Source: Acetobacteraceae bacterium
Lineage (GTDB): Bacteria > Pseudomonadota > Alphaproteobacteria > Acetobacterales > Acetobacteraceae
Direction: 5' to 3'
DNA length: 64,000 nucleotides
Assembly (NCBI GenBank): GCA_947455205.1
Contig: CANGNF010000023.1
Coordinates: 1-64,000, forward strand
Positions 1 through 64,000 of this stretch are shown here, one piece after another; the stretch's first letter is position 1; every line of letters begins with the position of its first letter. The notes beneath the pieces were generated by a model. It did no database searches. It was not told the DNA's origin and worked only from the letters and a program-made list of their open reading frames with translations. Position numbers and translations under genes: made by a program.

Positions 1-792
1 GGCCCTGCCGTCGCCCGGCGCGGTGCCGCCGGTGGCCTCGACCACCGGGCGCTTCCAGCGCCGTTGCAGCCAGATCACGCCGACCAGGTCGAAGAAAGCC
101 ACCGCCAGCCGGTCCAGCGTGCCGTAGTTGGAAACGCCGCGGGTCCGGTGGCGGTGGTTGACGGGTTCGCTGACCACCCGGCCGCCCTGGCGCAGCACCA
201 GCGCCGGCAGGTAGCGGTGCATGTGGTCGAAGGCCGGCAGCCGCAGGAACAGCTCCCGCGGGAAGAGCTTCAGGCCGCAGCCGGTATCCGGCGTGGCGTC
301 CTTCAGCAGCGCCACGCGGATGCGGTTGGCGATGCGGCTGCTGCGCCGCTTCACCCAGCTGTCGCGGCGGGTGGTGCGCCAGCCGGCCACCAGGATCTCG
401 CCGCCTTCGGCCTCGGCGCGGGCCAGCAGCCGGGGGATGTCAGCCGGGTCGTTCTGGCCGTCGCCATCCAGGGTGGCAATCCACTGGCCACGCGCGGCCC
501 GCACGCCGGTGACCACGGCGGCGCTCTGCCCGCAGCTGGCGCGGTGGCGCAGCCAGCGCAGCGGGGCGTGCCGCGCGGCAATGCCGAGTTCGGTACCGGT
601 TGCGTCGGTGGAACCGTCATCCACATAGACGATCTCATGCGGCACCCCGGCCAGGGCGGCCTCGATCTCGGCCACCAGCGGGGCAATGTTCGGCGCCTCG
701 TTCCGGACCGGCACGACGACCGAGACCAGCGGCGGGGCGCTGGCGGAGCCAGGGGGCGGCGCGTGCGACGGAGCGGAGGGGATGGGCGGCAT
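1..792 (-). CDS. Family-2 glycosyltransferase (dolichyl-phosphate mannose synthase type), 3' end off window
   Basis: The frame is open from an ATG at 792 to base 1, so 264 codons are present and the C-terminus lies outside the window. After a Pro/Ala-rich leader of about 24 residues comes the GT-A core: VSVVVPVRNEAPNI, then IVYVDDGSTDA, then IATLDGDGQND (the nucleotide-sugar and metal-binding aspartates). It continues through TPDTGCGLKLFPRELF and ends in an Arg/Trp-rich stretch that usually precedes membrane contacts. This order is typical of DPM1-like enzymes that transfer a sugar to a polyprenyl phosphate at the inner face of the membrane. The donor and acceptor cannot be told from sequence. 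It is transcribed away from ctaA across a 122-bp gap. The start could lie further in, because the leader is not conserved in the family as I know it. Confidence 0.85.
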   Translation of the reverse strand, partial: MPPIPSAPSHAPPPGSASAPPLVSVVVPVRNEAPNIAPLVAEIEAALAGVPHEIVYVDDGSTDATGTELGIAARHAPLRWLRHRASCGQSAAVVTGVRAARGQWIATLDGDGQNDPADIPRLLARAEAEGGEILVAGWRTTRRDSWVKRRSSRIANRIRVALLKDATPDTGCGLKLFPRELFLRLPAFDHMHRYLPALVLRQGGRVVSEPVNHRHRTRGVSNYGTLDRLAVAFFDLVGVIWLQRRWKRPVVEATGGTAPGDGRA

Positions 793-914
793 GCGGTCGG
801 TGCGGTAGCAGCCCGGCCCCAGCCCGGCAAGCGGCGCCTGCGCCGCCCGGCCCCGCCGAACCTTCCGCGCCGGCGAAGGTGTCGCGGCCGGGAATGCAAC
901 CTATAGTGAGCAAC

Positions 915-1982
915 ATGCCTTTCGATGCCCGTCTTCCGACTGCAGATCGTAACGCCCGGGTGCTGGCCACCTGGCTGCTGCTGGTGGCTGCCATGGTCTG
1001 GGCCATGGTGGCGCTGGGCGGCGCCACCCGGCTGACCGGCTCCGGCCTGTCCATCATGGAATGGGCGCCGTTCCGCGGCACCCTGCCGCCGCTGACCGAG
1101 GCGGAATGGCAGCGGCTGTTCGGCCTGTACCGCACCATTCCGCAGTACCAGCTGGTCAATGCCGGGATCGACCTGGAAGGCTTCAAGCAGATCTTCTGGC
1201 TGGAATGGGCGCATCGGCTGTGGGGCCGGCTGATCGGCCTGGCCTTCCTGCTGCCGCTGCTCTGGTTCGCCTTCAAGGGCATGGTGCCGCGGCGGCTGCT
1301 GCCGCGGCTGGGCGTGCTGTTCGTGCTGGGCGGCATGCAGGGCGCCATCGGCTGGTTCATGGTGGCCTCGGGCTTCCAGGCGGACCGCACGGCGGTCTCG
1401 GCCTATCGGCTGGTGGCGCATCTGGGCATGGCGCTGGGGCTTTACGCCGCGCTGGTCTGGACCGCGCTGGGCCTGCTGCGGCCGGCGGCGCAGGCGCTGC
1501 CGGCGGCGGCGCGGGCGGTGCGCGGCGCGGCGCATGCGGCGGCGGCGCTGCTGCTGCTGGCCATGCTGGCGGGCGGCTTCGTCGCCGGGCTGAAGGCCGG
1601 CTTCACCTACAATACCTTCCCGCTGATGGACGGGCGGCTGGTGCCGGAAGGCTATGCCGACCTCTCCCCCTGGCTGCGGAACTGGTTTGAGAACATCGCC
1701 GCGGTGCAGTTCAACCACCGCCTGCTGGCCACGCTGGGCGGGCTGGCGGCGCTGGCGGCGGCTGGCCTGGGCTGGCTGCGGCTGCCGCCGGGGCCGGCGC
1801 GGCTGGCGGCGCTGGGGCTGGGTGGCGCCGTTGCGCTGCAATACGCGCTGGGCGTGGCCACGCTGCTGGCGGTGGTGCCGGTCTGGCTCGGCACGCTGCA
1901 CCAGGCCACCGCCGTGCTGGTGCTGACGATGATCCTGCTGCTGCTGCACGCGCTGCGCCGCGCGCCGGGGACCAACACATGA
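915..1982 (+). CDS. ctaA: Heme A synthase (COX15/CtaA)
   Basis: This 355-residue integral membrane protein converts heme O to heme A for aa3-type cytochrome oxidase. Eight hydrophobic segments are visible. The four conserved histidines of the two heme sites sit at H100 (LEWAHRLWGR), H169 (VAHLGMAL), H268 (FNHRLLAT) and H329 (GTLHQATAV). The early family motif GGATRLTGSGLSI is at residues 35-47. The length matches the alphaproteobacterial COX15-type subfamily. I chose the ATG at 915 because the protein then begins just before the first membrane segment; an in-frame ATG at 894 (7 more residues) is the alternative. The stop overlaps the ATG of the PAS kinase by four bases (ATGA), so the two are probably translationally coupled. 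Confidence 0.95.
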   Translation: MPFDARLPTADRNARVLATWLLLVAAMVWAMVALGGATRLTGSGLSIMEWAPFRGTLPPLTEAEWQRLFGLYRTIPQYQLVNAGIDLEGFKQIFWLEWAHRLWGRLIGLAFLLPLLWFAFKGMVPRRLLPRLGVLFVLGGMQGAIGWFMVASGFQADRTAVSAYRLVAHLGMALGLYAALVWTALGLLRPAAQALPAAARAVRGAAHAAAALLLLAMLAGGFVAGLKAGFTYNTFPLMDGRLVPEGYADLSPWLRNWFENIAAVQFNHRLLATLGGLAALAAAGLGWLRLPPGPARLAALGLGGAVALQYALGVATLLAVVPVWLGTLHQATAVLVLTMILLLLHALRRAPGTNT

Positions 1983-4900
1983 CCGAGACACCCGGAACCG
2001 CGCCGTTCGCCGACCTGGTGCTGGACGCCCTGCCGATCGGCGTCTGGGCCTATGGCGCCGATGCCCGGCTGACCTTCGCCAATGCGCGGGCCCGGCGCGG
2101 GCTGGGGGATGAGGCCGCGCGCCTGCCGCTGGGCACCCCGCTGGCGGTGCTGGTGCGGCGGGCGGCGTATCGGGGCCAGCTGGGCAGCGGCGCGCCGGAT
2201 GCGCTGGCCGAGGCCTACCTGGCGCTGGACCGCAGCCGGCCGCAGCAGCGCCTGGTGCGCCAGGCGGATGGCCGGGTGCTGGACCTCCGCAGCATGCCGC
2301 TGGCGGATGGCGGCTTCGTCAACATCGCGGTGGAGGTCACCACCCTGGCCACCGCGGGGGCCGAGGCCGAGGCGCTGGCCCGGCGGCTGGAGGATGTGCT
2401 GCATCGGCTGCATGGCGGCCTGGCGGTGTACGACCTGGACCAGAGGCTGGTGCTGAACAACGCCGCCTATGAACGCCTGCTGGGCCTGCCGCGCGGCCTG
2501 CTGCCCCCGGGCACCAGCTACCCCGACCTGCTGCGGGAACTGACGCGGCGGGGCGAGTTCTCCAATGCCGACCCCGACGCCCTGGTGGCCCAGCGCGCCG
2601 CCATCGACCGCACCCGGCCGCACCGGCATGAGCGCGAACGGCCGAATGGCCGCTTCCTGCAGTTCGAGAGCCAGCCGGTGGCGGAGGGCGGCTGGCTGGT
2701 GGAGGTGACCGACATCACCGCCGCCAAGCGCGCCGAGGACGACGCGCGCGGCCGTGCCGTGCTGCTGAACGGCGTGCTGGAGGCGCTGCCGCTGGGCGTG
2801 CTGGTGGTCGGGCCCGACATGCGGGTGCGGCTGTTCAACAGCCATTGCGAGGCGATGTTCGACGGCATGGGCCTGGTCGAGGGCGAGCACCGCGAGGCGC
2901 TGGCCCTGCGCCGCGCCCGCGCCGGGCATTACGGCCCCGGCGACCCCGAGGCGCTGGCCCAGGCCAACCTGGCGCAGGTCGGCAGCGGCCAGACCATGCG
3001 CCAGCGCGTGCGGCCGGATGGGCGCGTCATCGAGGTCCGCGCCGCGCCGACGCCGGATGGCGGCTACGTGCAGGTCATCGCCGACATCACCGCGCTGCAC
3101 CAGGCCCAGGCCCAGGCCACCGCCCGCGCCGCGCTGATGCAGGTGATGCTGGACAACATGCGCCACGGCATCGCGCTGTTCGACGACCAGCGCCGGCTGA
3201 TCACCGCCAATGCGCTGGCGGCGCGGCTGATCGGCCTGCCGCCGGAGGATATGCGGCCCGGCCTGACGCTGACCGAGATGCGCCGCATGCAGATGGCGCA
3301 GGGCGAGTTCGGCACCCCCGAGGCGGCCGCCGCGGTGATCGCCATCTCGGAACGGCACGACGCCAGCCAGCCCTACCGCTACACCCGTCGGCGGCCGGAC
3401 GGCACGGTGCTCGACATCGCCTCGGACCCGACGCCCGATGGCGGCTTCGTCCGCACCTATGTGGATATCACCGCCCAGGCCGGGGCCGAGGCGGAGGCGC
3501 GCCAACAGGCGGCAACGCTGCAGGCGCTGCTGGACAACCTGGGCATGGGGGTGGCGCTGTTCGGCGCCGACCGCCGGCTGGTGGCGGCCAACCCGCTCTC
3601 GGCGGAGCTGGCCGGGCTGCCGGCGGCGAAGGTGGTGCCCGGCGTGCTGCTGGACGAGCTGGTCGGGGTGCAGCGCGCCAGCGGCGCCGCCGGCGGCACC
3701 GACCGCCACGACGCGCTGGCCCTGGCGGTGGTGCGGGCGGACCGCACCCAGCCGCAGCGCTACCAGCGGGCCACCGCCGATGGCCGCATGCTGGAGGTGC
3801 GCTCGGACCCGATGCCGGATGGCGGCTTCGTGCTGTGCCACCTGGACATCACCGCGCTGAGCCAGGCCGAGGCCGAGGCCGCGCGGCGCGCGCGCATGCT
3901 GCAGGCGGCGCTGGACAACATGCACCACGGCATCGCGCTGTACGGGCCCGACCACCGGGTGTTGGTGGCCAATGCGCTGGCCACCCAGGTCGGCGGCCTG
4001 CCGCCGGACGCGCTGCGCCCCGGGGTGACGCAGGAGGAGGTGCTGCGGGCCCATGTCGCCAGCGGCTACTTCGACCAGGACCCCGACGCGGAGGCCGAGA
4101 TCCAGCGCCTGGCCCGTGCCGACCGCCGGCTGCCGCTGCGCGCCCAGCGCCGGCTGCGCGACGGCCGCATCATCGAGGTGGCGTCGGACCCGACGCCGGA
4201 TGGCGGCTTCGTCATCACCTACAGCGACATCACCGCCCGCGCCCGGGCCGAGGCCGCCGCGGCGCAGCAGGCGCACGACGTGCGGGTGATGCAGGACCAC
4301 ATGCGCCACGGCCTGGGCATGTACGGGCCGGACCGGGTGCTGCGCACCGCCAACCGGCTGTTCCGCGACCTCTGCGGCCTGGCGCCCGAGACGGTGATGG
4401 TCGGGCGGTCCTATGCCGATCTGGTGCGCGAGCAGCGCGACGCCGGCGTGTTCGGCGCCGACCCGGAGGCGGCCGCCAGGACCGAGGCGGGGATGAACGC
4501 GCTGGACCGCAGCCAGCCGATCCGCCACCTGCGCTACTGGCCGGATGGCCGGATCATGGAGATCACCTCGGAGCCGACCGAGGATGGCGGCTTCGTCGTC
4601 TGCATCTCCGACGTCACCGCCCTGACCACGGTGCAGCGGGAACTGCAGGAGCGCGCCGACCTGCAGCAGGCCATGCTGGACAACATCCAGCACGGCATCG
4701 CGCTGTACGGGCCGGACCGGCGGCTGCGGGTGGCCAACCGGCTGGCCGGGCCCGGCATGGGCCTGCCTTCGATGCAGCAGTATCCCTCGGTCAGCCTAGA
4801 TGAGCTGCTGGCGCAGCAGCGCCGCGACGGCATGTTCGGGCCCGAGCCGCGCGCCGGCGAGATCTTCGCCCATGTGCAGGCGATGGACCGCGGCCAGCAC

Positions 4901-7900
4901 CATCGCTACCAGCGCCAGCTGCCCAGCGGCAGCATCATCGAGGTTTCCTCCGCGCCCACCCCGGATGGCGGCTTCGTCATCACCCATTCCGACATCACCG
5001 AGCTGGAGCGGGCGCGGGCCGAGGCGCAGCGCCGCGCCGGGCTGCTGCAGGCCATGCTGGACAACATCCAGCACGGCATCGCGGTGTACGACGCGCAGGG
5101 GCTGCTGGTGACCTCCAACCAGCTGGCCGCCACCTGCTGCGGCCTGCCGCCGGAGGAGATGGTGCCCGGCCGCTCCCAGGTCGAGCTGATCCGCCTGCAG
5201 TACGAACGCGGCGCCTTCGGCACCGGGCCGGCGGCCGAGCGCTTCCTGGCCGAGACCTCGCAGCGGGACTGGCACCAGGCGCAGCGCTTCCGCCGCACCG
5301 ACCTGAACGGCCTGGTGCTGGATGTCACGGTCAACCCGATGCCGGATGGCGGCTACGTGCTGGGCTGGAGCGACATCACCCCGCTGGTGGCGGCCGAGGC
5401 CGAGGCGGCGCGCCGCGCCGAGGTGCTGGACGTGATGATGAACACCATGCACCACGGCATTGCGCTGTACGACGCCGACCAGCGGCTGGTGGCGGCGAAT
5501 GCGCTGGTGGCGGAGCTGAACGGCCAGCTGGAGCCCAAGCGCCGGGTAGGCTGGACGCTGCGCGAGCTGCTGGAGGAGCAGCAGGCGCTGGGCCGGGTGA
5601 CCGAGGCGCAGAAGCAGCGCCAGCTGGCGCTGGACCGCCGTCGCTCGGACCGCGTGGTGGTGCAACTCGGCGCCAGCCGCGTGCTGGAGATCCGCTCCGA
5701 CCCGACCCCGGATGGTGGCTTCATCATCACCCACAGCGACGTGACTGAGTTGAGCGAGGCCCGCGCCGAGGCGCAGCGTCGCGCCGACCTGCTGCAGGTG
5801 ATGATGGACGGCATGCGGCACGGCATCGCGCTGTTCGACCGCGACCACCGCCTGCTGCAGCACAACATGCTGGGCGCCCGGCTGGCCGGCCTGGCCGGCG
5901 AGGTCGCGCCGCCCGGCACCACCTTCGCCGATATCGTCGCCGCCCAGCTGGCCCAGGGCGCCATCGAGGCCGACCATGCCGAGCTGGCGCTGTCGCTGGA
6001 TCGGACCCGGCCGACCCGCTACCTGCGCCAGGGGCCGGACGGCGCGGTGCTGGAGATCGGCTCCGACCCCACGCCGGATGGCGGCTTCGTCATGACGCTG
6101 ACCGACGTGACCCAGCTGGCGCGCAGCGAGGCGGAATCGCGCGACCGCGCGGCGCTGCTGCAGCTGATGCTGGACAACATGCGCCACGGCATCGTGCGCT
6201 ACGACCGCGACCGCCGGCTGGTGATGGCCAACCGGCTGGCGCTGGAACTGCACGGGCTGCCGCCCGACACCGACCTGGTGGGCCTGCGGGAGCCGGATAT
6301 CGTGCGCATGCTGCATGAGCGCGGCGAGGTGGACGAGGCGACCTGCCGCGGCAGCGAGCTGGCCGACATCACCACCGCGCGGCGCAGCACGCGGATCCGG
6401 CCGGATGGCGCCGTGGTGCGCTTCACCGCCGACCCCACGGCGGATGGCGGCTATGTCGTCACGGTCAGCGATGTCAGCGACCTGGTGGCGGCCGAGGCCG
6501 CGGCCAGCCACCGCGCCGCCGTGCTGGAGGTGATGCTGGACAACATCCGCCACGGCATCTGCTACTACGGCGCCGACCGGCGGGTGATCGCGGCCAATGC
6601 GCTGGCGGCCCGGCTGGGCGGCCACGACCCCGCCGACCTCCGCCCCGGCGTGCTGCTGGACGACCTGATCCAGGACCAGATCCGCAAGGGCGCCGTGCCC
6701 AGCGGGGCGGCTGATATCGCCACCCAGGCGCTGGCGCTGGACCGCGGCATGCCGTCCCGCCATGTGCGGCCCACCGGCGATGGCCGGGTGCTGGAGGTGA
6801 CTTCCGACCCGACGCCGGATGGCGGCTTCGTCGTCACCTCCACCGACATCACCCGGCTGGCCGAGGCCGAGGCCGTGGCGCAGAGCCGCGCCACCACGCT
6901 GGGGGTGATGCTGGACAACATCCGCCATGGCATCGTGCTGTTCGATGCCACCCGGCTGATCGTCGCCGCCAACCCGCGGGTGCGCGACATGCTGGGCCTG
7001 CCGGAGGATACCCAGCTGGTCGGGCTGCACCTGCACCAGTACATCCGGCTGCTGGCACGGCTGGGGGTCTATGGCAGCGACGACGAGGCGGGCTCGCGCG
7101 CCGAGGGGACCATCGACCGCTTCGACCCCGGCCAGCCCAACCGGCATGTCCGGGCCGGCCCGCAGGGCCAGACCATCGAGGTCGTCTCCGACCCCACGCC
7201 GGATGGCGGCTTCGTGCTGACCTACACGGACGTGACCGAGGACCGTGCGGTGCGGGCCGAGCTGGAGGCGGCCAAGCGGGCGGCGGAGGCGGCCAACCTG
7301 GCCAAGTCGCGCTTCCTGGCGACCATGACGCATGAGCTGCGGACGCCGCTGAACGCGGTGATCGGCTTCTCGGAGGCGCTGCAGACCGCGCCCAACCCGG
7401 AACGCTCACGCGAGTATCTCGGCTCCATCCACGAGGCCGGGCACCATCTGCTGTCGCTGATCGACGACATCCTGGACGTGACCCGGGCGGAGACCACCGG
7501 CTTCCAGGTCGCCGAGGGCGAGGTGGACCTGCGCCCGCTGTGCGAGAGCGTGGTGCGGGTGATGCGGGCGGCGGCGGCGAGCGGCGGGGTGCGGCTGGGG
7601 CTGGAGCTGGCCAATGCGCTGCCGCTGCTGCGGGCGGACGAGGTCCGGCTGCGCCAGGTGCTGCTGAACCTGCTGTCCAACGCGGTCAAGTTCACCCCGG
7701 CCGAGGGCAACGTGACGCTCTCGGCGGCACCGGCGGCGGATGGCGCGCTGGTGATCCGGGTGCGGGATACCGGGATCGGCGTGCGGCAGGAGGACATGCC
7801 GCGGGTGTTCCAGCCGTTCAGCCAGGTGGAAACATCCTTGAGCCGGCGCTTCCCTGGCAGCGGGCTTGGCCTATATCTGTCCCGTGCCCTGGCGGAGGCC

Positions 7901-8026
7901 CAGGGTGCGACGCTGACGCTGGAAAGCGGCGAGGGCCAGGGCGCCACCGCCGTCCTGCGGTTTCCGCCGGAGCGCCTGCTGCCTGCCCCCGACATTGCCC
8001 CGCCTTCACCCCTCTTCGCTCCGTGA
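1979..8026 (+). CDS. Giant soluble histidine kinase with 14 tandem PAS units
   Basis: A 2015-residue protein. Residues 10 to about 1755 are 14 consecutive PAS-type repeats of about 126 residues. Most start with a block like MLDNMRHGIALYGPDRR and end with SDPTPDGGFVxTxxDIT; the DGG/EGG blocks fall near bases 2305, 2685, 3055, 3440, 3820, 4200, 4583, 4965, 5343, 5710, 6077, 6447, 6820 and 7202. The C-terminus is a classical HisKA/HATPase_c pair: phospho-acceptor H1785 in TMTHELRTPLNAVIGF, N-box LLNLLSNAVKF (N1901), G1 DTGIG near 1930 and G2 GSGLGL near 1960. No signal peptide, membrane segment or receiver domain is visible, so it is probably cytoplasmic. The repeats resemble the PAS_7 class. 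No response regulator lies nearby. Ligand or cofactor is unknown. The start overlaps the ctaA stop. Confidence 0.93.
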   Translation: MTETPGTAPFADLVLDALPIGVWAYGADARLTFANARARRGLGDEAARLPLGTPLAVLVRRAAYRGQLGSGAPDALAEAYLALDRSRPQQRLVRQADGRVLDLRSMPLADGGFVNIAVEVTTLATAGAEAEALARRLEDVLHRLHGGLAVYDLDQRLVLNNAAYERLLGLPRGLLPPGTSYPDLLRELTRRGEFSNADPDALVAQRAAIDRTRPHRHERERPNGRFLQFESQPVAEGGWLVEVTDITAAKRAEDDARGRAVLLNGVLEALPLGVLVVGPDMRVRLFNSHCEAMFDGMGLVEGEHREALALRRARAGHYGPGDPEALAQANLAQVGSGQTMRQRVRPDGRVIEVRAAPTPDGGYVQVIADITALHQAQAQATARAALMQVMLDNMRHGIALFDDQRRLITANALAARLIGLPPEDMRPGLTLTEMRRMQMAQGEFGTPEAAAAVIAISERHDASQPYRYTRRRPDGTVLDIASDPTPDGGFVRTYVDITAQAGAEAEARQQAATLQALLDNLGMGVALFGADRRLVAANPLSAELAGLPAAKVVPGVLLDELVGVQRASGAAGGTDRHDALALAVVRADRTQPQRYQRATADGRMLEVRSDPMPDGGFVLCHLDITALSQAEAEAARRARMLQAALDNMHHGIALYGPDHRVLVANALATQVGGLPPDALRPGVTQEEVLRAHVASGYFDQDPDAEAEIQRLARADRRLPLRAQRRLRDGRIIEVASDPTPDGGFVITYSDITARARAEAAAAQQAHDVRVMQDHMRHGLGMYGPDRVLRTANRLFRDLCGLAPETVMVGRSYADLVREQRDAGVFGADPEAAARTEAGMNALDRSQPIRHLRYWPDGRIMEITSEPTEDGGFVVCISDVTALTTVQRELQERADLQQAMLDNIQHGIALYGPDRRLRVANRLAGPGMGLPSMQQYPSVSLDELLAQQRRDGMFGPEPRAGEIFAHVQAMDRGQHHRYQRQLPSGSIIEVSSAPTPDGGFVITHSDITELERARAEAQRRAGLLQAMLDNIQHGIAVYDAQGLLVTSNQLAATCCGLPPEEMVPGRSQVELIRLQYERGAFGTGPAAERFLAETSQRDWHQAQRFRRTDLNGLVLDVTVNPMPDGGYVLGWSDITPLVAAEAEAARRAEVLDVMMNTMHHGIALYDADQRLVAANALVAELNGQLEPKRRVGWTLRELLEEQQALGRVTEAQKQRQLALDRRRSDRVVVQLGASRVLEIRSDPTPDGGFIITHSDVTELSEARAEAQRRADLLQVMMDGMRHGIALFDRDHRLLQHNMLGARLAGLAGEVAPPGTTFADIVAAQLAQGAIEADHAELALSLDRTRPTRYLRQGPDGAVLEIGSDPTPDGGFVMTLTDVTQLARSEAESRDRAALLQLMLDNMRHGIVRYDRDRRLVMANRLALELHGLPPDTDLVGLREPDIVRMLHERGEVDEATCRGSELADITTARRSTRIRPDGAVVRFTADPTADGGYVVTVSDVSDLVAAEAAASHRAAVLEVMLDNIRHGICYYGADRRVIAANALAARLGGHDPADLRPGVLLDDLIQDQIRKGAVPSGAADIATQALALDRGMPSRHVRPTGDGRVLEVTSDPTPDGGFVVTSTDITRLAEAEAVAQSRATTLGVMLDNIRHGIVLFDATRLIVAANPRVRDMLGLPEDTQLVGLHLHQYIRLLARLGVYGSDDEAGSRAEGTIDRFDPGQPNRHVRAGPQGQTIEVVSDPTPDGGFVLTYTDVTEDRAVRAELEAAKRAAEAANLAKSRFLATMTHELRTPLNAVIGFSEALQTAPNPERSREYLGSIHEAGHHLLSLIDDILDVTRAETTGFQVAEGEVDLRPLCESVVRVMRAAAASGGVRLGLELANALPLLRADEVRLRQVLLNLLSNAVKFTPAEGNVTLSAAPAADGALVIRVRDTGIGVRQEDMPRVFQPFSQVETSLSRRFPGSGLGLYLSRALAEAQGATLTLESGEGQGATAVLRFPPERLLPAPDIAPPSPLFAP
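2000..7250 (+). repeat. Tandem array of 14 PAS-coding units of about 375-380 bp
   Basis: Within the kinase gene, a unit of about 375-380 bp recurs 14 times. Each copy closes with a variant of the codons for PTPDGGF, usually written with the bases ccggatggcggcttc or very close to it. Units 4, 6, 10, 11, 13 and 14 share SDPTPDGGF at protein level. Units 1, 2 and 12 are the most diverged (PLADGGF, PVAEGGW, PTADGGY). The even spacing and retained nucleotide similarity suggest growth by in-frame duplication, which is an inference. The array also creates long open frames on the other strand that are not genes. Confidence 0.85.
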
Positions 8027-8037
8027 GGCCTTGACCG

Positions 8038-9474
8038 ATGCCCCTCGACACCCCGCTTGCCACCACCGACCGGCTGTTCTTCTCCGAGATGGACCAGGCG
8101 GCGGCCGAGCGGCTGGTCGCCCGCGAATTGTCCGGCGCCGATGACGGCGAGCTGTTCCTGGAATACCGCGAGAGCGAATCGGTCAGCCTGGATGACGGCC
8201 GCATCCGCGGCGCGGCCTTCGACACCAGCCGTGGCTTCGGCCTGCGCGCGGTGGCCGGGGAGGCCGCCGGCTATGCCCATGGCGGCGAGGTCTCGGAAGC
8301 CGCGCTGGCCCGCGCCGCCGCCACCGTGCGGGCGGTGCAGCAGGGCCACAGCGGCAAGGCCGACGTGGCGCCGCAGGCTACCAACCAGCGGCTGTACACG
8401 GATGTGAACCCGCTGGGGCTGATGGAGTTCGGCGCCAAGACCAGCCTGCTGGGCGAGATCGACGCCTATGCCCGGGGCCTGGACAGCCGGGTGAAGCAGG
8501 TGATGGCCTCGCTGCATGGGGAATGGCAGGCGGTGCAGATCCTGCGCGCCGACGGCACCCGCGTGGCCGATATCCGCCCGCTGGTGCGGCTCAATGTCTC
8601 CGTGGTGGTGGAGCAGGATGGCCGGCGGGAAACCGGCAGCCACGGCCTGGGCGGCCGCTTCGACTACAGCCGCGTGGTGGCGCCGGAGGTCTGGCAGGGC
8701 GCGGCGCGGGAAGCCCTGCGCCAGGCGCTGGTGAACCTGGACAGCGTGCCCGCCCCGGCCGGGGAGATGGAGGTGGTGCTGGGCCCGGGCTGGCCCGGCA
8801 TCCTGCTGCACGAGGCGATCGGCCACGGGCTGGAGGGCGACTTCAACCGCAAGCAGACCAGCGCCTTCGCGGGGTTGCTGGGCAAGCAGATCGCGGCCAA
8901 GGGGGTGACGGTGGTGGATGACGGCACCATGCCGGACCGCCGCGGCAGCCTGACCGTGGATGACGAGGGCACGCCGAGCCACCGCACCACGCTGATCGAG
9001 GATGGGGTGCTGGTCGGCTTCCTGCAGGACCGGCAGAACGCCCGGCTGATGGGCGTGGCGCCCACCGGCAACGGCCGCCGGCAGAGCTATGCCCACGCCC
9101 CGATGCCGCGGATGACCAACACGGTGATGCTGAACGGCGGCCACGCGCCGGAGGAGATCATCCGCAGCGTCAAGCGCGGCCTCTACGCGGTGAATTTCGG
9201 CGGCGGCCAGGTGGACATCACCAGCGGCAAGTTCGTGTTCAGCGCGTCCGAGGCCTACCTGATCGAGGATGGCAGGATCGGCGCGCCGGTGAAGGGCGCG
9301 ACGCTGATCGGCAACGGCCCGGACAGCCTGACCAAGGTGGCGATGATCGGCAACGACATGGCGCTGGACCCGGGCATCGGCACCTGTGGCAAGCAGGGCC
9401 AGGGCGTGCCGGTGGGCGTGGGCCAGCCGACGCTGAAGCTGGCCGGGCTGACCGTGGGCGGCACCGCCGTCTGA
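8038..9474 (+). CDS. tldD: Metalloprotease TldD
   Basis: A 478-residue cytoplasmic protease subunit of the TldD/PmbA (TldE) family, which matures peptide antibiotics and degrades unfolded peptides in characterised bacteria. The zinc-binding motif HEAIGHGLEGD is at residues 258-268 (H258, E259, H263). The conserved C-terminal block GTCGKQGQGVPVGVGQPTL is present, and the length is that of E. coli TldD. It begins 11 bp after the PAS kinase stop, with a GAGG element about ten bases upstream of the ATG, so it may be cotranscribed with ctaA and the kinase. No tldE/pmbA partner is in the window. Confidence 0.95.
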   Translation: MPLDTPLATTDRLFFSEMDQAAAERLVARELSGADDGELFLEYRESESVSLDDGRIRGAAFDTSRGFGLRAVAGEAAGYAHGGEVSEAALARAAATVRAVQQGHSGKADVAPQATNQRLYTDVNPLGLMEFGAKTSLLGEIDAYARGLDSRVKQVMASLHGEWQAVQILRADGTRVADIRPLVRLNVSVVVEQDGRRETGSHGLGGRFDYSRVVAPEVWQGAAREALRQALVNLDSVPAPAGEMEVVLGPGWPGILLHEAIGHGLEGDFNRKQTSAFAGLLGKQIAAKGVTVVDDGTMPDRRGSLTVDDEGTPSHRTTLIEDGVLVGFLQDRQNARLMGVAPTGNGRRQSYAHAPMPRMTNTVMLNGGHAPEEIIRSVKRGLYAVNFGGGQVDITSGKFVFSASEAYLIEDGRIGAPVKGATLIGNGPDSLTKVAMIGNDMALDPGIGTCGKQGQGVPVGVGQPTLKLAGLTVGGTAV

Positions 9475-9496
9475 GGAGTCTGCACGCTGAAGTCGC

Positions 9497-9527
9497 CGGC
9501 GACCCGCCTGGGCTGCCGGCGTCGCCG
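9497..9527. terminator. Possible bidirectional hairpin between convergent tldD and methyltransferase
   Basis: In the 56-bp convergent gap, CGGCGAC (9497-9503) is complementary to GTCGCCG (9521-9527), giving a 7-bp GC stem with a 17-base loop that itself holds a GCCGGC palindrome. There is no T-tract on either side, so function as a terminator is only suggested by position. Confidence 0.3.
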
Positions 9528-9530
9528 TGG

Positions 9531-10754
9531 CTACTTCCGCAGATGCAGGATGCTCCATAGCGCCAGCGAGCTCTGCGCCGCCGGCGACGCGGCTTCCTGG
9601 TATTCAGCCAGCCATTCCTGCAGGCGCTCCAACTTGCGGGGCGTCCGATTCAAATCCGCGCCGGTCCAGTTCAGCAGGGCCAGTACCCGGTGGGACAGGT
9701 CGCCGCCGCTTTGCGCGTGGCAAACGGTGAAGTCGGCGAAGAGCTGCTGCAGGGCCGCCGGGGTCAGGTCCAGCCGGTGCGGGCCACCATAGCGCCACCA
9801 GTTGCCCGGCATGGAACCCACCAGGGCCCAGCCACCGGGCTTGAGCACGCGGTGGATTTCGCGCGCCAGCTGGGCCGGGTCCACCACCTGGTTGACGACG
9901 CAATTGGCATGCACCAGGTCCAGGCTGGCATCGCGGAACGGCAGCTTCAGCGGGTCGGCCAGCAGGTGCGGGGCGTCGAAGGCCTGCCAGTCCAGCTTCA
10001 GCAGCCGCTGGTCGTCGCCGCGGCGGGGCGGGCCGCCGATGTCCAGCGCCAGGCCATCGGCCGGCAGGTTGGCGACCCAGTCCATGAAGGGCGGCAGCAG
10101 TGCCGGCTCCTCCTGCAGCGGGGGCAATGGCGGCAGCGGCCGGGGCGGTGCCTCGGCGCCGCTGTATTCGTTCACCCCCGCCAGCAGGGCCTCGGCGCCG
10201 CCGGCGTCCGGGTGGTGGCGGCCGGTGGTGCGGACCACCACCTCGCAGGCGCCCCCTTCGGGGTTCTCCACCATCATCGTGGCGGGCAGGCCGGCGGTGG
10301 CGGCGTAGAGGTCCAGCTCCCCCAGAAGCGCGCCGTTGCGCAGCACCTCCACCACGCCGCCATTGGGCCAGCAGTAGAAGCGCAGGCCGATAAGCGGCGC
10401 GGTGCTGCCGAAGCGCAGGGTGTTCTCCGGCGCCCCCGTGCTTTGCAGCCGGCCGGCGGAGGCCGTCCAGCCCTCCAGCGCCAGCCTGGCGTCGTCCAGC
10501 GGCAGCGCCACCGGCTGCGGCTCCGGCGGCAGGGTGGAGACCTTCAGGCAATGGAAGGCGGCATTGGTCTCCGCCTCGGCGTCGAAGCCGATGAAGCGGA
10601 AGCGGAAGTTCAGCAGCCGGGCGACGGCCTGGCGGTTGCGGTCCACCAGCCAGCCGGAGAAGGGCTGGTCGCCGGCCCAGCTTTCCACCACCAGGCGCGG
10701 GGTTTCATTGGTGCCGGGCACGGCGAGCAGCGGCAGCAGGGTCTTCGGCAACAT
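9531..10754 (-). CDS. SAM-dependent methyltransferase with an unassigned N-terminal domain
   Basis: A 407-residue protein. The C-terminal third is a Methyltransf_11-type Rossmann domain: the SAM-binding strand ALDIGG at about 250, the acidic-loop region LKLPFRDASLDLVHAN, then HRVLKPGGWALVGSMPG. The first 230 residues look like a beta-rich domain that I cannot name, followed by a Pro-rich linker (APPRPLPPLPPL). The ATG at 10754 is preceded at six bases by GGAGGTG, a near-perfect ribosome-binding site, so I prefer it to an upstream in-frame GTG at 10799. The N-terminal half suggests a carbohydrate- or ligand-binding role, and surface glycan modification is one guess. The substrate is unknown. 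It lies downstream of gshA on the same strand, 133 bp away. Confidence 0.75.
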   Translation of the reverse strand: MLPKTLLPLLAVPGTNETPRLVVESWAGDQPFSGWLVDRNRQAVARLLNFRFRFIGFDAEAETNAAFHCLKVSTLPPEPQPVALPLDDARLALEGWTASAGRLQSTGAPENTLRFGSTAPLIGLRFYCWPNGGVVEVLRNGALLGELDLYAATAGLPATMMVENPEGGACEVVVRTTGRHHPDAGGAEALLAGVNEYSGAEAPPRPLPPLPPLQEEPALLPPFMDWVANLPADGLALDIGGPPRRGDDQRLLKLDWQAFDAPHLLADPLKLPFRDASLDLVHANCVVNQVVDPAQLAREIHRVLKPGGWALVGSMPGNWWRYGGPHRLDLTPAALQQLFADFTVCHAQSGGDLSHRVLALLNWTGADLNRTPRKLERLQEWLAEYQEAASPAAQSSLALWSILHLRK

Positions 10755-10843
10755 CGCAGGCACCTCCGGTTCGCGTCGCGCGGCGCTAGAGTTCGTCACG
10801 CGCAGACAGAAGCGCCTGACGGACCCTGGCGCCTTGGTTCGTC

Positions 10844-10886
10844 GTGTGATTCGCGTCTCCGGCGATGCCGCCTTCGACGATCACAC
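10844..10886 (-). other. Inverted repeat after gshA
   Basis: GTGTGAT (10844-10850) and ATCACAC (10880-10886) form a perfect 7-bp inverted repeat separated by 29 bases, inside which CGGC-GAT-GCCG can also pair. It begins two bases past the gshA stop, in the 133-bp gap before the methyltransferase gene. It could be an mRNA 3' stem or a protein-binding site. Nothing else is recognisable in this gap. Confidence 0.3.
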
Positions 10887-10887
10887 T

Positions 10888-12234
10888 CTACAGCTCGGCC
10901 GCGGCCAGGGCGGGCGTGACGTCCCCGCCCCAGACCGCGGCGCTGCGCTGCAACCAGCGGTCGGCCTGGGTCAGGCCGCTTTCGACAATCTCGCTCAGCG
11001 GCGCCAGGTAGATTTCCTCGCCCAAGGCCCGGGCGCGCAGCCCGTCGCCGGCAATGGCCAGCACGTCCCGCGCCCAGTCGCCCACCGTGCGGCCACGGAA
11101 CGGCGTGGCCAGTGCCGTCTTCGGCACCGCCTGGCGCAGCGCGGCCAGTTCCTCGGCGCCCCAGTCCTTCGTCAGCGCGCGGGCCGCCTTCTGCGCCGCG
11201 TCGTCATAGATCAGCCCGACCCACAGCGCCGGCTGCGCCACGATCATCGCGGCGCTGCCGACATCGCTGCCGCGCATCTCCAGGAAGCGCTTCAGCCGGA
11301 CATCGGTGAAGGCGGTGGTCACGTGGTCGGCGAAGTCGCCCATGGTGGCGCGCTCGCCGGGCAGGTTGGGCAATTTGCCGGCCATGAAGTCGCGGAAGCT
11401 GGCGCCGGCGGCGTCGATGTACTTGCCGTCGCGCATGACGAAGTACATCGGCACGTCCAGCAGCCACTCGCAGAACCGCTCGAAGCCGAAGCCCTGCTCG
11501 AACACCACGGGCGGAATGCCGGTGCGGCGCGCATCGGTTTCCACCCAGGCCTGGCCGCGCAGGCTGCGGTAGCCGTTGGGCCTGCCCTCGGTGAACGGAG
11601 AGTTGGCGAAGAGCGCGGTGGCGATGGGCTGCAGCGCCAGGGAGATGCGCAGCTTCTCCACCATGTCGGCCTCGTCGCCGAAGTCCAGGTTGGCCTGCAC
11701 GGTGCAGGTCCGCAGCATCATGTCCAGCCCCATGCGGCCGACGGTGGGCATGTAGCGCCGCATGATCCCGTAGCGGGACTTGGGCATCCAGGGCATCTGC
11801 TCCCGCGTCGCCAGCGGGTGGAAGCCGAGGCCGGAGAAGCCGATGCCGAGCGGCCCGGCGATGCGGTGGCATTCCCTGAGGTGCTCGGCCAGTTCCATCT
11901 GGGTGGCGTGCAGGTCGGCCAGCGGCGCGCCGGAAAGCTCGAACTGGCCGCCGGGCTCCAGGCTGATGGAGACGCCGCCCTCCCGCTTCAGCGCGATGCA
12001 GTTGGCGCCGTCGAAGATCGGCTCCCAGCCGAAGGCCTGCAGCCCTTCCAGGATCGCGCGGATGCCCTGGTCCTCATAATTCGGGGCCGAGAGGTCGGTG
12101 CGACGGAAGCCGAATTTCTCGTGCTCAGTGCCGATTCGCCAGTCCGCGCGCGGCTTGCTGCCGGCGGCGAACCATTCGGCCAGCTGGCGAACGGAGGTGA
12201 TCGGGGTCAGATCGGCCTCGCCGGGGTTCGACAT
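10888..12234 (-). CDS. gshA: Glutamate-cysteine ligase, plant/alphaproteobacterial type
   Basis: A 448-residue enzyme that ligates glutamate to cysteine with ATP, the first step of glutathione synthesis in the cytoplasm. Diagnostic blocks of the GCS2-type family are visible: RIGTEHEKFGF near the N-terminus, ISLEPGGQFELSG, MPKSRYGIMRRYMP, the TCTVQANLDF strand and ANSPFTEGRPNGYRS. The length fits the family (about 450). I chose the ATG at 12234 (MSNPGEAD); starting further upstream would overlap rsmE. It follows rsmE by 56 bp on the same strand, a pairing common in alphaproteobacteria. Confidence 0.95.
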   Translation of the reverse strand: MSNPGEADLTPITSVRQLAEWFAAGSKPRADWRIGTEHEKFGFRRTDLSAPNYEDQGIRAILEGLQAFGWEPIFDGANCIALKREGGVSISLEPGGQFELSGAPLADLHATQMELAEHLRECHRIAGPLGIGFSGLGFHPLATREQMPWMPKSRYGIMRRYMPTVGRMGLDMMLRTCTVQANLDFGDEADMVEKLRISLALQPIATALFANSPFTEGRPNGYRSLRGQAWVETDARRTGIPPVVFEQGFGFERFCEWLLDVPMYFVMRDGKYIDAAGASFRDFMAGKLPNLPGERATMGDFADHVTTAFTDVRLKRFLEMRGSDVGSAAMIVAQPALWVGLIYDDAAQKAARALTKDWGAEELAALRQAVPKTALATPFRGRTVGDWARDVLAIAGDGLRARALGEEIYLAPLSEIVESGLTQADRWLQRSAAVWGGDVTPALAAAEL

Positions 12235-12290
12235 TCCGTAGTTCCATTCTTGTCGGGCCCCCAAGGCTTGGGCCGGCGCGTGTGGTAGCT

Positions 12291-13040
12291 TTAGTCCCAG
12301 GTCCAGTCGCCGCAAAGCGCCTGCAAGGCGGCCAGGCCGGCAATGGCCGCCGTCTCGGTCCGCAGGATGCGCGGGCCGAGCGCGACGGGCGAAACAAAGG
12401 CACGCCGGAGCAGATCGTCAAGTTCCGCCCGCTCGAAGCCCCCCTCGGGGCCGACCAGCCAGGCCAGCGGCGGCCGCAATCCGTGCAGGGCCAGGCGCAG
12501 CGGCGGTGCCCCGGCGCGCTCCGCCGCCACCAGCAGGGGGGTGGTGCCCCAGCCATCCAGCACCGCATGCAGCGGCCGGGCTTCGGCCACCTCCGGCACC
12601 GCCAGGCGCTCGCATTGCTCGGCGGCTTCCCGCGCGATGCTGGCCAGGCGGGCGGTATTGACCCGCTCCGCGATGCTGCGCCGGGTGAAGACCGGCTGGA
12701 TATGCGTGACGCCCAGCTCGGTCGCCTTCTCCGCCACCCAGTCCATCGCGTCCCGCTTCACCGCCGCCAGCACCAGGCGCAGCTCCGGCTCCGGCGCCTG
12801 GGGGCGGCTCTGCGCCAGGGCGCGGAAGGTGGCGCGGTCCTTGCGGATGGCGGCGATCTCGGCGGCCCATTCGCCGTCCCGGCCATTGAACAGCCGGACC
12901 GCGTCGCCCGGGCCACGCCGCATGACGCTGCCGAGGTAATGCGCCTGGTTCGGCGTGGCCGGCACCTCGGCGCCCGCGGCCAGGGCGGCGTCGGTGAACA
13001 GGCGCGGGCCGGTGGCGGTTGTGGCGGGCGGGGTGGACAT
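12291..13040 (-). CDS. rsmE: 16S rRNA m3U1498 methyltransferase RsmE
   Basis: A 249-residue SPOUT-class methyltransferase that modifies U1498 of 16S rRNA. It has an N-terminal PUA-like region (QAHYLGSVMRRGPGD, LFNGRDGEW) and the knotted C-terminal SAM site with LVGPEGGFERAE and LGPRILRTETAA, the two signature blocks of RsmE. Length is typical. The start is 29 bp from the divergent ubiA start. It is probably cotranscribed with gshA. Confidence 0.95.
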   Translation of the reverse strand: MSTPPATTATGPRLFTDAALAAGAEVPATPNQAHYLGSVMRRGPGDAVRLFNGRDGEWAAEIAAIRKDRATFRALAQSRPQAPEPELRLVLAAVKRDAMDWVAEKATELGVTHIQPVFTRRSIAERVNTARLASIAREAAEQCERLAVPEVAEARPLHAVLDGWGTTPLLVAAERAGAPPLRLALHGLRPPLAWLVGPEGGFERAELDDLLRRAFVSPVALGPRILRTETAAIAGLAALQALCGDWTWD

Positions 13041-13069
13041 GCGGACCTCCGCGCGGGCTTATACAGGGC

Positions 13070-13969
13070 ATGCAGGGTTTCACCGATATTCGCCGGGAAG
13101 GCTGGGTTGCCCGGCTGCCCGCGGCCTGGCGCCCCTATGCGCTGCTGGCGCGATTCGACCGGCCGATCGGCGCCTGGCTGCTGTTCCTGCCGGGGCTCTG
13201 GGCCTTCGCGCTGGCCGCGCCGGGCTGGGCGGAGGGGGCGCGGCTGACCGCGCTGTTCCTGCTGGGTGCCTTCGCCATGCGCGCCGCCGGCTGCGTGGTG
13301 AACGACCTGTGGGACCGCGACATCGACCGGCTGGTGGAGCGCACCCGCGGGCGGCCGCTGGCCTCCGGCGCCGTCACGCCCCGGCAGGCGCTGGCCTGGC
13401 TGGCGGTGCTGTGCCTGGTGGGGCTGGCGGTGCTGCTGCAGCTGAACGCCACGGCGATCTGGCTCGGCATCGGCTCCCTGGTGCCGATCGTGCTGTATCC
13501 GCTGGCCAAGCGCGTCACCACCTGGCCGCAGGTGATGCTGGGCTTCGTGTTCAGCTGGGCGGCGCCGGAGGGCATGGCGGCGGCGACCGGCCGGCTGGAC
13601 GCGCCGGCCTATGCGCTGTGGCTCGCCGGCTTCCTGTGGATATTGGCCTACGACACGATCTACGCCCACCAGGACCGCGAGGACGACGCCAAGGTCGGCA
13701 TCGGCAGCACGGCGCTGCGGCTGGGGGAGCAGACCCGCGGCTTCCTGGCGCTGTGCTACGGGCTGATGCTGGCGGTGCTGGCCCTGGCCGGCTGGCTGGC
13801 CGGCAGCGGCCCCTGGTTCTGGCCGGCGCTGGCCCTGCCGGCGGCGCTGCTGGGCTGGCAGGTGTGGCGGCTGGACATCCACGACCCCGCGCTGTGCCTG
13901 CGCCTGTTCAAGGCCAACCGGGAAGTGGGGCTGGCGGTGGCGCTGGCCTTCCTGGCGGGGCGGCTGTGA
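13070..13969 (+). CDS. ubiA: 4-hydroxybenzoate polyprenyltransferase UbiA
   Basis: A 299-residue membrane prenyltransferase that attaches the polyprenyl chain to 4-hydroxybenzoate in ubiquinone synthesis. The first Asp-rich motif, NDLWDRDIDR, is at residues 78-87; the second, AHQDREDD, lies around 200. Eight to nine hydrophobic helices surround them. ATG 13070 (MQGFTD) was chosen because upstream in-frame codons fall inside the rsmE promoter side of the gap. The stop overlaps the GTG start of the following methyltransferase gene. Confidence 0.95.
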   Translation: MQGFTDIRREGWVARLPAAWRPYALLARFDRPIGAWLLFLPGLWAFALAAPGWAEGARLTALFLLGAFAMRAAGCVVNDLWDRDIDRLVERTRGRPLASGAVTPRQALAWLAVLCLVGLAVLLQLNATAIWLGIGSLVPIVLYPLAKRVTTWPQVMLGFVFSWAAPEGMAAATGRLDAPAYALWLAGFLWILAYDTIYAHQDREDDAKVGIGSTALRLGEQTRGFLALCYGLMLAVLALAGWLAGSGPWFWPALALPAALLGWQVWRLDIHDPALCLRLFKANREVGLAVALAFLAGRL

Positions 13970-14616
13970 CGACGCTGCCCGCCGAGGCCTTCATCCGCGC
14001 CCATACCACGGTGGCGCGCAGCGACTTCGTGCCGGAAATTCCGCTGTACCTGGCCACCGAGATCACCCCGATCTGGCAGGCCACCGAGGCCTGGCTGGCC
14101 GAGGAGGGCATCGAGCCGCCGTTCTGGGCCTTCGCCTGGCCGGGCAGCCAGGCCATGGCGCGGCTGATGCTGGACGAGCCGGGGCGCGTCGCCGGCCGCC
14201 GCGTGCTGGACTTCGCCGCCGGCTGCGGCCTGGCCGCCATCGCCGCCATGCTGGCCGGCGCCGCCAGCGCCGAGGCCGCCGAGATCGACCCGCTGGCCCT
14301 GGCCTCGACACGCCTCAACGCCAGCCTGAACGGCGTGGCGGTGGCGACGCCTGACGGCGACGTGGTGGGCAGCGCGGGCCGCTGGGACCTGATCCTGGCC
14401 GGGGATGTCTGCTACGAGGCGCCGATGACCGGGCACATCATGCCCTGGCTGCGCGGCCTGGCCGCGGCGGGCGCCGAGGTCTGGCTGGCCGACCCCGGCC
14501 GCGCCTACCTGCCGCGCGGCGGCATGGTGGAGCTGGCGCGCTATTCAGTGCCGACCACGCGGGAGCTGGAGGACCGCGACCGCCGCGACGTGGTGATATA
14601 CCGATTGTCGGCCTGA
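13966..14616 (+). CDS. Protein/small-molecule methyltransferase (COG3897 / ETFB-lysine methyltransferase-like)
   Basis: A 216-residue class I methyltransferase starting at a GTG that overlaps the ubiA stop (GTGA). The N-terminal block PEIPLYLATEITPIWQATE and the WAFAWPGSQAMAR block are typical of the family annotated as predicted nicotinamide N-methylase, which includes the bacterial lysine methyltransferase of the electron-transfer flavoprotein beta subunit. The SAM-binding strand RVLDFAAGCGLAAIAA and the WDLILAGDVCYE post-motif are intact. The specific target is inferred from family resemblance. Its last 76 bp overlap a possible small gene on the other strand. Confidence 0.8.
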   Translation: MTTLPAEAFIRAHTTVARSDFVPEIPLYLATEITPIWQATEAWLAEEGIEPPFWAFAWPGSQAMARLMLDEPGRVAGRRVLDFAAGCGLAAIAAMLAGAASAEAAEIDPLALASTRLNASLNGVAVATPDGDVVGSAGRWDLILAGDVCYEAPMTGHIMPWLRGLAAAGAEVWLADPGRAYLPRGGMVELARYSVPTTRELEDRDRRDVVIYRLSA

Positions 14617-14777
14617 GCCGGTACGCAGCGGCCATTCGCGTCCCGCTCCCCGGAGCCGCCCCTTGTGCCGCAGCCGCGCACCGCGGAGGGGCGGCGCCTG
14701 GCATCGGCGGCGGTGGGCGCCAGCAGCGCGGCGGGCAGCAGCAGCAGGGCCAGGCTGAGGGTACGGCGGCGCTGCAT
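14541..14777 (-). CDS. Possible small secreted protein (78 aa)
   Basis: Starting at ATG 14777, with a clear GGAGGT ribosome-binding site four bases upstream, is a 78-residue frame. It has a basic N-terminus (MQRRRT), a hydrophobic run LALLLLPAALLAPTA and an ADA cleavage site, a good Sec signal peptide. The mature part is basic, with a short GxCG...DANGRCVP segment similar in style to small exported proteins of this group. The C-terminal 25 residues overlap the preceding plus-strand methyltransferase gene. The signal peptide and ribosome-binding site argue for a real gene; the overlap and low-complexity Ser/Arg end argue against. I know no family for it. Confidence 0.45.
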   Translation of the reverse strand: MQRRRTLSLALLLLPAALLAPTAADARRRPSAVRGCGTRGGSGERDANGRCVPAQADNRYITTSRRSRSSSSRVVGTE

Positions 14778-14919
14778 CGGGACCTCCGGTGGTGGCGCCG
14801 GCCCGGCCGGCAGGCGCTGGCGGGCCGGCGGATATTGCGTCGGCGGCACGATGCCATGAGGTTGCCCCCGGCGCCACCTGCGGTTGCGCCGGCCGGTGGC
14901 TTCGGCGCATTGTTGCGGC

Positions 14920-15588
14920 ATGCGATCCGCCTTTGCCTGCCTCGGCCTGGCCTGTCTGCTGGCCAGCTGCGCCCCCGACCATGCCGGCCGCTATGAGGCC
15001 AGCATCCGCCACGCGGCGGTGCGCTCGCCGCCCAGCGTGGTGGCGCTGCATCCGCTGCCGCCGGGGCCGGTGGTGACCATGGGCAGCTTCACCGAATGGG
15101 GCGTGCCGGCCTCTCCGACCACGCGGTTCAACTGGGTTTCGGTGCCGGCGCAGCTGCGTGCGCTGTGCCGCGGCAAGGCCGACCCGGTGCTGGCCATTCA
15201 GCAGGTGCTGGGCCTGCCGCCGCAGCCCACCCCCAGCCGGCCGGATCACCGCTGGCAGATGGTGACGTTCGAGCTGCCGCGCAGCGCGCTGTTCCGCCCC
15301 TGCCCGGGCGGCACCGACCCCGATGCGACGCAATGCCACCCCAGCCAGGTGCCGGCGGAGATGGATGCCGAGGCGCAGCGCTTCCTGCTGGAGCAGATGT
15401 GGAGCAGTTGGCACAGCGGCTTCGGCGGCGCCCAGGGCTACCCCTTCACCGGCATGGGCTGGAGCTACAACTGGGACCCCGAGGCACCGCACCCGGTGGG
15501 TATCTCGGAATACATCATCAAGCGCGGCACCACGCTGGCCAATGTGCGGGTCTCCACCCCCGCCGCCTTCTGCAACGCGCCGGACTGA
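14920..15588 (+). CDS. Hypothetical lipoprotein
   Basis: A 222-residue protein with a lipoprotein signal: MRSAFA, a hydrophobic stretch, then the lipobox LLASC with the lipidated cysteine at 17. The mature part is rich in Pro, Trp and Tyr, with WHSGFGGAQGYPFTGMGWSY and YNWDPEAPHPVGISEY as prominent blocks and several cysteines that could form disulfides. I do not recognise a family. It is predicted to be membrane-anchored in the periplasm. It is followed after 64 bp by the DUF2161 gene on the same strand. Confidence 0.7.
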   Translation: MRSAFACLGLACLLASCAPDHAGRYEASIRHAAVRSPPSVVALHPLPPGPVVTMGSFTEWGVPASPTTRFNWVSVPAQLRALCRGKADPVLAIQQVLGLPPQPTPSRPDHRWQMVTFELPRSALFRPCPGGTDPDATQCHPSQVPAEMDAEAQRFLLEQMWSSWHSGFGGAQGYPFTGMGWSYNWDPEAPHPVGISEYIIKRGTTLANVRVSTPAAFCNAPD

Positions 15589-15652
15589 GCGGGGCGATTC
15601 CCTCCGGCGCGGCCAGCCCCTACCCTGGCGACTCGGCTTGGCAGGGGGCGGC

Positions 15653-16348
15653 ATGGCGCGCGGGGCGGCGGAACGGCAGCAGGAAACCTCGCTCTACGCC
15701 GCGGTGAAGCGGCACCTGGAGGCGCTGGGCTACCAGGCCAAGGGCGAGGTCTGCGGCTGCGACATCGTGGCGGTGCGCGAGGGCGAGCCGCCTTTCCTGG
15801 TCATCACCGAGCTCAAGCTGGGCTTCACGCTGGAGTTGGTGCTGCAGGCGGTGGACCGCATGGCCGCCGCCGACGAGGTCTGGCTGGCGGTGCCGGAGAC
15901 CCGGCGTGGCCGCGACCAGGACAGCCGCGCCCGCAAGCTGTGCCGGCTGCTCGGCTTCGGCCTGCTGGCGGTGAACCTGGCGCGGGACCGGGTGGTGGTG
16001 CTGGTGGAGCCGGAACCCTACCGGCCCCGCCCCAACCGGCCGCGCCGCACCAGGCTGCTGACCGAGCATCGCGCCCGGCGCGGCGACCCGGCCCTGGGTG
16101 GCTCCACCCGCCAGCCGATCATGACCGCCTATCGGCAACGCGCGCTGGACTGCGCCGTGCTGCTGCGCGACGGCCCGCTGCGGCCGCGCGACCTGCGGGC
16201 GGTGGCGCCCGACGCGGCGGCCATCCTGCTCCGCAACGTCTATGGCTGGTTCGAGCATGAGCGGCGCGGGGTGTACCGGCTGGGCCCGGCCGGGCTGGCG
16301 GCGGTGGCGGCCCTGGCACCCCCGCCATTGGCGGAAGTTGCGGCCTAG
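15653..16348 (+). CDS. DUF2161 family protein (PD-(D/E)XK nuclease-like)
   Basis: A 231-residue protein. The N-terminal half resembles a restriction-endonuclease-like fold: LYAAVKRHLEALGY, then CDIVAVREGEPPFLVITELKLG, which supplies the Asp and the E-x-K of a PD-(D/E)XK site, then the ALQAVDRM-type helix (LVLQAVDRMAAAD). The C-terminal part (ALDCAVLLRDGPLRPRDLRA and on) looks like a winged helix. It has an AGGGGG ribosome-binding site eight bases from ATG 15653. It is convergent with the WD40/cytochrome gene, leaving three bases between stops. The biological role of DUF2161 is unknown to me. Confidence 0.75.
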   Translation: MARGAAERQQETSLYAAVKRHLEALGYQAKGEVCGCDIVAVREGEPPFLVITELKLGFTLELVLQAVDRMAAADEVWLAVPETRRGRDQDSRARKLCRLLGFGLLAVNLARDRVVVLVEPEPYRPRPNRPRRTRLLTEHRARRGDPALGGSTRQPIMTAYRQRALDCAVLLRDGPLRPRDLRAVAPDAAAILLRNVYGWFEHERRGVYRLGPAGLAAVAALAPPPLAEVAA

Positions 16349-16351
16349 CCG

Positions 16352-17563
16352 CTACCGCGTCGCCTCCTCCAGGAAGCGCAGCAGCGCCGCCAGGTCCTCC
16401 GGGTCCTGCATCCGCTGCACCGGCATGCGGGTGCCCGGCAGCATCACGTCCGGCCCCTGGGTGAACAGCTGCGCCACGGTCTCGCGGTTCCAGACCACGT
16501 CGCCCTGGGCCAGCCGGGGCGAATAGGCGTAGCCCGGCAGGCTGCCCATGCGGCGGCCAAACAACCCGTGCAGCGTCGGCCCGGCCATCGGCGCGCTGTC
16601 GCCGGCCAGGGAATGGCAGGCGGCGCAGGCGCGGAAGGCCTCGGCATCCGGCGCGGCGGGCGCGGCTTCCGGCGCCAACGGGCCCAGCGCGGCGCCGGTC
16701 GCCACCTCCCACCGGCGGATGCGGCGGTCCTGCCCGCCGGTCCACAGCGTGGCGGCATCGGCGCTGAAGGCCAGCGACCAGACCGGCAGGCCGGGACCGT
16801 CCAGCCGGTGCAGTAGCCGGCCTTCGGGCAGCGACCACAGCGTGACGGCGCCGCCAGCGGTGGCGGCGGCCAGCAGGCCGGGCGCGGTGGCCAGCGCCAC
16901 CACCGGGCGGTCCCCGGCCGGCAGGCTGAGCGCACCCAGATGCACCTGGCCATCCAGCCCGGCCTCGGCCAGGCCACCGCCGGGCAGCGCCGCCAGGGCG
17001 GTGCGGGGCAGGCCGCGCTCGGCCAGGGTTGTCGGGGTGCCCGCGCTGTCCCAGGCCCGCACCGTGCCGTCCTGCCCGGCCGAGAGCAGCACGCCATCCG
17101 CACCCCAGGCCAGGGCGGTGACCGGGCCGGCATGGCCTTCCAGCCGGCGCGAGCCACCGCCGGGCGCGAAGACCCTGATCGCGCCATCCCAGCCCGCCGC
17201 GGCCAGCCTGCCATCCGGCGCGGCGGCCAGCGCCGCCACCGGCGCGCCCTCGGCCTGCGGCACCTCGGCCGGGGCCTCGGCACCGCCGGGCGGCCACAGG
17301 GCGATGCGGCCATCCTCCCCGGCGCTGGCCAGCCGGCCATCCGGCAGCGCCGCCAGGGCATTGACCGCGCCGCCATGCCAGCGGGCGACGCGCTGCGCCT
17401 GGCCGCTGGCGGGGTGCCACCAGATCACCGCGGCGTCGAACCCGGCGCTGGCCAGGCCGCCGCCGGGCAGCAGCGCCAGCGCCCGTACCGGGCCGCCATG
17501 GCCCAGCAGTTCCTGTGCCCCGGCCGGCAGCGCCAGCAGGACGAAAAGCAGCAGCTTCCACAT
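16352..17563 (-). CDS. Periplasmic seven-blade WD40 propeller fused to cytochrome c
   Basis: A 403-residue protein. Residues 1-17 are a Sec signal peptide (MWKLLLFVLLALPAGA). Seven WD40-like blades follow, starting near residues 21, 63, 106, 143, 183, 218 and 258, each with a GHxGPVxALA-type start and an (A/S)AGxDGxIRxW-type end. After a Pro/Ala linker (297-306) comes a C-terminal cytochrome c domain with heme motif CAACH (313-317), the GPTLHGLFGR block seen in class I cytochromes and a likely Met ligand, M380, in LPGTRMPV. This predicts a periplasmic electron carrier or sensor built on a propeller. The partner is unknown. It is divergent from the SirB1 gene, 75 bp away. Confidence 0.88.
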   Translation of the reverse strand: MWKLLLFVLLALPAGAQELLGHGGPVRALALLPGGGLASAGFDAAVIWWHPASGQAQRVARWHGGAVNALAALPDGRLASAGEDGRIALWPPGGAEAPAEVPQAEGAPVAALAAAPDGRLAAAGWDGAIRVFAPGGGSRRLEGHAGPVTALAWGADGVLLSAGQDGTVRAWDSAGTPTTLAERGLPRTALAALPGGGLAEAGLDGQVHLGALSLPAGDRPVVALATAPGLLAAATAGGAVTLWSLPEGRLLHRLDGPGLPVWSLAFSADAATLWTGGQDRRIRRWEVATGAALGPLAPEAAPAAPDAEAFRACAACHSLAGDSAPMAGPTLHGLFGRRMGSLPGYAYSPRLAQGDVVWNRETVAQLFTQGPDVMLPGTRMPVQRMQDPEDLAALLRFLEEATR

Positions 17564-17638
17564 GCACCGAGCATGCCATGGTCGTGCGTCTCGCGGGTAT
17601 GGCTTGCGCGCCACGCGGCCGCCCCCAACACTGGGGCC

Positions 17639-18502
17639 ATGCCCGATTCCCCCGAGGCCCCGGCCCAGGCGGAGGCCCGCGCCGCCATCGCCGCCGCCGG
17701 CACCCTGCCGGACCACGAGATCGACCTGGCCAGCGTGGCCCTGCAATTCGCCCGGATCGACCGGCCGGACGCCGATTGGCGCGCCGCCGCCGCGGCGCTG
17801 TCCGCCCTGGCACGCTCGGCGGTGCAGGCCGCCATCGGCAACCCCCGGGCGGAAGCCGGCGACCTGATGCAGCGCGCCACCACCCTGGCCGCGGTGATCC
17901 ATGAGCAGGCCGGCTTCGACGGTGACAGCGAGCATTACGACGACCTGGCCAATGCCAACCTGATCGAGGTGCTGAACCGCCGGCGCGGGCTGCCGGTGGC
18001 GCTGGGCATCCTGTGGCTGCACGCCGCCGAGGCCGCCGGCTGGGGCGCCCATGGCGTGGACTTTCCGGGCCATTTCCTGGTGGCGCTGGAAGGCGGGCGC
18101 GGCCAGGCGGTGGTGGACGTGTTCCATGGCGGCGCCCCGCTGGGCGCGCCGGAACTGCGCCACCTGCTGAAGCGGATGGAGGGCGACAAGGCCGAGCTGC
18201 GCCCCGGCCTGCTGGTGGCGATGAGCCGGCGCGGCGTGCTGCTGCGACTGCAGAACAACATCAAGCTGCGCCGGCTACGCGCCGGCGACATGCCGGGGGC
18301 GCTGGCCTGCACCCAGGACATGCTGCGCCTCGCGCCGGACCACGCGCCGATGTGGCGCGAGGCCGGGCTGATGAACCAGCGGCTGGACCGGATCGGCGCC
18401 GCGCTGCAATGCCTGGACCGCTGCCTGGAGTTGGAGCCGGAGGGCGAGATGGCCGGCCGGGTGCGCCAGGTGATCGAGGAATTGCGCCAGCGGCTGAATT
18501 GA
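17639..18502 (+). CDS. SirB1 family protein (transglutaminase-like plus TPR)
   Basis: A 287-residue protein. The central block YDDLANANLIEVLNRRRGLP and the following GVDFPGHFLVAL carry the core of the SirB1/COG2912 transglutaminase-like fold, in which the histidine and aspartate are retained but peptidase activity is not established. The C-terminal 80 residues form TPR-like helices (RLQNNIKLRRLRAGDMPGAL, LERCLELEP-like repeats). It starts at ATG 17639 and is predicted to be cytoplasmic. Its function is unknown; the name comes from a Salmonella gene. Confidence 0.85.
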   Translation: MPDSPEAPAQAEARAAIAAAGTLPDHEIDLASVALQFARIDRPDADWRAAAAALSALARSAVQAAIGNPRAEAGDLMQRATTLAAVIHEQAGFDGDSEHYDDLANANLIEVLNRRRGLPVALGILWLHAAEAAGWGAHGVDFPGHFLVALEGGRGQAVVDVFHGGAPLGAPELRHLLKRMEGDKAELRPGLLVAMSRRGVLLRLQNNIKLRRLRAGDMPGALACTQDMLRLAPDHAPMWREAGLMNQRLDRIGAALQCLDRCLELEPEGEMAGRVRQVIEELRQRLN

Positions 18503-18627
18503 GCGGATGGCGGTTGCGCGAGCCGCGCAACCCACCCCGGCGCCCGGCGTATTGAGCCGGTCGGGCCGGCATCGCCGAAGCCGCCGTACCGCGCCGCGGC
18601 GGCGGGTGCCCGCCGCGAGGAGGTGGG

Positions 18628-19077
18628 ATGTACGGGCGCAGGGCTTTGCTGACGCTTCTGGCCGGGCTGGGCATGCCGGCGCTGGCCGGCAGGGCGGCGC
18701 AGGCGCAGGCGACCGAGGCGGGGGAGATCCGCCCGGTGCGGCCGGTGCGCCGGCCTCAGCGCCCGGTGCCGCCGCGCCCGCCCACGCCCCCCGTGGCGGA
18801 AACGCGGGAGGTGCGGCCGGCCCCCGCGATCGACCGCCCGGCGCTGCAGCCGTTGGGGCCCGGCCCGCAGCCGGCGCCGGTGCCCTTCGCCAATGCCCAG
18901 CCGCCGCTGGTGGACCGCCAGCCGCGCCCCAGCATCGCCTTCGGCGTGCCGACGCCGCCGGTGTTCGGCCAGGGCGAGACCTTCGCCCGGCCCGATTCGA
19001 TCAACGAGACCACGCGGGCGCAGCAGGGCGCGCGGCTGCCCTCGCCCGGGGCCACGCTGCGGCTGCCGATGTGGTGA
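18628..19077 (+). CDS. Hypothetical proline-rich exported protein
   Basis: A 149-residue protein with a signal peptide containing twin arginine-like MYGRRALLTLLAG and an AQAQA cleavage region, then a Pro/Arg-rich low-complexity stretch (residues 33-58) and a C-terminal block with FGVPTPPVFGQGETFARPDS. A very strong ribosome-binding site (GAGGAGGTG) lies a few bases before ATG 18628, which supports it as a real gene. I recognise no family. The 125-bp gap before it shows nothing clear beyond the ribosome-binding site. Confidence 0.65.
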   Translation: MYGRRALLTLLAGLGMPALAGRAAQAQATEAGEIRPVRPVRRPQRPVPPRPPTPPVAETREVRPAPAIDRPALQPLGPGPQPAPVPFANAQPPLVDRQPRPSIAFGVPTPPVFGQGETFARPDSINETTRAQQGARLPSPGATLRLPMW

Positions 19078-19116
19078 GGCTTGCGCGCCGGCCCGGCACG
19101 GGGGCAGGCTGGCGCC

Positions 19117-19362
19117 ATGCTCGAACTCCGCCCCTGCTGCGAATGCTGCGGCACCGACCTGCCCCCGGCCAGCCTGGAGGCCCGCATCTGCAGCTATGAA
19201 TGCACCTTCTGCGCCGGCTGCGCCGAGGCCACGCTGCGCGGGATTTGCCCGAATTGCGGCGGCGAGCTGGTGCGCCGCCCGGTGCGCCCGGCGGCACGGC
19301 TGGAGAAGCACCCGGCCAGCACCGTCCGCAAGGTGAAGCCGGGCGGCTGCGTCGCGGTCTGA
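19117..19362 (+). CDS. DUF1272 domain protein (zinc-ribbon-like)
   Basis: An 81-residue protein beginning MLELRPCCECCGTDLPP, with eight cysteines in paired CxxC arrangements (PCCECCG, CSYECTFCAGCAE, CPNCGGEL), the signature of DUF1272. The cysteines probably bind two zinc ions. Function is unknown. It is convergent with the aldehyde dehydrogenase gene, with a 36-bp GC-rich gap that shows no clear terminator. Confidence 0.85.
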   Translation: MLELRPCCECCGTDLPPASLEARICSYECTFCAGCAEATLRGICPNCGGELVRRPVRPAARLEKHPASTVRKVKPGGCVAV

Positions 19363-19398
19363 GAGCGGGCGGGCAGCGCGCCCTCACGGCCACCGGCC

Positions 19399-20748
19399 TC
19401 AGCGCAACAGACGGCGCACCAGCGCGCGGGCGCGGTCGCCGCGCGGCGGGTCCAGCAGACGCGAAAGGCTGAAGCCACCCTGGACCACCTGGGCGCGCAG
19501 GTTGCTCATCTCCAGGAAGCCCGCTTCCGCATTGCGCCGGCCAAGGCCCGAGGCACCGATGCCGCCGAAGGGCAGCCCCGGCATCGCCGCGTATTCCAGG
19601 CAGCGCTCCTCGACCAGCGCGCCGGACCGGGTGGCGGCGGCGATGGCCGTGGCCTCTGCCCGGCTGGCGCCGAACAGGTAGATCGCCAGCGGCGCCGGGC
19701 GGGCATTCACCCAGGCCAGTGCTTCGGCCAGGGTGGCGCAGGGCTGCAGCGCCAGGACGGGGCCGAAGATTTCCGCCTGGTGCATCGGGTGGTCGGGCGG
19801 CGCGCTGGCCAGGCGCAGCGCCCGGCGGCGGCCGGGGCCATCCGCGGCCAGCGGCGTCAGCGTGGCGCCCTCGCACAGCGATTCGAGCCGGGCGAGCTGC
19901 GCGGCGTTGATGATGGCGGTGTCCGGCAGGCCGAGGCCGGCGGCGCGGCAGGCAGCGGCGAAGGCCTCCGGCGCATGGCCGACCAGCAGCACGGTATCCG
20001 GCGCCACGCAGGTCTGCCCGGCATTGAAGACCTTGCCGGCGAGGATCGCCTGGGCGGCCCGGTCCAGCCGGGCGCCGGGCAGCACCAGCGCCGGGCACTT
20101 GCCGCCCAGTTCCAGCGTGGTGGGCACCAGGCCGGGCGCGGCGGCGGCGGCCACCTTGCGGCCGATGCCGGTGCCGCCGGTGAACACCAGGTGGTCCCAG
20201 GGCTGCGCCGCGAAGTCGGCCGCCACCTGCGGCCCGCCCTGCACGGTCTGGACGATGTCGGGGCCGAGCGTTTCGGCCAGCAGCTCCGCCAGCAGGGCAG
20301 CGGTGCGGGGCGTCGCCTCGCTCGGCTTCACCGCCACGCGGTTGCCGGCGGCGATGGCGTCCACCAGCGGCATCAGCACCAGCTGCACCGGGTAGTTCCA
20401 GGGCGCCATGATGCCGATGACGCCCTTGGGCGCCGGCTGCATCGCGGCATGGGCGGGCCAGAAATGGAAGGGCACGCCGACCCGGCGCGGGCGCATCCAG
20501 CGGCGCAGCCGGGCGCGGGCCAGGTGAGCGGCGGCCAGCGGCACCATGATCTCGGCCAGCAGGGTCTCCTCGGCGCCGCGACCCTCGTAGTCGGCATCGA
20601 CAGCGGCGACGAAGGCATCGGCGCGGGCCAGCAGGCCCTGGACCAGGGCGGCGAGCAGGGCGCGGCGGCGGGCGGCATCCGGCGTACCGTCGCGGGCAGC
20701 GGCGGCGCGGAGCCGGGCCAGGGCCTCGGCGGGGGCCGCCACGTTCAC
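19399..20748 (-). CDS. Aldehyde dehydrogenase, probable C30-carotenoid aldehyde oxidation
   Basis: A 449-residue NAD(P)-dependent aldehyde dehydrogenase of the coniferyl-aldehyde-dehydrogenase/AldH type. It has the substrate-tunnel block IMAPWNYPVQLVL, the NAD site FTGGTGIGRKV, the catalytic Glu in TTLELGGK and the catalytic Cys in NAGQTCVAPD. It starts with a GTG that overlaps the hpnE stop (GTGA), so it is the last gene of the carotenoid operon. In staphyloxanthin-type pathways an aldehyde dehydrogenase (AldH/CrtNc) oxidises the terminal polyene aldehyde to the acid; that is the role inferred here from context. Confidence 0.88.
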   Translation of the reverse strand: MNVAAPAEALARLRAAAARDGTPDAARRRALLAALVQGLLARADAFVAAVDADYEGRGAEETLLAEIMVPLAAAHLARARLRRWMRPRRVGVPFHFWPAHAAMQPAPKGVIGIMAPWNYPVQLVLMPLVDAIAAGNRVAVKPSEATPRTAALLAELLAETLGPDIVQTVQGGPQVAADFAAQPWDHLVFTGGTGIGRKVAAAAAPGLVPTTLELGGKCPALVLPGARLDRAAQAILAGKVFNAGQTCVAPDTVLLVGHAPEAFAAACRAAGLGLPDTAIINAAQLARLESLCEGATLTPLAADGPGRRRALRLASAPPDHPMHQAEIFGPVLALQPCATLAEALAWVNARPAPLAIYLFGASRAEATAIAAATRSGALVEERCLEYAAMPGLPFGGIGASGLGRRNAEAGFLEMSNLRAQVVQGGFSLSRLLDPPRGDRARALVRRLLR

Positions 20749-21959
20749 CGCCGTAGCAGCGCGGCGGCGGCCGCCTGGCCGCTGCGGATGGCGGCGTCGA
20801 TGGTCGCGGGCAGCTGCGGCCAGGTCCAGTCCCCGGCCAGGGCCAGGTTGGCCAAGGGCTTGCGCACCGCGCGCAGCGGCGGGCCGGGCACATGGCGCGG
20901 GGTGGCGCGGCGTTCCTTCACCACGCGGCAGGGCGGCGTCATCAGCGGCCATTCGCCGGGAATGCGGAAGGCGGCGGCAACGCGGAGGATCTCGGTCCAG
21001 GCCCGCGGCGCCAGCTCCGCCTCCTTCAGCCCTGCCTCGGCATCCCCGGCGGAGACGGTGACGGAGACGCCCGTGGGCCGCACCAGCACCCATTGGCACA
21101 GCGCCCCCAGCAGGCCGATGAAGCGCACCGGGCCGGGGCCTTGCCGGTCGAAGTGCAGGTTGACGATGGGGGCATGCGCGGCCGGCACGTCCAGATGGGT
21201 CAGCAGGCGCTGGCTTTCCCAGGGTGGGGTGGCCAGCACCACCTGGTCGTCGCGGCCGAGCAGGATGCTGTCCTCGCCGAAGTCCAGCGCGGTGGCACGG
21301 CCCGCGGCCTGCACCAGGCGGCGCAGCCGGGCGCCGTGGCGGATGCCGCCGCCGGCACGCTCGATGGCGGCCAGGGCGGGGGCCACCAGGTCCGGCCCCA
21401 GCCCGTGCTCGGCCACGTAGAGCCGGGTGGCGCCAGGGCCGCCCAGCCGGCGCAGCACCTGGCCGAGCCGGGCGCTGGAGGCCTCCACCGAAGGCGTGTT
21501 CAGCGTGGCGATCACCAGCGGATCGACAAAGCCGCGATGGAATTCGGGATGGGCGGCCATCACCTCGGCAATCGGCCGGTCGCGGCCAAAGGCCATGCTG
21601 GCCATGCGCGCCACGGCGCCCAGCGTGGCACCGGCTGGGCGCAGCGCGGCGTTGCCCCAGGCCAGCGGCGAGAGCGCCACGCGCCGGGCGCTGCCATCGG
21701 CCAGGTCCAGCACCGGCAGGCCCTCGGGCTCCGGCTCCACCCAGCCGTCGCGGGCGCCGATGCGCTTGAGGAAGGCCAGCGCCGCCGTGTTGGCGCCGAC
21801 CAGCGCATGGGTGCCGTTGTCCGTGCCATCCGGCAGCGCGCGGGCGCGGCCGCCGGCCTGGGGGCTGGCTTCGTGCAGCATGACCGGGCGGCCGGTCTGG
21901 GCCAGGTCCAGCGCCGCGGCCAGCCCGGCCAGCCCGGCGCCGATGACGTGGATGGTCAT
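20745..21959 (-). CDS. hpnE: Hydroxysqualene dehydroxylase HpnE
   Basis: A 404-residue FAD enzyme that reduces hydroxysqualene to squalene, the last step of the HpnCDE route. The N-terminal Rossmann motif IGAGLAGLAAALDLA is followed by LHEASPQAGGRARA. Family blocks such as DNGTHALVGAN, the TLNTP stretch and the C-terminal LALAGDWTWPQLPATIDAAI are all present. It lies 94 bp after hpnCD and overlaps the aldehyde dehydrogenase start. Confidence 0.93.
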   Translation of the reverse strand: MTIHVIGAGLAGLAAALDLAQTGRPVMLHEASPQAGGRARALPDGTDNGTHALVGANTAALAFLKRIGARDGWVEPEPEGLPVLDLADGSARRVALSPLAWGNAALRPAGATLGAVARMASMAFGRDRPIAEVMAAHPEFHRGFVDPLVIATLNTPSVEASSARLGQVLRRLGGPGATRLYVAEHGLGPDLVAPALAAIERAGGGIRHGARLRRLVQAAGRATALDFGEDSILLGRDDQVVLATPPWESQRLLTHLDVPAAHAPIVNLHFDRQGPGPVRFIGLLGALCQWVLVRPTGVSVTVSAGDAEAGLKEAELAPRAWTEILRVAAAFRIPGEWPLMTPPCRVVKERRATPRHVPGPPLRAVRKPLANLALAGDWTWPQLPATIDAAIRSGQAAAAALLRR

Positions 21960-22015
21960 GCCGAGGCGGCGCCCGGATGGCAGCGGCAGGCGCGGCCGGC
22001 AGCGGCGGGCATGGC

Positions 22016-22029
22016 CCGGCGCGCGCCGG
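22016..22029. other. Perfect 14-base GC palindrome between hpnCD and hpnE
   Basis: CCGGCGCGCGCCGG reads the same on both strands. It lies in the 94-bp gap, the only sizeable gap inside the carotenoid operon. It could form an mRNA hairpin that tunes hpnE expression, but in DNA this GC-rich such palindromes also arise by chance. The gap holds no other feature that I can see. Confidence 0.25.
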
Positions 22030-22053
22030 CAAGGCAGCGCATGGCGGTGCGGC

Positions 22054-23706
22054 TCACGGCCGCTGCAGCCCCAGCGCCATCAGCGCCATTTTTACTTTTT
22101 CGCCCTTGGTCAGCTTGGGGCGCGGGCCGCTGCGCTGGGCAAAACCGCGCGCCACCAGGCGGTCCAGCAGCCGGCCATAGCCCCAGGCCATGACGGCGGC
22201 GGGCAGCAGCGCCTGGGCGGGGAAGCGGCCGATCTCGGCGCGGCCACGGGCGAAGCCGGCCTGGGCGCGGGCGGCCAGTTGGGCGCAGATGGCACCGAAG
22301 GCGGGGTGGGCGACGATCTCGCGCGCCGGGCCTTCCGGCACCCCGGCCTCGTCCAGCAGGTCGCGCGGGATGTAGACGCGCTCGCGCTCGGCATCCTCGT
22401 CCACGTCGCGCAGGATGTTGGTCAGCTGGAAGGTATGCCCGAGTTCCAGGCCGAAGCCCTCGGCCTCCGGCGCGCCGAAGATCCGCACGCTCATGGCGCC
22501 GACGCTGCCAGCGACGCGGCGGCAATACAGGTCCATGTCGGCTTCGGTCTGCAGCCGCAGGAAGTCGGTGGCGTCGGTCTCCATGCCCGCGATCATCGCC
22601 TCGCATTCCACCAGCGGCACGCCATAGGCGTTGCGGGCGAAGGCGAGTTCGCGCGAGACGGCGCAGTCGGGTTCCAGCAGCTTGCGGCGCCAGTCCAGCA
22701 GGAAGCGGCGCTTCTCGGCTTCCGGCATGGTGTTGTCGGCAATGTCGTCCACCGCGCGGCAGAAGGCATAAACGCCCCAAAGCGCGCGGCGACGCTCGCC
22801 CTTCAGCGCCGCCATGCCGCGGGCGAAGGAGGAGCCGGCACGGGACACGCGGGACGCCACGAGCTCGGCATCGGAAGGCCCGGTGCCGAAGGCGCCGAGC
22901 AGGGCGCCCATGAAGTCGGCCTTGCCCAGCTTGACCCGGCCCAGCACCGGGTCGGCCGCGCGCAGTTTTGCCAGTAGGCGGCGGGCCAGGCCGATGGTCA
23001 TGGCGCTCTGGATCGCCAGGCGCTTCGCCTTCACCAGCCGGGGCAGGGCGGCGGCGCGGTCCAGCTGTTCCTCCACGCGGTCCAGCGCGGCGTCCAGCAC
23101 CTCTCGCCGGCGCTGGGTGTTGGCGGGGTCGAAGAAGGCGTCGATGCCGCCGGCGCAGTCCATCCAGGGGGTAGGCAGGTAGATCCGGTCCAGGCTGGCG
23201 CGGTCGCCGACCAGGTCCTGCAGATGGTTCAGCACCTGCAGCGCGGTGCAGAGGCCATCGGCCGCCGCGTTGCCGGCGGCGTTGTCGCCATCGCCATGCA
23301 GCCGCAGCAGCATGCGGCCCACCGGGTCGGCGGAATGGGCGCAGTAGTCCTCCAACTCCGCCCAGTCGGCGTAGCGGGTCTTGAAGGCGTCCTGGCGGAA
23401 GGCGACCAGCATCTTGCGGGCTTCGTCGGTGCCAACGGCATGGCGATGCAGCCCCGCGGCTTCCGGCATGGTGGTGCCGGGGTCGTCCAGCGCGGCTTCC
23501 ATCAGGTTCAGCCGACGGATCTTCTCCTCCGGCGCCAGGTCCGGGCTGTCGCCGATATCGTCGGCGGTGCGGACGAAGCGGTAGAACGCCATCACCTTGG
23601 CGCGCAGCGGCTTGGCCAGGATCAGGCTGGCGGTGGGGAAATTCTCCTCGTCGTGGTCCCGGGTGGGGGTGGCGGAGACGGCGACGGAGGGCGTGGCGAG
23701 GCTCAT
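22054..23706 (-). CDS. hpnCD: Fused HpnC-HpnD: squalene-route prenyl transferase pair in one polypeptide
   Basis: A single uninterrupted 550-residue frame. Residues 1 to about 275 match HpnC (hydroxysqualene synthase): aspartate motif DDIGD at 49-53 and DLVGD at 164-168. Residues from about 278 match HpnD (presqualene diphosphate synthase): SDAELVASRVSRAGSSFARG, DDIAD at 320-324 and DVDED at 434-438. Both active sites look complete. The usual HpnD start codon is replaced by GAT in GPSDAEL; an in-frame GTG at residue 283 is the only nearby internal start. In known systems these are two separate genes acting in sequence: FPP to presqualene diphosphate (HpnD), then hydroxysqualene (HpnC). The start ATG overlaps the glycosyltransferase stop (ATGA). 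Confidence 0.92.
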   Translation of the reverse strand: MSLATPSVAVSATPTRDHDEENFPTASLILAKPLRAKVMAFYRFVRTADDIGDSPDLAPEEKIRRLNLMEAALDDPGTTMPEAAGLHRHAVGTDEARKMLVAFRQDAFKTRYADWAELEDYCAHSADPVGRMLLRLHGDGDNAAGNAAADGLCTALQVLNHLQDLVGDRASLDRIYLPTPWMDCAGGIDAFFDPANTQRRREVLDAALDRVEEQLDRAAALPRLVKAKRLAIQSAMTIGLARRLLAKLRAADPVLGRVKLGKADFMGALLGAFGTGPSDAELVASRVSRAGSSFARGMAALKGERRRALWGVYAFCRAVDDIADNTMPEAEKRRFLLDWRRKLLEPDCAVSRELAFARNAYGVPLVECEAMIAGMETDATDFLRLQTEADMDLYCRRVAGSVGAMSVRIFGAPEAEGFGLELGHTFQLTNILRDVDEDAERERVYIPRDLLDEAGVPEGPAREIVAHPAFGAICAQLAARAQAGFARGRAEIGRFPAQALLPAAVMAWGYGRLLDRLVARGFAQRSGPRPKLTKGEKVKMALMALGLQRP

Positions 23707-24794
23707 GCCGCCTTTGTGGACGGATATGCGCGGCCTTTCCAGCCCGCCGGGCGCCGCCGCAGCAGCGCAGTCCACTGGATCGCCAGGGCCACGGCCATGG
23801 TCAGCGGGTGCAGCGGGATGGTCCACAGGGGTTCGCGCGCCCGCAGCGTGATGGCAGCGCGCAGCCCGAGCGTCAGCAGCAGGGCCAGCGCGGCGGCCGG
23901 GGCCGGCAGCAGGAACCACGGCCACAGATGCGCCCCGGCCAGCAGCACGGTCCACACCGGCAGGCCGAGTGGCGTGGCCATGCCCTCCCGCGCATTCTTC
24001 AGGAAGCCGGGCCACGCCTCGCGGAAGCCGCCGTACATGCGGCATTCCGCCAGGGGGGCGCCGTCCACCACCTCGGTCCGCAGGCCGGCGCCGCGCAGCC
24101 GGCGGGCCAGGGCCAGGCCGTCATGCAGCACGGCGCGGATCGAGCCATGGCCGCCGACGGCGCGGTAGGCGGCGGCCTCCGCCAGCACCAGCTGGCCGCA
24201 GGCCGCCGCCAGGGAAGCCTTGCGCGTGCCGGCGCGGCCACCGCCGGGCAGGTAGCCCAGCAGGAGCAGGTTGATCGCCGGCACGGTCAGTGCCTCCCCC
24301 ACCGAGCCGATGCGCTGGCGCGGCACGCCGCTGACCATGGCCAGGTTGCGGGCGGCGGCATGGCCGGTCAGGCGCGCGGCGGCGTCGGGCGCCAGGCGCA
24401 CATCGGCGTCGATGAACAGCAGGTGGCTGCCGCTGGCGGCCTCGGCCAGGCGGGCGCAGGCATGCACCTTGCCGGTCCAGCCCGGCGGCAATGGCGGGGC
24501 GGCCAGCAGGCGCAGGCGCGGGTCCGCCGCGGCCAGGGCCCGGACCAGCGCCGGGGTGGCGTCGGTGCTGCCGTCGTCCATCACCAGCACCTCCACCGCC
24601 ACGCCCTGCTGCGCCAGGGCGGCGGCGAGGCAGGCCTCGATGTTGCCGGCCTCGTCGCGGGCGGGGATGAGGATGGAGACCAGCGCGCCCGGCGGCGGCG
24701 CGGCGGTGGCGCGGGGCAGCAGCGCCAGGTTCAGCGCGCCCAGCGCGGCCGGCAGCGCGGCCAGGGCCAGGGCGGCGGAGGCCGGCTCGATCAT
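23703..24794 (-). CDS. Membrane glycosyltransferase family 2, CrtQ/HpnB-like
   Basis: A 363-residue protein with an N-terminal membrane segment, a GT-A domain (SILIPARDEAGNIEACL, VLVMDDGSTDATP, the DxD-like FIDADVRLAPDA) and two or three C-terminal membrane helices. It resembles both HpnB, the hopene-associated glycosyltransferase, and CrtQ, which glucosylates diaponeurosporenoic acid in staphyloxanthin synthesis. Sitting between the acyltransferase and hpnCD in a CrtN/CrtP operon, a carotenoid-acid glycosyltransferase role is the better fit. Start and stop overlap both neighbours by four bases. Confidence 0.85.
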   Translation of the reverse strand: MIEPASAALALAALPAALGALNLALLPRATAAPPPGALVSILIPARDEAGNIEACLAAALAQQGVAVEVLVMDDGSTDATPALVRALAAADPRLRLLAAPPLPPGWTGKVHACARLAEAASGSHLLFIDADVRLAPDAAARLTGHAAARNLAMVSGVPRQRIGSVGEALTVPAINLLLLGYLPGGGRAGTRKASLAAACGQLVLAEAAAYRAVGGHGSIRAVLHDGLALARRLRGAGLRTEVVDGAPLAECRMYGGFREAWPGFLKNAREGMATPLGLPVWTVLLAGAHLWPWFLLPAPAAALALLLTLGLRAAITLRAREPLWTIPLHPLTMAVALAIQWTALLRRRPAGWKGRAYPSTKAA

Positions 24795-25645
24795 CGGCGG
24801 TCCTCGGCGGCGCCCGGCGCCGGCGGCGCGGGCTGGTGCGGCGGTTCCTCGCTGTGGCGTGGACCTTGCTCGTGGCGCGGGTCGAAGGGCTGGCCGCGCA
24901 GCGCCGCGCCCATCCGGCGCCAGGCCTGCCAGGCGCCGCCCATGCCCTCCCGGCCCTGCAGCAGCGTCTCGAACCGCTGCGGGTCGCGGCTGATGGCGTC
25001 CTCGGCCAGCCGGTCCATCGTCGCCTCCAGCGCCGCGGCCAGGGTGGTGGCGCGGCCCGGGCGGTCCTGCTGGCGCAGGCTGCTGGCCGTCACCGGGGGG
25101 CCGAAGGCGCAGAGCATCTCGGCCCGTGGCTCGCCCCAGAACGGGTATTCCAGCGCCAGCGGCAGGAAGCTCGCCGTGGGCGCCATCTCCGCCAGCCGGG
25201 TCAGACCGGGCATGATCGGCACCGGGCGGTCCCGCGCATCCATGAAGCGCCCCGGCGCATTCACCCACAGCATGCCGGCGGGGCTGGCCAGCACCTGCTC
25301 GGCGGCGCGCAGGAAGGCGAGGGCGCCGCGAGCCGAGCCCGCCTCCACCCCGAAGACGCCAATCCGGCGCATGAAGCGGTAGCGGGCCAGCGCCTCCGCC
25401 GCCATCGGCGCGTACATCTGCCGGGCCGGGAAGATCGCCCCGGCCAGCACCATGAAGGCGACGCCGTCCCACCACCCCGGGTGGTTGGCGAAGACCACCA
25501 CCGGCCCGTCCAGCGGCGCCGGCCGGCCCCAGCGCGCCAGGCGGATGGCCCTCAGCCCGCTGCGGGCACGGCGGCGGAAGGCCGCCAGGAAGAAGCGGTG
25601 CAGGGCCGGCGAGCGCAGCGCGACGGGCGAGGGCTCGGCCGCCAC
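24791..25645 (-). CDS. PlsC-like acyltransferase, probable carotenoid glycoside acylation
   Basis: A 284-residue protein starting at a GTG four bases after the upstream desaturase stop. The acyltransferase HX4D motif is NHPGWWD, followed by GVAFMVLAG; later blocks are MLWVNAPGRFMDARDRP (in the place of the EGTR-type motif) and FLPLALEYPFWGEPR. It belongs to the lysophospholipid-acyltransferase superfamily, not to the CrtO family of Staphylococcus, but has the position and predicted activity expected for fatty-acylation of a glycosyl carotenoid. The C-terminal 40 residues are Pro/His/Glu-rich and low complexity. Confidence 0.8.
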   Translation of the reverse strand: MAAEPSPVALRSPALHRFFLAAFRRRARSGLRAIRLARWGRPAPLDGPVVVFANHPGWWDGVAFMVLAGAIFPARQMYAPMAAEALARYRFMRRIGVFGVEAGSARGALAFLRAAEQVLASPAGMLWVNAPGRFMDARDRPVPIMPGLTRLAEMAPTASFLPLALEYPFWGEPRAEMLCAFGPPVTASSLRQQDRPGRATTLAAALEATMDRLAEDAISRDPQRFETLLQGREGMGGAWQAWRRMGAALRGQPFDPRHEQGPRHSEEPPHQPAPPAPGAAEDRR

Positions 25646-25649
25646 CGGG

Positions 25650-27227
25650 CTATTCCGCCGCGGCGCGCAGCCGGTCGGGCCGGCCGGCCTGCTCGGCTTC
25701 GGGCGACATGCCGGGGCCGCCCAGGTCGTGGTCCAGCGCATCGGCGGCGATCCAGCCGCTCATCATCACCATGGGCATGCCGGGGCCGGGGTGCGCGGCG
25801 CCGCCGGCCAGGTACAGCCCCTTGACCTGCCGGCTGCGGTTGCCGGGCTTGAAGGCACCGGTCCAGCGGCCGTGGCTGGCCAGGCCATAGATGGCGCCGT
25901 CCAGCACCTTGTAGCGGTCGTGGATGTCCTGCGGCGTCAGGTGGTGCTCGGTGACGATGCGGTCCTCGATATCGGTCAGCCCGGCCGTGCGCTTCAGCTT
26001 GTCCAGGATCACCTGGCGATAGCCCGGCAGCATCGCCTTCCAGTCCTGGCCGGGGCGCAGGTAGGGGGTGTGAACCAGCACGTAGAGCGCCTCGCCCCCC
26101 GGTGGCGCCACGGAGGGGTCGGTGACCGATGGCGCGGCCAGGTAGGCGGTGGGGTCCGGCGCCGGGATGCCCTTGCCGTAGATCGCGTCGAACTCCTCCT
26201 CGGCATCGCGGGAGAAGACGAAGTCGTGGTGCGCCAGGTGGTCGTAGCGGCGATTGAGGCCGAGGTAGAGCACCACGCCGGAGCAGGCCGGCTGGTACTT
26301 GCCGTCGTAGTGCCGGGCGGGCTTGCCGCCGACCAGCTCGGTATAGGTGCGGATCGCATCCATGTTGGAGATCACCGCATCCGCCTGCAGCACCTCCCCG
26401 GTGCCGGTGCGGACGCCACGGATGCGGTCTTCGGCGATGTCGAAGCCGGTGACCTCGACCCCGGTCCGCAGCTCGGCGCCGAGCGAGGCAGCGAGCGCGG
26501 CCAGCCCCTCCGCCACCGCGCGGGTGCCGCCATGCGGGTACCAGATGCCCTCGCTGGCCTGCATGTCGCCGATGCCGCACAGCACCGCCGGCGCCAGATA
26601 GGGGCTGCTGCCGACATACTGGCAGTAGTGGTCCAGCATCTGCGCCAGCCGCGCATCCGGCACATGGCCGCGGATGACCTTGGCCACCGTCTGCCCCATG
26701 CGCAGCGCCAGCACGTCCTTCATGGTGCCGGGCTGCATCTGGCTGCGCCAGTCGATGGTGTCGCCGATGCCCTCCACCGACTTCCAGAAGAAGAACTTCT
26801 CGCTGACCTCATGCAGGTGCGTGGCGATGCCCTGGAAGCGCTGGTAGCCGGCGCCGTTGCCGGGGGCGAAGCGGTCCATCTCGGCGGCCATGGCGCCGAC
26901 GTTCTCCATCAGGTCGATCTGCGTGCCGCCCTCGAAGAAGCAGCGCCATTGCGGGTCCAGCCGGATCAGCGGCAGGTCCTGCGCCTGGTCGCGGCGGGCT
27001 TCCGCATAGATCCGGCGCAGCACGCGCGGCACGGTCAGGATGGTCGGGCCCATGTCGAAGCGGAAGCGGCCGCTGCCGTCGGGGGCGTTGAGGAAGAGTT
27101 CCGCCGCCTTGCCGCCCAGCCAGGGGTTGCGCTCCAGCAGCGTCACCTGGTGGCCGCGCGCGGCGGCAACGCAGGCCGCCGCCAGCCCGCCCAGGCCGCC
27201 GCCGACGATGATGACCTTGGCGCTCAT
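25650..27227 (-). CDS. CrtN/CrtP-type carotenoid desaturase or oxygenase (second copy)
   Basis: A 525-residue FAD enzyme of the phytoene-desaturase family. The N-terminal dinucleotide site is VIIVGGGLGGLAAACVAAA, followed by LERNPWLGGKAAEL. The C-terminal block YLAGGAAHPGPGMPMVMMSG is the conserved flavin-contact end of CrtI/CrtN enzymes. It may be a diapophytoene/squalene desaturase (CrtN) or the related terminal methyl oxygenase (CrtP/CrtNb); I cannot decide from sequence alone. The ATG overlaps the stop of the first copy. Together the two copies fit one desaturase plus one oxygenase. Confidence 0.9.
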   Translation of the reverse strand: MSAKVIIVGGGLGGLAAACVAAARGHQVTLLERNPWLGGKAAELFLNAPDGSGRFRFDMGPTILTVPRVLRRIYAEARRDQAQDLPLIRLDPQWRCFFEGGTQIDLMENVGAMAAEMDRFAPGNGAGYQRFQGIATHLHEVSEKFFFWKSVEGIGDTIDWRSQMQPGTMKDVLALRMGQTVAKVIRGHVPDARLAQMLDHYCQYVGSSPYLAPAVLCGIGDMQASEGIWYPHGGTRAVAEGLAALAASLGAELRTGVEVTGFDIAEDRIRGVRTGTGEVLQADAVISNMDAIRTYTELVGGKPARHYDGKYQPACSGVVLYLGLNRRYDHLAHHDFVFSRDAEEEFDAIYGKGIPAPDPTAYLAAPSVTDPSVAPPGGEALYVLVHTPYLRPGQDWKAMLPGYRQVILDKLKRTAGLTDIEDRIVTEHHLTPQDIHDRYKVLDGAIYGLASHGRWTGAFKPGNRSRQVKGLYLAGGAAHPGPGMPMVMMSGWIAADALDHDLGGPGMSPEAEQAGRPDRLRAAAE

Positions 27228-28798
27228 GCCGGTATCTCCATCCGCAGGTCCTGCCGGACCAGGCCCGCGGTGATGCGGGCGCCCTCGTAGATCACCGGCA
27301 GGCCGCTGCCGGGGTGGGTGCCGCCGCCGACCAGGTAGACGCCGGGCACATCCGTGAAGCGGTTGCCGGGGCGGAACACCAGCATCTGCTTCAGGTCGTG
27401 CGCCAGGTTGAAGGTGGCGCCATGGCCGACGGCGAAGTCATCCTGCCAGCCCTGCGGCGTGACCATGCGTTCGTAGCGGATGCGCGCCTCGATATCCGGG
27501 ATGCCCAGCGCGGCCAGCCGGTCCAGCGCCAGGCGGCGGTAGCGCGGCGCCTCGGCGGCCCAGTCGGCGCCATGGGTCAGGTTGGGCACCGGCACCAGCA
27601 CGTACAGCGCGGTGTGGCCCGGCGGCGCCATGGTGGCATCGGTGACGCCGGCGTGCTGGACATACAGGCTGGGCACGTCCGGCAACTCGCCGGTTTCGAT
27701 CTGGCGAATGTTGCGGCGGTAGTCCTCGGCCAGCAGCACGTTGTGGTGGGCCAGGCCGGGCAGTTCGCCCTCGATGCCCAGGTACAGCATGAAGGTGGAG
27801 CAGGAGTAGCGCGCGGCGGCGATCTTGCGGTCCGGCCATCGCTTGCGCATGGCGTCCGGCAGCAGGCGCGGCAGGGCATGGGCGAAGTCGGCGTTGACCA
27901 CCACCGCGTCGGCGGCGTGGCGCCGGCCGCCGGCCTCCACCCCCACGGCGCGGCCGGCCTCGCAGGCAATGCGGTCCACCGGGGTGTTCAGGCGGATCTC
28001 CACGCCCAGCCGCTCCGCCACCCGGGCCATGGCGTTGGCCACGGCGCCGCAGCCGCCGATGGGGTGGAACACGCCGTGCTCGTATTCCAGGTAGCTGAGG
28101 ATGGTGAACAGGCTGGGGCAGCGGAACGGGCTCATGCCCAGGTACTTGGCCTGGAAGCCGAAGGCCAGGCGGGTGCGCTCGTCCTTGAAGTGGCGCTTCA
28201 GGTCGTCGTCCAGGCTGCGATGCGGCCGCAGCAGCGGCAGGGCGCGCAGCATGTCCGGCGCCATCATGTCCCCGGCGCGGCCGAAGGCGCGTTCCAGCAC
28301 CGGCTTGAAGGCGGTCAGCTTGCGGCGGTTCTCGGCCAGCCAGGGGCGCAGGCCGCGGGCATCGGCCGGGCTGATGCGGGCGATCTCGGCTTCCATGCGC
28401 GCCACGTCGCTGGTCGCCTCGATGGTCGGGCCGCCCTCGAACACCAGGCGGTAATGCGGGTCCAGTTTTACCAGCTCGACCTCATCCTCCAGCACCGCGC
28501 CGCAACTGGCGAAGATTTCGGCGAGGATGCGGGGGTACAGGAAGAAGGTCGGGCCCAGGTCGAAGCGGAAGCCCTGCGGCGTGTCCAGCGTGCGGCTGCG
28601 GCCACCGACCACGCCGTCCTTCTCGAACAGCGTCACCTCGGCGCCGCTGGAGGCCAGCTGCATTGCCGCGGCCAAGCCGCCCGGCCCGGCGCCGACCACG
28701 GCAATGCGCCGGCGGTCGCGGCGCAGGGCGGGGGCGGCTGGCAAGGCACGGGGCGGCGAGGCTGGGGGCGGCAAGGCTGGGGGCGGCAGGGCATCCAT
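27224..28798 (-). CDS. CrtN/CrtP-type carotenoid desaturase or oxygenase (first copy)
   Basis: A 524-residue FAD enzyme, the first gene of the carotenoid operon. After a 30-residue Pro/Ala-rich extension come IAVVGAGPGGLAAAMQLA and FEKDGVVGGRSRTL, then FRFDLGPTFFLYPRIL; the C-terminal block is VYLVGGGTHPGSGLPVIYEG. ATG 28798 has a GAGGTG ribosome-binding site nine bases upstream. This copy and the second diverge strongly outside the FAD motifs, as CrtN and CrtP do. The Pro/Ala extension is encoded by a 15-bp tandem repeat. Confidence 0.9.
   Translation of the reverse strand: MDALPPPALPPPASPPRALPAAPALRRDRRRIAVVGAGPGGLAAAMQLASSGAEVTLFEKDGVVGGRSRTLDTPQGFRFDLGPTFFLYPRILAEIFASCGAVLEDEVELVKLDPHYRLVFEGGPTIEATSDVARMEAEIARISPADARGLRPWLAENRRKLTAFKPVLERAFGRAGDMMAPDMLRALPLLRPHRSLDDDLKRHFKDERTRLAFGFQAKYLGMSPFRCPSLFTILSYLEYEHGVFHPIGGCGAVANAMARVAERLGVEIRLNTPVDRIACEAGRAVGVEAGGRRHAADAVVVNADFAHALPRLLPDAMRKRWPDRKIAAARYSCSTFMLYLGIEGELPGLAHHNVLLAEDYRRNIRQIETGELPDVPSLYVQHAGVTDATMAPPGHTALYVLVPVPNLTHGADWAAEAPRYRRLALDRLAALGIPDIEARIRYERMVTPQGWQDDFAVGHGATFNLAHDLKQMLVFRPGNRFTDVPGVYLVGGGTHPGSGLPVIYEGARITAGLVRQDLRMEIPA
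28741..28785 (-). repeat. Three 15-bp tandem repeats coding a Pro/Ala-rich leader
   Basis: On the plus strand the units are gcaaggcacggggcg, gcgaggctgggggcg and gcaaggctgggggcg, followed by a partial fourth unit. They encode repeats of LPPPA-type residues at the N-terminus of the first CrtN-like enzyme. The unit length is a multiple of three, so slippage would lengthen or shorten the leader without breaking the frame. Confidence 0.85.
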
Positions 28799-28822
28799 GC
28801 GGTCGGTCACCTCGGTCTCGTC

Positions 28823-28863
28823 GGGGGCACATGCCCCCAACCCCCGGCAGCGCAAGGGTTGGG
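28823..28863 (-). terminator. Two adjacent hairpins between acyl-CoA dehydrogenase and the carotenoid operon
   Basis: GGGGGC (28823-28828) pairs with GCCCCC (28833-28838) around a 4-base loop. CCCAACCC (28836-28843) pairs with GGGTTGGG (28856-28863) around a 12-base loop. The two share three bases, so they are mutually exclusive. They lie in the 90-bp gap after the acyl-CoA dehydrogenase stop and before the first crt gene on the same strand. A terminator or attenuator is the likely role. There is no long T-tract. Confidence 0.5.
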
Positions 28864-28888
28864 CCGTGATGACATCCGCGTTTGCGGC

Positions 28889-30514
28889 TCAGGCCACGCC
28901 AAGCAGGTCCAGCACCGCATCGGCGGCTTCGATCTCGGCCAGGCGGGCGGCGGCGCGGGGCAGCAGCCGGCGCAGGTAGAAGCTGGCCAAGGGGGCATAG
29001 CGGTCATCAAGCTTCGCGGCGCGGGCGAGTTCCCACCCACCGAGCAACCAACCCGCCGCATCCAGGTAGGCCACGGCCGAGGCCTGGGCCGCATCCGGCC
29101 GGGCGGCGTTCGCCAGCATCCAGTCGGTGGCGGCGGCAACCGAATCGGTGGCGGCGTGCAGCGCCGGGTCGGTGGCGCGGATTTCCGCCAGCAAGGCGCG
29201 CATCTCGGTGCCGTTGTCGCGGAACAGCTTGCGCTGCACCAGGTCGATGGCCTGGATGCCGTTGGTGCCCTCGTAGATCGGCGCGATCCGGGCGTCGCGC
29301 ATGATCTGCGCCGCGCCAGTATCCTCCACGAAGCCCATGCCGCCATGCACCTGCACGCCGAGCGAGGCGACCTCCACCCCACGGTCGGTGCACCAGGCCT
29401 TGACGATGGGGATCAGCAGGGCGAGCCGGCTCTCGGCCTTGTTGTCGTGGTTGATCCGGCCCTGGTCGATGCAGTGCGCGGCTTCCAGCACCATCAGCCG
29501 GCCGGCCAGGGTGATGGCGCGCATCTCCGCCAGCATGCGGGCCACGTCGGGGTGGCGGGAGATTGGCTGGCCGCCCTGCATGCGCTGCGCCGCATAGGCT
29601 TCCGCCAGTTCCACCGCGCGGGCGCCCTGGGCCACGCCCTGCAGGCCCACGTTCAGCCGGGCGTCGTTCATCATGGCGAACATGGCGTTGAGGCCCTTGT
29701 TCGGCTCGCCAATCATCTCCGCCTCTGCCCCCTCGAACAGCATGACGCAGGTGGGGGAGGCGTGGATGCCCAGCTTGTGCTCGATGCCGCCGCAGCGGAC
29801 TGCGTTGCGCTGGCCGTTCTCCAGCACCTTGGGCGCGGCGAACAGGCTGATGCCGCGGGTGCCGGGCGGGGCGTCGGGCAGGCGGGCCAGCACCAGGTGG
29901 ATGGTGTTCGGCGTCAGGTCGTGCTCGCCGAAGGTGATGAAGATCTTCTGGCCGTGCAGGGCGTACTTGCCGTCACCCAGCGGTTCCGCCCGGCTGCGGA
30001 CCAGGGAGAGGTCGGAGCCGGCCTGCGGCTCGGTCAGGTTCATGCTGCCGGTCCATTCGCCGGTGACCATCTTCGGTAGCCAGCGCTGCTTCTGGTCCTC
30101 GGTGCCGAAGCGGGTCAGCGCCTCGATGGCGCCGCCGGTCAGCAGCGGGCAGAGCATGAAGGCCATGTCGGCGGCGCCGGCCAGTTCCTGCACCGCCACC
30201 CACATGCTGGGCGGCAGGCCCTGGCCGCCATATTCCTCGGGGCCGGAAATGCCCTGCCATCCCGCCTCGACCCAGCCCTTGTAGGCGGCCTGGTAGCCGG
30301 GCGGCAGGCGGACCACGCCGTTCTCGTACTTCGCGCCGTGCTTGTCGGCCTCGCGGCTGCCGGCGAACAGCACTTCGCGGCTGAACTTCTCGGCCTCGCC
30401 CAATATCGCGGCGATGTCGTCGGTGCCGAGGCTGCCGCCGGTCAGGCCGGGCAGGTCGAACAGGCGGGTCAGGCCGAAGACCAGGTCCTCGGTGGGGGTC
30501 GTATGCTGGGTCAT
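28889..30514 (-). CDS. Acyl-CoA dehydrogenase (long C-terminal-domain type)
   Basis: A 541-residue FAD-dependent acyl-CoA dehydrogenase. The flavin-binding block GEWTGSMNLTEPQAGSDLS, the FITFGEHDLTPNTIHLVLAR strand typical of the long subfamily, and the catalytic-glutamate block PIYEGTNGIQAIDLVQRK are present, with an extra C-terminal helical domain. The subfamily includes DmdC-like and AidB-like enzymes acting on medium or long acyl-CoA thioesters; the actual substrate is unknown. The ATG overlaps the stop of the upstream DAO-family oxidase by four bases. Confidence 0.9.
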   Translation of the reverse strand: MTQHTTPTEDLVFGLTRLFDLPGLTGGSLGTDDIAAILGEAEKFSREVLFAGSREADKHGAKYENGVVRLPPGYQAAYKGWVEAGWQGISGPEEYGGQGLPPSMWVAVQELAGAADMAFMLCPLLTGGAIEALTRFGTEDQKQRWLPKMVTGEWTGSMNLTEPQAGSDLSLVRSRAEPLGDGKYALHGQKIFITFGEHDLTPNTIHLVLARLPDAPPGTRGISLFAAPKVLENGQRNAVRCGGIEHKLGIHASPTCVMLFEGAEAEMIGEPNKGLNAMFAMMNDARLNVGLQGVAQGARAVELAEAYAAQRMQGGQPISRHPDVARMLAEMRAITLAGRLMVLEAAHCIDQGRINHDNKAESRLALLIPIVKAWCTDRGVEVASLGVQVHGGMGFVEDTGAAQIMRDARIAPIYEGTNGIQAIDLVQRKLFRDNGTEMRALLAEIRATDPALHAATDSVAAATDWMLANAARPDAAQASAVAYLDAAGWLLGGWELARAAKLDDRYAPLASFYLRRLLPRAAARLAEIEAADAVLDLLGVA

Positions 30515-31647
30515 GCCCCCGATGGTAGCAAACCCGGCGGGGGTGGCGCGAGGCCTGCCGCCCATTCGGGCAACAACCTTCCGAGGTGGGGGTCGGCCAC
30601 GGCGGCGGCCAGGGCCTCCCCCAGCAGCGGGCCGAACTTGAAGCCATGGCCGGAGAAGCCGCCCATCACCCAGCCACGGGCGCCGAGCGGGGCCAGCAGG
30701 AAGCGCTCGTACGGCGAAACATCGTAGTGGCAGGCGCGGGCTTCCAGCAGGCGGTACCGGTCCAGCCCGGGCAGGCGGCGGCGGGCCAGGGCCAGGATTT
30801 CCTCGGCCTCCGCCGGGGTGGCGTCGCGCGGTTCCTCGGCGTCGCCGCCGGAGGCGAAGCGATGGTCGCCGAGCTTCAGCGTGGTGCCGGCCACCGGCGG
30901 CACGGCGTAGAAGCCGCCATCCCCGGCCAGGTCCAGCATCATCGGCGCGGCTGCCCAGGCGGGGCGCAGCGCGGCGGGCGGCTCCAGCATGACGATGACC
31001 TGGCGGCTGGCGCGCACCGGCTGGGCCGGCAGCAGGCGCGGCAGCCAGGGGCCGGCGGCCACCACCAGCAAGTCGGCGGCCAGCGTGGTGCCATCGGCCA
31101 GGGTGGCGCGGGCGTATTCGGGCTCCACCGCGGTGGCGCGGCCCTGGCGGAACTGCACACCCCCGGCGGTGCAGAGCCGCAGCAGCCCGGCCAGGATGCG
31201 GTCAGCCAGCAGCACGCCGCCGGGGACGGTCAGGAAGGCATCGGTCAGCCCGGTGGCGGCCAGCATCGGCAGGCGGGCGGGCAGCGCTTCCGGCGCCAAA
31301 TCCTGCACCGCGTGCCCGGCGCCCCGCAGCGCGGCCCGGCTGGCGCCCAGCCAGCCCCCGGGCGATTCGGCCATGGCCAGCACGCCGGTCGGCACGTAGT
31401 GGCGGGCGCCAAGGTCCGCCCAGAGCCGGTCCCAGGCGGCGAAGGCGTGGTCCACCATGGCCATGTAGCCCAGCTCCGCCCCATAGGCGTGGCGGATCAG
31501 CCGGTGCTGGTCGTGGCTGCTGCCGCGCCGGTTGGGCAGCGTGTCCTGGTCCAGCAGCGTCACCTGCCAGCCCTGCGCCGCCAGGGCGCGGGCGGCGGAC
31601 AGCCCCATGATGCCGCCGCCGAGGACGAGGGCGGAGCGCCGGGTCAC
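30511..31647 (-). CDS. FAD-dependent amine/sarcosine oxidase-like (DAO family)
   Basis: A 378-residue oxidoreductase. It has an N-terminal dinucleotide fold (ALVLGGGIMGLSAARALA, then LLDQDTLPN). The C-terminal signature EARACHYDVSP supplies the cysteine that in monomeric sarcosine oxidase carries covalent FAD, and GGFSGHGFKFGP is the conserved end. It is probably an N-methyl amino acid or sarcosine-type oxidase. It starts at GTG 31647, one base after the upstream stop. Confidence 0.85.
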   Translation of the reverse strand: MTRRSALVLGGGIMGLSAARALAAQGWQVTLLDQDTLPNRRGSSHDQHRLIRHAYGAELGYMAMVDHAFAAWDRLWADLGARHYVPTGVLAMAESPGGWLGASRAALRGAGHAVQDLAPEALPARLPMLAATGLTDAFLTVPGGVLLADRILAGLLRLCTAGGVQFRQGRATAVEPEYARATLADGTTLAADLLVVAAGPWLPRLLPAQPVRASRQVIVMLEPPAALRPAWAAAPMMLDLAGDGGFYAVPPVAGTTLKLGDHRFASGGDAEEPRDATPAEAEEILALARRRLPGLDRYRLLEARACHYDVSPYERFLLAPLGARGWVMGGFSGHGFKFGPLLGEALAAAVADPHLGRLLPEWAAGLAPPPPGLLPSGA

Positions 31648-31648
31648 C

Positions 31649-32497
31649 TCAGACCGGGACGAGGCGGGTGATGCGGCTGGGGTTCATCTCCGCCAGGTAG
31701 ATCACGCCATCCGCGCCCAGCCACATGCCGTGCGCGCCGTTCAGCACAGGGCGGCAGCGGCCGACCAGCCGGCCCTCGGCGTTGTAGCGGGACAGGCGCG
31801 GCACCTGGTCGGTCACGTAGAAGCCGCCATCGGCGCTGCCATGCACCGCCATCGGCTTGTGCAGGTCCGAGATGTCCTGGCGATGCTCGCCCTGGGCGGT
31901 GAAGACCTGCACGCGGTTGTTCTCGCGGTCGGCCACCAGCACGCGGCCATCGGCCAGCACCCAGATGCCGTGCGGGGTGGAGAACTCCGCGGCGCGGCGC
32001 CCCGGGGCGCCCCAGCTGGCCATCAGCGTGCCATCGGCCGAGAAGCGATGGATCTGCGAATTGCCGTAGCCGTCGGCGACATAGATGCTGCCATCGGGCG
32101 CGAAGGCGACGTCGCTGGGCGCGTTGAACGGCGCGCCCGGCTGGCCGCGCCGGCCCAGGCCGCCGACGCGCTGGCCGGCGGCGTTGAAGATGATGATCTC
32201 ATGCGCGTCGCGGTCCACCACGAAGACGCGGCCATCCGGATGCGGCGTGAACATGTGGCCGTCGGCGACCTCGGCATGGCCCCATTCGGCCAGGCGCGTC
32301 CCATCCGGCGCCAGCGCCACGATGCCGGGGCCTTCCGGGTCCGCCAACGGGTCGCTGCGCAGCTGCACCAGCACCGTGCCATCCGCCGCGCAGGCCACGT
32401 CGGTCACCCGGCCGGGGCCCTGTGGCAGGTCGCCGAAGGGGCGCTCCACGCGGTAGCGGCTGGCGCCGAGGGTAACGAAGAGTTCGTGTCGGGGCAT
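31649..32497 (-). CDS. NHL-repeat beta-propeller protein
   Basis: A 282-residue protein made of NHL repeats, for example PFNAPSDVAFAPDGSIYVAD, FSTPHGIWVLADGRVLVADR and GAHGMWLGADGVIYLAEM, forming a six-blade propeller. It resembles the propeller of peptidyl-alpha-hydroxyglycine lyase/SMP-30-like proteins, but the catalytic assignment is uncertain. There is no signal peptide, so it is probably cytoplasmic. It is the first gene of a three-gene operon with the DAO oxidase and acyl-CoA dehydrogenase. Confidence 0.8.
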   Translation of the reverse strand: MPRHELFVTLGASRYRVERPFGDLPQGPGRVTDVACAADGTVLVQLRSDPLADPEGPGIVALAPDGTRLAEWGHAEVADGHMFTPHPDGRVFVVDRDAHEIIIFNAAGQRVGGLGRRGQPGAPFNAPSDVAFAPDGSIYVADGYGNSQIHRFSADGTLMASWGAPGRRAAEFSTPHGIWVLADGRVLVADRENNRVQVFTAQGEHRQDISDLHKPMAVHGSADGGFYVTDQVPRLSRYNAEGRLVGRCRPVLNGAHGMWLGADGVIYLAEMNPSRITRLVPV

Positions 32498-32659
32498 GTC
32501 CGGCCTGTCGGTGACGTGGGGCGGCGCGGCACCAAGGAAGCGCCGCGGGCCCGCGTGCGGCAAAAGGTGCGGCAGCCGGCCGCCTGGCGCAAGCGCGCCG
32601 CGCGTGCACCCGCTTCGCGCCATGGTGGCAGCGCGCGGGCCATGCCATACGCGGGGGCG

Positions 32660-33496
32660 ATGCCACCGACCAAGCCCACCGCCCATCAGCGCGCCAATGG
32701 CGCCGCCCGCCTGGAATTCGCGGCTGGCCCGCGCGGCACCACGCTGGCCCGGCTGTACCAGCAATCCCCCCTGCGCGTGCTGTTCCCCACGCCGGAACCC
32801 GGCGAGCCGCCGACCGGCGCGCTGGTGAACTGCGCCGGCGGACTGGCCGGTGGCGACGCGCTGGCGACCGAGGCGCTGCTGGGCCCCGGCAGCACGGCCA
32901 CGCTGAGCACGCCGGCGGCCGAGAAGGTGTACCGCAGCCTGGGGCCGGAGACGCGGGTGACGACGCTGCTGCGGCTGGAAGCCGGCGCCACGCTGGAATG
33001 GCTGCCGCAGGAGACCATCCTGTTCGACCAGGCGCGGCTGCGGCGGCGGATGGACGCGCATCTGGGCGAAGGCGCCCGGCTGCTGGCGGCGGAGATGCTG
33101 GTCTTCGGCCGCAGCGCCCGTGGTGAGACGATGCAGGGGGGCCTGGTGCGCGACGCCTGGCGGCTGCACGGCCCGGCCGGGCTGCTATGGGCCGATGGCC
33201 TGGCGCTGGGCGACGACATTGAGGCGCGGCTGCTGGCGCCGCTCGGCTTCGGCGGCGCGGAGGCGGCGGCGACGCTGCTGCTGGCCGCGCCGGGCGCGGA
33301 GGCGCATCTGCCGGCGTTGCGGGCGGCGCTGGAGGGACACCCGGCGGCCGCGACGGTCCCCCGCCCCGGGTTGCTGCTTGCCCGCTTCCTGGGCGATGCG
33401 CTGGCGGTGCGCGATGCAATTGCCGCGGGGATCATCATGCTGCGCCATGCCGCGCTAGGCCAGCCGGCGGTGCTGCCGCGGCTGTGGACGACGTAA
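32660..33496 (+). CDS. ureD: Urease accessory protein UreD
   Basis: A 278-residue protein that binds the apo-urease and, with UreF and UreG, delivers nickel. It shows [20 protein letters not shown], the PLRVLFP block, [22 protein letters not shown] and [12 protein letters not shown], all typical of UreD. I chose ATG 32660, which has a GGGGGC element upstream; an in-frame ATG at 32642 is possible. It is the first gene of the urease operon. The 162-bp divergent gap before it should hold the operon promoter, but I see no convincing -35/-10 or sigma-54 site. Confidence 0.93.
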
Positions 33497-33540
33497 CGGC
33501 CTCGGGCCATGATCACGCTAGTTCTGGGACGAAGCATCGC

Positions 33541-34083
33541 ATGCACCTGACCCCGCGAGAGAAGGACAAGCTGCTGATCGCCATGGCGGCGGTGGTGGCG
33601 CGCCGGCGCCTGGAGCGCGGCGTATTGCTGAACTACCCCGAGGCGATCGCGCTGATCACCGACTTCGTGGTGGAAGGCGCGCGCGACGGCCGCAGCGTGG
33701 CCAGCCTGATGCAGGACGGCGCGCATGTGCTGACCCGGGCGCAGGTGATGGACGGCATCGCCGAGATGATCCACGAGATCCAGGTGGAAGCGACCTTCCC
33801 GGACGGCACCAAGCTGGTGACGGTGCACGAGCCGATCCGCGACGCGGTGGCGGCGGTGAAGCCGGCGCGGAAGGTGGCAGCGAAGAAGCCGGTGGCGAAG
33901 GCTGCGGCCAAGCGCGCCACCGCGAAGGCTCCGGCGAAGAAGGCTGCCGTGAAGAAGCCGGCGAAGCGGGCTGCGGCGAAGGCCGCGCCTGCCCGTAAGC
34001 CGACCGCGAAGCCCCCGGCAAAGGCGCCTGCGAAAAAGCCCGCGCCGAAGAAGCCCACCGCGAAGAAGGCGACCCGCCGATGA
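33541..34083 (+). CDS. ureA: Urease gamma subunit UreA with histone-H1-like C-terminal tail
   Basis: A 180-residue protein. Residues 1-100 are a complete, highly conserved urease gamma subunit ([32 protein letters not shown], then [15 protein letters not shown], the normal C-terminus). Residues 101-180 are an extra tail of Lys/Ala/Pro repeats ([26 protein letters not shown]) with 22 Lys and 6 Arg in 80 residues and no acidic residue after D101. Family members normally stop at about 100 residues. The stop overlaps the ureB ATG (ATGA), so the tail is not an artefact of a lost stop between separate genes. The core function is one of three structural subunits of urease. Confidence 0.95.
33841..34080 (+). 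other. H1-like Lys/Ala/Pro repeat tail of UreA
   Basis: This stretch codes residues 101-180. Codon use (gcgaagaagcc-type runs) and composition resemble bacterial histone-H1-like modules such as those of AlgP/PhaF-type proteins, known to bind polyanions. No pairing with another reading frame explains it. It is predicted to be disordered and strongly basic. Confidence 0.85.
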
Positions 34084-34385
34084 TCCCGGGCGAAATCCTG
34101 CCGGCCGCCGGCGAGATCGAACTCAACGCCGGCGCGCCGGTGACGGAGCTGGAAGTGGCCAATACCGGCGACCGCCCGGTGCAGGTCGGCAGCCATTACC
34201 ACTTCGCCGAGACCAACCCGGCCCTGGCCTTCGACCGTGCCGCCGCGCAGGGCCAGCGGCTGGACATCGCCGCCGGCACCGCCGTGCGGTTCGAGCCTGG
34301 CCAGCGCCGCCGTGTGCGCCTGGTGCCGCTGGCGGGAGACCGCGTGGTGCACGGCTTCCGCGGCGAAACCGAAGGGAAGCTCTGA
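34080..34385 (+). CDS. ureB: Urease beta subunit UreB
   Basis: A 101-residue structural subunit with the signature [38 protein letters not shown] and [14 protein letters not shown]; length is standard. It overlaps the ureA stop by four bases and ends two bases before the ureC ATG, giving strict 1:1:1 coupling potential. Confidence 0.97.
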
Positions 34386-34387
34386 CC

Positions 34388-36096
<1,709 letters not shown>

Positions 36097-36100
<4 letters not shown>

Positions 36101-36651
36101 CCGAAGACACGCTTCCCCGCGCGATAAAGGTGCTGCCGGCGGGCGGCTGGGTGGAGCGCACCGCGCGCGACACCGTGACGCTGGACTTCGACGACCGCTT
36201 CCGCCGGCGCCGGCGCTATGTCGGCGCCCAGGGCCTGGCCTTCCTGCTGGATTTGGAGGAGGCGGTGGCGCTGCGCGATGGCGACGGGCTGCTGCTGGAA
36301 GCCGGCGGCGTGGTGCTGGTGCGCGCTGCGCCGGAGCCGCTGGTGGAGATCAGCGCCGAGACGCCGGAGCGCCTGGCACGGCTGGCCTGGCACCTGGGCA
36401 ACCGGCATTTGCCCACCGAGATCCGCGCCGACACGCTGCTGATCCGCGACGACCATGTGATCGTGGCGATGCTGCGCGGCCTGGGTGCGCTGGTGCAGCA
36501 GGTACAGGCGCCGTTCAACCCGGAAGGCGGCGCCTATGGCGAGCACAACCGCCACCATGACCACGCGCATGGGCATGGTCATTCGCACGACCACGGGCAC
36601 GACCACCACCACGACCACTCGGGCGCGCATTCGCACGACCATGAGCACTGA
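36097..36651 (+). CDS. ureE: Urease nickel metallochaperone UreE with His-rich tail
   Basis: A 184-residue metallochaperone that stores and hands nickel to UreG. It starts at a TTG that overlaps the ureC stop (TTGA). The N-terminal domain has [14 protein letters not shown] and [11 protein letters not shown]. The metal-binding core has [11 protein letters not shown] and [15 protein letters not shown]. The last 36 residues contain 18 histidines in HDH and HGH runs, a nickel-buffering tail also known in Klebsiella UreE. Confidence 0.95.
36541..36648 (+). other. His-rich tail of UreE
   Basis: This segment codes the last 36 residues of UreE, of which 18 are His and most others Asp, Gly, Ser or Ala. 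The final bases also contain the ureF start codon at 36641 in another frame. Confidence 0.9.
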
Positions 36652-37327
36652 CAGCGCCGCGCTGTACCGGCTGCTGACCTGGCTTTCGCCGGCCTATCCG
36701 GTCGGCGCCTTCAGCTACAGCCACGGGCTGGAAACCGCGGTCGAGGAAGGCCTGGTGCGCGGGCGCGACGACCTGTCCGGTTACATCGCCACCGTGCTGA
36801 ACCACGGCGCCGGGCGCATCGACGGCGCGCTGCTGGTGGCTGCGCATCGGGCCGCCACGGCCGGCAAGCCGCGCGTGCTGGACCAGGTGGCGCAACTGGC
36901 CGCCGCCTGGCGCGGCACCGCCGAAACCGCGCTGGAGACCATGCAGCAAGGCACCAGCTTCACCAGCATCACCGCCAGGGCCTGGCCGGATGCGCGCTTT
37001 GCCGCCTTCGCCGCGCGGCATGGTGGGCGGCTTTCGCACCCCGTGGCGTTTGGTGCGGTGGCGGGCTTCCAGCGCGTGCCGCTGCTGGCCAGCGTGACCG
37101 CCTGGCTGGCGGCCTTTGCAGCCAATCTGGTTTCAGCCGGCGTGCGGATCGTGCCGCTGGGGCAGACCGACGGGCAGTTGGCCACGGCGGCGTTGCAGCC
37201 TATCGTGGACGCAGCCGCGCAGGCCGCGCTGGCCGCCGACCTGGACGACCTGGGCACCGCGAGCCCGATGCTGGACCTGCTCTCCATGCGCCACGAGACG
37301 CAATACACAAGGCTTTTCAGATCATGA
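36641..37327 (+). CDS. ureF: Urease accessory protein UreF
   Basis: A 228-residue all-helical protein that with UreD and UreG forms the nickel-insertion complex. It shows [20 protein letters not shown], the N-terminal signature, and a C-terminal [19 protein letters not shown] that is the usual UreF end. The start overlaps the end of ureE by 11 bp. Confidence 0.95.
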
Positions 37328-37400
37328 GTTTGGGCCGACCGATTCAGCTCTCCGCGCCCCGGGGCAAGGCCCCTGGGCACTCCGACCATCGGGCGGCGTC

Positions 37401-38020
<620 letters not shown>

Positions 38021-38024
<4 letters not shown>

Positions 38025-38533
38025 AGAAGCTTCTGGTCGTTCTCGCCCTGGCTCCGCTCCCGGCGCTGGCGCATCCCGGTGGGCCGCTGGAACACGGCGT
38101 CGTCGCCGGGCTGATGCACCCGCTGCTGGGCATGGACCACTTGGTGGCCATGCTGACCGTCGGCCTCTGGGCGGGGTTGCAGGGTGGCGCGGCGCGGCTG
38201 GCGCTGCCGGGCGCCTTCATGGCCGCCATGGCGCTGGGCATGGGCCTTGGCATGGCCGGCCTGGCAATGCCGGGCGTGGAGGCCGGTGTTCTTGCCTCCG
38301 TGCTGGTGCTGGGCGTGCTGGCGGCGCTGGCGGTGCGGATGCCGCTGAGCGCGGCGGCACCGCTGGTCGGGCTGGCCGGGCTGCTGCACGGCCACGCGCA
38401 TGGCGCGGAAGCCGGCGCGGTTGACCTGAGCTACGCGCTGGGTGCACTGGCCGCCACCGCCGCGCTGCATGGCGCCGGCCTGGCCCTGGCCCGGCCGCTG
38501 GCGCGGTTGCTGCCGCGCGCGCGGGTGGCCTAA
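38021..38533 (+). CDS. HupE/UreJ family nickel permease
   Basis: A 170-residue membrane protein with an N-terminal signal-like segment ending at LAHPGG and about six membrane helices. The family motif [13 protein letters not shown], with His-x5-Asp-His in helix 1, is present, and a His-rich GHAHGAE loop may aid metal binding. UreJ/HupE proteins import or efflux nickel; position at the end of a urease operon supports nickel uptake. Its last four bases overlap the convergent thioesterase gene. Confidence 0.92.
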
Positions 38534-38973
38534 CCCGCGGCCCGCATCGGTGCCAAGGCGAGGAACCTCGCCTTGGTTTCCGGCGGGATCGGCGTGGGCT
38601 TCCGCGTGGTGCGGTCCAGCACCACCATCACGTTCTCGGCCGTGGCGACGCAGTGGTCGCCGACGAACAGCGCCTGTTCCAGCACGAAGCTGCTGTTGCC
38701 CATGCTGAGCAGGGCACCGCCGATGCGGACGCGGCCGGGGTAGTGAACCTCTCGCCGGTAATCGATGGCCACGCGCGCCACCGCCATGGCGAAGGGCCTC
38801 TCGTGCGGCGCGCCGGCCACCGCGTTCATCAGGTCGGCGCGGCCGGTTTCGCAGTACGCCCCGATGGCGCCGTTGTTGACATGGCCGTTCAGGTCGGTGT
38901 CGGAGACGCGGACCGTCTCGTCGCTCCAGAAGGCAAATTCCTCCGGGCGCGGCAGCGGCTTGCGGGCGCTCAT
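38530..38973 (-). CDS. Acyl-CoA thioesterase, 4HBT (hot-dog) family
   Basis: A 147-residue hot-dog-fold protein. The region VSDTDLNGHVNNGAIGAYCE is the 4-hydroxybenzoyl-CoA-thioesterase signature with the active-site Asp and Asn/His, followed by VARVAIDYRREVHYPG. It is predicted to hydrolyse a short or aromatic acyl-CoA. It starts at ATG 38973, overlapping the acyl-AMP ligase stop, and is the last gene of the minus-strand operon from 43755. Confidence 0.88.
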   Translation of the reverse strand: MSARKPLPRPEEFAFWSDETVRVSDTDLNGHVNNGAIGAYCETGRADLMNAVAGAPHERPFAMAVARVAIDYRREVHYPGRVRIGGALLSMGNSSFVLEQALFVGDHCVATAENVMVVLDRTTRKPTPIPPETKARFLALAPMRAAG

Positions 38974-40451
38974 GCGGCGGGGTCCTTCAGGGCGGCCTCG
39001 GCCATGTCGCGCAGCTTGTTCTTCAAGATCTTCACGCCGTTGGGGCCGTTGTTGGCCGGGAATTCCGCCACCGCCACCACGCGCCTGGGCTGCTTGTAGG
39101 CGGCCAGGCCGGCGCGGCAATGCCGGACCAACTCGGCTTCATCCGTGGGCGCGGCCAGGATGACGAAGGCCACCGCGACATCGCCCTGGCCGGGCTGGGC
39201 CACGCCGACCACCTGGGCCTGCGCCACGGCGGGGTGGGCGGCCAGGTGGCTCTCGATCTCGCCGGGGTCCACCAGGTAGCCGCGCAGGCGCAGGCTGTCC
39301 TTCAGCCGCGCCAGATAGAGGAAGCTGCCGCCTTCGTCGATGGCGAGGTCGCCGCTGCGGAACCAGCCATCCGCGGTGAAGGCGGCGGCCGTGGCGGCGG
39401 GGTTGTTCACATAGGCGGTCAGCAGGTTGTAGCCCTGGAATTGCAGCTCGCCCGGCTGACCCTGGGGCAGCACTTCGCCGCTCTCGGGGTCGCAGACGCG
39501 GAAGCGGATATCCGGCGAAACCGGCGTGCCGCCGGCGGGGATGCGCTCCGCCAGCGGCGCCCGCCAGTCGCGGCCCGCCAACAGGGAAAAACCCTCGGAG
39601 GAGCCGTAGAGGCCGAACAGGCTGATGCCGCGGGCGTCGCCGGCCTCGGCCACGCGGGCGGCCCAGCCGACGAAATCGGCATAGCCGCCGATGCGCCAGG
39701 AGGCCAGCGAGGCGCCGGGCACGCCCAGCACCGCGTCGAACATCTGGTCGCTGCCGAAGAAGTGGGTGACCCGCTCCGCGTCTATCGCGCGGGCGCAGGC
39801 GATGGGGTCGTAGACCGGCACCGAGACCAGCGTGCCGCCGGCCGCCAATGCCGCCATGGCCTGCATGAAGCCGAGCACGCCGTAGAGCGGCAGCGCGCCC
39901 AACGCCACGCCGCCCTGCATGTCGAAATACGCGGCCACGTTGCGCGCATGGCGCATGATGCTGGCCTGGTCGTGCGGCGCCAGCTTGGGCACGCCGGTGG
40001 TGCCGCTGGTGGAGAAGGTGCAGAGCAGGTCGCCCGCCTCACCGGTGCTGGGCGCTTCGCCGGCGCTGCCGTCCAGCAGCCCGTGCTGCGGGGCTTCGAT
40101 CAGCACCTCGGGCGCCAGTTCGCGCGCGGCGGCGGCGTAGTCCATCTTCAGGAAGTGCGGCGTGATCACCAGGCCGCGCGGCTCGGCCACGCCCAGCACG
40201 CGGCGCGCCTCCGCCACCGTGAAGCGGGTGGAGATCGGCACCACCAGCACGCCCAGCTGCGCGCAGGCGAACAGGCATTGCAGCCAGCCCGCGCCATCCG
40301 GCAGCCAGACCGCCAGCCGGTCGCCACGGCGGAAGCCCAACGCGTGCAGCCGTGCCGCCAGCGCGGCGGAAGCGGCCCGCAGCTCCGCGCGGGAGACGCG
40401 CAGGCCAGGACCGACGAACGCGGTGCCTTCGCCCGCCAGCAGCGCCAGCAT
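38970..40451 (-). CDS. Acyl-CoA synthetase / AMP-forming ligase
   Basis: A 493-residue class I adenylate-forming enzyme. It has ATP motif STSGTTGVPKLAP, A4/A5-type GLYGSSEG, A7-A8 GDLAIDEGGSFLYLARLKDS and LRGYLVDPGEIESHL, and a C-terminal catalytic Lys block NGVKILKNKLR. It probably activates a carboxylic acid to its CoA thioester; the acid is unknown. The ATG shares one base with the acyl-CoA dehydrogenase stop (TGATG), indicating translational coupling. Confidence 0.9.
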   Translation of the reverse strand: MLALLAGEGTAFVGPGLRVSRAELRAASAALAARLHALGFRRGDRLAVWLPDGAGWLQCLFACAQLGVLVVPISTRFTVAEARRVLGVAEPRGLVITPHFLKMDYAAAARELAPEVLIEAPQHGLLDGSAGEAPSTGEAGDLLCTFSTSGTTGVPKLAPHDQASIMRHARNVAAYFDMQGGVALGALPLYGVLGFMQAMAALAAGGTLVSVPVYDPIACARAIDAERVTHFFGSDQMFDAVLGVPGASLASWRIGGYADFVGWAARVAEAGDARGISLFGLYGSSEGFSLLAGRDWRAPLAERIPAGGTPVSPDIRFRVCDPESGEVLPQGQPGELQFQGYNLLTAYVNNPAATAAAFTADGWFRSGDLAIDEGGSFLYLARLKDSLRLRGYLVDPGEIESHLAAHPAVAQAQVVGVAQPGQGDVAVAFVILAAPTDEAELVRHCRAGLAAYKQPRRVVAVAEFPANNGPNGVKILKNKLRDMAEAALKDPAA

Positions 40452-41590
40452 CAGCGGCCGCCCAGCGCGGCGCGGGCGATCTGGATGCGCTGCATCTCGC
40501 TGGTGCCCTCGCCGATCTTGAAGGCGCGGGCGTCGCGGTAGAAGCGTTCCAACGGCAGATCCCGCATGTAGCCGATGCCGCCGAAGACCTGCAGCGCGCG
40601 GTCGGCCACGCGATTCACCATCTCCGAGCAGTAGAGCTTGCTGCGCGACGCCGCGATGCGGAACTCGTCGCTGCCGGCATCCGCGGCCTCGGCGGCGGCG
40701 CGGATCAGCCCGCGCGCGGCGGCAATCTCCACGTCGTTGTCGGCCAGTGGGAACTGGATGCCCTGGTACTCGCTGATCGGGGCGCCGAAGGCCTTGCGCT
40801 GGCGGGCGTAGTCCAGCGCCATTTCCTGCGCGCGCAGCGCGATGCCGAGGCAGCGGCAACTGACGAAAATGCGGTCGTGGTTGATGCCGGCCATCATGGT
40901 GAGGAAGCCGCCGCCGGGCGCGCCCAGCACGTCCTCATCGGCGATGAAGGCGTCTTCCAGCACGAAGCCGTTCAGGTGGTAGCCGCGCCAGCCCATCTTG
41001 CGGTAGCGCACCAGGTTCTTCAGCCCGGGGTTGCTGCGGCGCATGAGGAAGGTGGTGAGGCGGCCCTTCAGGTTGGCGCCGGCATCGGTTGTCGCCAGCA
41101 CGATGATCCATTCGCTGGTTTCGACATTGCTGATGAACTGCTTGGTGCCGTTCAGCCGCCAGCCGCCGGCCACCTTCTCGCCCTTCACCTTCAGCGCATT
41201 CAGGTCGCTGCCGGCATCGGGTTCGGTCAGCGCGTAGGTGATGGTCTCGCTGCCATCCAGCAGCCCCGGCAATATCCGCGCACGCTGGTCGGCGCTCATC
41301 AGCGTCAGGGAAATCGGCAGGTGGCCGAAGCATTCGGTCAGTGGCATGGAGGTGCGGCCGATCTCCTCCAGCACCTGCACCCGGTCCTGTACGGAAAGCC
41401 CAGGCCCACCCAGGCTTTCCGGCAGGTTGAAGCCGTACAGGCCAAGGGCTGCGATCTCCTGCCGCAGCCCGGCCAGCAGCGTCTCGTCCACCTCGTCCGC
41501 CTCGTCGATCGCGGCTTCCAGCGGGTTCAGCCGCGTGCGCACGAAGCGCCGCACCGTCTCGCGGACTGCCGCGATCTCCTCGGCGGACAT
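40451..41590 (-). CDS. Acyl-CoA dehydrogenase
   Basis: A 379-residue flavoprotein of standard length. It has FAD/substrate block ALTEPDAGSDLNALKV, NGTKQFISNVETS, the RKAFGAPISEYQGIQF region, and the C-terminal GEGTSEMQRIQIAR with the family catalytic Glu position. I chose ATG 41590, four bases after the upstream RraA-like stop. It probably acts on the CoA ester made by the adjacent ligase. Confidence 0.93.
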   Translation of the reverse strand: MSAEEIAAVRETVRRFVRTRLNPLEAAIDEADEVDETLLAGLRQEIAALGLYGFNLPESLGGPGLSVQDRVQVLEEIGRTSMPLTECFGHLPISLTLMSADQRARILPGLLDGSETITYALTEPDAGSDLNALKVKGEKVAGGWRLNGTKQFISNVETSEWIIVLATTDAGANLKGRLTTFLMRRSNPGLKNLVRYRKMGWRGYHLNGFVLEDAFIADEDVLGAPGGGFLTMMAGINHDRIFVSCRCLGIALRAQEMALDYARQRKAFGAPISEYQGIQFPLADNDVEIAAARGLIRAAAEAADAGSDEFRIAASRSKLYCSEMVNRVADRALQVFGGIGYMRDLPLERFYRDARAFKIGEGTSEMQRIQIARAALGGR

Positions 41591-41594
41591 CGGC

Positions 41595-42296
41595 CTACTT
41601 GCCCTTCTCGGCTTCGTAGCGCGCCTTGTTCTCGGCATTCGGCGGGTACAGGCCGGGCAGCTTCTCGCCGGCTTCCACCTTGCCGACGATCCAGGATTCC
41701 AGCCGCTCCTGCTCGGTGCCCTCGTTGGCCACGTACTCCACCAGCGCCTTCGGGATCAGCACCGCGCCGTCGTCATCCACCACCACCACGTCGTCGGGGA
41801 ACACCGCGACGCCGCCGCAGCCGATCGGCTCCTGCCAGGAAACGAAGGTGAGGGCGGCCACCGAGGGCGGCGCCGCGCCGCCGGCGCACCACACCGGCAT
41901 GGTGGTGCCGATCACGCCGGCCACGTCGCGCACCGCGCCGTCGGTCACCAGGGCGGTCACGCCGCGCTTGACCATGCGGGCGCAAAGGATGTCGCCGAAG
42001 ATGCCGGCATCGGTGACGCCCATGGCGTCGGCCACGCAGATGCAGCCTTCCGGCATCGCCTCGATCGCGGCGCGGGTGGAGATGGGCGACGACCAGCTCT
42101 CCGGCGTGGCCAGGTCTTCCCGCGCCGGCACGAAGCGCAGGGTGAAGGCCGGGCCGACCATGCGGGTGCCCTTGGCGGTGGGGGTGAAGGGCTGCGGCCC
42201 ACGCATCCAGACGTTGCGCAGCCCCTTCTTCAGCAGCACCGTGGTGATGGTGGCGGTGGTGATCTTCTCAAGCTTCGCCTTGATGATCGGGTCCAT
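41595..42296 (-). CDS. RraA-like aldolase/regulator family protein
   Basis: A 233-residue member of the RraA/MenG-like fold. The metal and substrate block ALVTDGAVRDVAGV and the upstream DAMGVTDAGIFGDIL are the family signatures; related enzymes are HMG/CHA (4-carboxy-4-hydroxy-2-oxoadipate) aldolases and oxaloacetate decarboxylases, while others inhibit RNase E. I favour an aldolase/decarboxylase from the catabolic context. ATG 42296 is preceded by AAGGA; an upstream TTG at 42311 overlaps the gntK stop. Confidence 0.85.
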   Translation of the reverse strand: MDPIIKAKLEKITTATITTVLLKKGLRNVWMRGPQPFTPTAKGTRMVGPAFTLRFVPAREDLATPESWSSPISTRAAIEAMPEGCICVADAMGVTDAGIFGDILCARMVKRGVTALVTDGAVRDVAGVIGTTMPVWCAGGAAPPSVAALTFVSWQEPIGCGGVAVFPDDVVVVDDDGAVLIPKALVEYVANEGTEQERLESWIVGKVEAGEKLPGLYPPNAENKARYEAEKGK

Positions 42297-42307
42297 GGTC
42301 GTGTCCT

Positions 42308-42802
42308 TCAACGGGTCAGGTGCTTTAGCGCAGCGGCGACGATTGCGGCAGGCTCGTCGTCAACCTCCAGCGCGATGGCGGCTTCATCGGCACCGGGGGG
42401 TTCCAGCGTGGCGTATTGGCTGGCCATCAGGCTGGCGGGCATGAAGTGGTTTACCCGCGCGGCCTGGCGCGCCATGACCAGGGCGGGGTCGCCATGCAGG
42501 TACAGCAGCCGCACGCCGGGGCGGCCCGCCAGCAGGCGGTCGCGGTACACCCGCTTCAGGGCGCTGCAGGTCACCACGCCGCCGGCTTCGCCGCGCGCAT
42601 CCAGCCAGGTGCCAATCGCGTCCAGCCAGGGCCAGCGGTCGTCATCGGTGAGCGGCGTACCCGCGCTCATCTTTGCCACATTGGCCGGCGGGTGGAAAGC
42701 ATCGGCATCGGCGAAGGGTGCGCCCAGCGCCGCGGCCAGGCCCTGGCCGATGGTGGACTTGCCGACGCCGGAGACGCCCATGACGAGGACGCGGTGGCTC
42801 AC
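42308..42802 (-). CDS. gntK: Gluconokinase GntK
   Basis: A 164-residue P-loop kinase phosphorylating gluconate to 6-phosphogluconate. P-loop is GVSGVGKST, with ADADAFHPPANVAKM and TCSALKRVYRDRLL as gluconokinase signatures. The length matches E. coli GntK. The start overlaps the stop of gnd, so kinase and dehydrogenase are coupled: the product of one is the substrate of the other. Confidence 0.95.
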   Translation of the reverse strand: MSHRVLVMGVSGVGKSTIGQGLAAALGAPFADADAFHPPANVAKMSAGTPLTDDDRWPWLDAIGTWLDARGEAGGVVTCSALKRVYRDRLLAGRPGVRLLYLHGDPALVMARQAARVNHFMPASLMASQYATLEPPGADEAAIALEVDDEPAAIVAAALKHLTR

Positions 42803-43755
42803 TTTTTCGGCGGCTCCAGATGCCCGCCGAAGCCCTTCCGCATGGCGGACAGCGCCTTCATCGAGAAGCGCTGCTCATCCCGGCTGGTGAAGCGCGCGAA
42901 CAGCGCCGCAGCCAGCACCGGCGCGGCGATGCCCTGTTCCACCGCGGCATCCACGGTCCAGCGGCCTTCGCCACTGTCGCTGACCGTGCCGGAATAGCTG
43001 CCCAGGTCTTCCTCCGCCGCCAGTGCCTGGGCGGTGAGGTCGAGCAGCCAGCTGGCCACCACGGAGCCACGCCGCCAGCCCTCGGTCACATCCGCCAGGG
43101 AGGCACTGACCACGCCCTGGTGGTGCAGGATGTCGAGGCCCTCGGCCATCGCCTGCATCATGCCGTACTCGATGCCGTTATGGATCATCTTGGTGAAGTG
43201 GCCGGCGCCGTTCGCGCCGCAATGGACGTAGCCCTCGGCCGGGCGGGGGTCGCGGCCCTCGGCGCCGGGGGTGGGGCCGGCGGCGTCCTTGCCGGGCACC
43301 AGGGCGCAGAAGATCGGGTCCAGCCGGCGCACCACCTGGTCCTCGCCGCCGATCATCAGGCTGTAGCCACGCTCCAGGCCCCAGACGCCACCTGACGTGC
43401 CGATATCCAGGAAGTGCAGCCCCTTGGCGCGGATTTCGGCGCCGCGGCGGACGCTGTCCTTCCACATCGAATTGCCGCCATCGATCAGCACATCGCCGGG
43501 GGAGAGCAGGGCGGCGATCTCACGCAGCGCGTCTTCCGTGGCGGCGCCGCTGGGCAGCATGACCCAGATGGTGCGCGGCGCGTCCAGCCCCGCCACCATG
43601 GCGGCCAGGCCCGGCACGGCGCGGGCGCCTTCGGTGGCCAGGGCGGCACCGGGGGCGGGGTCGCGGTCCCACACCACGCAGTCGTGCCCCGCGCGCAGCA
43701 GCCGCCGCACGATGTTGCCGCCCATCCGGCCCAGGCCGACCATGCCAAGCTGCAC
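42799..43755 (-). CDS. gnd: 6-phosphogluconate dehydrogenase, decarboxylating (short form)
   Basis: A 318-residue dehydrogenase that oxidises 6-phosphogluconate to ribulose 5-phosphate and CO2. It has NAD(P) site GMVGLGRMGGNIV, substrate block DIGTSGGVWGLERG, and catalytic HFTKMIHNGIEYGMMQA (Lys and His-Asn). The short length is that of the GndA/YqeC subgroup, usually NAD-preferring. It starts at GTG 43755 with GGAGC upstream. It is the first gene of the operon ending at 38530, divergent from the AbgB-like gene by 103 bp. Confidence 0.93.
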   Translation of the reverse strand: MQLGMVGLGRMGGNIVRRLLRAGHDCVVWDRDPAPGAALATEGARAVPGLAAMVAGLDAPRTIWVMLPSGAATEDALREIAALLSPGDVLIDGGNSMWKDSVRRGAEIRAKGLHFLDIGTSGGVWGLERGYSLMIGGEDQVVRRLDPIFCALVPGKDAAGPTPGAEGRDPRPAEGYVHCGANGAGHFTKMIHNGIEYGMMQAMAEGLDILHHQGVVSASLADVTEGWRRGSVVASWLLDLTAQALAAEEDLGSYSGTVSDSGEGRWTVDAAVEQGIAAPVLAAALFARFTSRDEQRFSMKALSAMRKGFGGHLEPPKK

Positions 43756-43858
43756 CGTTCCGCTCCCTCGTATTCCCGCGCGGAGCCTAACCCCGCCCCG
43801 GCCCTTGCGCCAGCCGCCCCGGCCGGGCTTTGCTGCGGCCAGCGAGCAGGAGCCGACG

Positions 43859-45277
43859 ATGCAGAACAGCGAACAGATCTGGCAGCTGGTGGACCAGCGC
43901 AAAGCCGAATACGAGGGCCTGGCCGACCGCGTCTGGGGCATGCCGGAGCTGTGCTACGCCGAGCATCGCAGCTGCGCCGAACACACCGCCATGCTGGAGG
44001 CCGAGGGCTTCCGGGTGACCAAGGATGTCGCGGGCATTCCGACCGCCGTGATGGGCGAGGCCGGCGAAGGCGGGCCGGTCATCGCCATCCTGGGCGAATA
44101 CGACGCGCTGCCGGGCCTCTCCCAGGAAGCCGGCGTGGCCGAGAAGCGGCCGCTGCCGGGCGATGGCAGCGGCCATGGCTGCGGCCACAACCTGCTGGGC
44201 AGCGCCGCCATGCTGGCCGCCGCCGCGGTGAAGGACTACCTGGCCGCCAACAAGCTGCCGGGCCGCGTGCGCTACTACGGCTGCCCGGCCGAGGAAGGCG
44301 GCGCCGCCAAGGGCTTCATGGTGCGCGACGGGGCCTTCAAGGATGTCGACATCGCGCTGACCTGGCACCCCGCGGCCTTCACCGCCGTGGACGACATGAA
44401 GTCGCTCGCCAATACCCGCATCGACTTCAGCTTCGTCGGGCGGTCTTCGCACGCCGCCGCCGCGCCGCATCTGGGGCGGTCCGCGCTGGATGCGGTGGAG
44501 CTGATGAATGTCGGCGTCAACTACATGCGCGAACACATGCCGTCCGACGCGCGCATCCACTACGCCTACCTGGATGCCGGCGGCATTGCGCCGAACGTGG
44601 TGCAGGCCACCGCCAAGGTGCGCTACCTGATCCGCGCCCGCGACCTGCCGGAGCTGAACCGGCTGATCGCCCGCGTCCGCAAGATCGGCGAGGGTGCGGC
44701 GCTGATGACCGAGACGCAGGTGACGACCAAGGTGGTCTCGGCGGTGTCCAACCTGCTGATGAACTCGCCGCTGGCCGAGGCGATGCACGCCAACATGATG
44801 CGCCTGGGCCCGCCGGAATGGGATGACGAGGACCGCGAGCTGGCGACGAAGTTCCAGGCCACGCTGTCGGAGGAGGACATCACCACCGGCTGGCGCAAGT
44901 ACGGGCTGAAGGAACGCCGCAACGTGCCGCTGGCCGACCAGATCGTGCCGTTGGAATCTGCCTTCGCGCCGATGATGGGCAGCACCGATGTCGGCGACGT
45001 TTCCTGGGCGGTGCCGCTGATCCAGGCGCGCGGCGCGGTCTATGCCATCGGTACGCCGGGGCATAGCTGGCAGCTGACGGCGCAGGGCAAGACGCCGCTG
45101 GCGCACAAGGGCATGGTGCATGTGGCCAAGGTGATGGCCGGCACCGCGGTGGATGCGCTGAAGGACCCGGCGCTGATCGCCCGCGCCAAGGCCGACCACG
45201 CCGAGCGCACCGCGGCGACGCCTTACGTGTGCCCGATTCCGGACGACGTGACGCCGCCGATCACCATGAGCGCCTGA
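43859..45277 (+). CDS. M20 family amidohydrolase, AbgB-like
   Basis: A 472-residue zinc aminoacylase/carboxypeptidase-like protein. The metal blocks GDGSGHGCGHNLLG and CPAEEGGAAKG, the dimerisation lid block FVGRSSHAAAAPHLGRSALD and the C-terminal GTPGHSWQLTAQGKTPLAHKG are all present, matching p-aminobenzoyl-glutamate hydrolase subunit B and related hydrolases. The substrate is unknown. ATG 43859 has AGGAG upstream. Confidence 0.88.
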   Translation: MQNSEQIWQLVDQRKAEYEGLADRVWGMPELCYAEHRSCAEHTAMLEAEGFRVTKDVAGIPTAVMGEAGEGGPVIAILGEYDALPGLSQEAGVAEKRPLPGDGSGHGCGHNLLGSAAMLAAAAVKDYLAANKLPGRVRYYGCPAEEGGAAKGFMVRDGAFKDVDIALTWHPAAFTAVDDMKSLANTRIDFSFVGRSSHAAAAPHLGRSALDAVELMNVGVNYMREHMPSDARIHYAYLDAGGIAPNVVQATAKVRYLIRARDLPELNRLIARVRKIGEGAALMTETQVTTKVVSAVSNLLMNSPLAEAMHANMMRLGPPEWDDEDRELATKFQATLSEEDITTGWRKYGLKERRNVPLADQIVPLESAFAPMMGSTDVGDVSWAVPLIQARGAVYAIGTPGHSWQLTAQGKTPLAHKGMVHVAKVMAGTAVDALKDPALIARAKADHAERTAATPYVCPIPDDVTPPITMSA

Positions 45278-45301
45278 GACCCGCGCAATCGGGCCGGGGC
45301 G

Positions 45302-46222
45302 CTACCCCAGCCCGTTCAGCGCCCGCCAGTGCCGCGCCAGGTCGATGCGGCGCGGCACCCACACCGCGTCTTGGTGACGGCGCACATGTTCCAGCAGTTG
45401 TTCCAGCCCGCGCAGCCGGGCGGGGCGGCCGATCAGCCGCAGGTGCAGGCCGATGCTGAGCATCTTCGGCTGGGTCGCGCCCTCGCGCAGCAGCATGTCG
45501 AAGGCGCTGATGCAGTAGCGCGAAAAATCCTCCGGCTGGACGAAGCCCTGGCCGGGGGCGAAGCGCATGTCGTTGGTGTCGAAGGCGTAGGGCAGCACGA
45601 CGTGGGGCTTACCCTGCACGTCAACCAGGCGGGGCAGGTCGTCGTCATAGGCGTCGCTGTCGTACAGGAAGCCGCCTTCCTCCAGCAGCAGGCGGCGGGT
45701 GTTGACGCTGGCGGATGACTTGGTGTGCCAGCCCAGCGGGCGCTGGCCGCAGGCCTTCTCGATCGCCGCCACCGTGCCGGCGATGACGGCGCGTTCGTGG
45801 CTCTCCTCCATGCCGGCATGGCTTTCCCAGCGCCAGCCATGGGCGCTGATCTCATGCCCGCGCGCCAGCGGTTCGCTGGCCAGGATGGGCGTATTCGCCA
45901 CGGCGCGGCCGCAGCTGGAGAAGGTGGCCTTGACCCCGTAGGCGTCCAGCAAATCCAGCAGCCGCCACAGCCCGGCGCGGGCGCCGTAGTCGAACTGGCT
46001 TTCCATGCACAGGTCGGGGCTGCCCTGCATCAGCCGGCCGGTCTCGGGCATTAGCTCGTTGCGGTCATCGCCTGACAGCAGGGAGAACTCGGCGCCTTCC
46101 TCGACATTGACCACGAAGCTGATCGCCAGCCGCGCCTCGCCCGGCCAATGCGGCTGGGGCGGGCGGCCGGCATAGCCGACCAGGTCGCGGGTGGCTGGGG
46201 GCATGCCGCCGGGCAGGGTCAT
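45302..46222 (-). CDS. PuuE-like polysaccharide-deacetylase-fold hydrolase (allantoinase family)
   Basis: A 306-residue NodB-fold protein. The order DLVGYAGRPPQPHWPGEARLA, then FVVNVEEGAEFSLL, SQFDYGARAGLWRLL, GHEISAHGWRWESH and PKMLSIGLHLRLIGRPAR closely follows PuuE, the cofactor-independent allantoinase, rather than peptidoglycan deacetylases. It may therefore open a cyclic ureide such as allantoin. The exact substrate is not proven; related enzymes act on other amides. It faces the M20 gene across an 82-bp gap. Confidence 0.8.
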   Translation of the reverse strand: MTLPGGMPPATRDLVGYAGRPPQPHWPGEARLAISFVVNVEEGAEFSLLSGDDRNELMPETGRLMQGSPDLCMESQFDYGARAGLWRLLDLLDAYGVKATFSSCGRAVANTPILASEPLARGHEISAHGWRWESHAGMEESHERAVIAGTVAAIEKACGQRPLGWHTKSSASVNTRRLLLEEGGFLYDSDAYDDDLPRLVDVQGKPHVVLPYAFDTNDMRFAPGQGFVQPEDFSRYCISAFDMLLREGATQPKMLSIGLHLRLIGRPARLRGLEQLLEHVRRHQDAVWVPRRIDLARHWRALNGLG

Positions 46223-46304
46223 CGGGCGTCTCCATTTTCGCGCCGGCGCAGCGTGGCATCCCGCGTGCCATGGTGCCAGGATGGGGCACGACGGAGGGAC
46301 AACC

Positions 46305-47699
46305 ATGACCGGATCGCGTGAGGGCGCCATCGCCCGCGCCCATGCCTGCTACGATGATGGTCGCTACCTGGCGGCACTGCGCGATCTGGTGGCAGTGCCG
46401 ACCGAGAGCCAGATGCCGGAGCGCCGGCCGGACCTGTATCGTTACTGCCAGCAGACGCTGCCGCCGATGCTGGCGCCCATGGGCTTCACCTGCGAGACGC
46501 TGGACAACCCGGATACCCGCCACGGCCCGGTGCTGCTGGCCACCCGGCAGGAAGGCGCGGCGCTGCCGACCATCCTCATCTACGGCCATGGCGACGTGGT
46601 GCGCGGCCTGAAGCCGCAATGGACTGAGGGGCGCGACCCCTGGGATGTCAGGGTCGAGGGCGACAAGTGGTACGGCCGCGGCACCGTGGACAACAAGGGC
46701 CAGCACCTGATCGCGCTGGAAGCGCTGCGCGCCACGCTGGCGGAGCGCGGCAAGCTCGGCTTCAACGTCAAGTTCTTCATCGAGACCGGCGAGGAGGTCG
46801 GCTCCCCCGGCCTGCTGGATTTCCTGGAGATGCATCGGGACAAGTGCGCGGCCGATGTCTTCATCGCGCTGGACGGTCCGCGGCAGACCACCTTCATGCC
46901 GGAGATGACGCTGGGCGCGCGTGGCGGCTACGCCTTCGACCTGGTGGTGGACTACCGCAAGGAGGAGCACCACTCCGGCCACTGGGGTGGCGTGCTGGAT
47001 GACCCGGGCTTCGTGCTGGCGCACGCGCTGGCCAGCATCGTGACCCCGCGCGGCGCCATACTGGTGGATGGCTGGCTGCCCAAGGCGGTGCCGGCCAGCG
47101 TGACCGAGGCGATCGACGCCCTGGTCTTCGAGGAAATCCCCGGCACGCCAGAGGGCAGTCCGGATTGGGGTGAGCCTGGCGTCTCCAAGGCGCAGCGCAT
47201 CTATGGCGGCACCGGCGTCATCGTGCTGGCCAGCGTCTGCGGCCACCCTGACGCGCCGACCAACGCCGTGCAGGGCAGCGCGCGGGCCAGGTTGCAGGTG
47301 CGCCACACCGTGGACGTGCCGGCCGAGAGCATCGTGCCGAACCTGCGGAAGCACCTGGATGCGCGCGGCTTCCAGATGGTGCGGATCGAGGAGAAGATGA
47401 CGCGCGGCATGTTCCCCGCCAGCCGCACCAACCCGGACGACCCCTGGGTGAAGGCGGTGGCGCGCAGCATGGCGCGCACCGCGAACCGCACGCCCAACAT
47501 CGTGCCGAACAGCAGCGGCAGCTCGCCCTCCGGCCTGTTCCTGGACGTGCTGGGCACGCCGGCGATCTGGATTCCCAACAGCTACCCCGGCTGCAACCAG
47601 CACGGTCCGGACGAGCACGCGCTGGCGCCGCTGCTGCGGGAAGGCCTGGGCATCATGGCGGGGCTGTGGTGGGACATCGGCGAGCGGGGCGGGCCGTGA
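46305..47699 (+). CDS. M20 family metallopeptidase/amidohydrolase (ArgE/DapE type)
   Basis: A 464-residue binuclear zinc hydrolase. Metal-ligand blocks are IYGHGDVV, GRGTVDNKGQ (bridging Asp), ETGEEVGSPGL (catalytic Glu and ligand), and a C-terminal YPGCNQHGPDEH. ATG 46305 has a strong GGAGGGA site. The substrate is unknown: N-acyl amino acids, carbamoyl amino acids or dipeptides are possible. Its stop overlaps the GTG of the Bug receptor, implying that the receptor may bring in its substrate. Confidence 0.88.
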   Translation: MTGSREGAIARAHACYDDGRYLAALRDLVAVPTESQMPERRPDLYRYCQQTLPPMLAPMGFTCETLDNPDTRHGPVLLATRQEGAALPTILIYGHGDVVRGLKPQWTEGRDPWDVRVEGDKWYGRGTVDNKGQHLIALEALRATLAERGKLGFNVKFFIETGEEVGSPGLLDFLEMHRDKCAADVFIALDGPRQTTFMPEMTLGARGGYAFDLVVDYRKEEHHSGHWGGVLDDPGFVLAHALASIVTPRGAILVDGWLPKAVPASVTEAIDALVFEEIPGTPEGSPDWGEPGVSKAQRIYGGTGVIVLASVCGHPDAPTNAVQGSARARLQVRHTVDVPAESIVPNLRKHLDARGFQMVRIEEKMTRGMFPASRTNPDDPWVKAVARSMARTANRTPNIVPNSSGSSPSGLFLDVLGTPAIWIPNSYPGCNQHGPDEHALAPLLREGLGIMAGLWWDIGERGGP

Positions 47700-48646
47700 T
47701 CCCGCGCCGGGCGCTGCTCGGCGCCACGCTGGCGGCGCCTGCGCTGGCGCAGGATGGGTTCCCGAACCGCCCGGTGCGCCTGGTGGTGGCCTACAGCGCC
47801 GGCGGCGTGGCCGATACCTGCTGCCGGATCCTGCAGCAGAAGGTCGGCGAGGCGCTGGGCCAGCCGCTGATCATCGAGAACCGCACCGGCGCCTCCGGCG
47901 CGCTGGGCGGGGCGCATGTGGCGCAGAGCCCGCCGGATGGCTACACGCTGCTGGTGGAAGGCGTCACCAGCATCACCCTGCCGGCCGCCAGCAAGGGCCT
48001 GCCGCTGGACTACAGCGCGCTGGTGCCGGTCACGCAGATCACCCAGGCGCCCTACGTGCTGGGCGTGCGGCGCGACTTCCCGGCCGAGGACCTGCGCGGC
48101 TTCCTGGCCGAAGCGCGGCGGCGGCCCGGCGAGGTCACCTTCGGCACGCCGGGCATTGCCCATATCGGCCACCTGATGGGCGAGCTGATGCAGCATTTGG
48201 CCGGGGTGCGGCTGGAACACATCCCTTATCGGGGCGGAGCGGATGCGGCCCGCGACCTGATCGGCCAGCGGATCGACGCCGCCATCATCAGCGAGAGCAG
48301 CCTGCAGCCGGCCTTCGCCAAGGGGGCGCGCCCCTTCGGCGTGACCGGGGCGCGGCGCCGGCCCAACCTGCCGGGCACCCCCGCCATCGGCGAGCTGCTG
48401 CCGGGCTACGACCTTTCGACCCGGATGGTGATCTTCGCCCCCGCCGGCACGCCGGCGCCCATCGTGGAGCGGCTGGGCGCCGCCTTCCGCCACGCCACCA
48501 GCGACGCCACGGTGCGCGCCAGGCTGGACCAGACCGGCAATGACGCCGTGGTTTCCTCCGCCGCCGAGGCCGCCGCCCTGGTGGCGCGGGACCGGGTGAC
48601 GCTGACCCAGCTGATCCGCCAGGCCGGGCTGTTGGCAAGCGGCTGA
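47696..48646 (+). CDS. Bug/TTT-family periplasmic solute receptor
   Basis: A 316-residue receptor starting at GTG 47696 (GTGA overlap with the M20 stop). The signal peptide contains twin arginines (IPRRALLGATLAAPALA). The Bug signatures are FPNRPVRLVVAYSAGGVADT, PLIIENRTGASG, PPDGYTLL and IPYRGGADAARDLIGQ. No TctA/TctB membrane components are near. The ligand is probably a carboxylate or amide related to the hydrolase next door. Confidence 0.92.
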   Translation: MIPRRALLGATLAAPALAQDGFPNRPVRLVVAYSAGGVADTCCRILQQKVGEALGQPLIIENRTGASGALGGAHVAQSPPDGYTLLVEGVTSITLPAASKGLPLDYSALVPVTQITQAPYVLGVRRDFPAEDLRGFLAEARRRPGEVTFGTPGIAHIGHLMGELMQHLAGVRLEHIPYRGGADAARDLIGQRIDAAIISESSLQPAFAKGARPFGVTGARRRPNLPGTPAIGELLPGYDLSTRMVIFAPAGTPAPIVERLGAAFRHATSDATVRARLDQTGNDAVVSSAAEAAALVARDRVTLTQLIRQAGLLASG

Positions 48647-48687
48647 AGCCGGTTGATATTGCCGGCAACTCCCAGGGGAAACGCACC

Positions 48688-49866
48688 ATGTCCAAGCCGC
48701 GCGGCCGCCAGTTCTTCGCCAATCCCGGCCCGACCAACATCCCGGATTCGGTGCTGCACGCGCAGGCGCATGTCACCATCGACTTCAACGACCCCGCCTT
48801 CCTGGAGGTCTACGACCGCGTCGTGCTGGGCGTGAAGCAGGTGCTGAAGACGCAGTCGGAGGTGTTCTTCTACACCGCCTCCGGCCACGGCGCCTGGGAG
48901 GGCGCGCTGGTCAACCTGTTCTCGCAGGGCGACGCGCTGCTGGTGATCGAGACCGGCTATTTCTCGGAAGGCTGGTCGCACATGGCGGCCGACCTGGGGC
49001 TGAAGCCCGAGAAGCTGACCGCCGACTGGCGCCTGGGCGTGGACCTGGCGGTGCTGGAAGCCCGGCTGCGCGCCGATACCGGCCATGCGCTGAAGGGCCT
49101 CTGCGTGGTGCACAACGAGACGGCGACCGGCATGTCGCTGCCGGTGCAGGACGTGCGGAAGATCCTCGACCGCACCGGCCACCCGGCGCTGCTGCTGGTG
49201 GACACCATCTCCTCGCTCGGCAGCTTCGACTTCCGCATGGATGAATGGGGCGTGGATTGCGCCGTGGGTGGCAGCCAGAAGGGGCTGATGCTGCCGACCG
49301 GCATGAGTTTTACGGGCGTTTCCGCCAAGGGCATGGCGGCGCATGCGACCAGCACCTTCCCCAAGCACTACCTCAGCTGGACGCAGATGATCGCGCGCCG
49401 GCACCGCAGCTTCGTCGGCACCGTGCCGACCAGCTACTTCTACGGCATGCAGGAATCGCTGCGGCTGCTGCTGGAGGAGGAGGGGCTGGACAACGTCTTC
49501 GCCCGCCATGCCCGGCTGGCCGAGGCGGTGCGCCGCTGCGTGCGGCACTGGTCCGGCAACAACGGCCCGCAGCTGTTCTGCCAGAACGCCGACCGCTTCT
49601 CGGACAGCGTGACCGCCGTGCTGGTGCCGGAAGGGCATGACGCCAACACGCTGCGCAGCATCGCGCTGGGCCGGTTCAACGTGTCGCTCGGCGGCGGGCT
49701 GGGCGCGCTGAACGGCCGCGTCTTCCGCATCGGCCACCTGGGCGACCTGAACGAGCCGATGATCCTCGGCACGCTCAGCACGGTGGAGTTGGCGATGCAG
49801 GTGGCGAAGATGCCGCACAACCCCGGCGGCGTGGCGGCGGCAATCGCCTATCTCGCCGAGGGCTGA
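48688..49866 (+). CDS. Class V aminotransferase (alanine/serine-glyoxylate type)
   Basis: A 392-residue PLP enzyme. Family start FFANPGPTNIPDSVL, ASGHGAWEGALVNL, LLVDTISSLGSFDF and the PLP lysine K198 in GGSQKGLMLPTGMS match the alanine-glyoxylate/serine-glyoxylate/PucG group. Given the nearby PuuE-like gene, an (S)-ureidoglycine-glyoxylate aminotransferase role is possible but unproven. Its stop shares a base with the biotin carboxylase ATG (TGATG). Confidence 0.88.
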   Translation: MSKPRGRQFFANPGPTNIPDSVLHAQAHVTIDFNDPAFLEVYDRVVLGVKQVLKTQSEVFFYTASGHGAWEGALVNLFSQGDALLVIETGYFSEGWSHMAADLGLKPEKLTADWRLGVDLAVLEARLRADTGHALKGLCVVHNETATGMSLPVQDVRKILDRTGHPALLLVDTISSLGSFDFRMDEWGVDCAVGGSQKGLMLPTGMSFTGVSAKGMAAHATSTFPKHYLSWTQMIARRHRSFVGTVPTSYFYGMQESLRLLLEEEGLDNVFARHARLAEAVRRCVRHWSGNNGPQLFCQNADRFSDSVTAVLVPEGHDANTLRSIALGRFNVSLGGGLGALNGRVFRIGHLGDLNEPMILGTLSTVELAMQVAKMPHNPGGVAAAIAYLAEG

Positions 49867-51191
49867 TGTTCGCCAAGGTCCTGGTCGCCAACCGCGGTGC
49901 GGTGGCGGCGCGGGTGATCCGGGCGCTGCGTGGCCTGGGCGTGCGCAGCGTGGCGGTCTACTCGGAAGCCGATGCCGGCGCGCCCTACCTGGCCGAGGCC
50001 GATGAGGCGCATGCCATCGGGCCGGCGCCGGCGCGCGACAGCTACCTGAACCAGGACCGGCTGCTGCAGGTGGCGGCGCTGGCGGGCGCCGACGCGGTGC
50101 ATCCTGGCTACGGCTTCCTGTCGGAGAATGCCGGCTTCGCGCGGCGGGTGGAGGCGGCAGGGCTGACCTTCATCGGGCCGTCGCCGCGCTGGATCGAGGC
50201 GATGGGCGAGAAGACCAGCGCCCGCGCGTTGATGGCCAGCCACGGCATGCCCATGGCCGCCGGTTCCGGGCTGCTGGGCGCCGAGGATGCCGCGGCGGAG
50301 GCGGCGCGCATCGGCTACCCCGTGCTGGTCAAGCCGGCGGCGGGCGGTGGTGGCATCGGCATGCTGGCGGCGGCGGATGAGGCCGCACTGCTGGCGGCGG
50401 TGGAGCGCAGCCGCGCCATGGCCACGCGCAGCTTCGCCAGCACCCAGGTCTATCTGGAAAAGCTGGTGCTGCGGCCGCGCCATGTGGAGTTCCAGATGCT
50501 GGGCGACCGGCACGGCCAGATGCGCCACCTGTTCGAGCGCGATTGCAGCGTGCAGCGCCGGCACCAGAAGGTGATCGAGGAAAGCCCCGCGCCCGGCGTG
50601 GATGCCACGCCGATGGCTGAGCGCGCGGCGACCATTCTGGCGCAGCTGGGCTACGACAATATCGGCACGGTGGAGATGCTGCTGGGCGCGGATGGCGCCT
50701 TCAGCTTCCTGGAGATGAACACCCGCCTGCAGGTGGAGCACGCGGTGACCGAGATGGTGACCGGCGTGGACCTGGTGGCGGCGATGATCCGCCTGGCCGC
50801 CGGCGCGCGGCTGGAGGATGTGCTGCCCGCCGAGATCACGGTGCAGGGCCATGCCATCGAGGCGCGGGTCTATGCCGAGGACCCCGTGCGCTTCCTGCCC
50901 TCGCCCGGGCCGCTGACGCGCTTCCGCCCGCCTGCCGCAAGCGCCACGCTGCGGGTGGAGACCGGCTACCGCGAGGGCATGGTGGTGACGCCGCACTACG
51001 ACCCGCTGCTGGCCAAGGTCATCGCCCATGCGCCGACCCGCGACGGCGCCATCGCCGCGCTGGGCGAGGCGCTGGCGGGGTTCGAGGTCCAGGGCCTCAA
51101 ATGCAACATCGCCTTCATCCAGCGTGTGCTGGCCAGCGACGCCTTCCGCGCCGGCCGGGTCCACACCGGGTTGGCGCAGGAACTACCTTAG
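49866..51191 (+). CDS. Biotin carboxylase subunit (AccC-like)
   Basis: A 441-residue ATP-grasp enzyme that carboxylates biotin using bicarbonate. It has KVLVANRGAVAARVIRA at the N-terminus, glycine-rich KPAAGGGGIGM, FERDCSVQRRHQKVIEESP, and the metal/catalytic block LEMNTRLQVEHAVTEM. It is an accessory paralogue rather than the main AccC: it lies beside a free biotin domain and an aminotransferase, and no carboxyltransferase is in reach. Confidence 0.9.
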   Translation: MFAKVLVANRGAVAARVIRALRGLGVRSVAVYSEADAGAPYLAEADEAHAIGPAPARDSYLNQDRLLQVAALAGADAVHPGYGFLSENAGFARRVEAAGLTFIGPSPRWIEAMGEKTSARALMASHGMPMAAGSGLLGAEDAAAEAARIGYPVLVKPAAGGGGIGMLAAADEAALLAAVERSRAMATRSFASTQVYLEKLVLRPRHVEFQMLGDRHGQMRHLFERDCSVQRRHQKVIEESPAPGVDATPMAERAATILAQLGYDNIGTVEMLLGADGAFSFLEMNTRLQVEHAVTEMVTGVDLVAAMIRLAAGARLEDVLPAEITVQGHAIEARVYAEDPVRFLPSPGPLTRFRPPAASATLRVETGYREGMVVTPHYDPLLAKVIAHAPTRDGAIAALGEALAGFEVQGLKCNIAFIQRVLASDAFRAGRVHTGLAQELP

Positions 51192-51204
51192 GGGGAACGC
51201 GGCC

Positions 51205-51426
51205 ATGGCCGACCAGCAGATAAAATCCGAGATCAGCGGCAATGTCTGGAAGATCCTCAAGGCACCGGGCGACCCGGTGGCCGAGGAGGAGGCGGTGATG
51301 ATCCTGGAATCCATGAAGATGGAGATCCCGGTCATGGCGCCGCGCGACGGCGTCGTCGCCAGCATCACCGTGGCGGAGGGCGAGACCGTGGCCGAGGACC
51401 AGGTCCTCGCCACGCTGCGCGGGTAG
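51205..51426 (+). CDS. Free-standing biotinyl domain (BCCP-like)
   Basis: A 73-residue protein that is nearly only a biotinyl domain: the biotin-accepting lysine is K38 in LESMKMEIPV, and the hammerhead glycine block is PRDGVVASI. It starts 13 bp after the biotin carboxylase with an AGGGGG site. It lacks the N-terminal Pro/Ala arm of AccB. It ends one base before the stop of the convergent Bug gene. Confidence 0.9.
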   Translation: MADQQIKSEISGNVWKILKAPGDPVAEEEAVMILESMKMEIPVMAPRDGVVASITVAEGETVAEDQVLATLRG

Positions 51427-52371
51427 TTACTCCGGCTTCAAATCCACCTGGCGCACCAGGCGGCCATACTTCTCGTATTCGGCGCGCAGGTAGGTGGCGA
51501 ACTCCTCGGCGCTGCCGGGGGCGGGGTCGCTGCCCTGCTGGCGCAGCTGCGCCGCCACCTCCGGCTGGCGCAGCACCTCGCCGATGGCGGCGTTGAGCCG
51601 CGCCAGCACCGGCTGCGGCGTGCGCGCCGGCGCCAGCACGCCCAGCCAGGCGTCGGAGGCATAGCCGGGCACGGTTTCCGCTATCGTCGGCACGCCGGGC
51701 AATATCGGCGTCGGCGCGCTGGCAGCGGTGGCCAGCACGATGGCGCGGCCGCCTTCGATATGGCCGCGCGCGGCGACGATGGTCGTCATCACCATGGCGA
51801 TCTGGCCGCCGACCAGGTCGGTCATCGCCGGGCCCTCGCCGCGATACGGCACATGGGTCAGACGGACATTGGCCATCAGGTTCAGCAACTCGATCGCCAG
51901 GTGGTTGGTGCTGCCGGTGCCGGAAGACCCGACCGCAAGCTCGCCCGGCTTGTCCCGTGCCAGGGCCAGCATCGCCGCCATGGTTTTCGCCGGCTGCGCG
52001 GCGTTGGCCACCAGCACCAGCGGGTTGCGCACCGCCAGCGTCACCGGCGCCAGGTCGGCCAGGGGGTCATAGGGCGTGCGCATGATGTGCGGGTTCACCA
52101 CCAGGGCGCCCAGCGCGCTCAGCACGATGGTCGTGCCATCCGGCGCCGCCTTGGCCACCGCGTCCACGCCGATCATGCCGTTGCCGCCGGGCCGGTTCTC
52201 CGCCACCACCGGCACGCCCAGCAGCGGCGGCAGGTGCCGCGCGATGGTGCAAGCGGTGTTGTCCGCGGCGCCACCCGGCGCGAAGGGAATGATCAGCCGG
52301 ATCGCCCGGTCCTGCGCCCGCACCGCAGGCGCCGCCAGCAGCGACGCCGCCAGAATGGTCCTGCGCTTCAT
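51427..52371 (-). CDS. Bug/TTT-family periplasmic solute receptor
   Basis: A 314-residue receptor with signal peptide MKRRTILAASLLAAPAVRA and Bug blocks IRLIIPFAPGGAADNT, VVAENRPGGNGMIG, HVPYRGEGPAMTDLVGGQ. It is translationally coupled to the upstream CurA-like reductase (ATGA overlap). The ligand is unknown; no membrane components are in the window. Confidence 0.92.
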   Translation of the reverse strand: MKRRTILAASLLAAPAVRAQDRAIRLIIPFAPGGAADNTACTIARHLPPLLGVPVVAENRPGGNGMIGVDAVAKAAPDGTTIVLSALGALVVNPHIMRTPYDPLADLAPVTLAVRNPLVLVANAAQPAKTMAAMLALARDKPGELAVGSSGTGSTNHLAIELLNLMANVRLTHVPYRGEGPAMTDLVGGQIAMVMTTIVAARGHIEGGRAIVLATAASAPTPILPGVPTIAETVPGYASDAWLGVLAPARTPQPVLARLNAAIGEVLRQPEVAAQLRQQGSDPAPGSAEEFATYLRAEYEKYGRLVRQVDLKPE

Positions 52372-53381
52372 GCCGCTTCCCCCCAGGGCAGGCGCACCAC
52401 GCGCTTGCCGATATTGCCGCCCTCCAGCAGGCCGATCAGCGCTGATGGCGCCGTCTCCAGCCCCTCCGTCACCGTCTCCGGCGCCAGCAGCAACCCGTCG
52501 CGCCACCAGCCCAGCAGGTCCGTCCGCGCCTGTTCCCGCAGCGCCGGCGCCACATGGCCGATGCGGAAGCCGGTGAGCGTGACGCATTGGTCCAGCAGCT
52601 TCATCAGGTTGCCGAAGGGCAGGGGCTGCGTCGCGTTGTAGTGCGCCACCATGCCGCACAGCGCCACGCGCGCGCCGGGGTTCAGCGTGGGCAGCACCGC
52701 GTCCAGCACCGCGCCGCCGACATTCTCGAAGTTCACATCCACCCCGGCCGGCGCCGCCGCGCGCAGCCGCGCCGTCAGCTCCGGCGCGCGATGGTCCAGG
52801 CAGGCATGGAAGCCGAAGCGCTGCACCACCTCGGCGCATTTCTCCGCGCCGCCGGCAATGCCGATGACGCGGCAGCCCAGCAGCCGCGCGATCTGCCCGA
52901 CCGTGCTGCCCACCGCGCCACCGGCGGCGCTGACCACCACCGTCTCCCCCGCCTGCGGCCGGCCGAGCTGCACCAGGCCGTACCAGGCGGTCTCCCCGGA
53001 GGAACCCAGCAGGCCGAGATGCAGCGAGGCCGGCTGCACCGTGGCATCCAGCCGCCGCAGCCCGCCGGCGCCGGCCAGCGCGTAGTGCTGCCAGCCGAAA
53101 TCGCCCAGCGCGAGATCGCCCGCCTGCCAGGCATCGTCGCGGCTGGCCACCACCTCGGCCACGCCGCGGCCGACCATCACGCCGCCCTCGCGCAGTTCGG
53201 TCGGGTAGCCCTGGACGCCCAGCATCATCCGGCGCTGGTAGGGGTCTATCGACAGGAAGCGGTTCCGCAGCAGCACCTGGCCTGGTGCAGGCTCAGGCAC
53301 CGCGGCCTCCGCCATGGCGAAGCAATCCTCGGTCAGCCGGCCTTCCGGCCTGCGGCTGTACAGCACCTGCCGATTGCGCAT
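52368..53381 (-). CDS. NADP-dependent MDR oxidoreductase (CurA / leukotriene B4 dehydrogenase type)
   Basis: A 337-residue medium-chain reductase without zinc ligands. FLSIDPYQRRMMLGVQGYP, GSSGETAWYGLVQLG and the nucleotide site VVVSAAGGAVGSTVGQIA are signatures of double-bond reductases such as curcumin reductase CurA and PTGR1. It probably reduces an alpha,beta-unsaturated carbonyl. It is followed by a Bug receptor in the same operon and is divergent from another Bug gene by 85 bp. Confidence 0.9.
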   Translation of the reverse strand: MRNRQVLYSRRPEGRLTEDCFAMAEAAVPEPAPGQVLLRNRFLSIDPYQRRMMLGVQGYPTELREGGVMVGRGVAEVVASRDDAWQAGDLALGDFGWQHYALAGAGGLRRLDATVQPASLHLGLLGSSGETAWYGLVQLGRPQAGETVVVSAAGGAVGSTVGQIARLLGCRVIGIAGGAEKCAEVVQRFGFHACLDHRAPELTARLRAAAPAGVDVNFENVGGAVLDAVLPTLNPGARVALCGMVAHYNATQPLPFGNLMKLLDQCVTLTGFRIGHVAPALREQARTDLLGWWRDGLLLAPETVTEGLETAPSALIGLLEGGNIGKRVVRLPWGEAA

Positions 53382-53403
53382 CCGCTTCCATCCCCGTGCC
53401 GTC

Positions 53404-53431
53404 TTGCGGCGCGCCCAGACTGGCCTAGGAT
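53404..53431 (+). promoter_or_regulatory. Candidate sigma-70-like promoter for the Bug gene at 53467
   Basis: TTGCGG (53404-53409) and TAGGAT (53426-53431) are separated by 16 bases, with the ATG 35 bases downstream. Match to consensus is moderate (3-4 of 6 each). It lies in the 85-bp divergent gap. Confidence 0.3.
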
Positions 53432-53466
53432 TGCGCGCAAGAACAGAGATCGGGACGTCCCCCCTC

Positions 53467-54429
53467 ATGCGCCGGCCACTTGCCGCCCTGTTGTGCTGCG
53501 CGCTGGCGCTGCTGCCCGCGCTGGCGCATGCCGCCTATCCGGAACGGCCCATCCGCTTCATCGTCGGCTTCGCCGCAGGCGGCACCAGCGACATCGTCGC
53601 CCGCCGCGTGGCGCTGGAACTGGCGGCGCTGCTCGGCCAGCCGGTGCCGGTGGAGAACCGCGTCGGCGCCGGCGGCAACGTCGCGTTCGAGGCTGCTTCC
53701 CGGGCCGAGCCGGATGGCTACACCATCACCTTCGCCTCGCCCGCCTTCGTGGTGAACCCGGCGCTGTACGGCGACCGCATCCGCTGGCAGCAATCCGACC
53801 TGGCGCCGATCATCCTGCTCGGCTTTACCCCCATCGCCATCATCGTCCGCCCGGAATCGCCGGCGCATTCGCTGGCGGACCTGGTTGCCCTGGCGCGCGG
53901 CCAGCAACGCCCGCTGCTGGCCGGCATCTCCGGCAGCGGCACCTCCTCACACCTGGCCAACATCCTGCTGCAGCAGGCCACGCGGCTGCGGTTCGAGAAC
54001 GTCTCCTACACCGGCGGCAGCGCGCCCTTCCTGGACCTGATGGCCGGGCGGCTGGACCTGATGACCTTCCCGGCGCCGGAGATGGTTTCCTACCTGGAAG
54101 CCGGGCGCATCCGCATTCTGGCGCTGACCGAACGCAGCGGCGCTGCGGCGTTTCGCGGCCTGCCGACCGTGACGGAAGCCGGGCTGCCCGATGCGGCGAT
54201 GAGTACCTGGTACGGCCTGCTGGCGCCACGCCGCACCCCGCCGGAAGCGCTGGCGCGGCTGCACGCCGCCGCCGCCGAGATGCTGGCCCGCCCGGAATCG
54301 CGTGCCCGGCTGAACGAGCTGGGCATGGACCTGGCTGGTGGCTCGCCCGCCGACTTCACCACCTTCCTCAACCGGGAAACCGCGCGCTGGCAGCGCGTGA
54401 TCGCCGAAACCGGCACCCGGGTTGAATAG
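53467..54429 (+). CDS. Bug/TTT-family periplasmic solute receptor
   Basis: A 320-residue receptor with a Sec signal peptide (MRRPLAALLCCALALLPALAHA) and family blocks ERPIRFIVGFAAGGTSDIVA, VPVENRVGAGGN, EPDGYTITF and YTGGSAPFLDLMAGRLDLM. It is the first gene of a plus-strand series with the CMD protein, dehydrogenase, flavin oxidoreductase, MBL hydrolase and a second Bug gene, so it probably imports the substrate of that pathway. Confidence 0.92.
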   Translation: MRRPLAALLCCALALLPALAHAAYPERPIRFIVGFAAGGTSDIVARRVALELAALLGQPVPVENRVGAGGNVAFEAASRAEPDGYTITFASPAFVVNPALYGDRIRWQQSDLAPIILLGFTPIAIIVRPESPAHSLADLVALARGQQRPLLAGISGSGTSSHLANILLQQATRLRFENVSYTGGSAPFLDLMAGRLDLMTFPAPEMVSYLEAGRIRILALTERSGAAAFRGLPTVTEAGLPDAAMSTWYGLLAPRRTPPEALARLHAAAAEMLARPESRARLNELGMDLAGGSPADFTTFLNRETARWQRVIAETGTRVE

Positions 54430-54456
54430 CCCTTACCCAACAACAGGAGCATCTCC

Positions 54457-54795
54457 ATGGCCGCCCCTCCCTCCGCCCGCCGCGAGCGCATCAACCCGCA
54501 CTTCCCCAAGCTGGTGGAGATGACGCACCAGTACGTCTATGGCGACATCTGGGAGCGCAAGGAGCTTTCCAAGCGCGAGCGCAGCATCGTCACCATCGCG
54601 GCGCTGGTCGCGCTGGGCTGGGAAGACCAGCTGAAGAGCCATATCGGCCGCGGCCTGGGCAATGGTCTCTCGCGGGAGGAAGTCGCCGAGATCATCACCC
54701 ACCTGTCGATGTACGCCGGCTGGCCGGCGGCGATGACCGCGAGCCACGTCGCGGTCGACGTGTTCGAAGAACAAGACGCCGCGAAGAAGGGCTGA
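54457..54795 (+). CDS. Carboxymuconolactone decarboxylase-family protein
   Basis: A 112-residue AhpD-like helical protein with LSKRERSIVTIAALVALG and EVAEIITHLSMYAGWPAA, the core of the CMD family. The CxxC of AhpD peroxidases is absent, so a lactone decarboxylase-like or unknown role is more likely than peroxidase. AGGAG lies seven bases before ATG 54457. Confidence 0.88.
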   Translation: MAAPPSARRERINPHFPKLVEMTHQYVYGDIWERKELSKRERSIVTIAALVALGWEDQLKSHIGRGLGNGLSREEVAEIITHLSMYAGWPAAMTASHVAVDVFEEQDAAKKG

Positions 54796-54800
54796 ACGCC

Positions 54801-55733
54801 ATGAAGATCGGGTTCATCGGGCTGGGCACCATGGGTGCCTTCATGGCGGCCAACCTGCAGAAGTCGCAGTACAAGCTGGTCGTCACCGACGTCCGCAAGG
54901 AGGCCGCGGCTGGCCACCTTGAGGCCGGCGCGGAATGGGCGGACACGCCCAAGGCCATCGCCGAGCAATGCGACGTCGTCTTCACCTCGCTGCCCGGCCC
55001 GCCGGAAGTGGAGAGCGTGGTGTTCGGCGAGAACGGCATCCTGGCCGGCGCGCATGCGGGCATGGCGTATTTCGACCTGTCCACCAACAGCCAGGCGCTG
55101 ATGCGTCGGGTGAATGCGGCGCTGGCCGAGAAGGGCGCCTTCGGCTTCGACGCGCCTGTCTCCGGCGGCCCGGTCGGCGCGAAGAGCGGCAAGCTGGCCA
55201 TCTGGTGCGGCGGCGACAAGGCGGTGTTCGACCAGCACAAGAAGGTGCTGGACGCCATCGGTGACCAGGCTGCCTATATCGGCCCGGTTGGCACCGCCAC
55301 GGTGGCCAAGCTGGTGCACAACATGGCCGGCTACGCGGTGCAGACCGCCATGGCCGAGGTCTTCACCATGGGCGTCAAGGCCGGCATGGATCCGGTGGAT
55401 CTGTGGAAGGCGGTGCGCCAGGGCGCGCTCGGCCGTCGCCGCACGTTTGACCGCGTGGCCGACCAGTTCCTGGTGGGCAAGTACGACCCGCCGGCCTTCG
55501 CGCTGAAGCTGGCGCACAAGGACGTCACGCTGGCGGTGCAGATGGGCCGCGAGCTGGGCGTGCCGATGCGCTTCTGCAACCTGACGCTGGAGGAGATGAA
55601 CGAGGCCCGCGCCCGTGGTTGGGACCACCGCGACAGCCGCGTGCCGATGCTGCTGCAGGTGGAACGCGCGGGCGTGAAGATGGAAGCCGACCCGGCTGCC
55701 ATCAAGGCGATCCTCGACGCCGACAAGGGCTGA
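54801..55733 (+). CDS. NAD(P)-dependent 3-hydroxyisobutyrate dehydrogenase-family protein
   Basis: A 310-residue beta-hydroxyacid dehydrogenase. The Rossmann site is IGFIGLGTMGAFMAANL; the substrate block is DAPVSGGPVGAKSGKLAIW; the catalytic Lys lies in TATVAKLVHNM. It begins five bases after the CMD stop. Family members oxidise 3-hydroxyisobutyrate, tartronate semialdehyde or similar acids; the substrate here is unknown. Confidence 0.92.
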   Translation: MKIGFIGLGTMGAFMAANLQKSQYKLVVTDVRKEAAAGHLEAGAEWADTPKAIAEQCDVVFTSLPGPPEVESVVFGENGILAGAHAGMAYFDLSTNSQALMRRVNAALAEKGAFGFDAPVSGGPVGAKSGKLAIWCGGDKAVFDQHKKVLDAIGDQAAYIGPVGTATVAKLVHNMAGYAVQTAMAEVFTMGVKAGMDPVDLWKAVRQGALGRRRTFDRVADQFLVGKYDPPAFALKLAHKDVTLAVQMGRELGVPMRFCNLTLEEMNEARARGWDHRDSRVPMLLQVERAGVKMEADPAAIKAILDADKG

Positions 55734-55739
55734 CGCGGG

Positions 55740-57698
55740 ATGGTGGCGAGCCTGTTGCAGCAGCCTGGTGAGATCGGCCCGCTGCGGCTGAAGAACCGGC
55801 TGATCATGGCGCCGATGGGTACCAATTTCGGCTCCAGCGACGGGCTCTCCACCGAGCGCGACCGCCACTACTACGAGCTGCGCGCCAAGGGCGGCGTGGC
55901 CGCCATCGTGACCGAAGCGATGGCGGTTTCCGCCGGTGGCCGCGCGCACAACAACAGCATGTGGATCTACCACGACCGCTTCATCCCCGGCCTGGCCAAG
56001 CTGGTGGACAGCATCAAGCGGCACGACTGCCTGACCATCGGCCAGTTGAACCATCGCGGCGCGCTGCTGCGGCGGATGGTGCTGAACATGGAGCCGGTCG
56101 GGCCCTCGCCCTGGCGCAACCCGAATACGGGCGACGAGGTGCGCGCGCTGGACCGCGCCGAGATCGTCGAGATCCAGAAGGATTTTGTGAGTTCCGCCAA
56201 GCGGCTGTGGCAGGCCGGTTATGATGCGGTGGAATTGCACGCGGCCAATGGCTACCTGTTCCACCAGTTCTTCACCGGGCGCATCAACAAGCGCACGGAC
56301 AACTACGGCGGCAGCGTGGAAAACCGCGCGCGGCTGCTGCTGGAAACCGTGCATCGGCTGAAGGACGCGCTGCCGGATTTCCCGCTGTGGGTCCGCATCT
56401 CCTGCACCGAGTACTGCGCCGACGGCTACCCGATGGACGACGTGGTGGCGCTGGCGCAGATGCTGGAAGCCGCCGGCGTCTCGGCGCTGGACCTGTCGGG
56501 CGGCACCAATGAAAGCCCGGAGCTGTCGCGCTTCTGCATCCAGCCGCCGTCGCTGCCGCGCCGCACGCTGGAGGAACACGCCCGCCCGGTGAAGGCCGCG
56601 GTCGGCATTCCCACCATCATCGCCGGGCGCATCATCTCGCCGGAGGATGCCGAGGCGGTGCTGGCCAATGGCAGCGCCGACTTCATCTCGCTCGGCCGTG
56701 CGCTGACCGCGGATGCGTATTGGCCGCGCAAGGCCTTCGGCGAGATCGCCACGCCGATCCGCGCCTGCATCAGCTGCAATGTCTGCTTCGAACGCCTGAC
56801 GCTGGAGAAGGACGTCGCCTGCGTCACCAACCCGATGCTCGGCACCGAGTTCGAGGAGCAGGAACTGGCGGAGCCGACCCACCGCGTGGCGCGGCCGCAG
56901 CGCGTGCTGGTGCTGGGCGGCGGCGTCGCGGGGTTCGAGGCCGCGCGCATGGCCGCCGCACGTGGCCATGTGGTGGAGGTGTGGGAGAAGGCGGCGCGAC
57001 CGGGCGGGCAGATCCACCTGGCCGTCGCCGCGCCGGACAAGGAGGAAGTGCGCCCGGTGTGGAGCTATCGCTTCGACCAGGCGATGGCGCTGGGCGTGAC
57101 GCTGCGCTGCGGCGTGGCGGCGGACGAGGCCGCTATCCGCGACTTCGCGCCCGACCATGTGGTGGTGGCCACCGGCGCCACGCCGCGCCCGCTGGCGGTG
57201 GAAGGCACCACGCCGGTGCAGGCCTGGGACGTCATCGCCAACCCGGCGCTGGTGCCGGAAGGCGCCGCGGTTGCCATCATCGGTGGCGGCATCGTCGGGC
57301 TGGAAGTCGCAGACGTCCTGCTCTCTCGCCGCTGCCGCCTGACGGTGCTGGAAGTGGCGCCGACGCTGGCGCCGCAGATGGCGCGAAACAACCGCACCGA
57401 CCTGATGCTGCGCCTGCGCGAGGCCGGCGTCGGCTTCCATACCAAGGCGCGGGTGCAGCGCCTGCAGGGCAACACCCTGGTGTTCAGCGTGGACGGCAAG
57501 GCGCAGGGGCTGGAGATCGACCTCGTCATCGCCGCCATCGGCGCGGTGCCGAACCGCGACATGCTGCCCGCGGTGGAAGCCACGGGCATTCCCTACACGC
57601 TGGTGGGTGACGCCAACCTGCCTGGCGATTTCCTGTCTGTCCTGCGAGATGCGTCGATGACCGGGCTCGGCATCGGCCTGCCAAGCGAAAGGCTGTGA
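55740..57698 (+). CDS. Old-yellow-enzyme/2,4-dienoyl-CoA reductase-type iron-sulfur flavoprotein
   Basis: A 652-residue two-part enzyme. Residues 1-340 form an OYE TIM barrel (GPLRLKNRLIMAPMGTNFG, HAANGYLFHQFF, NYGGSVENRARLLLE). Next is a 4Fe-4S cysteine set C-x2-C-x2-C-x11-C beginning CISCNVC. The C-terminal half is a pyridine-nucleotide-disulfide fold (VLVLGGGVAGFEAARMAA, VAIIGGGIVGLEVADVL). The layout matches FadH, trimethylamine dehydrogenase and stachydrine/N-methylproline demethylases. The substrate is unknown. Confidence 0.92.
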   Translation: MVASLLQQPGEIGPLRLKNRLIMAPMGTNFGSSDGLSTERDRHYYELRAKGGVAAIVTEAMAVSAGGRAHNNSMWIYHDRFIPGLAKLVDSIKRHDCLTIGQLNHRGALLRRMVLNMEPVGPSPWRNPNTGDEVRALDRAEIVEIQKDFVSSAKRLWQAGYDAVELHAANGYLFHQFFTGRINKRTDNYGGSVENRARLLLETVHRLKDALPDFPLWVRISCTEYCADGYPMDDVVALAQMLEAAGVSALDLSGGTNESPELSRFCIQPPSLPRRTLEEHARPVKAAVGIPTIIAGRIISPEDAEAVLANGSADFISLGRALTADAYWPRKAFGEIATPIRACISCNVCFERLTLEKDVACVTNPMLGTEFEEQELAEPTHRVARPQRVLVLGGGVAGFEAARMAAARGHVVEVWEKAARPGGQIHLAVAAPDKEEVRPVWSYRFDQAMALGVTLRCGVAADEAAIRDFAPDHVVVATGATPRPLAVEGTTPVQAWDVIANPALVPEGAAVAIIGGGIVGLEVADVLLSRRCRLTVLEVAPTLAPQMARNNRTDLMLRLREAGVGFHTKARVQRLQGNTLVFSVDGKAQGLEIDLVIAAIGAVPNRDMLPAVEATGIPYTLVGDANLPGDFLSVLRDASMTGLGIGLPSERL

Positions 57699-57700
57699 CC

Positions 57701-58495
57701 ATGACCCCTGAATACGAAGTCTACGCGCTGCGCTATGCGCGTCGCGACGCCAAGCGCGCCGAGCACTTCATCGGCGGCGACCCGCATGACGCGCCGATGC
57801 CGATGGACTACTTCGTTTGGGCCATCAAGGGCCCGACCGGCCCGGCCTGGATCGTGGATACCGGCTTCACCGCCGAGGTGGCGAAGAAGCGCAAGCGCGA
57901 ATACCTGCGCTGCCCGATCGAGAGCCTGCCGATGCTGGGCATCAACCCCGACGAGGTGGAGGATGTCATCATCTCCCACCTGCACTACGACCATGTCGGC
58001 AGCTTCCACAAATTCAACAAGGCGCGGTTCCACCTGCAGGAACCGGAGATGCAGTACGCCACCGGCCGCTACATGAAGTACGCGAAGCTGCGCCACAGCT
58101 TCGAGATCGACGACGTCGTCGGCATCGTGCGCATGAACTTCGCGGAGCGCGTGGTCTTCCACAACGGCGATGCCGAGGTGGCACCGGGCATCAAGCTGCA
58201 CTTCTGCGGTGGGCACAGTGCCGGGTTGCAATGCGTCACCGTCAACACCGCGCGCGGCACCGTGGTGCTGGCCACCGACGTGACGCATTTCTACGAGAAC
58301 AGCGAGACCTACCGCCCCTTCACCACCGCTTTCCACATTGGCTGCATGCTGGAAGGCTTCGACAAGCTGCGCCAGTTGTCGCCGACACCGAAGCACATGG
58401 TGCCCGGCCACGACCCCGAGGTGATGAAGCGCTACCCCGCCGTGCCGGGCCTGGAAGGCATTGCGGTGGCGCTGCACAAGGAACCCACGAAGTGA
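57701..58495 (+). CDS. Metallo-beta-lactamase-fold hydrolase (N-acyl homoserine lactonase family)
   Basis: A 264-residue zinc hydrolase. HLHYDHVGSF is the HxHxDH metal motif; WIVDTGFT precedes it and FCGGHSAGLQ and VLATDVTHFY supply further ligands. The order matches the AhlD/AttM lactonase group, which opens lactones. In this operon it probably hydrolyses a pathway lactone rather than a signal. ATG 57701 has AAAGG upstream; an in-frame GTG at 57695 overlaps the preceding stop. Confidence 0.88.
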   Translation: MTPEYEVYALRYARRDAKRAEHFIGGDPHDAPMPMDYFVWAIKGPTGPAWIVDTGFTAEVAKKRKREYLRCPIESLPMLGINPDEVEDVIISHLHYDHVGSFHKFNKARFHLQEPEMQYATGRYMKYAKLRHSFEIDDVVGIVRMNFAERVVFHNGDAEVAPGIKLHFCGGHSAGLQCVTVNTARGTVVLATDVTHFYENSETYRPFTTAFHIGCMLEGFDKLRQLSPTPKHMVPGHDPEVMKRYPAVPGLEGIAVALHKEPTK

Positions 58496-59493
58496 CCGCG
58501 CCTGCCGGCCAGGGCACGCGCATCGCGCGCCGCGCCCTGCTGCTCAGCGCGCTGGCCACGCCGGCGCTGGCGCAGTCCTTCCCCAGCAAGTCCATCAAGA
58601 TCGTCGTGCCCTTCCCGCCGGGCGGCGCGGCCGACATCACCGCGCGGCTGCTGGGCGAGCAGATGGCGCCGCTGCTGGGCCAGGCCGTGGTGATCGAAAA
58701 CCGGCCCGGCGCCGGCGGCAACATCGCCGCCGAGGCGGTGGCCCGGGCGGCACCGGATGGGCACACGGTGTTCCTGGGCGGCGCCACGATCTTCTGCGCC
58801 AACAAGTACCTGTACCGCGGTGTCATGCCGTTCGACACCATGCGGGACTTCGCACATATCTCCCGCGTTTCCGTCGGCACCACGCTGCTGGTGACGCGCG
58901 CCGACCGGCCGTACCGCACCTTCGCGCAATTCGTCGCGGCGGCGAAGGAAGCGCCCGGCAAGCTCAGCGCCGGCAACTCCGGCTGGGGCACCATCAGCAA
59001 CCTCTCCATCGCCAAGCTGGGCAAGGTCGCGGGTATCGAGATCAGCCAGATCCCGTATCGCGGCCTGGCGCCCTCGCTGAACGACTGCCTGGCCGGCAAC
59101 GTGGACCTGATCTTCGATGGCATGCCCGCCATCGTGCCGCATGTGCGGGAAGGCCGGCTGCGCGCGCTGGCGGTGGGCAGCCAGAAGCGGGTGGACTACG
59201 TGCCGGGGATCGAGAACGTGCCGGGCATGGCGGAACTGGCCCCCGGCTCCGACATGGACATGGAGTTCTGGTACTGCATCTCGGCCACCGCCGGCTCCCC
59301 GCCCGATGCCGTGGCGCGGCTGCACCAGGCGGTGCATGCGGCGGCGCGCACCGCGACCTACCGCGACAAGCTGCTGCCGCTGGGCTTCAGCGCCATCACG
59401 GATGAAAGCCCGGCCGCCCTGACCGACTTCATCCGCCGCCAGGACGCGGTCTGGAAGGACCTGGTGGAGGTCTCCGGCATCAGGCTGGACTGA
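58492..59493 (+). CDS. Bug/TTT-family periplasmic solute receptor
   Basis: A 333-residue receptor starting at a GTG that overlaps the MBL stop (GTGA). The leader includes RIARRALLLSALATPALA. Family blocks are KSIKIVVPFPPGGAADITAR, VVIENRPGAGGN, PDGHTVFLG and IPYRGLAPSLNDCLAG. It is the last gene of the series from 53467, giving that locus a receptor at each end. Confidence 0.92.
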   Translation: MTAPAGQGTRIARRALLLSALATPALAQSFPSKSIKIVVPFPPGGAADITARLLGEQMAPLLGQAVVIENRPGAGGNIAAEAVARAAPDGHTVFLGGATIFCANKYLYRGVMPFDTMRDFAHISRVSVGTTLLVTRADRPYRTFAQFVAAAKEAPGKLSAGNSGWGTISNLSIAKLGKVAGIEISQIPYRGLAPSLNDCLAGNVDLIFDGMPAIVPHVREGRLRALAVGSQKRVDYVPGIENVPGMAELAPGSDMDMEFWYCISATAGSPPDAVARLHQAVHAAARTATYRDKLLPLGFSAITDESPAALTDFIRRQDAVWKDLVEVSGIRLD

Positions 59494-59499
59494 CGCCGA

Positions 59500-59528
59500 C
59501 GCCGCCCGGGAAAGCCTCCCGGGCGGCG
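59500..59528. terminator. Strong bidirectional terminator-like hairpin
   Basis: CGCCGCCCGGGA (59500-59511) pairs perfectly with TCCCGGGCGGCG (59517-59528) around a five-base AAGCC loop, a 12-bp stem. It lies in the 45-bp gap between the convergent Bug and KorB genes. There is no T-tract, as is common in very GC-rich genomes. Confidence 0.75.
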
Positions 59529-59538
59529 GTAGCCCGCC

Positions 59539-60591
59539 TCAACGCAGCGCGGCGTTGAGCTTTTCCAGCGCGGCGGCGCCGGGCACCAGGATGTCGTCGC
59601 CCAGCTGGTTCAGCGGCGTCGCCACGGTGCCGAGGCCCGCATGCAGGTCGGACGCATCCGGGTCCACGAACAGCAGGCCGGTGACGATCTCGCCCAGCGC
59701 CTTGTGCTGCGCCAGGTAGTTCATCGCCGCCACGCGATCGGTCGGGTCGTACCCCTCATCCAGCTTGCGCAGCCGCAGCACGGAGCCGTCATGCTGCGTC
59801 ACCTCGGTCACCTCGCCCGGTGCGTACTGGGTGGTAATCGGCGCGCGGCCCAGGATGACGTCCAGCTTGTTCACGCTCTCATTGTGCTCGCGCACGTAGT
59901 CGTAGCTCTTGGTGCTGCCTTCGTGGTTGTTGAAGGCGACGCAGGGGCTGATGCAGTCGATCAGCGCCACGCCCTGGTGCGCCAGCGCACCCTTGATCAG
60001 CGGCACCAGCTGGGCCTTGTCGCCCGAGAAGCTGCGGCCGACATAGGTGGCGCCCAGCTGCAGCGCCATGGCCACCAGGTCGATCGCCTCGTCCTTGTTG
60101 ACCGCGCCCTTCTTGGCCTTGCTGCCCTTGTCCGACGTTGCGCTGAACTGCCCCTTGGTCAGGCCGTACACGCCGTTGTTCTCGACGATGTAGCTCATGT
60201 TCACGCCGCGCCGCATCAGGTGGGCGAACTGGCCGATACCGATGCTGGCGCTGTCGCCATCGCCGGAAACACCCAGGTAGATCAGGTCGCGGTTGGCCAG
60301 GTTGGCGCCGGTCAGCACGCTGGGCATGCGGCCATGCACGGAGTTGAAGCCGTGCGACGAGCTGAGGAAATAGTCCGGCGTCTTCGACGAGCAGCCGATG
60401 CCGGAGACCTTGGCCACGCGATGCGGCTCGATCCCCAGCTCCCACACCGCCTGGATGATGGCGGCGCTGATGCTGTCATGGCCACAGCCCGCGCAGAGCG
60501 TGCTGATGGAGCCTTCGTAGTCGCGCCGGGTGAAGCCGAGCGCGTTCTTCGGCAGGCCGGGGTGCTTGAGGGCGGGCTTCAGGTAGCTCAT
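59539..60591 (-). CDS. 2-oxoacid:ferredoxin oxidoreductase beta subunit (KorB-like)
   Basis: A 350-residue subunit carrying thiamine diphosphate. STLCAGCGHDSISAAI and SGIGCSSKTPDYF supply iron-sulfur and TPP contacts; LGVSGDGDSASIGIGQ is the GDG-type TPP/Mg motif. It overlaps the alpha-subunit stop by four bases. Family members oxidise 2-oxoglutarate or other 2-oxoacids to acyl-CoA with ferredoxin as acceptor; the substrate is inferred to be 2-oxoglutarate-like, not proven. Confidence 0.92.
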   Translation of the reverse strand: MSYLKPALKHPGLPKNALGFTRRDYEGSISTLCAGCGHDSISAAIIQAVWELGIEPHRVAKVSGIGCSSKTPDYFLSSSHGFNSVHGRMPSVLTGANLANRDLIYLGVSGDGDSASIGIGQFAHLMRRGVNMSYIVENNGVYGLTKGQFSATSDKGSKAKKGAVNKDEAIDLVAMALQLGATYVGRSFSGDKAQLVPLIKGALAHQGVALIDCISPCVAFNNHEGSTKSYDYVREHNESVNKLDVILGRAPITTQYAPGEVTEVTQHDGSVLRLRKLDEGYDPTDRVAAMNYLAQHKALGEIVTGLLFVDPDASDLHAGLGTVATPLNQLGDDILVPGAAALEKLNAALR

Positions 60592-62423
60592 GGGGCGGCC
60601 TTCCGCAGCGGGACGACTTCAACGGACTGGGCCTTGCGGCCGATGGCTTCGCGGATGAACCGCGCGGTGATGGGCGTGCCGTCGAAGTGCAGTACCGGCA
60701 CCAGCTTTGCCGGGTCGGTGTTGCACTCGTTCATCACCAGGGTGCGCAACTGCGCGTCGCGGTTCTGCTCGACGATGAAGACGGTGTCGTGCTCGGCGAT
60801 GAAGCGGCTGATGTCATCGTGGAACGGGAAGGCGCGCACCCGCATGGCATCCAGGTGGATGCCGTCTTCCTGCAGCGCCGCCAGCGCCTCCTGCATCGCC
60901 GCCGAGGAGCTGCCGTAGTAGATCACGCCATAGGGCGTGGTCCGCGCCGCCTTCTTTTCCACCGGGTGCGGCACGTACTGCTTGGCGGTCTCGAACTTCC
61001 GCAGCAGGCGTTCCATGTTGTCCACGTAGACCGCGCCGCTCTCGCTGTACTTGGCGAAGCGGTCGCGCGACGTGCCGCGGGTGAAGAAGGCGCCCTTGTT
61101 CGGGTGCGTTCCCGGGTAGGTGCGGAACGGCACGCCGTCGCCATCCACGTCCAGGTAGCGGCCGAATTCGCGCGCCTCATCCAGCATCTCCGCGGTCATC
61201 ACCTTGCCGCGGTCCATGCGCTTGCTGTCGTCCCACTCGAAGGGCTCGCACAGCCAGTCATTCATGCCGATGTCGAGGTCGAGCAGCACGAAGACGGTGG
61301 ACTGGAAGCGGTCGGCAATGTCGAAGGCGCTGGCGCCGAACTCGAAGCACTCGCGCGGGTCTTCCGGGAACAGCACCAGGTGCTTGGTGTCGCCGTGGCT
61401 GGCATAGGCCGCGCTCAGCACGTCGCTCTGCTGCGTGCGCGTCGGCATGCCGGTGCTGGGCCCGGCGCGCTGCACGTCGAAGATCACCGCCGGCACTTCG
61501 GCGAAGTAGGACAGCCCGACGAATTCCTGCATCAGCGAGATGCCGGGGCCCGAGGTGGCGGTGAAGGCGCGCGCGCCGTTCCAGCCGGCGCCGATGACGA
61601 TGCCGATGCTGGCCAGCTCATCCTCGGCCTGCACGATGGCGTAGTTCTTGGTGCCATCGGCGTTGGTGCGGAACTTCTTGGCGTATTTCTCGAAGCCCTC
61701 GGCCAGCGACGTGCTGGGCGTGATGGGATACCAGGCGCAGACCGTGGCGCCGCCATAGACGGCGCCGAGGCCGGCGGCGGCATTGCCTTCGATGTAGATG
61801 CGGTTGCCGACCTTGTCGGACTTCTCCAGCTTCAGGCCGATCGGCGGCAGGTTGGTCAGCGCCCAGTTGCGGCCCAGGTGGAAGGCGTCCTGGTTCGACT
61901 TGGCCAGCTTCTCCTTGCCCTTGTACTGCTCGGTCAGCAGCTGCTCGATGACCGCGGGGTCTATGCTCAGCAGCGCCGAGAGCGCGCCGAGATAGATGAT
62001 GTTCTTGAACAGCTGGCGTTCGCGCGCGCCGGTATAGGCGGCGTTGCACAGCTCGGTCAGCGGCACGCCGATGACGGTGATGTCGTCGCGGAACTTGCTG
62101 GCCGGCATCGGCTTGGTGCTGTCGTAGAACAGGTAGCCGCCGGCATCGATCTCGGCGACGTCGCGGTCCCAGGTCTGCGGGTTCATCGCCACCATCATGT
62201 CCACGCCGCCGCGCCGGCCCATATGGCCCTCGCCGGAGATGCGGACCTCGTACCAGGTCGGCAGGCCCTGGATGTTGCTCGGGAAGATGTTGCGCGCGGC
62301 GATGGGGATGCCCATGCGCAGGATGGACCGCGCGAACAACCCGTTGGCCGAGGCCGAGCCCGAGCCGTTGACGTTGGCGAACTTGACGACGAAGTCGTTG
62401 ATAGCACTCAGCGGCTGGCGCAT
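60588..62423 (-). CDS. 2-oxoacid:ferredoxin oxidoreductase alpha subunit with fused gamma domain (KorA-like)
   Basis: A 611-residue protein. Residues 1-190 are the gamma-type domain (KFANVNGSGSASANGLFARS, GRRGGVDMMVAMN). From about 215 comes the alpha POR_N domain (YGGATVCAWYPITPSTSLAE, GISLMQEFVGLSYFAEVPAV) and the domain II transketolase-like end. The gamma-alpha fusion is the common two-subunit arrangement of this family. The ATG at 62423 lies inside the last 16 bp of the upstream gene. Confidence 0.92.
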   Translation of the reverse strand: MRQPLSAINDFVVKFANVNGSGSASANGLFARSILRMGIPIAARNIFPSNIQGLPTWYEVRISGEGHMGRRGGVDMMVAMNPQTWDRDVAEIDAGGYLFYDSTKPMPASKFRDDITVIGVPLTELCNAAYTGARERQLFKNIIYLGALSALLSIDPAVIEQLLTEQYKGKEKLAKSNQDAFHLGRNWALTNLPPIGLKLEKSDKVGNRIYIEGNAAAGLGAVYGGATVCAWYPITPSTSLAEGFEKYAKKFRTNADGTKNYAIVQAEDELASIGIVIGAGWNGARAFTATSGPGISLMQEFVGLSYFAEVPAVIFDVQRAGPSTGMPTRTQQSDVLSAAYASHGDTKHLVLFPEDPRECFEFGASAFDIADRFQSTVFVLLDLDIGMNDWLCEPFEWDDSKRMDRGKVMTAEMLDEAREFGRYLDVDGDGVPFRTYPGTHPNKGAFFTRGTSRDRFAKYSESGAVYVDNMERLLRKFETAKQYVPHPVEKKAARTTPYGVIYYGSSSAAMQEALAALQEDGIHLDAMRVRAFPFHDDISRFIAEHDTVFIVEQNRDAQLRTLVMNECNTDPAKLVPVLHFDGTPITARFIREAIGRKAQSVEVVPLRKAAP

Positions 62424-64000
62424 GCCGGCACCCCGTTCGTGGTCTTGGCGGTCTGGAGGAAGAACTTCTGCATGTCCCAGGCCCCGGTCGGGCAGCGTTC
62501 GGCGCACAGCCCGCAATGCAGGCAGACGTCCTCGTCCTTCACCATCACCCGGCCGGTTTTCAGGCCATCGGCTACGTAGAGGTCCTGGTGCTTGTTGATC
62601 GCCGGCGCCTTCAGCGCCACGCGCAGCGCATCCTCCTCCTCATTGGGCGTGAAGGTGATGCAGTCGGTCGGGCAGATGTCGACGCAGCCATCGCACTCGA
62701 TGCACAGGCTGGCGGCGAACACCGTCTGCACGTCGCAGTTCAGGCAGCGCTGCGCTTCCTTGAAGGCCAGCTCGCGGTCATAGCCCAGCTCGACCTCGGC
62801 CTTGATGCTGCGCAGGCTTTCCGTCGGGTCGGCATGCGGCACCTTGAAGCGCAGGTCGATCGAGACGTCGTTGTCGTAGCTCCACTCATGGATGCCCATC
62901 TTCTGGGACGCCATCTTCACCAGCGGATCGGGCCGGTCGGCCACATCCTGCCCCTGGCAGAACTTGTCGATGCTGATGGCCGCGTCGTGGCCATGCGCCA
63001 CCGCCCAGATGATGTTCTTCGGCCCGAAGGCCGCGTCGCCGCCGAAGAACACGTTGGGCACCGTGCTCTGCAGCGTCGCCTCGTTCAGCTTCGGCAGGCC
63101 CCAGCGGTCGAATTCCAGGCCGATGTCGCGCTCGATCCAGGGGAAGGCGTTTTCCTGGCCGATGGCGACCAACACGTCGTCGCAGGGGATCGTCACATCC
63201 GGCTCGCCGGAAGGCACCAGCTGGCGGCGGCCGCGGGCGTCGTATTCCGCCTTCACCTTCTCGAACACCATGCCGGTCAGGCGGCCGGCCTCGTGCAGCA
63301 CTTCCTTCGGCACCAGGAAGTTCAGGATCGGGATGCCCTCATGCATCGCGTCCTCCTTCTCCCAGGGGCTCGCCTTCATCTCCTCGAAGCCCGAGCGCAC
63401 CACCACGGAGACGCTCTCGCCGCCCAGGCGCCGGGCGCTGCGGCAGCAATCCATGGCGGTGTTGCCGCCGCCCAGCACGATGACGCGCTTGCCGATGCTG
63501 GTGACATGCTCGAAGGAAACGCTGGCCAGCCACTCGATTCCCAGGTGGATGTTGGCCGCGGCCTCCTTGCGGCCGGGCACGTCCAGGTCGCGCCCGCGGG
63601 GCGCGCCGCAGCCGACGAAGACCGCGTCATAGCCCTCGGCCAGCAGGCCCTTCAGGCTGTCCACGCGGGTGTTGTAGTGGGTGGTCACGCCGCCGCGGTT
63701 GGTGATGTAGCCGACTTCCTCGTCGATCACGCTCTCCGGCAGGCGGAAGCGCGGGATCTGGCTCCACATGAAGCCGCCGCCCTTGGCCTCGGCGTCGTAG
63801 ACATGCACGTCGTAGCCCAGCGGCGCCAGGTCGCGCGCCACCGTCAGGCTGGACGGGCCGGCGCCGATGCAGGCCACGCGCTTGCCGTTCTTCGTGGTGG
63901 GGATCGGCGTCAGCCGCGCCAGCACGTCGTCCTTGTTGTCGGCGGCCACGCGCTTGAGCCGGCAGATCGCCACCGGCTCCTCCTCGACCCGCCCGCGCCG
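62408..64000 (-). CDS. GltD-like FAD oxidoreductase with two 4Fe-4S clusters, 5' end off window
   Basis: The frame is open to the right edge (531 codons visible), so the N-terminus is missing; the visible start GRVEEEPVAICRLKR is the usual inner part of a GltD N-terminal domain. FAD site is VACIGAGPSSLTVARDLA; NAD(P) site is VIVLGGGNTAMDCCRSARRL. At the C-terminus is CLNCDV, then CIECDGCVDICPTDC and CLHCGLCAERCPTGA, two ferredoxin-type clusters. It probably moves electrons between NAD(P)H and the ferredoxin of the KorAB enzyme that follows. Confidence 0.92.
   Translation of the reverse strand, partial: RRGRVEEEPVAICRLKRVAADNKDDVLARLTPIPTTKNGKRVACIGAGPSSLTVARDLAPLGYDVHVYDAEAKGGGFMWSQIPRFRLPESVIDEEVGYITNRGGVTTHYNTRVDSLKGLLAEGYDAVFVGCGAPRGRDLDVPGRKEAAANIHLGIEWLASVSFEHVTSIGKRVIVLGGGNTAMDCCRSARRLGGESVSVVVRSGFEEMKASPWEKEDAMHEGIPILNFLVPKEVLHEAGRLTGMVFEKVKAEYDARGRRQLVPSGEPDVTIPCDDVLVAIGQENAFPWIERDIGLEFDRWGLPKLNEATLQSTVPNVFFGGDAAFGPKNIIWAVAHGHDAAISIDKFCQGQDVADRPDPLVKMASQKMGIHEWSYDNDVSIDLRFKVPHADPTESLRSIKAEVELGYDRELAFKEAQRCLNCDVQTVFAASLCIECDGCVDICPTDCITFTPNEEEDALRVALKAPAINKHQDLYVADGLKTGRVMVKDEDVCLHCGLCAERCPTGAWDMQKFFLQTAKTTNGVPACASR

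Follow-up and report, generated by a model that had tools for sequence, protein, structure and literature searches.

A lysine-, alanine- and proline-rich C-terminal tail on the urease gamma subunit in two genera of Acetobacteraceae

Among the closest described systems is AlgP of Pseudomonas aeruginosa, a DNA-binding protein that associates with polyphosphate granules and whose C-terminal domain of KPAA repeats is likened to a histone H1 tail in the paper describing it (PMC9239181). According to that source, DNA is bound in vitro both by KPAA peptides and by part of the AlgP tail, and polyphosphate granules depend on this tail for their spacing (PMC9239181). The phasin PhaF of Pseudomonas putida is described as a tetrameric protein with a Lys-rich repeat domain, disordered without ligand, that is thought to tie the polyhydroxyalkanoate (PHA) granule to the chromosome (PMC3574117). 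Streptomyces topoisomerase I (TopA) is an enzyme to which an H1-like lysine-repeat C-terminus has been added, altering its working; its processivity is attributed to the lysine repeats (PMC7398561). Among ureases, the gamma chain passes residue 100 in gamma-beta fusions, such as Helicobacter UreA and a 206-aa alphaproteobacterial type. The UreB of Yersinia enterocolitica is reported to carry extra disordered residues at its N-terminus, outside the enzyme and at the split between UreA and UreB (PMC7547064). Topic searches and broader searches, judged by titles and covering few subscription papers, returned no published description of a lysine-rich or histone H1-like extension of the urease gamma subunit.

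Such an extension is encoded in the stretch of DNA analysed here (the window), 64,000 nucleotides from an Acetobacteraceae bacterium. Positions 33541-34083 on the plus strand translate into a UreA of 180 aa, within a urease operon in which ureB and ureC are genes of their own (profile matches PF00699 and PF00449) and with PF01774, UreE, UreF, UreG-type and HupE/UreJ domains around ureA. The features of the locus are as follows.

32822..33397, plus strand: UreD domain match (PF01774) in the frame upstream of ureA
33541..34083, plus strand: ureA, urease gamma subunit with C-terminal extension, 180 aa (translation; PF00547 over residues 1-99)
33841..34080, plus strand: Lys/Ala/Pro-rich tail, residues 101-180, with 28 K/R and D101 as sole acidic residue (composition; tails in related genomes; internal repeats)
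34063..34069, plus strand: AAGAAGG, Shine-Dalgarno-like, within the final tail codons and 10 bases upstream of the ureB ATG; role predicted (sequence; anti-Shine-Dalgarno energies)
34080..34083, plus strand: ATGA, ureB start over ureA stop (sequence; the 4-base overlap is found in 34 of 35 tailed genomes)
34080..34385, plus strand: ureB, urease beta subunit, 101 aa (PF00699)
34388..36100, plus strand: ureC, urease alpha subunit, 570 aa (PF00449, PF01979)
36097..36651, plus strand: ureE with His-rich C-terminus (PF02814, PF05194; translation)
36755..37198, plus strand: UreF domain match (PF01730)
37422..37934, plus strand: UreG-type GTPase domain match (PF02492, CobW/HypB/UreG)

The His-rich stretch of UreE comprises about 35 residues of H/D/G repeats. 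The gamma profile PF00547 spans UreA residues 1-99 over all 99 of its positions (155.1 bits against a cut-off of 23.9), and the chain then runs on to 180 residues in a family whose members usually have 99-100. The codons of residues 101-180 occupy exactly 33841-34080 and specify 30 Ala, 22 Lys, 12 Pro, 6 Arg, 5 Val, 4 Thr and one Asp. Thus translation and composition bear out the original prediction of an 80-residue basic tail with 28 basic residues and none acidic after D101, as does the intact coupling to the downstream gene, in which the TGA at 34081-34083 is overlapped by the ureB ATG at 34080. An artefact of assembly or a frameshift is ruled out by in-frame tails with the same ureB overlap in other genomes. 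A gamma-beta fusion or its remnant is likewise ruled out, as the tail has no PF00699 match and ureB is separate and complete. Nor does the tail belong to the histone H1-like HC2 family (PF07382), for which it reaches 13.4 bits against a curated cut-off of 40 (E 0.087).

With its long, nearly D/E-free C-terminus rich in Lys, Ala and Pro, the urease tail resembles those of AlgP and PhaF in kind, not by descent. AlgP, as described, differs in being no enzyme subunit and in the length (154 aa) and greater regularity of its repeat domain, whereas PhaF binds the polyester granule through its N-terminal part and has no kinship with urease. For TopA, DNA is the substrate; urease does not act on DNA. 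The fusions depart from the ordinary chain at the same point as the window's UreA, but there the continuation is the beta subunit, which in the window is a separate, overlapping gene. The Yersinia extension, by its published account, is 20-30 aa long, lies on UreB and varies in charge (PMC7547064).

The tail is real and, as the original prediction had missed, is a trait of two genera and not a single oddity; in the genome comparison its length is counted from UreA residue 100. In the window's genus (g1), ureA is present in all six genomes searched; five of them, the window's included, have basic tails of 69, 81, 98, 99 and 111 aa, and the sixth (G002) has an extension of only 14 aa. The second genus (g102), that of Neoroseomonas soli and N. 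lacus, gave a match in 34 of 35 genomes; one match at a contig end (G399) was left out, and basic tails of 44-73 aa are present in 30 of the 33 genomes read. Two of these tails are identical to those of database proteins from N. soli and N. lacus, which identifies the family as Acetobacteraceae. The other three g102 genomes (G418, G291 and G413; loci L341, L342 and L343) contain only a divergent, tail-less UreA of about 52% identity, as if the tailed urease had been lost or replaced.

The gamma family is present in 245 of 397 genomes drawn from the Acetobacteraceae, and UreA ends were read in 186 family genomes of 56 genera, taken from the draw and from the extra g102 genomes. These ends divide into 35 basic tails (5 in g1, 30 in g102), 145 without a tail, four short extensions of 7, 9, 14 and 15 aa, one fusion and one cut end; the census followed the listed places with the best scores first, so that its share of tails is biased upwards, if at all. 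In 142 family genomes UreA ends at residue 100-105, and no basic tail was found in the 147 genomes read from other Acetobacteraceae genera (one UreA end being cut). Outside the family, the 29 best-scoring of 131 matching genomes, some of whose matches are not UreA, contained no basic tail, one 28-aa non-basic extension and one fusion. Non-basic extensions of 7-28 aa at the UreA end occur in other genera (L022, L276 of genus g95, L268, L334 and L240), and Falsiroseomonas selenitidurans has one of the short non-basic forms. Among 80 named loci of GTDB species, 75 stop at residue 100, two are fusions, two have ends of 6 and 15 aa, and a basic tail is present in one, which comes from a genome of a lake metagenome. 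The expectation that UreA ends near residue 100 therefore holds as a rule, with gamma-beta fusions and short non-basic extensions as exceptions. Of 7999 scored UreA homologues, the 120 best-listed (query included) comprise 94 with basic tails of 29-104 aa, 15 fusions, four ends within 6 residues and seven others. Because basic tails recur at the same place in both genera and in the best-listed homologues, the tail is more than a chance occurrence.

When the tail was searched against its own genome (94% complete; 150 of 277 first-look candidates scored), it returned itself and four weak matches (E 0.05-1.4), and in open frames of at least 60 residues at those four loci a density of 6 Lys per 40 residues was reached just once. 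There is thus no support for such tails being widespread in this proteome. Used by itself as a protein query, the tail retrieved nothing but its own sequence and one close UreA among 7998 scored candidates, low-complexity words being limiting, and tail queries from single species revealed no lysine-rich partner family. A DNA repeat-pattern search had no matches and also missed ureA itself, which makes it uninformative. In three other alphaproteobacteria (G503, G436 and G744), long open frames match the tail region alone, with 57-75% identity over about 60-75 residues.

In trees of UreABC, from which duplicate entries for one place and rows lacking UreB or UreC were omitted and which retain 29 of the 30 g102 tails, the tails form two groups with good support, g1 and g102, and tail-less genera lie between the two. 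The 99-row tree needs three changes, as does a tree of 55 of those rows, chosen after the 99-row tree had been seen. Across 200 bootstrap trees the number is three from the 5th to the 95th percentile; two would suffice if the groups were sisters. An AU test against a single tailed clade is borderline (p=0.056), and RpoB does not decide how g1 and g102 are related (p=0.52 for sisters; based on 26 of 30 genomes, which exclude that of the window). Either two gains or a single gain followed by losses would fit these sequences. The extensions of 15 and 9 aa in genus g95 begin with RD and are compatible with an ancient short extension that later grew. Imperfect internal direct repeats within the window's tail suggest growth by duplication.

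The evolution of the tails was assessed on 35 tails of 2025 residues in total, with the first two residues of each tail dropped. Ala accounts for 36%, Lys for 30%, Pro for 16% and Arg for 7% (together 88%), and Asp plus Glu for 0.3%, or 7 of 2025 residues. Neutral simulations (HKY, kappa 3, 68% GC, 20 replicates), which started from the present tails and left out indels, gave means of 63.5, 107.7 and 134.9 acidic residues at 0.10, 0.25 and 0.50 substitutions per site, and net charges per 100 residues of 28.1, 19.3 and 12.5 at the same distances, against an observed 36.9. Pooled Nei-Gojobori dN/dS was 0.19 in the tail versus 0.035 in the core for 17 members of one g102 clade, 0.30 versus 0.017 for three close g1 sequences, 0.36 versus 0.068 for five g1 sequences including those three, and 0.58 versus 0.10 for 13 other g102 sequences, which are poorly alignable. 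The tail value is below 1 in all four sets, yet 5- to 17-fold the core value; therefore, no particular tail sequence is held. On the strength of the simulations and the dN/dS values, sequence and length appear loose, while positive charge and composition appear to be kept by selection.

Immediately before ureB, the last tail codons contain a sequence resembling a ribosome-binding site, a feature missing from the original prediction. Similar Shine-Dalgarno-like stretches stand at the tail ends of related loci, for example L161; in the window the stretch falls within 34060-34083. Duplex energies with the anti-Shine-Dalgarno sequence were computed for the 153 family genomes in which the ureB start was located, ignoring kinship in the group comparison: the median is -7.6 kcal/mol in 35 tailed genomes, -2.2 kcal/mol in 42 tail-less genomes with the 4-base overlap and -6.5 kcal/mol in 72 tail-less genomes without overlap, the remaining four having short extensions. 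The effect is weaker in g1 (median -4.3 kcal/mol, n=5; -5.2 in the window). Because the energies are stronger than in tail-less genomes with the same overlap, the end of the tail probably provides ureB with its ribosome-binding site as well.

These data bear on two explanations that assign the protein tail no function of its own. That the extension acts at the RNA level only, equipping ureB with a dedicated ribosome-binding site instead of leaving it to coupling alone, would account for the difference in energies between genomes with the same overlap. A few codons would be enough for this purpose, however, while the tails run to 44-111; G002 has a form of 14 aa, and the effect is weaker in the window's own genus. 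The amino-acid bias moreover extends over the whole tail, and the choice of Lys codon equals that of the core (AAG in 436 of 601 tail codons and 94 of 134 core codons), so that this explanation is very unlikely, the least probable of those considered. A functionless tail, arisen by neutral expansion of low-complexity sequence, would be in keeping with the internal repeats, with a spread from 14 to 111 aa inside one genus (g1), with the short non-basic extensions that other genera have at this position, and with a tail dN/dS far above that of the core. It is nevertheless decidedly unlikely: neutral drift at only 0.10 substitutions per site gives about nine times as many acidic residues as are observed, dN/dS stays below 1, and the tail is kept in all 30 g102 genomes read that have this type of UreA.

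Other explanations turn on where the charge acts. By formula (K+R-D-E), UreA residues 1-100 have a charge of -2, the tail +27, UreB -2 and UreC -11, so that an (alpha-beta-gamma)3 trimer would change from -45 without tails to +36 with them; the trimer, presented as given in the original prediction, is itself deduced from the separate ureA-ureB-ureC genes. A polycation can shift the pH optimum of an enzyme, and the tails might act as a cloud of positive charge that keeps urease soluble or shifts the pH at the active site (pH optimum, NH4+ exit) rather than as a tether. The switch in sign fits this idea, as does the retention of charge and composition without sequence, but a cytoplasmic polycation is expected to meet RNA or DNA and be neutralised, which makes it unlikely. 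Polybasic stretches also often bind acidic lipids, and charge attraction through the tail could bring urease to acidic lipids of the membrane or to the cell surface. This is quite unlikely, since hydrophobic or amphipathic residues for insertion are absent from tails made up so largely of Ala, Lys, Pro and Arg, and since those KPAA-type tails whose ligands are reported bind DNA or polyphosphate (PMC9239181).

The reading preferred here, to which we give an even chance of being right, is that the tail is a flexible electrostatic tether docking urease on intracellular polyanions, be it DNA, RNA or polyphosphate. Three tails per trimer would stand outside the enzyme at the split between the gamma and beta chains, and, by analogy with the described systems, would be disordered and free-standing. 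An AlphaFold model has the tail without secondary structure, but the model as a whole is too poor to argue for disorder (mean pLDDT 51.9, core included). The avidity of three tails would hold urease on the nucleoid or polyphosphate and concentrate ureolysis there, while the last tail codons would also serve ureB as ribosome-binding site. The constrained composition and the likeness to AlgP and PhaF fit polyanion binding, and the urease tail would work in the manner of their KPAA tails, though outside those families. For urease as such the tail is dispensable, since G002 has just 14 extra residues and 142 family genomes end at residue 100-105. A more speculative and rather unlikely extension of the tether is that in the two genera of Acetobacteraceae urease, a soluble metabolic enzyme, is gathered by the three polybasic tails of each trimer, together with polyphosphate or the nucleoid, into a condensed local ammonia-producing compartment, whose assembly would be switched by the level of polyanion, for example polyphosphate made in starvation.

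In the papers cited here, bacterial polybasic tails belong to proteins that handle DNA or granules. The seam between gamma and beta chains emerges as a natural site for added peptides in urease, and the tail represents a coding extension whose end likely also supplies the following gene with its ribosome-binding site. If true, a tail conserved in composition on urease would mean that electrostatics can suffice to position a housekeeping enzyme.
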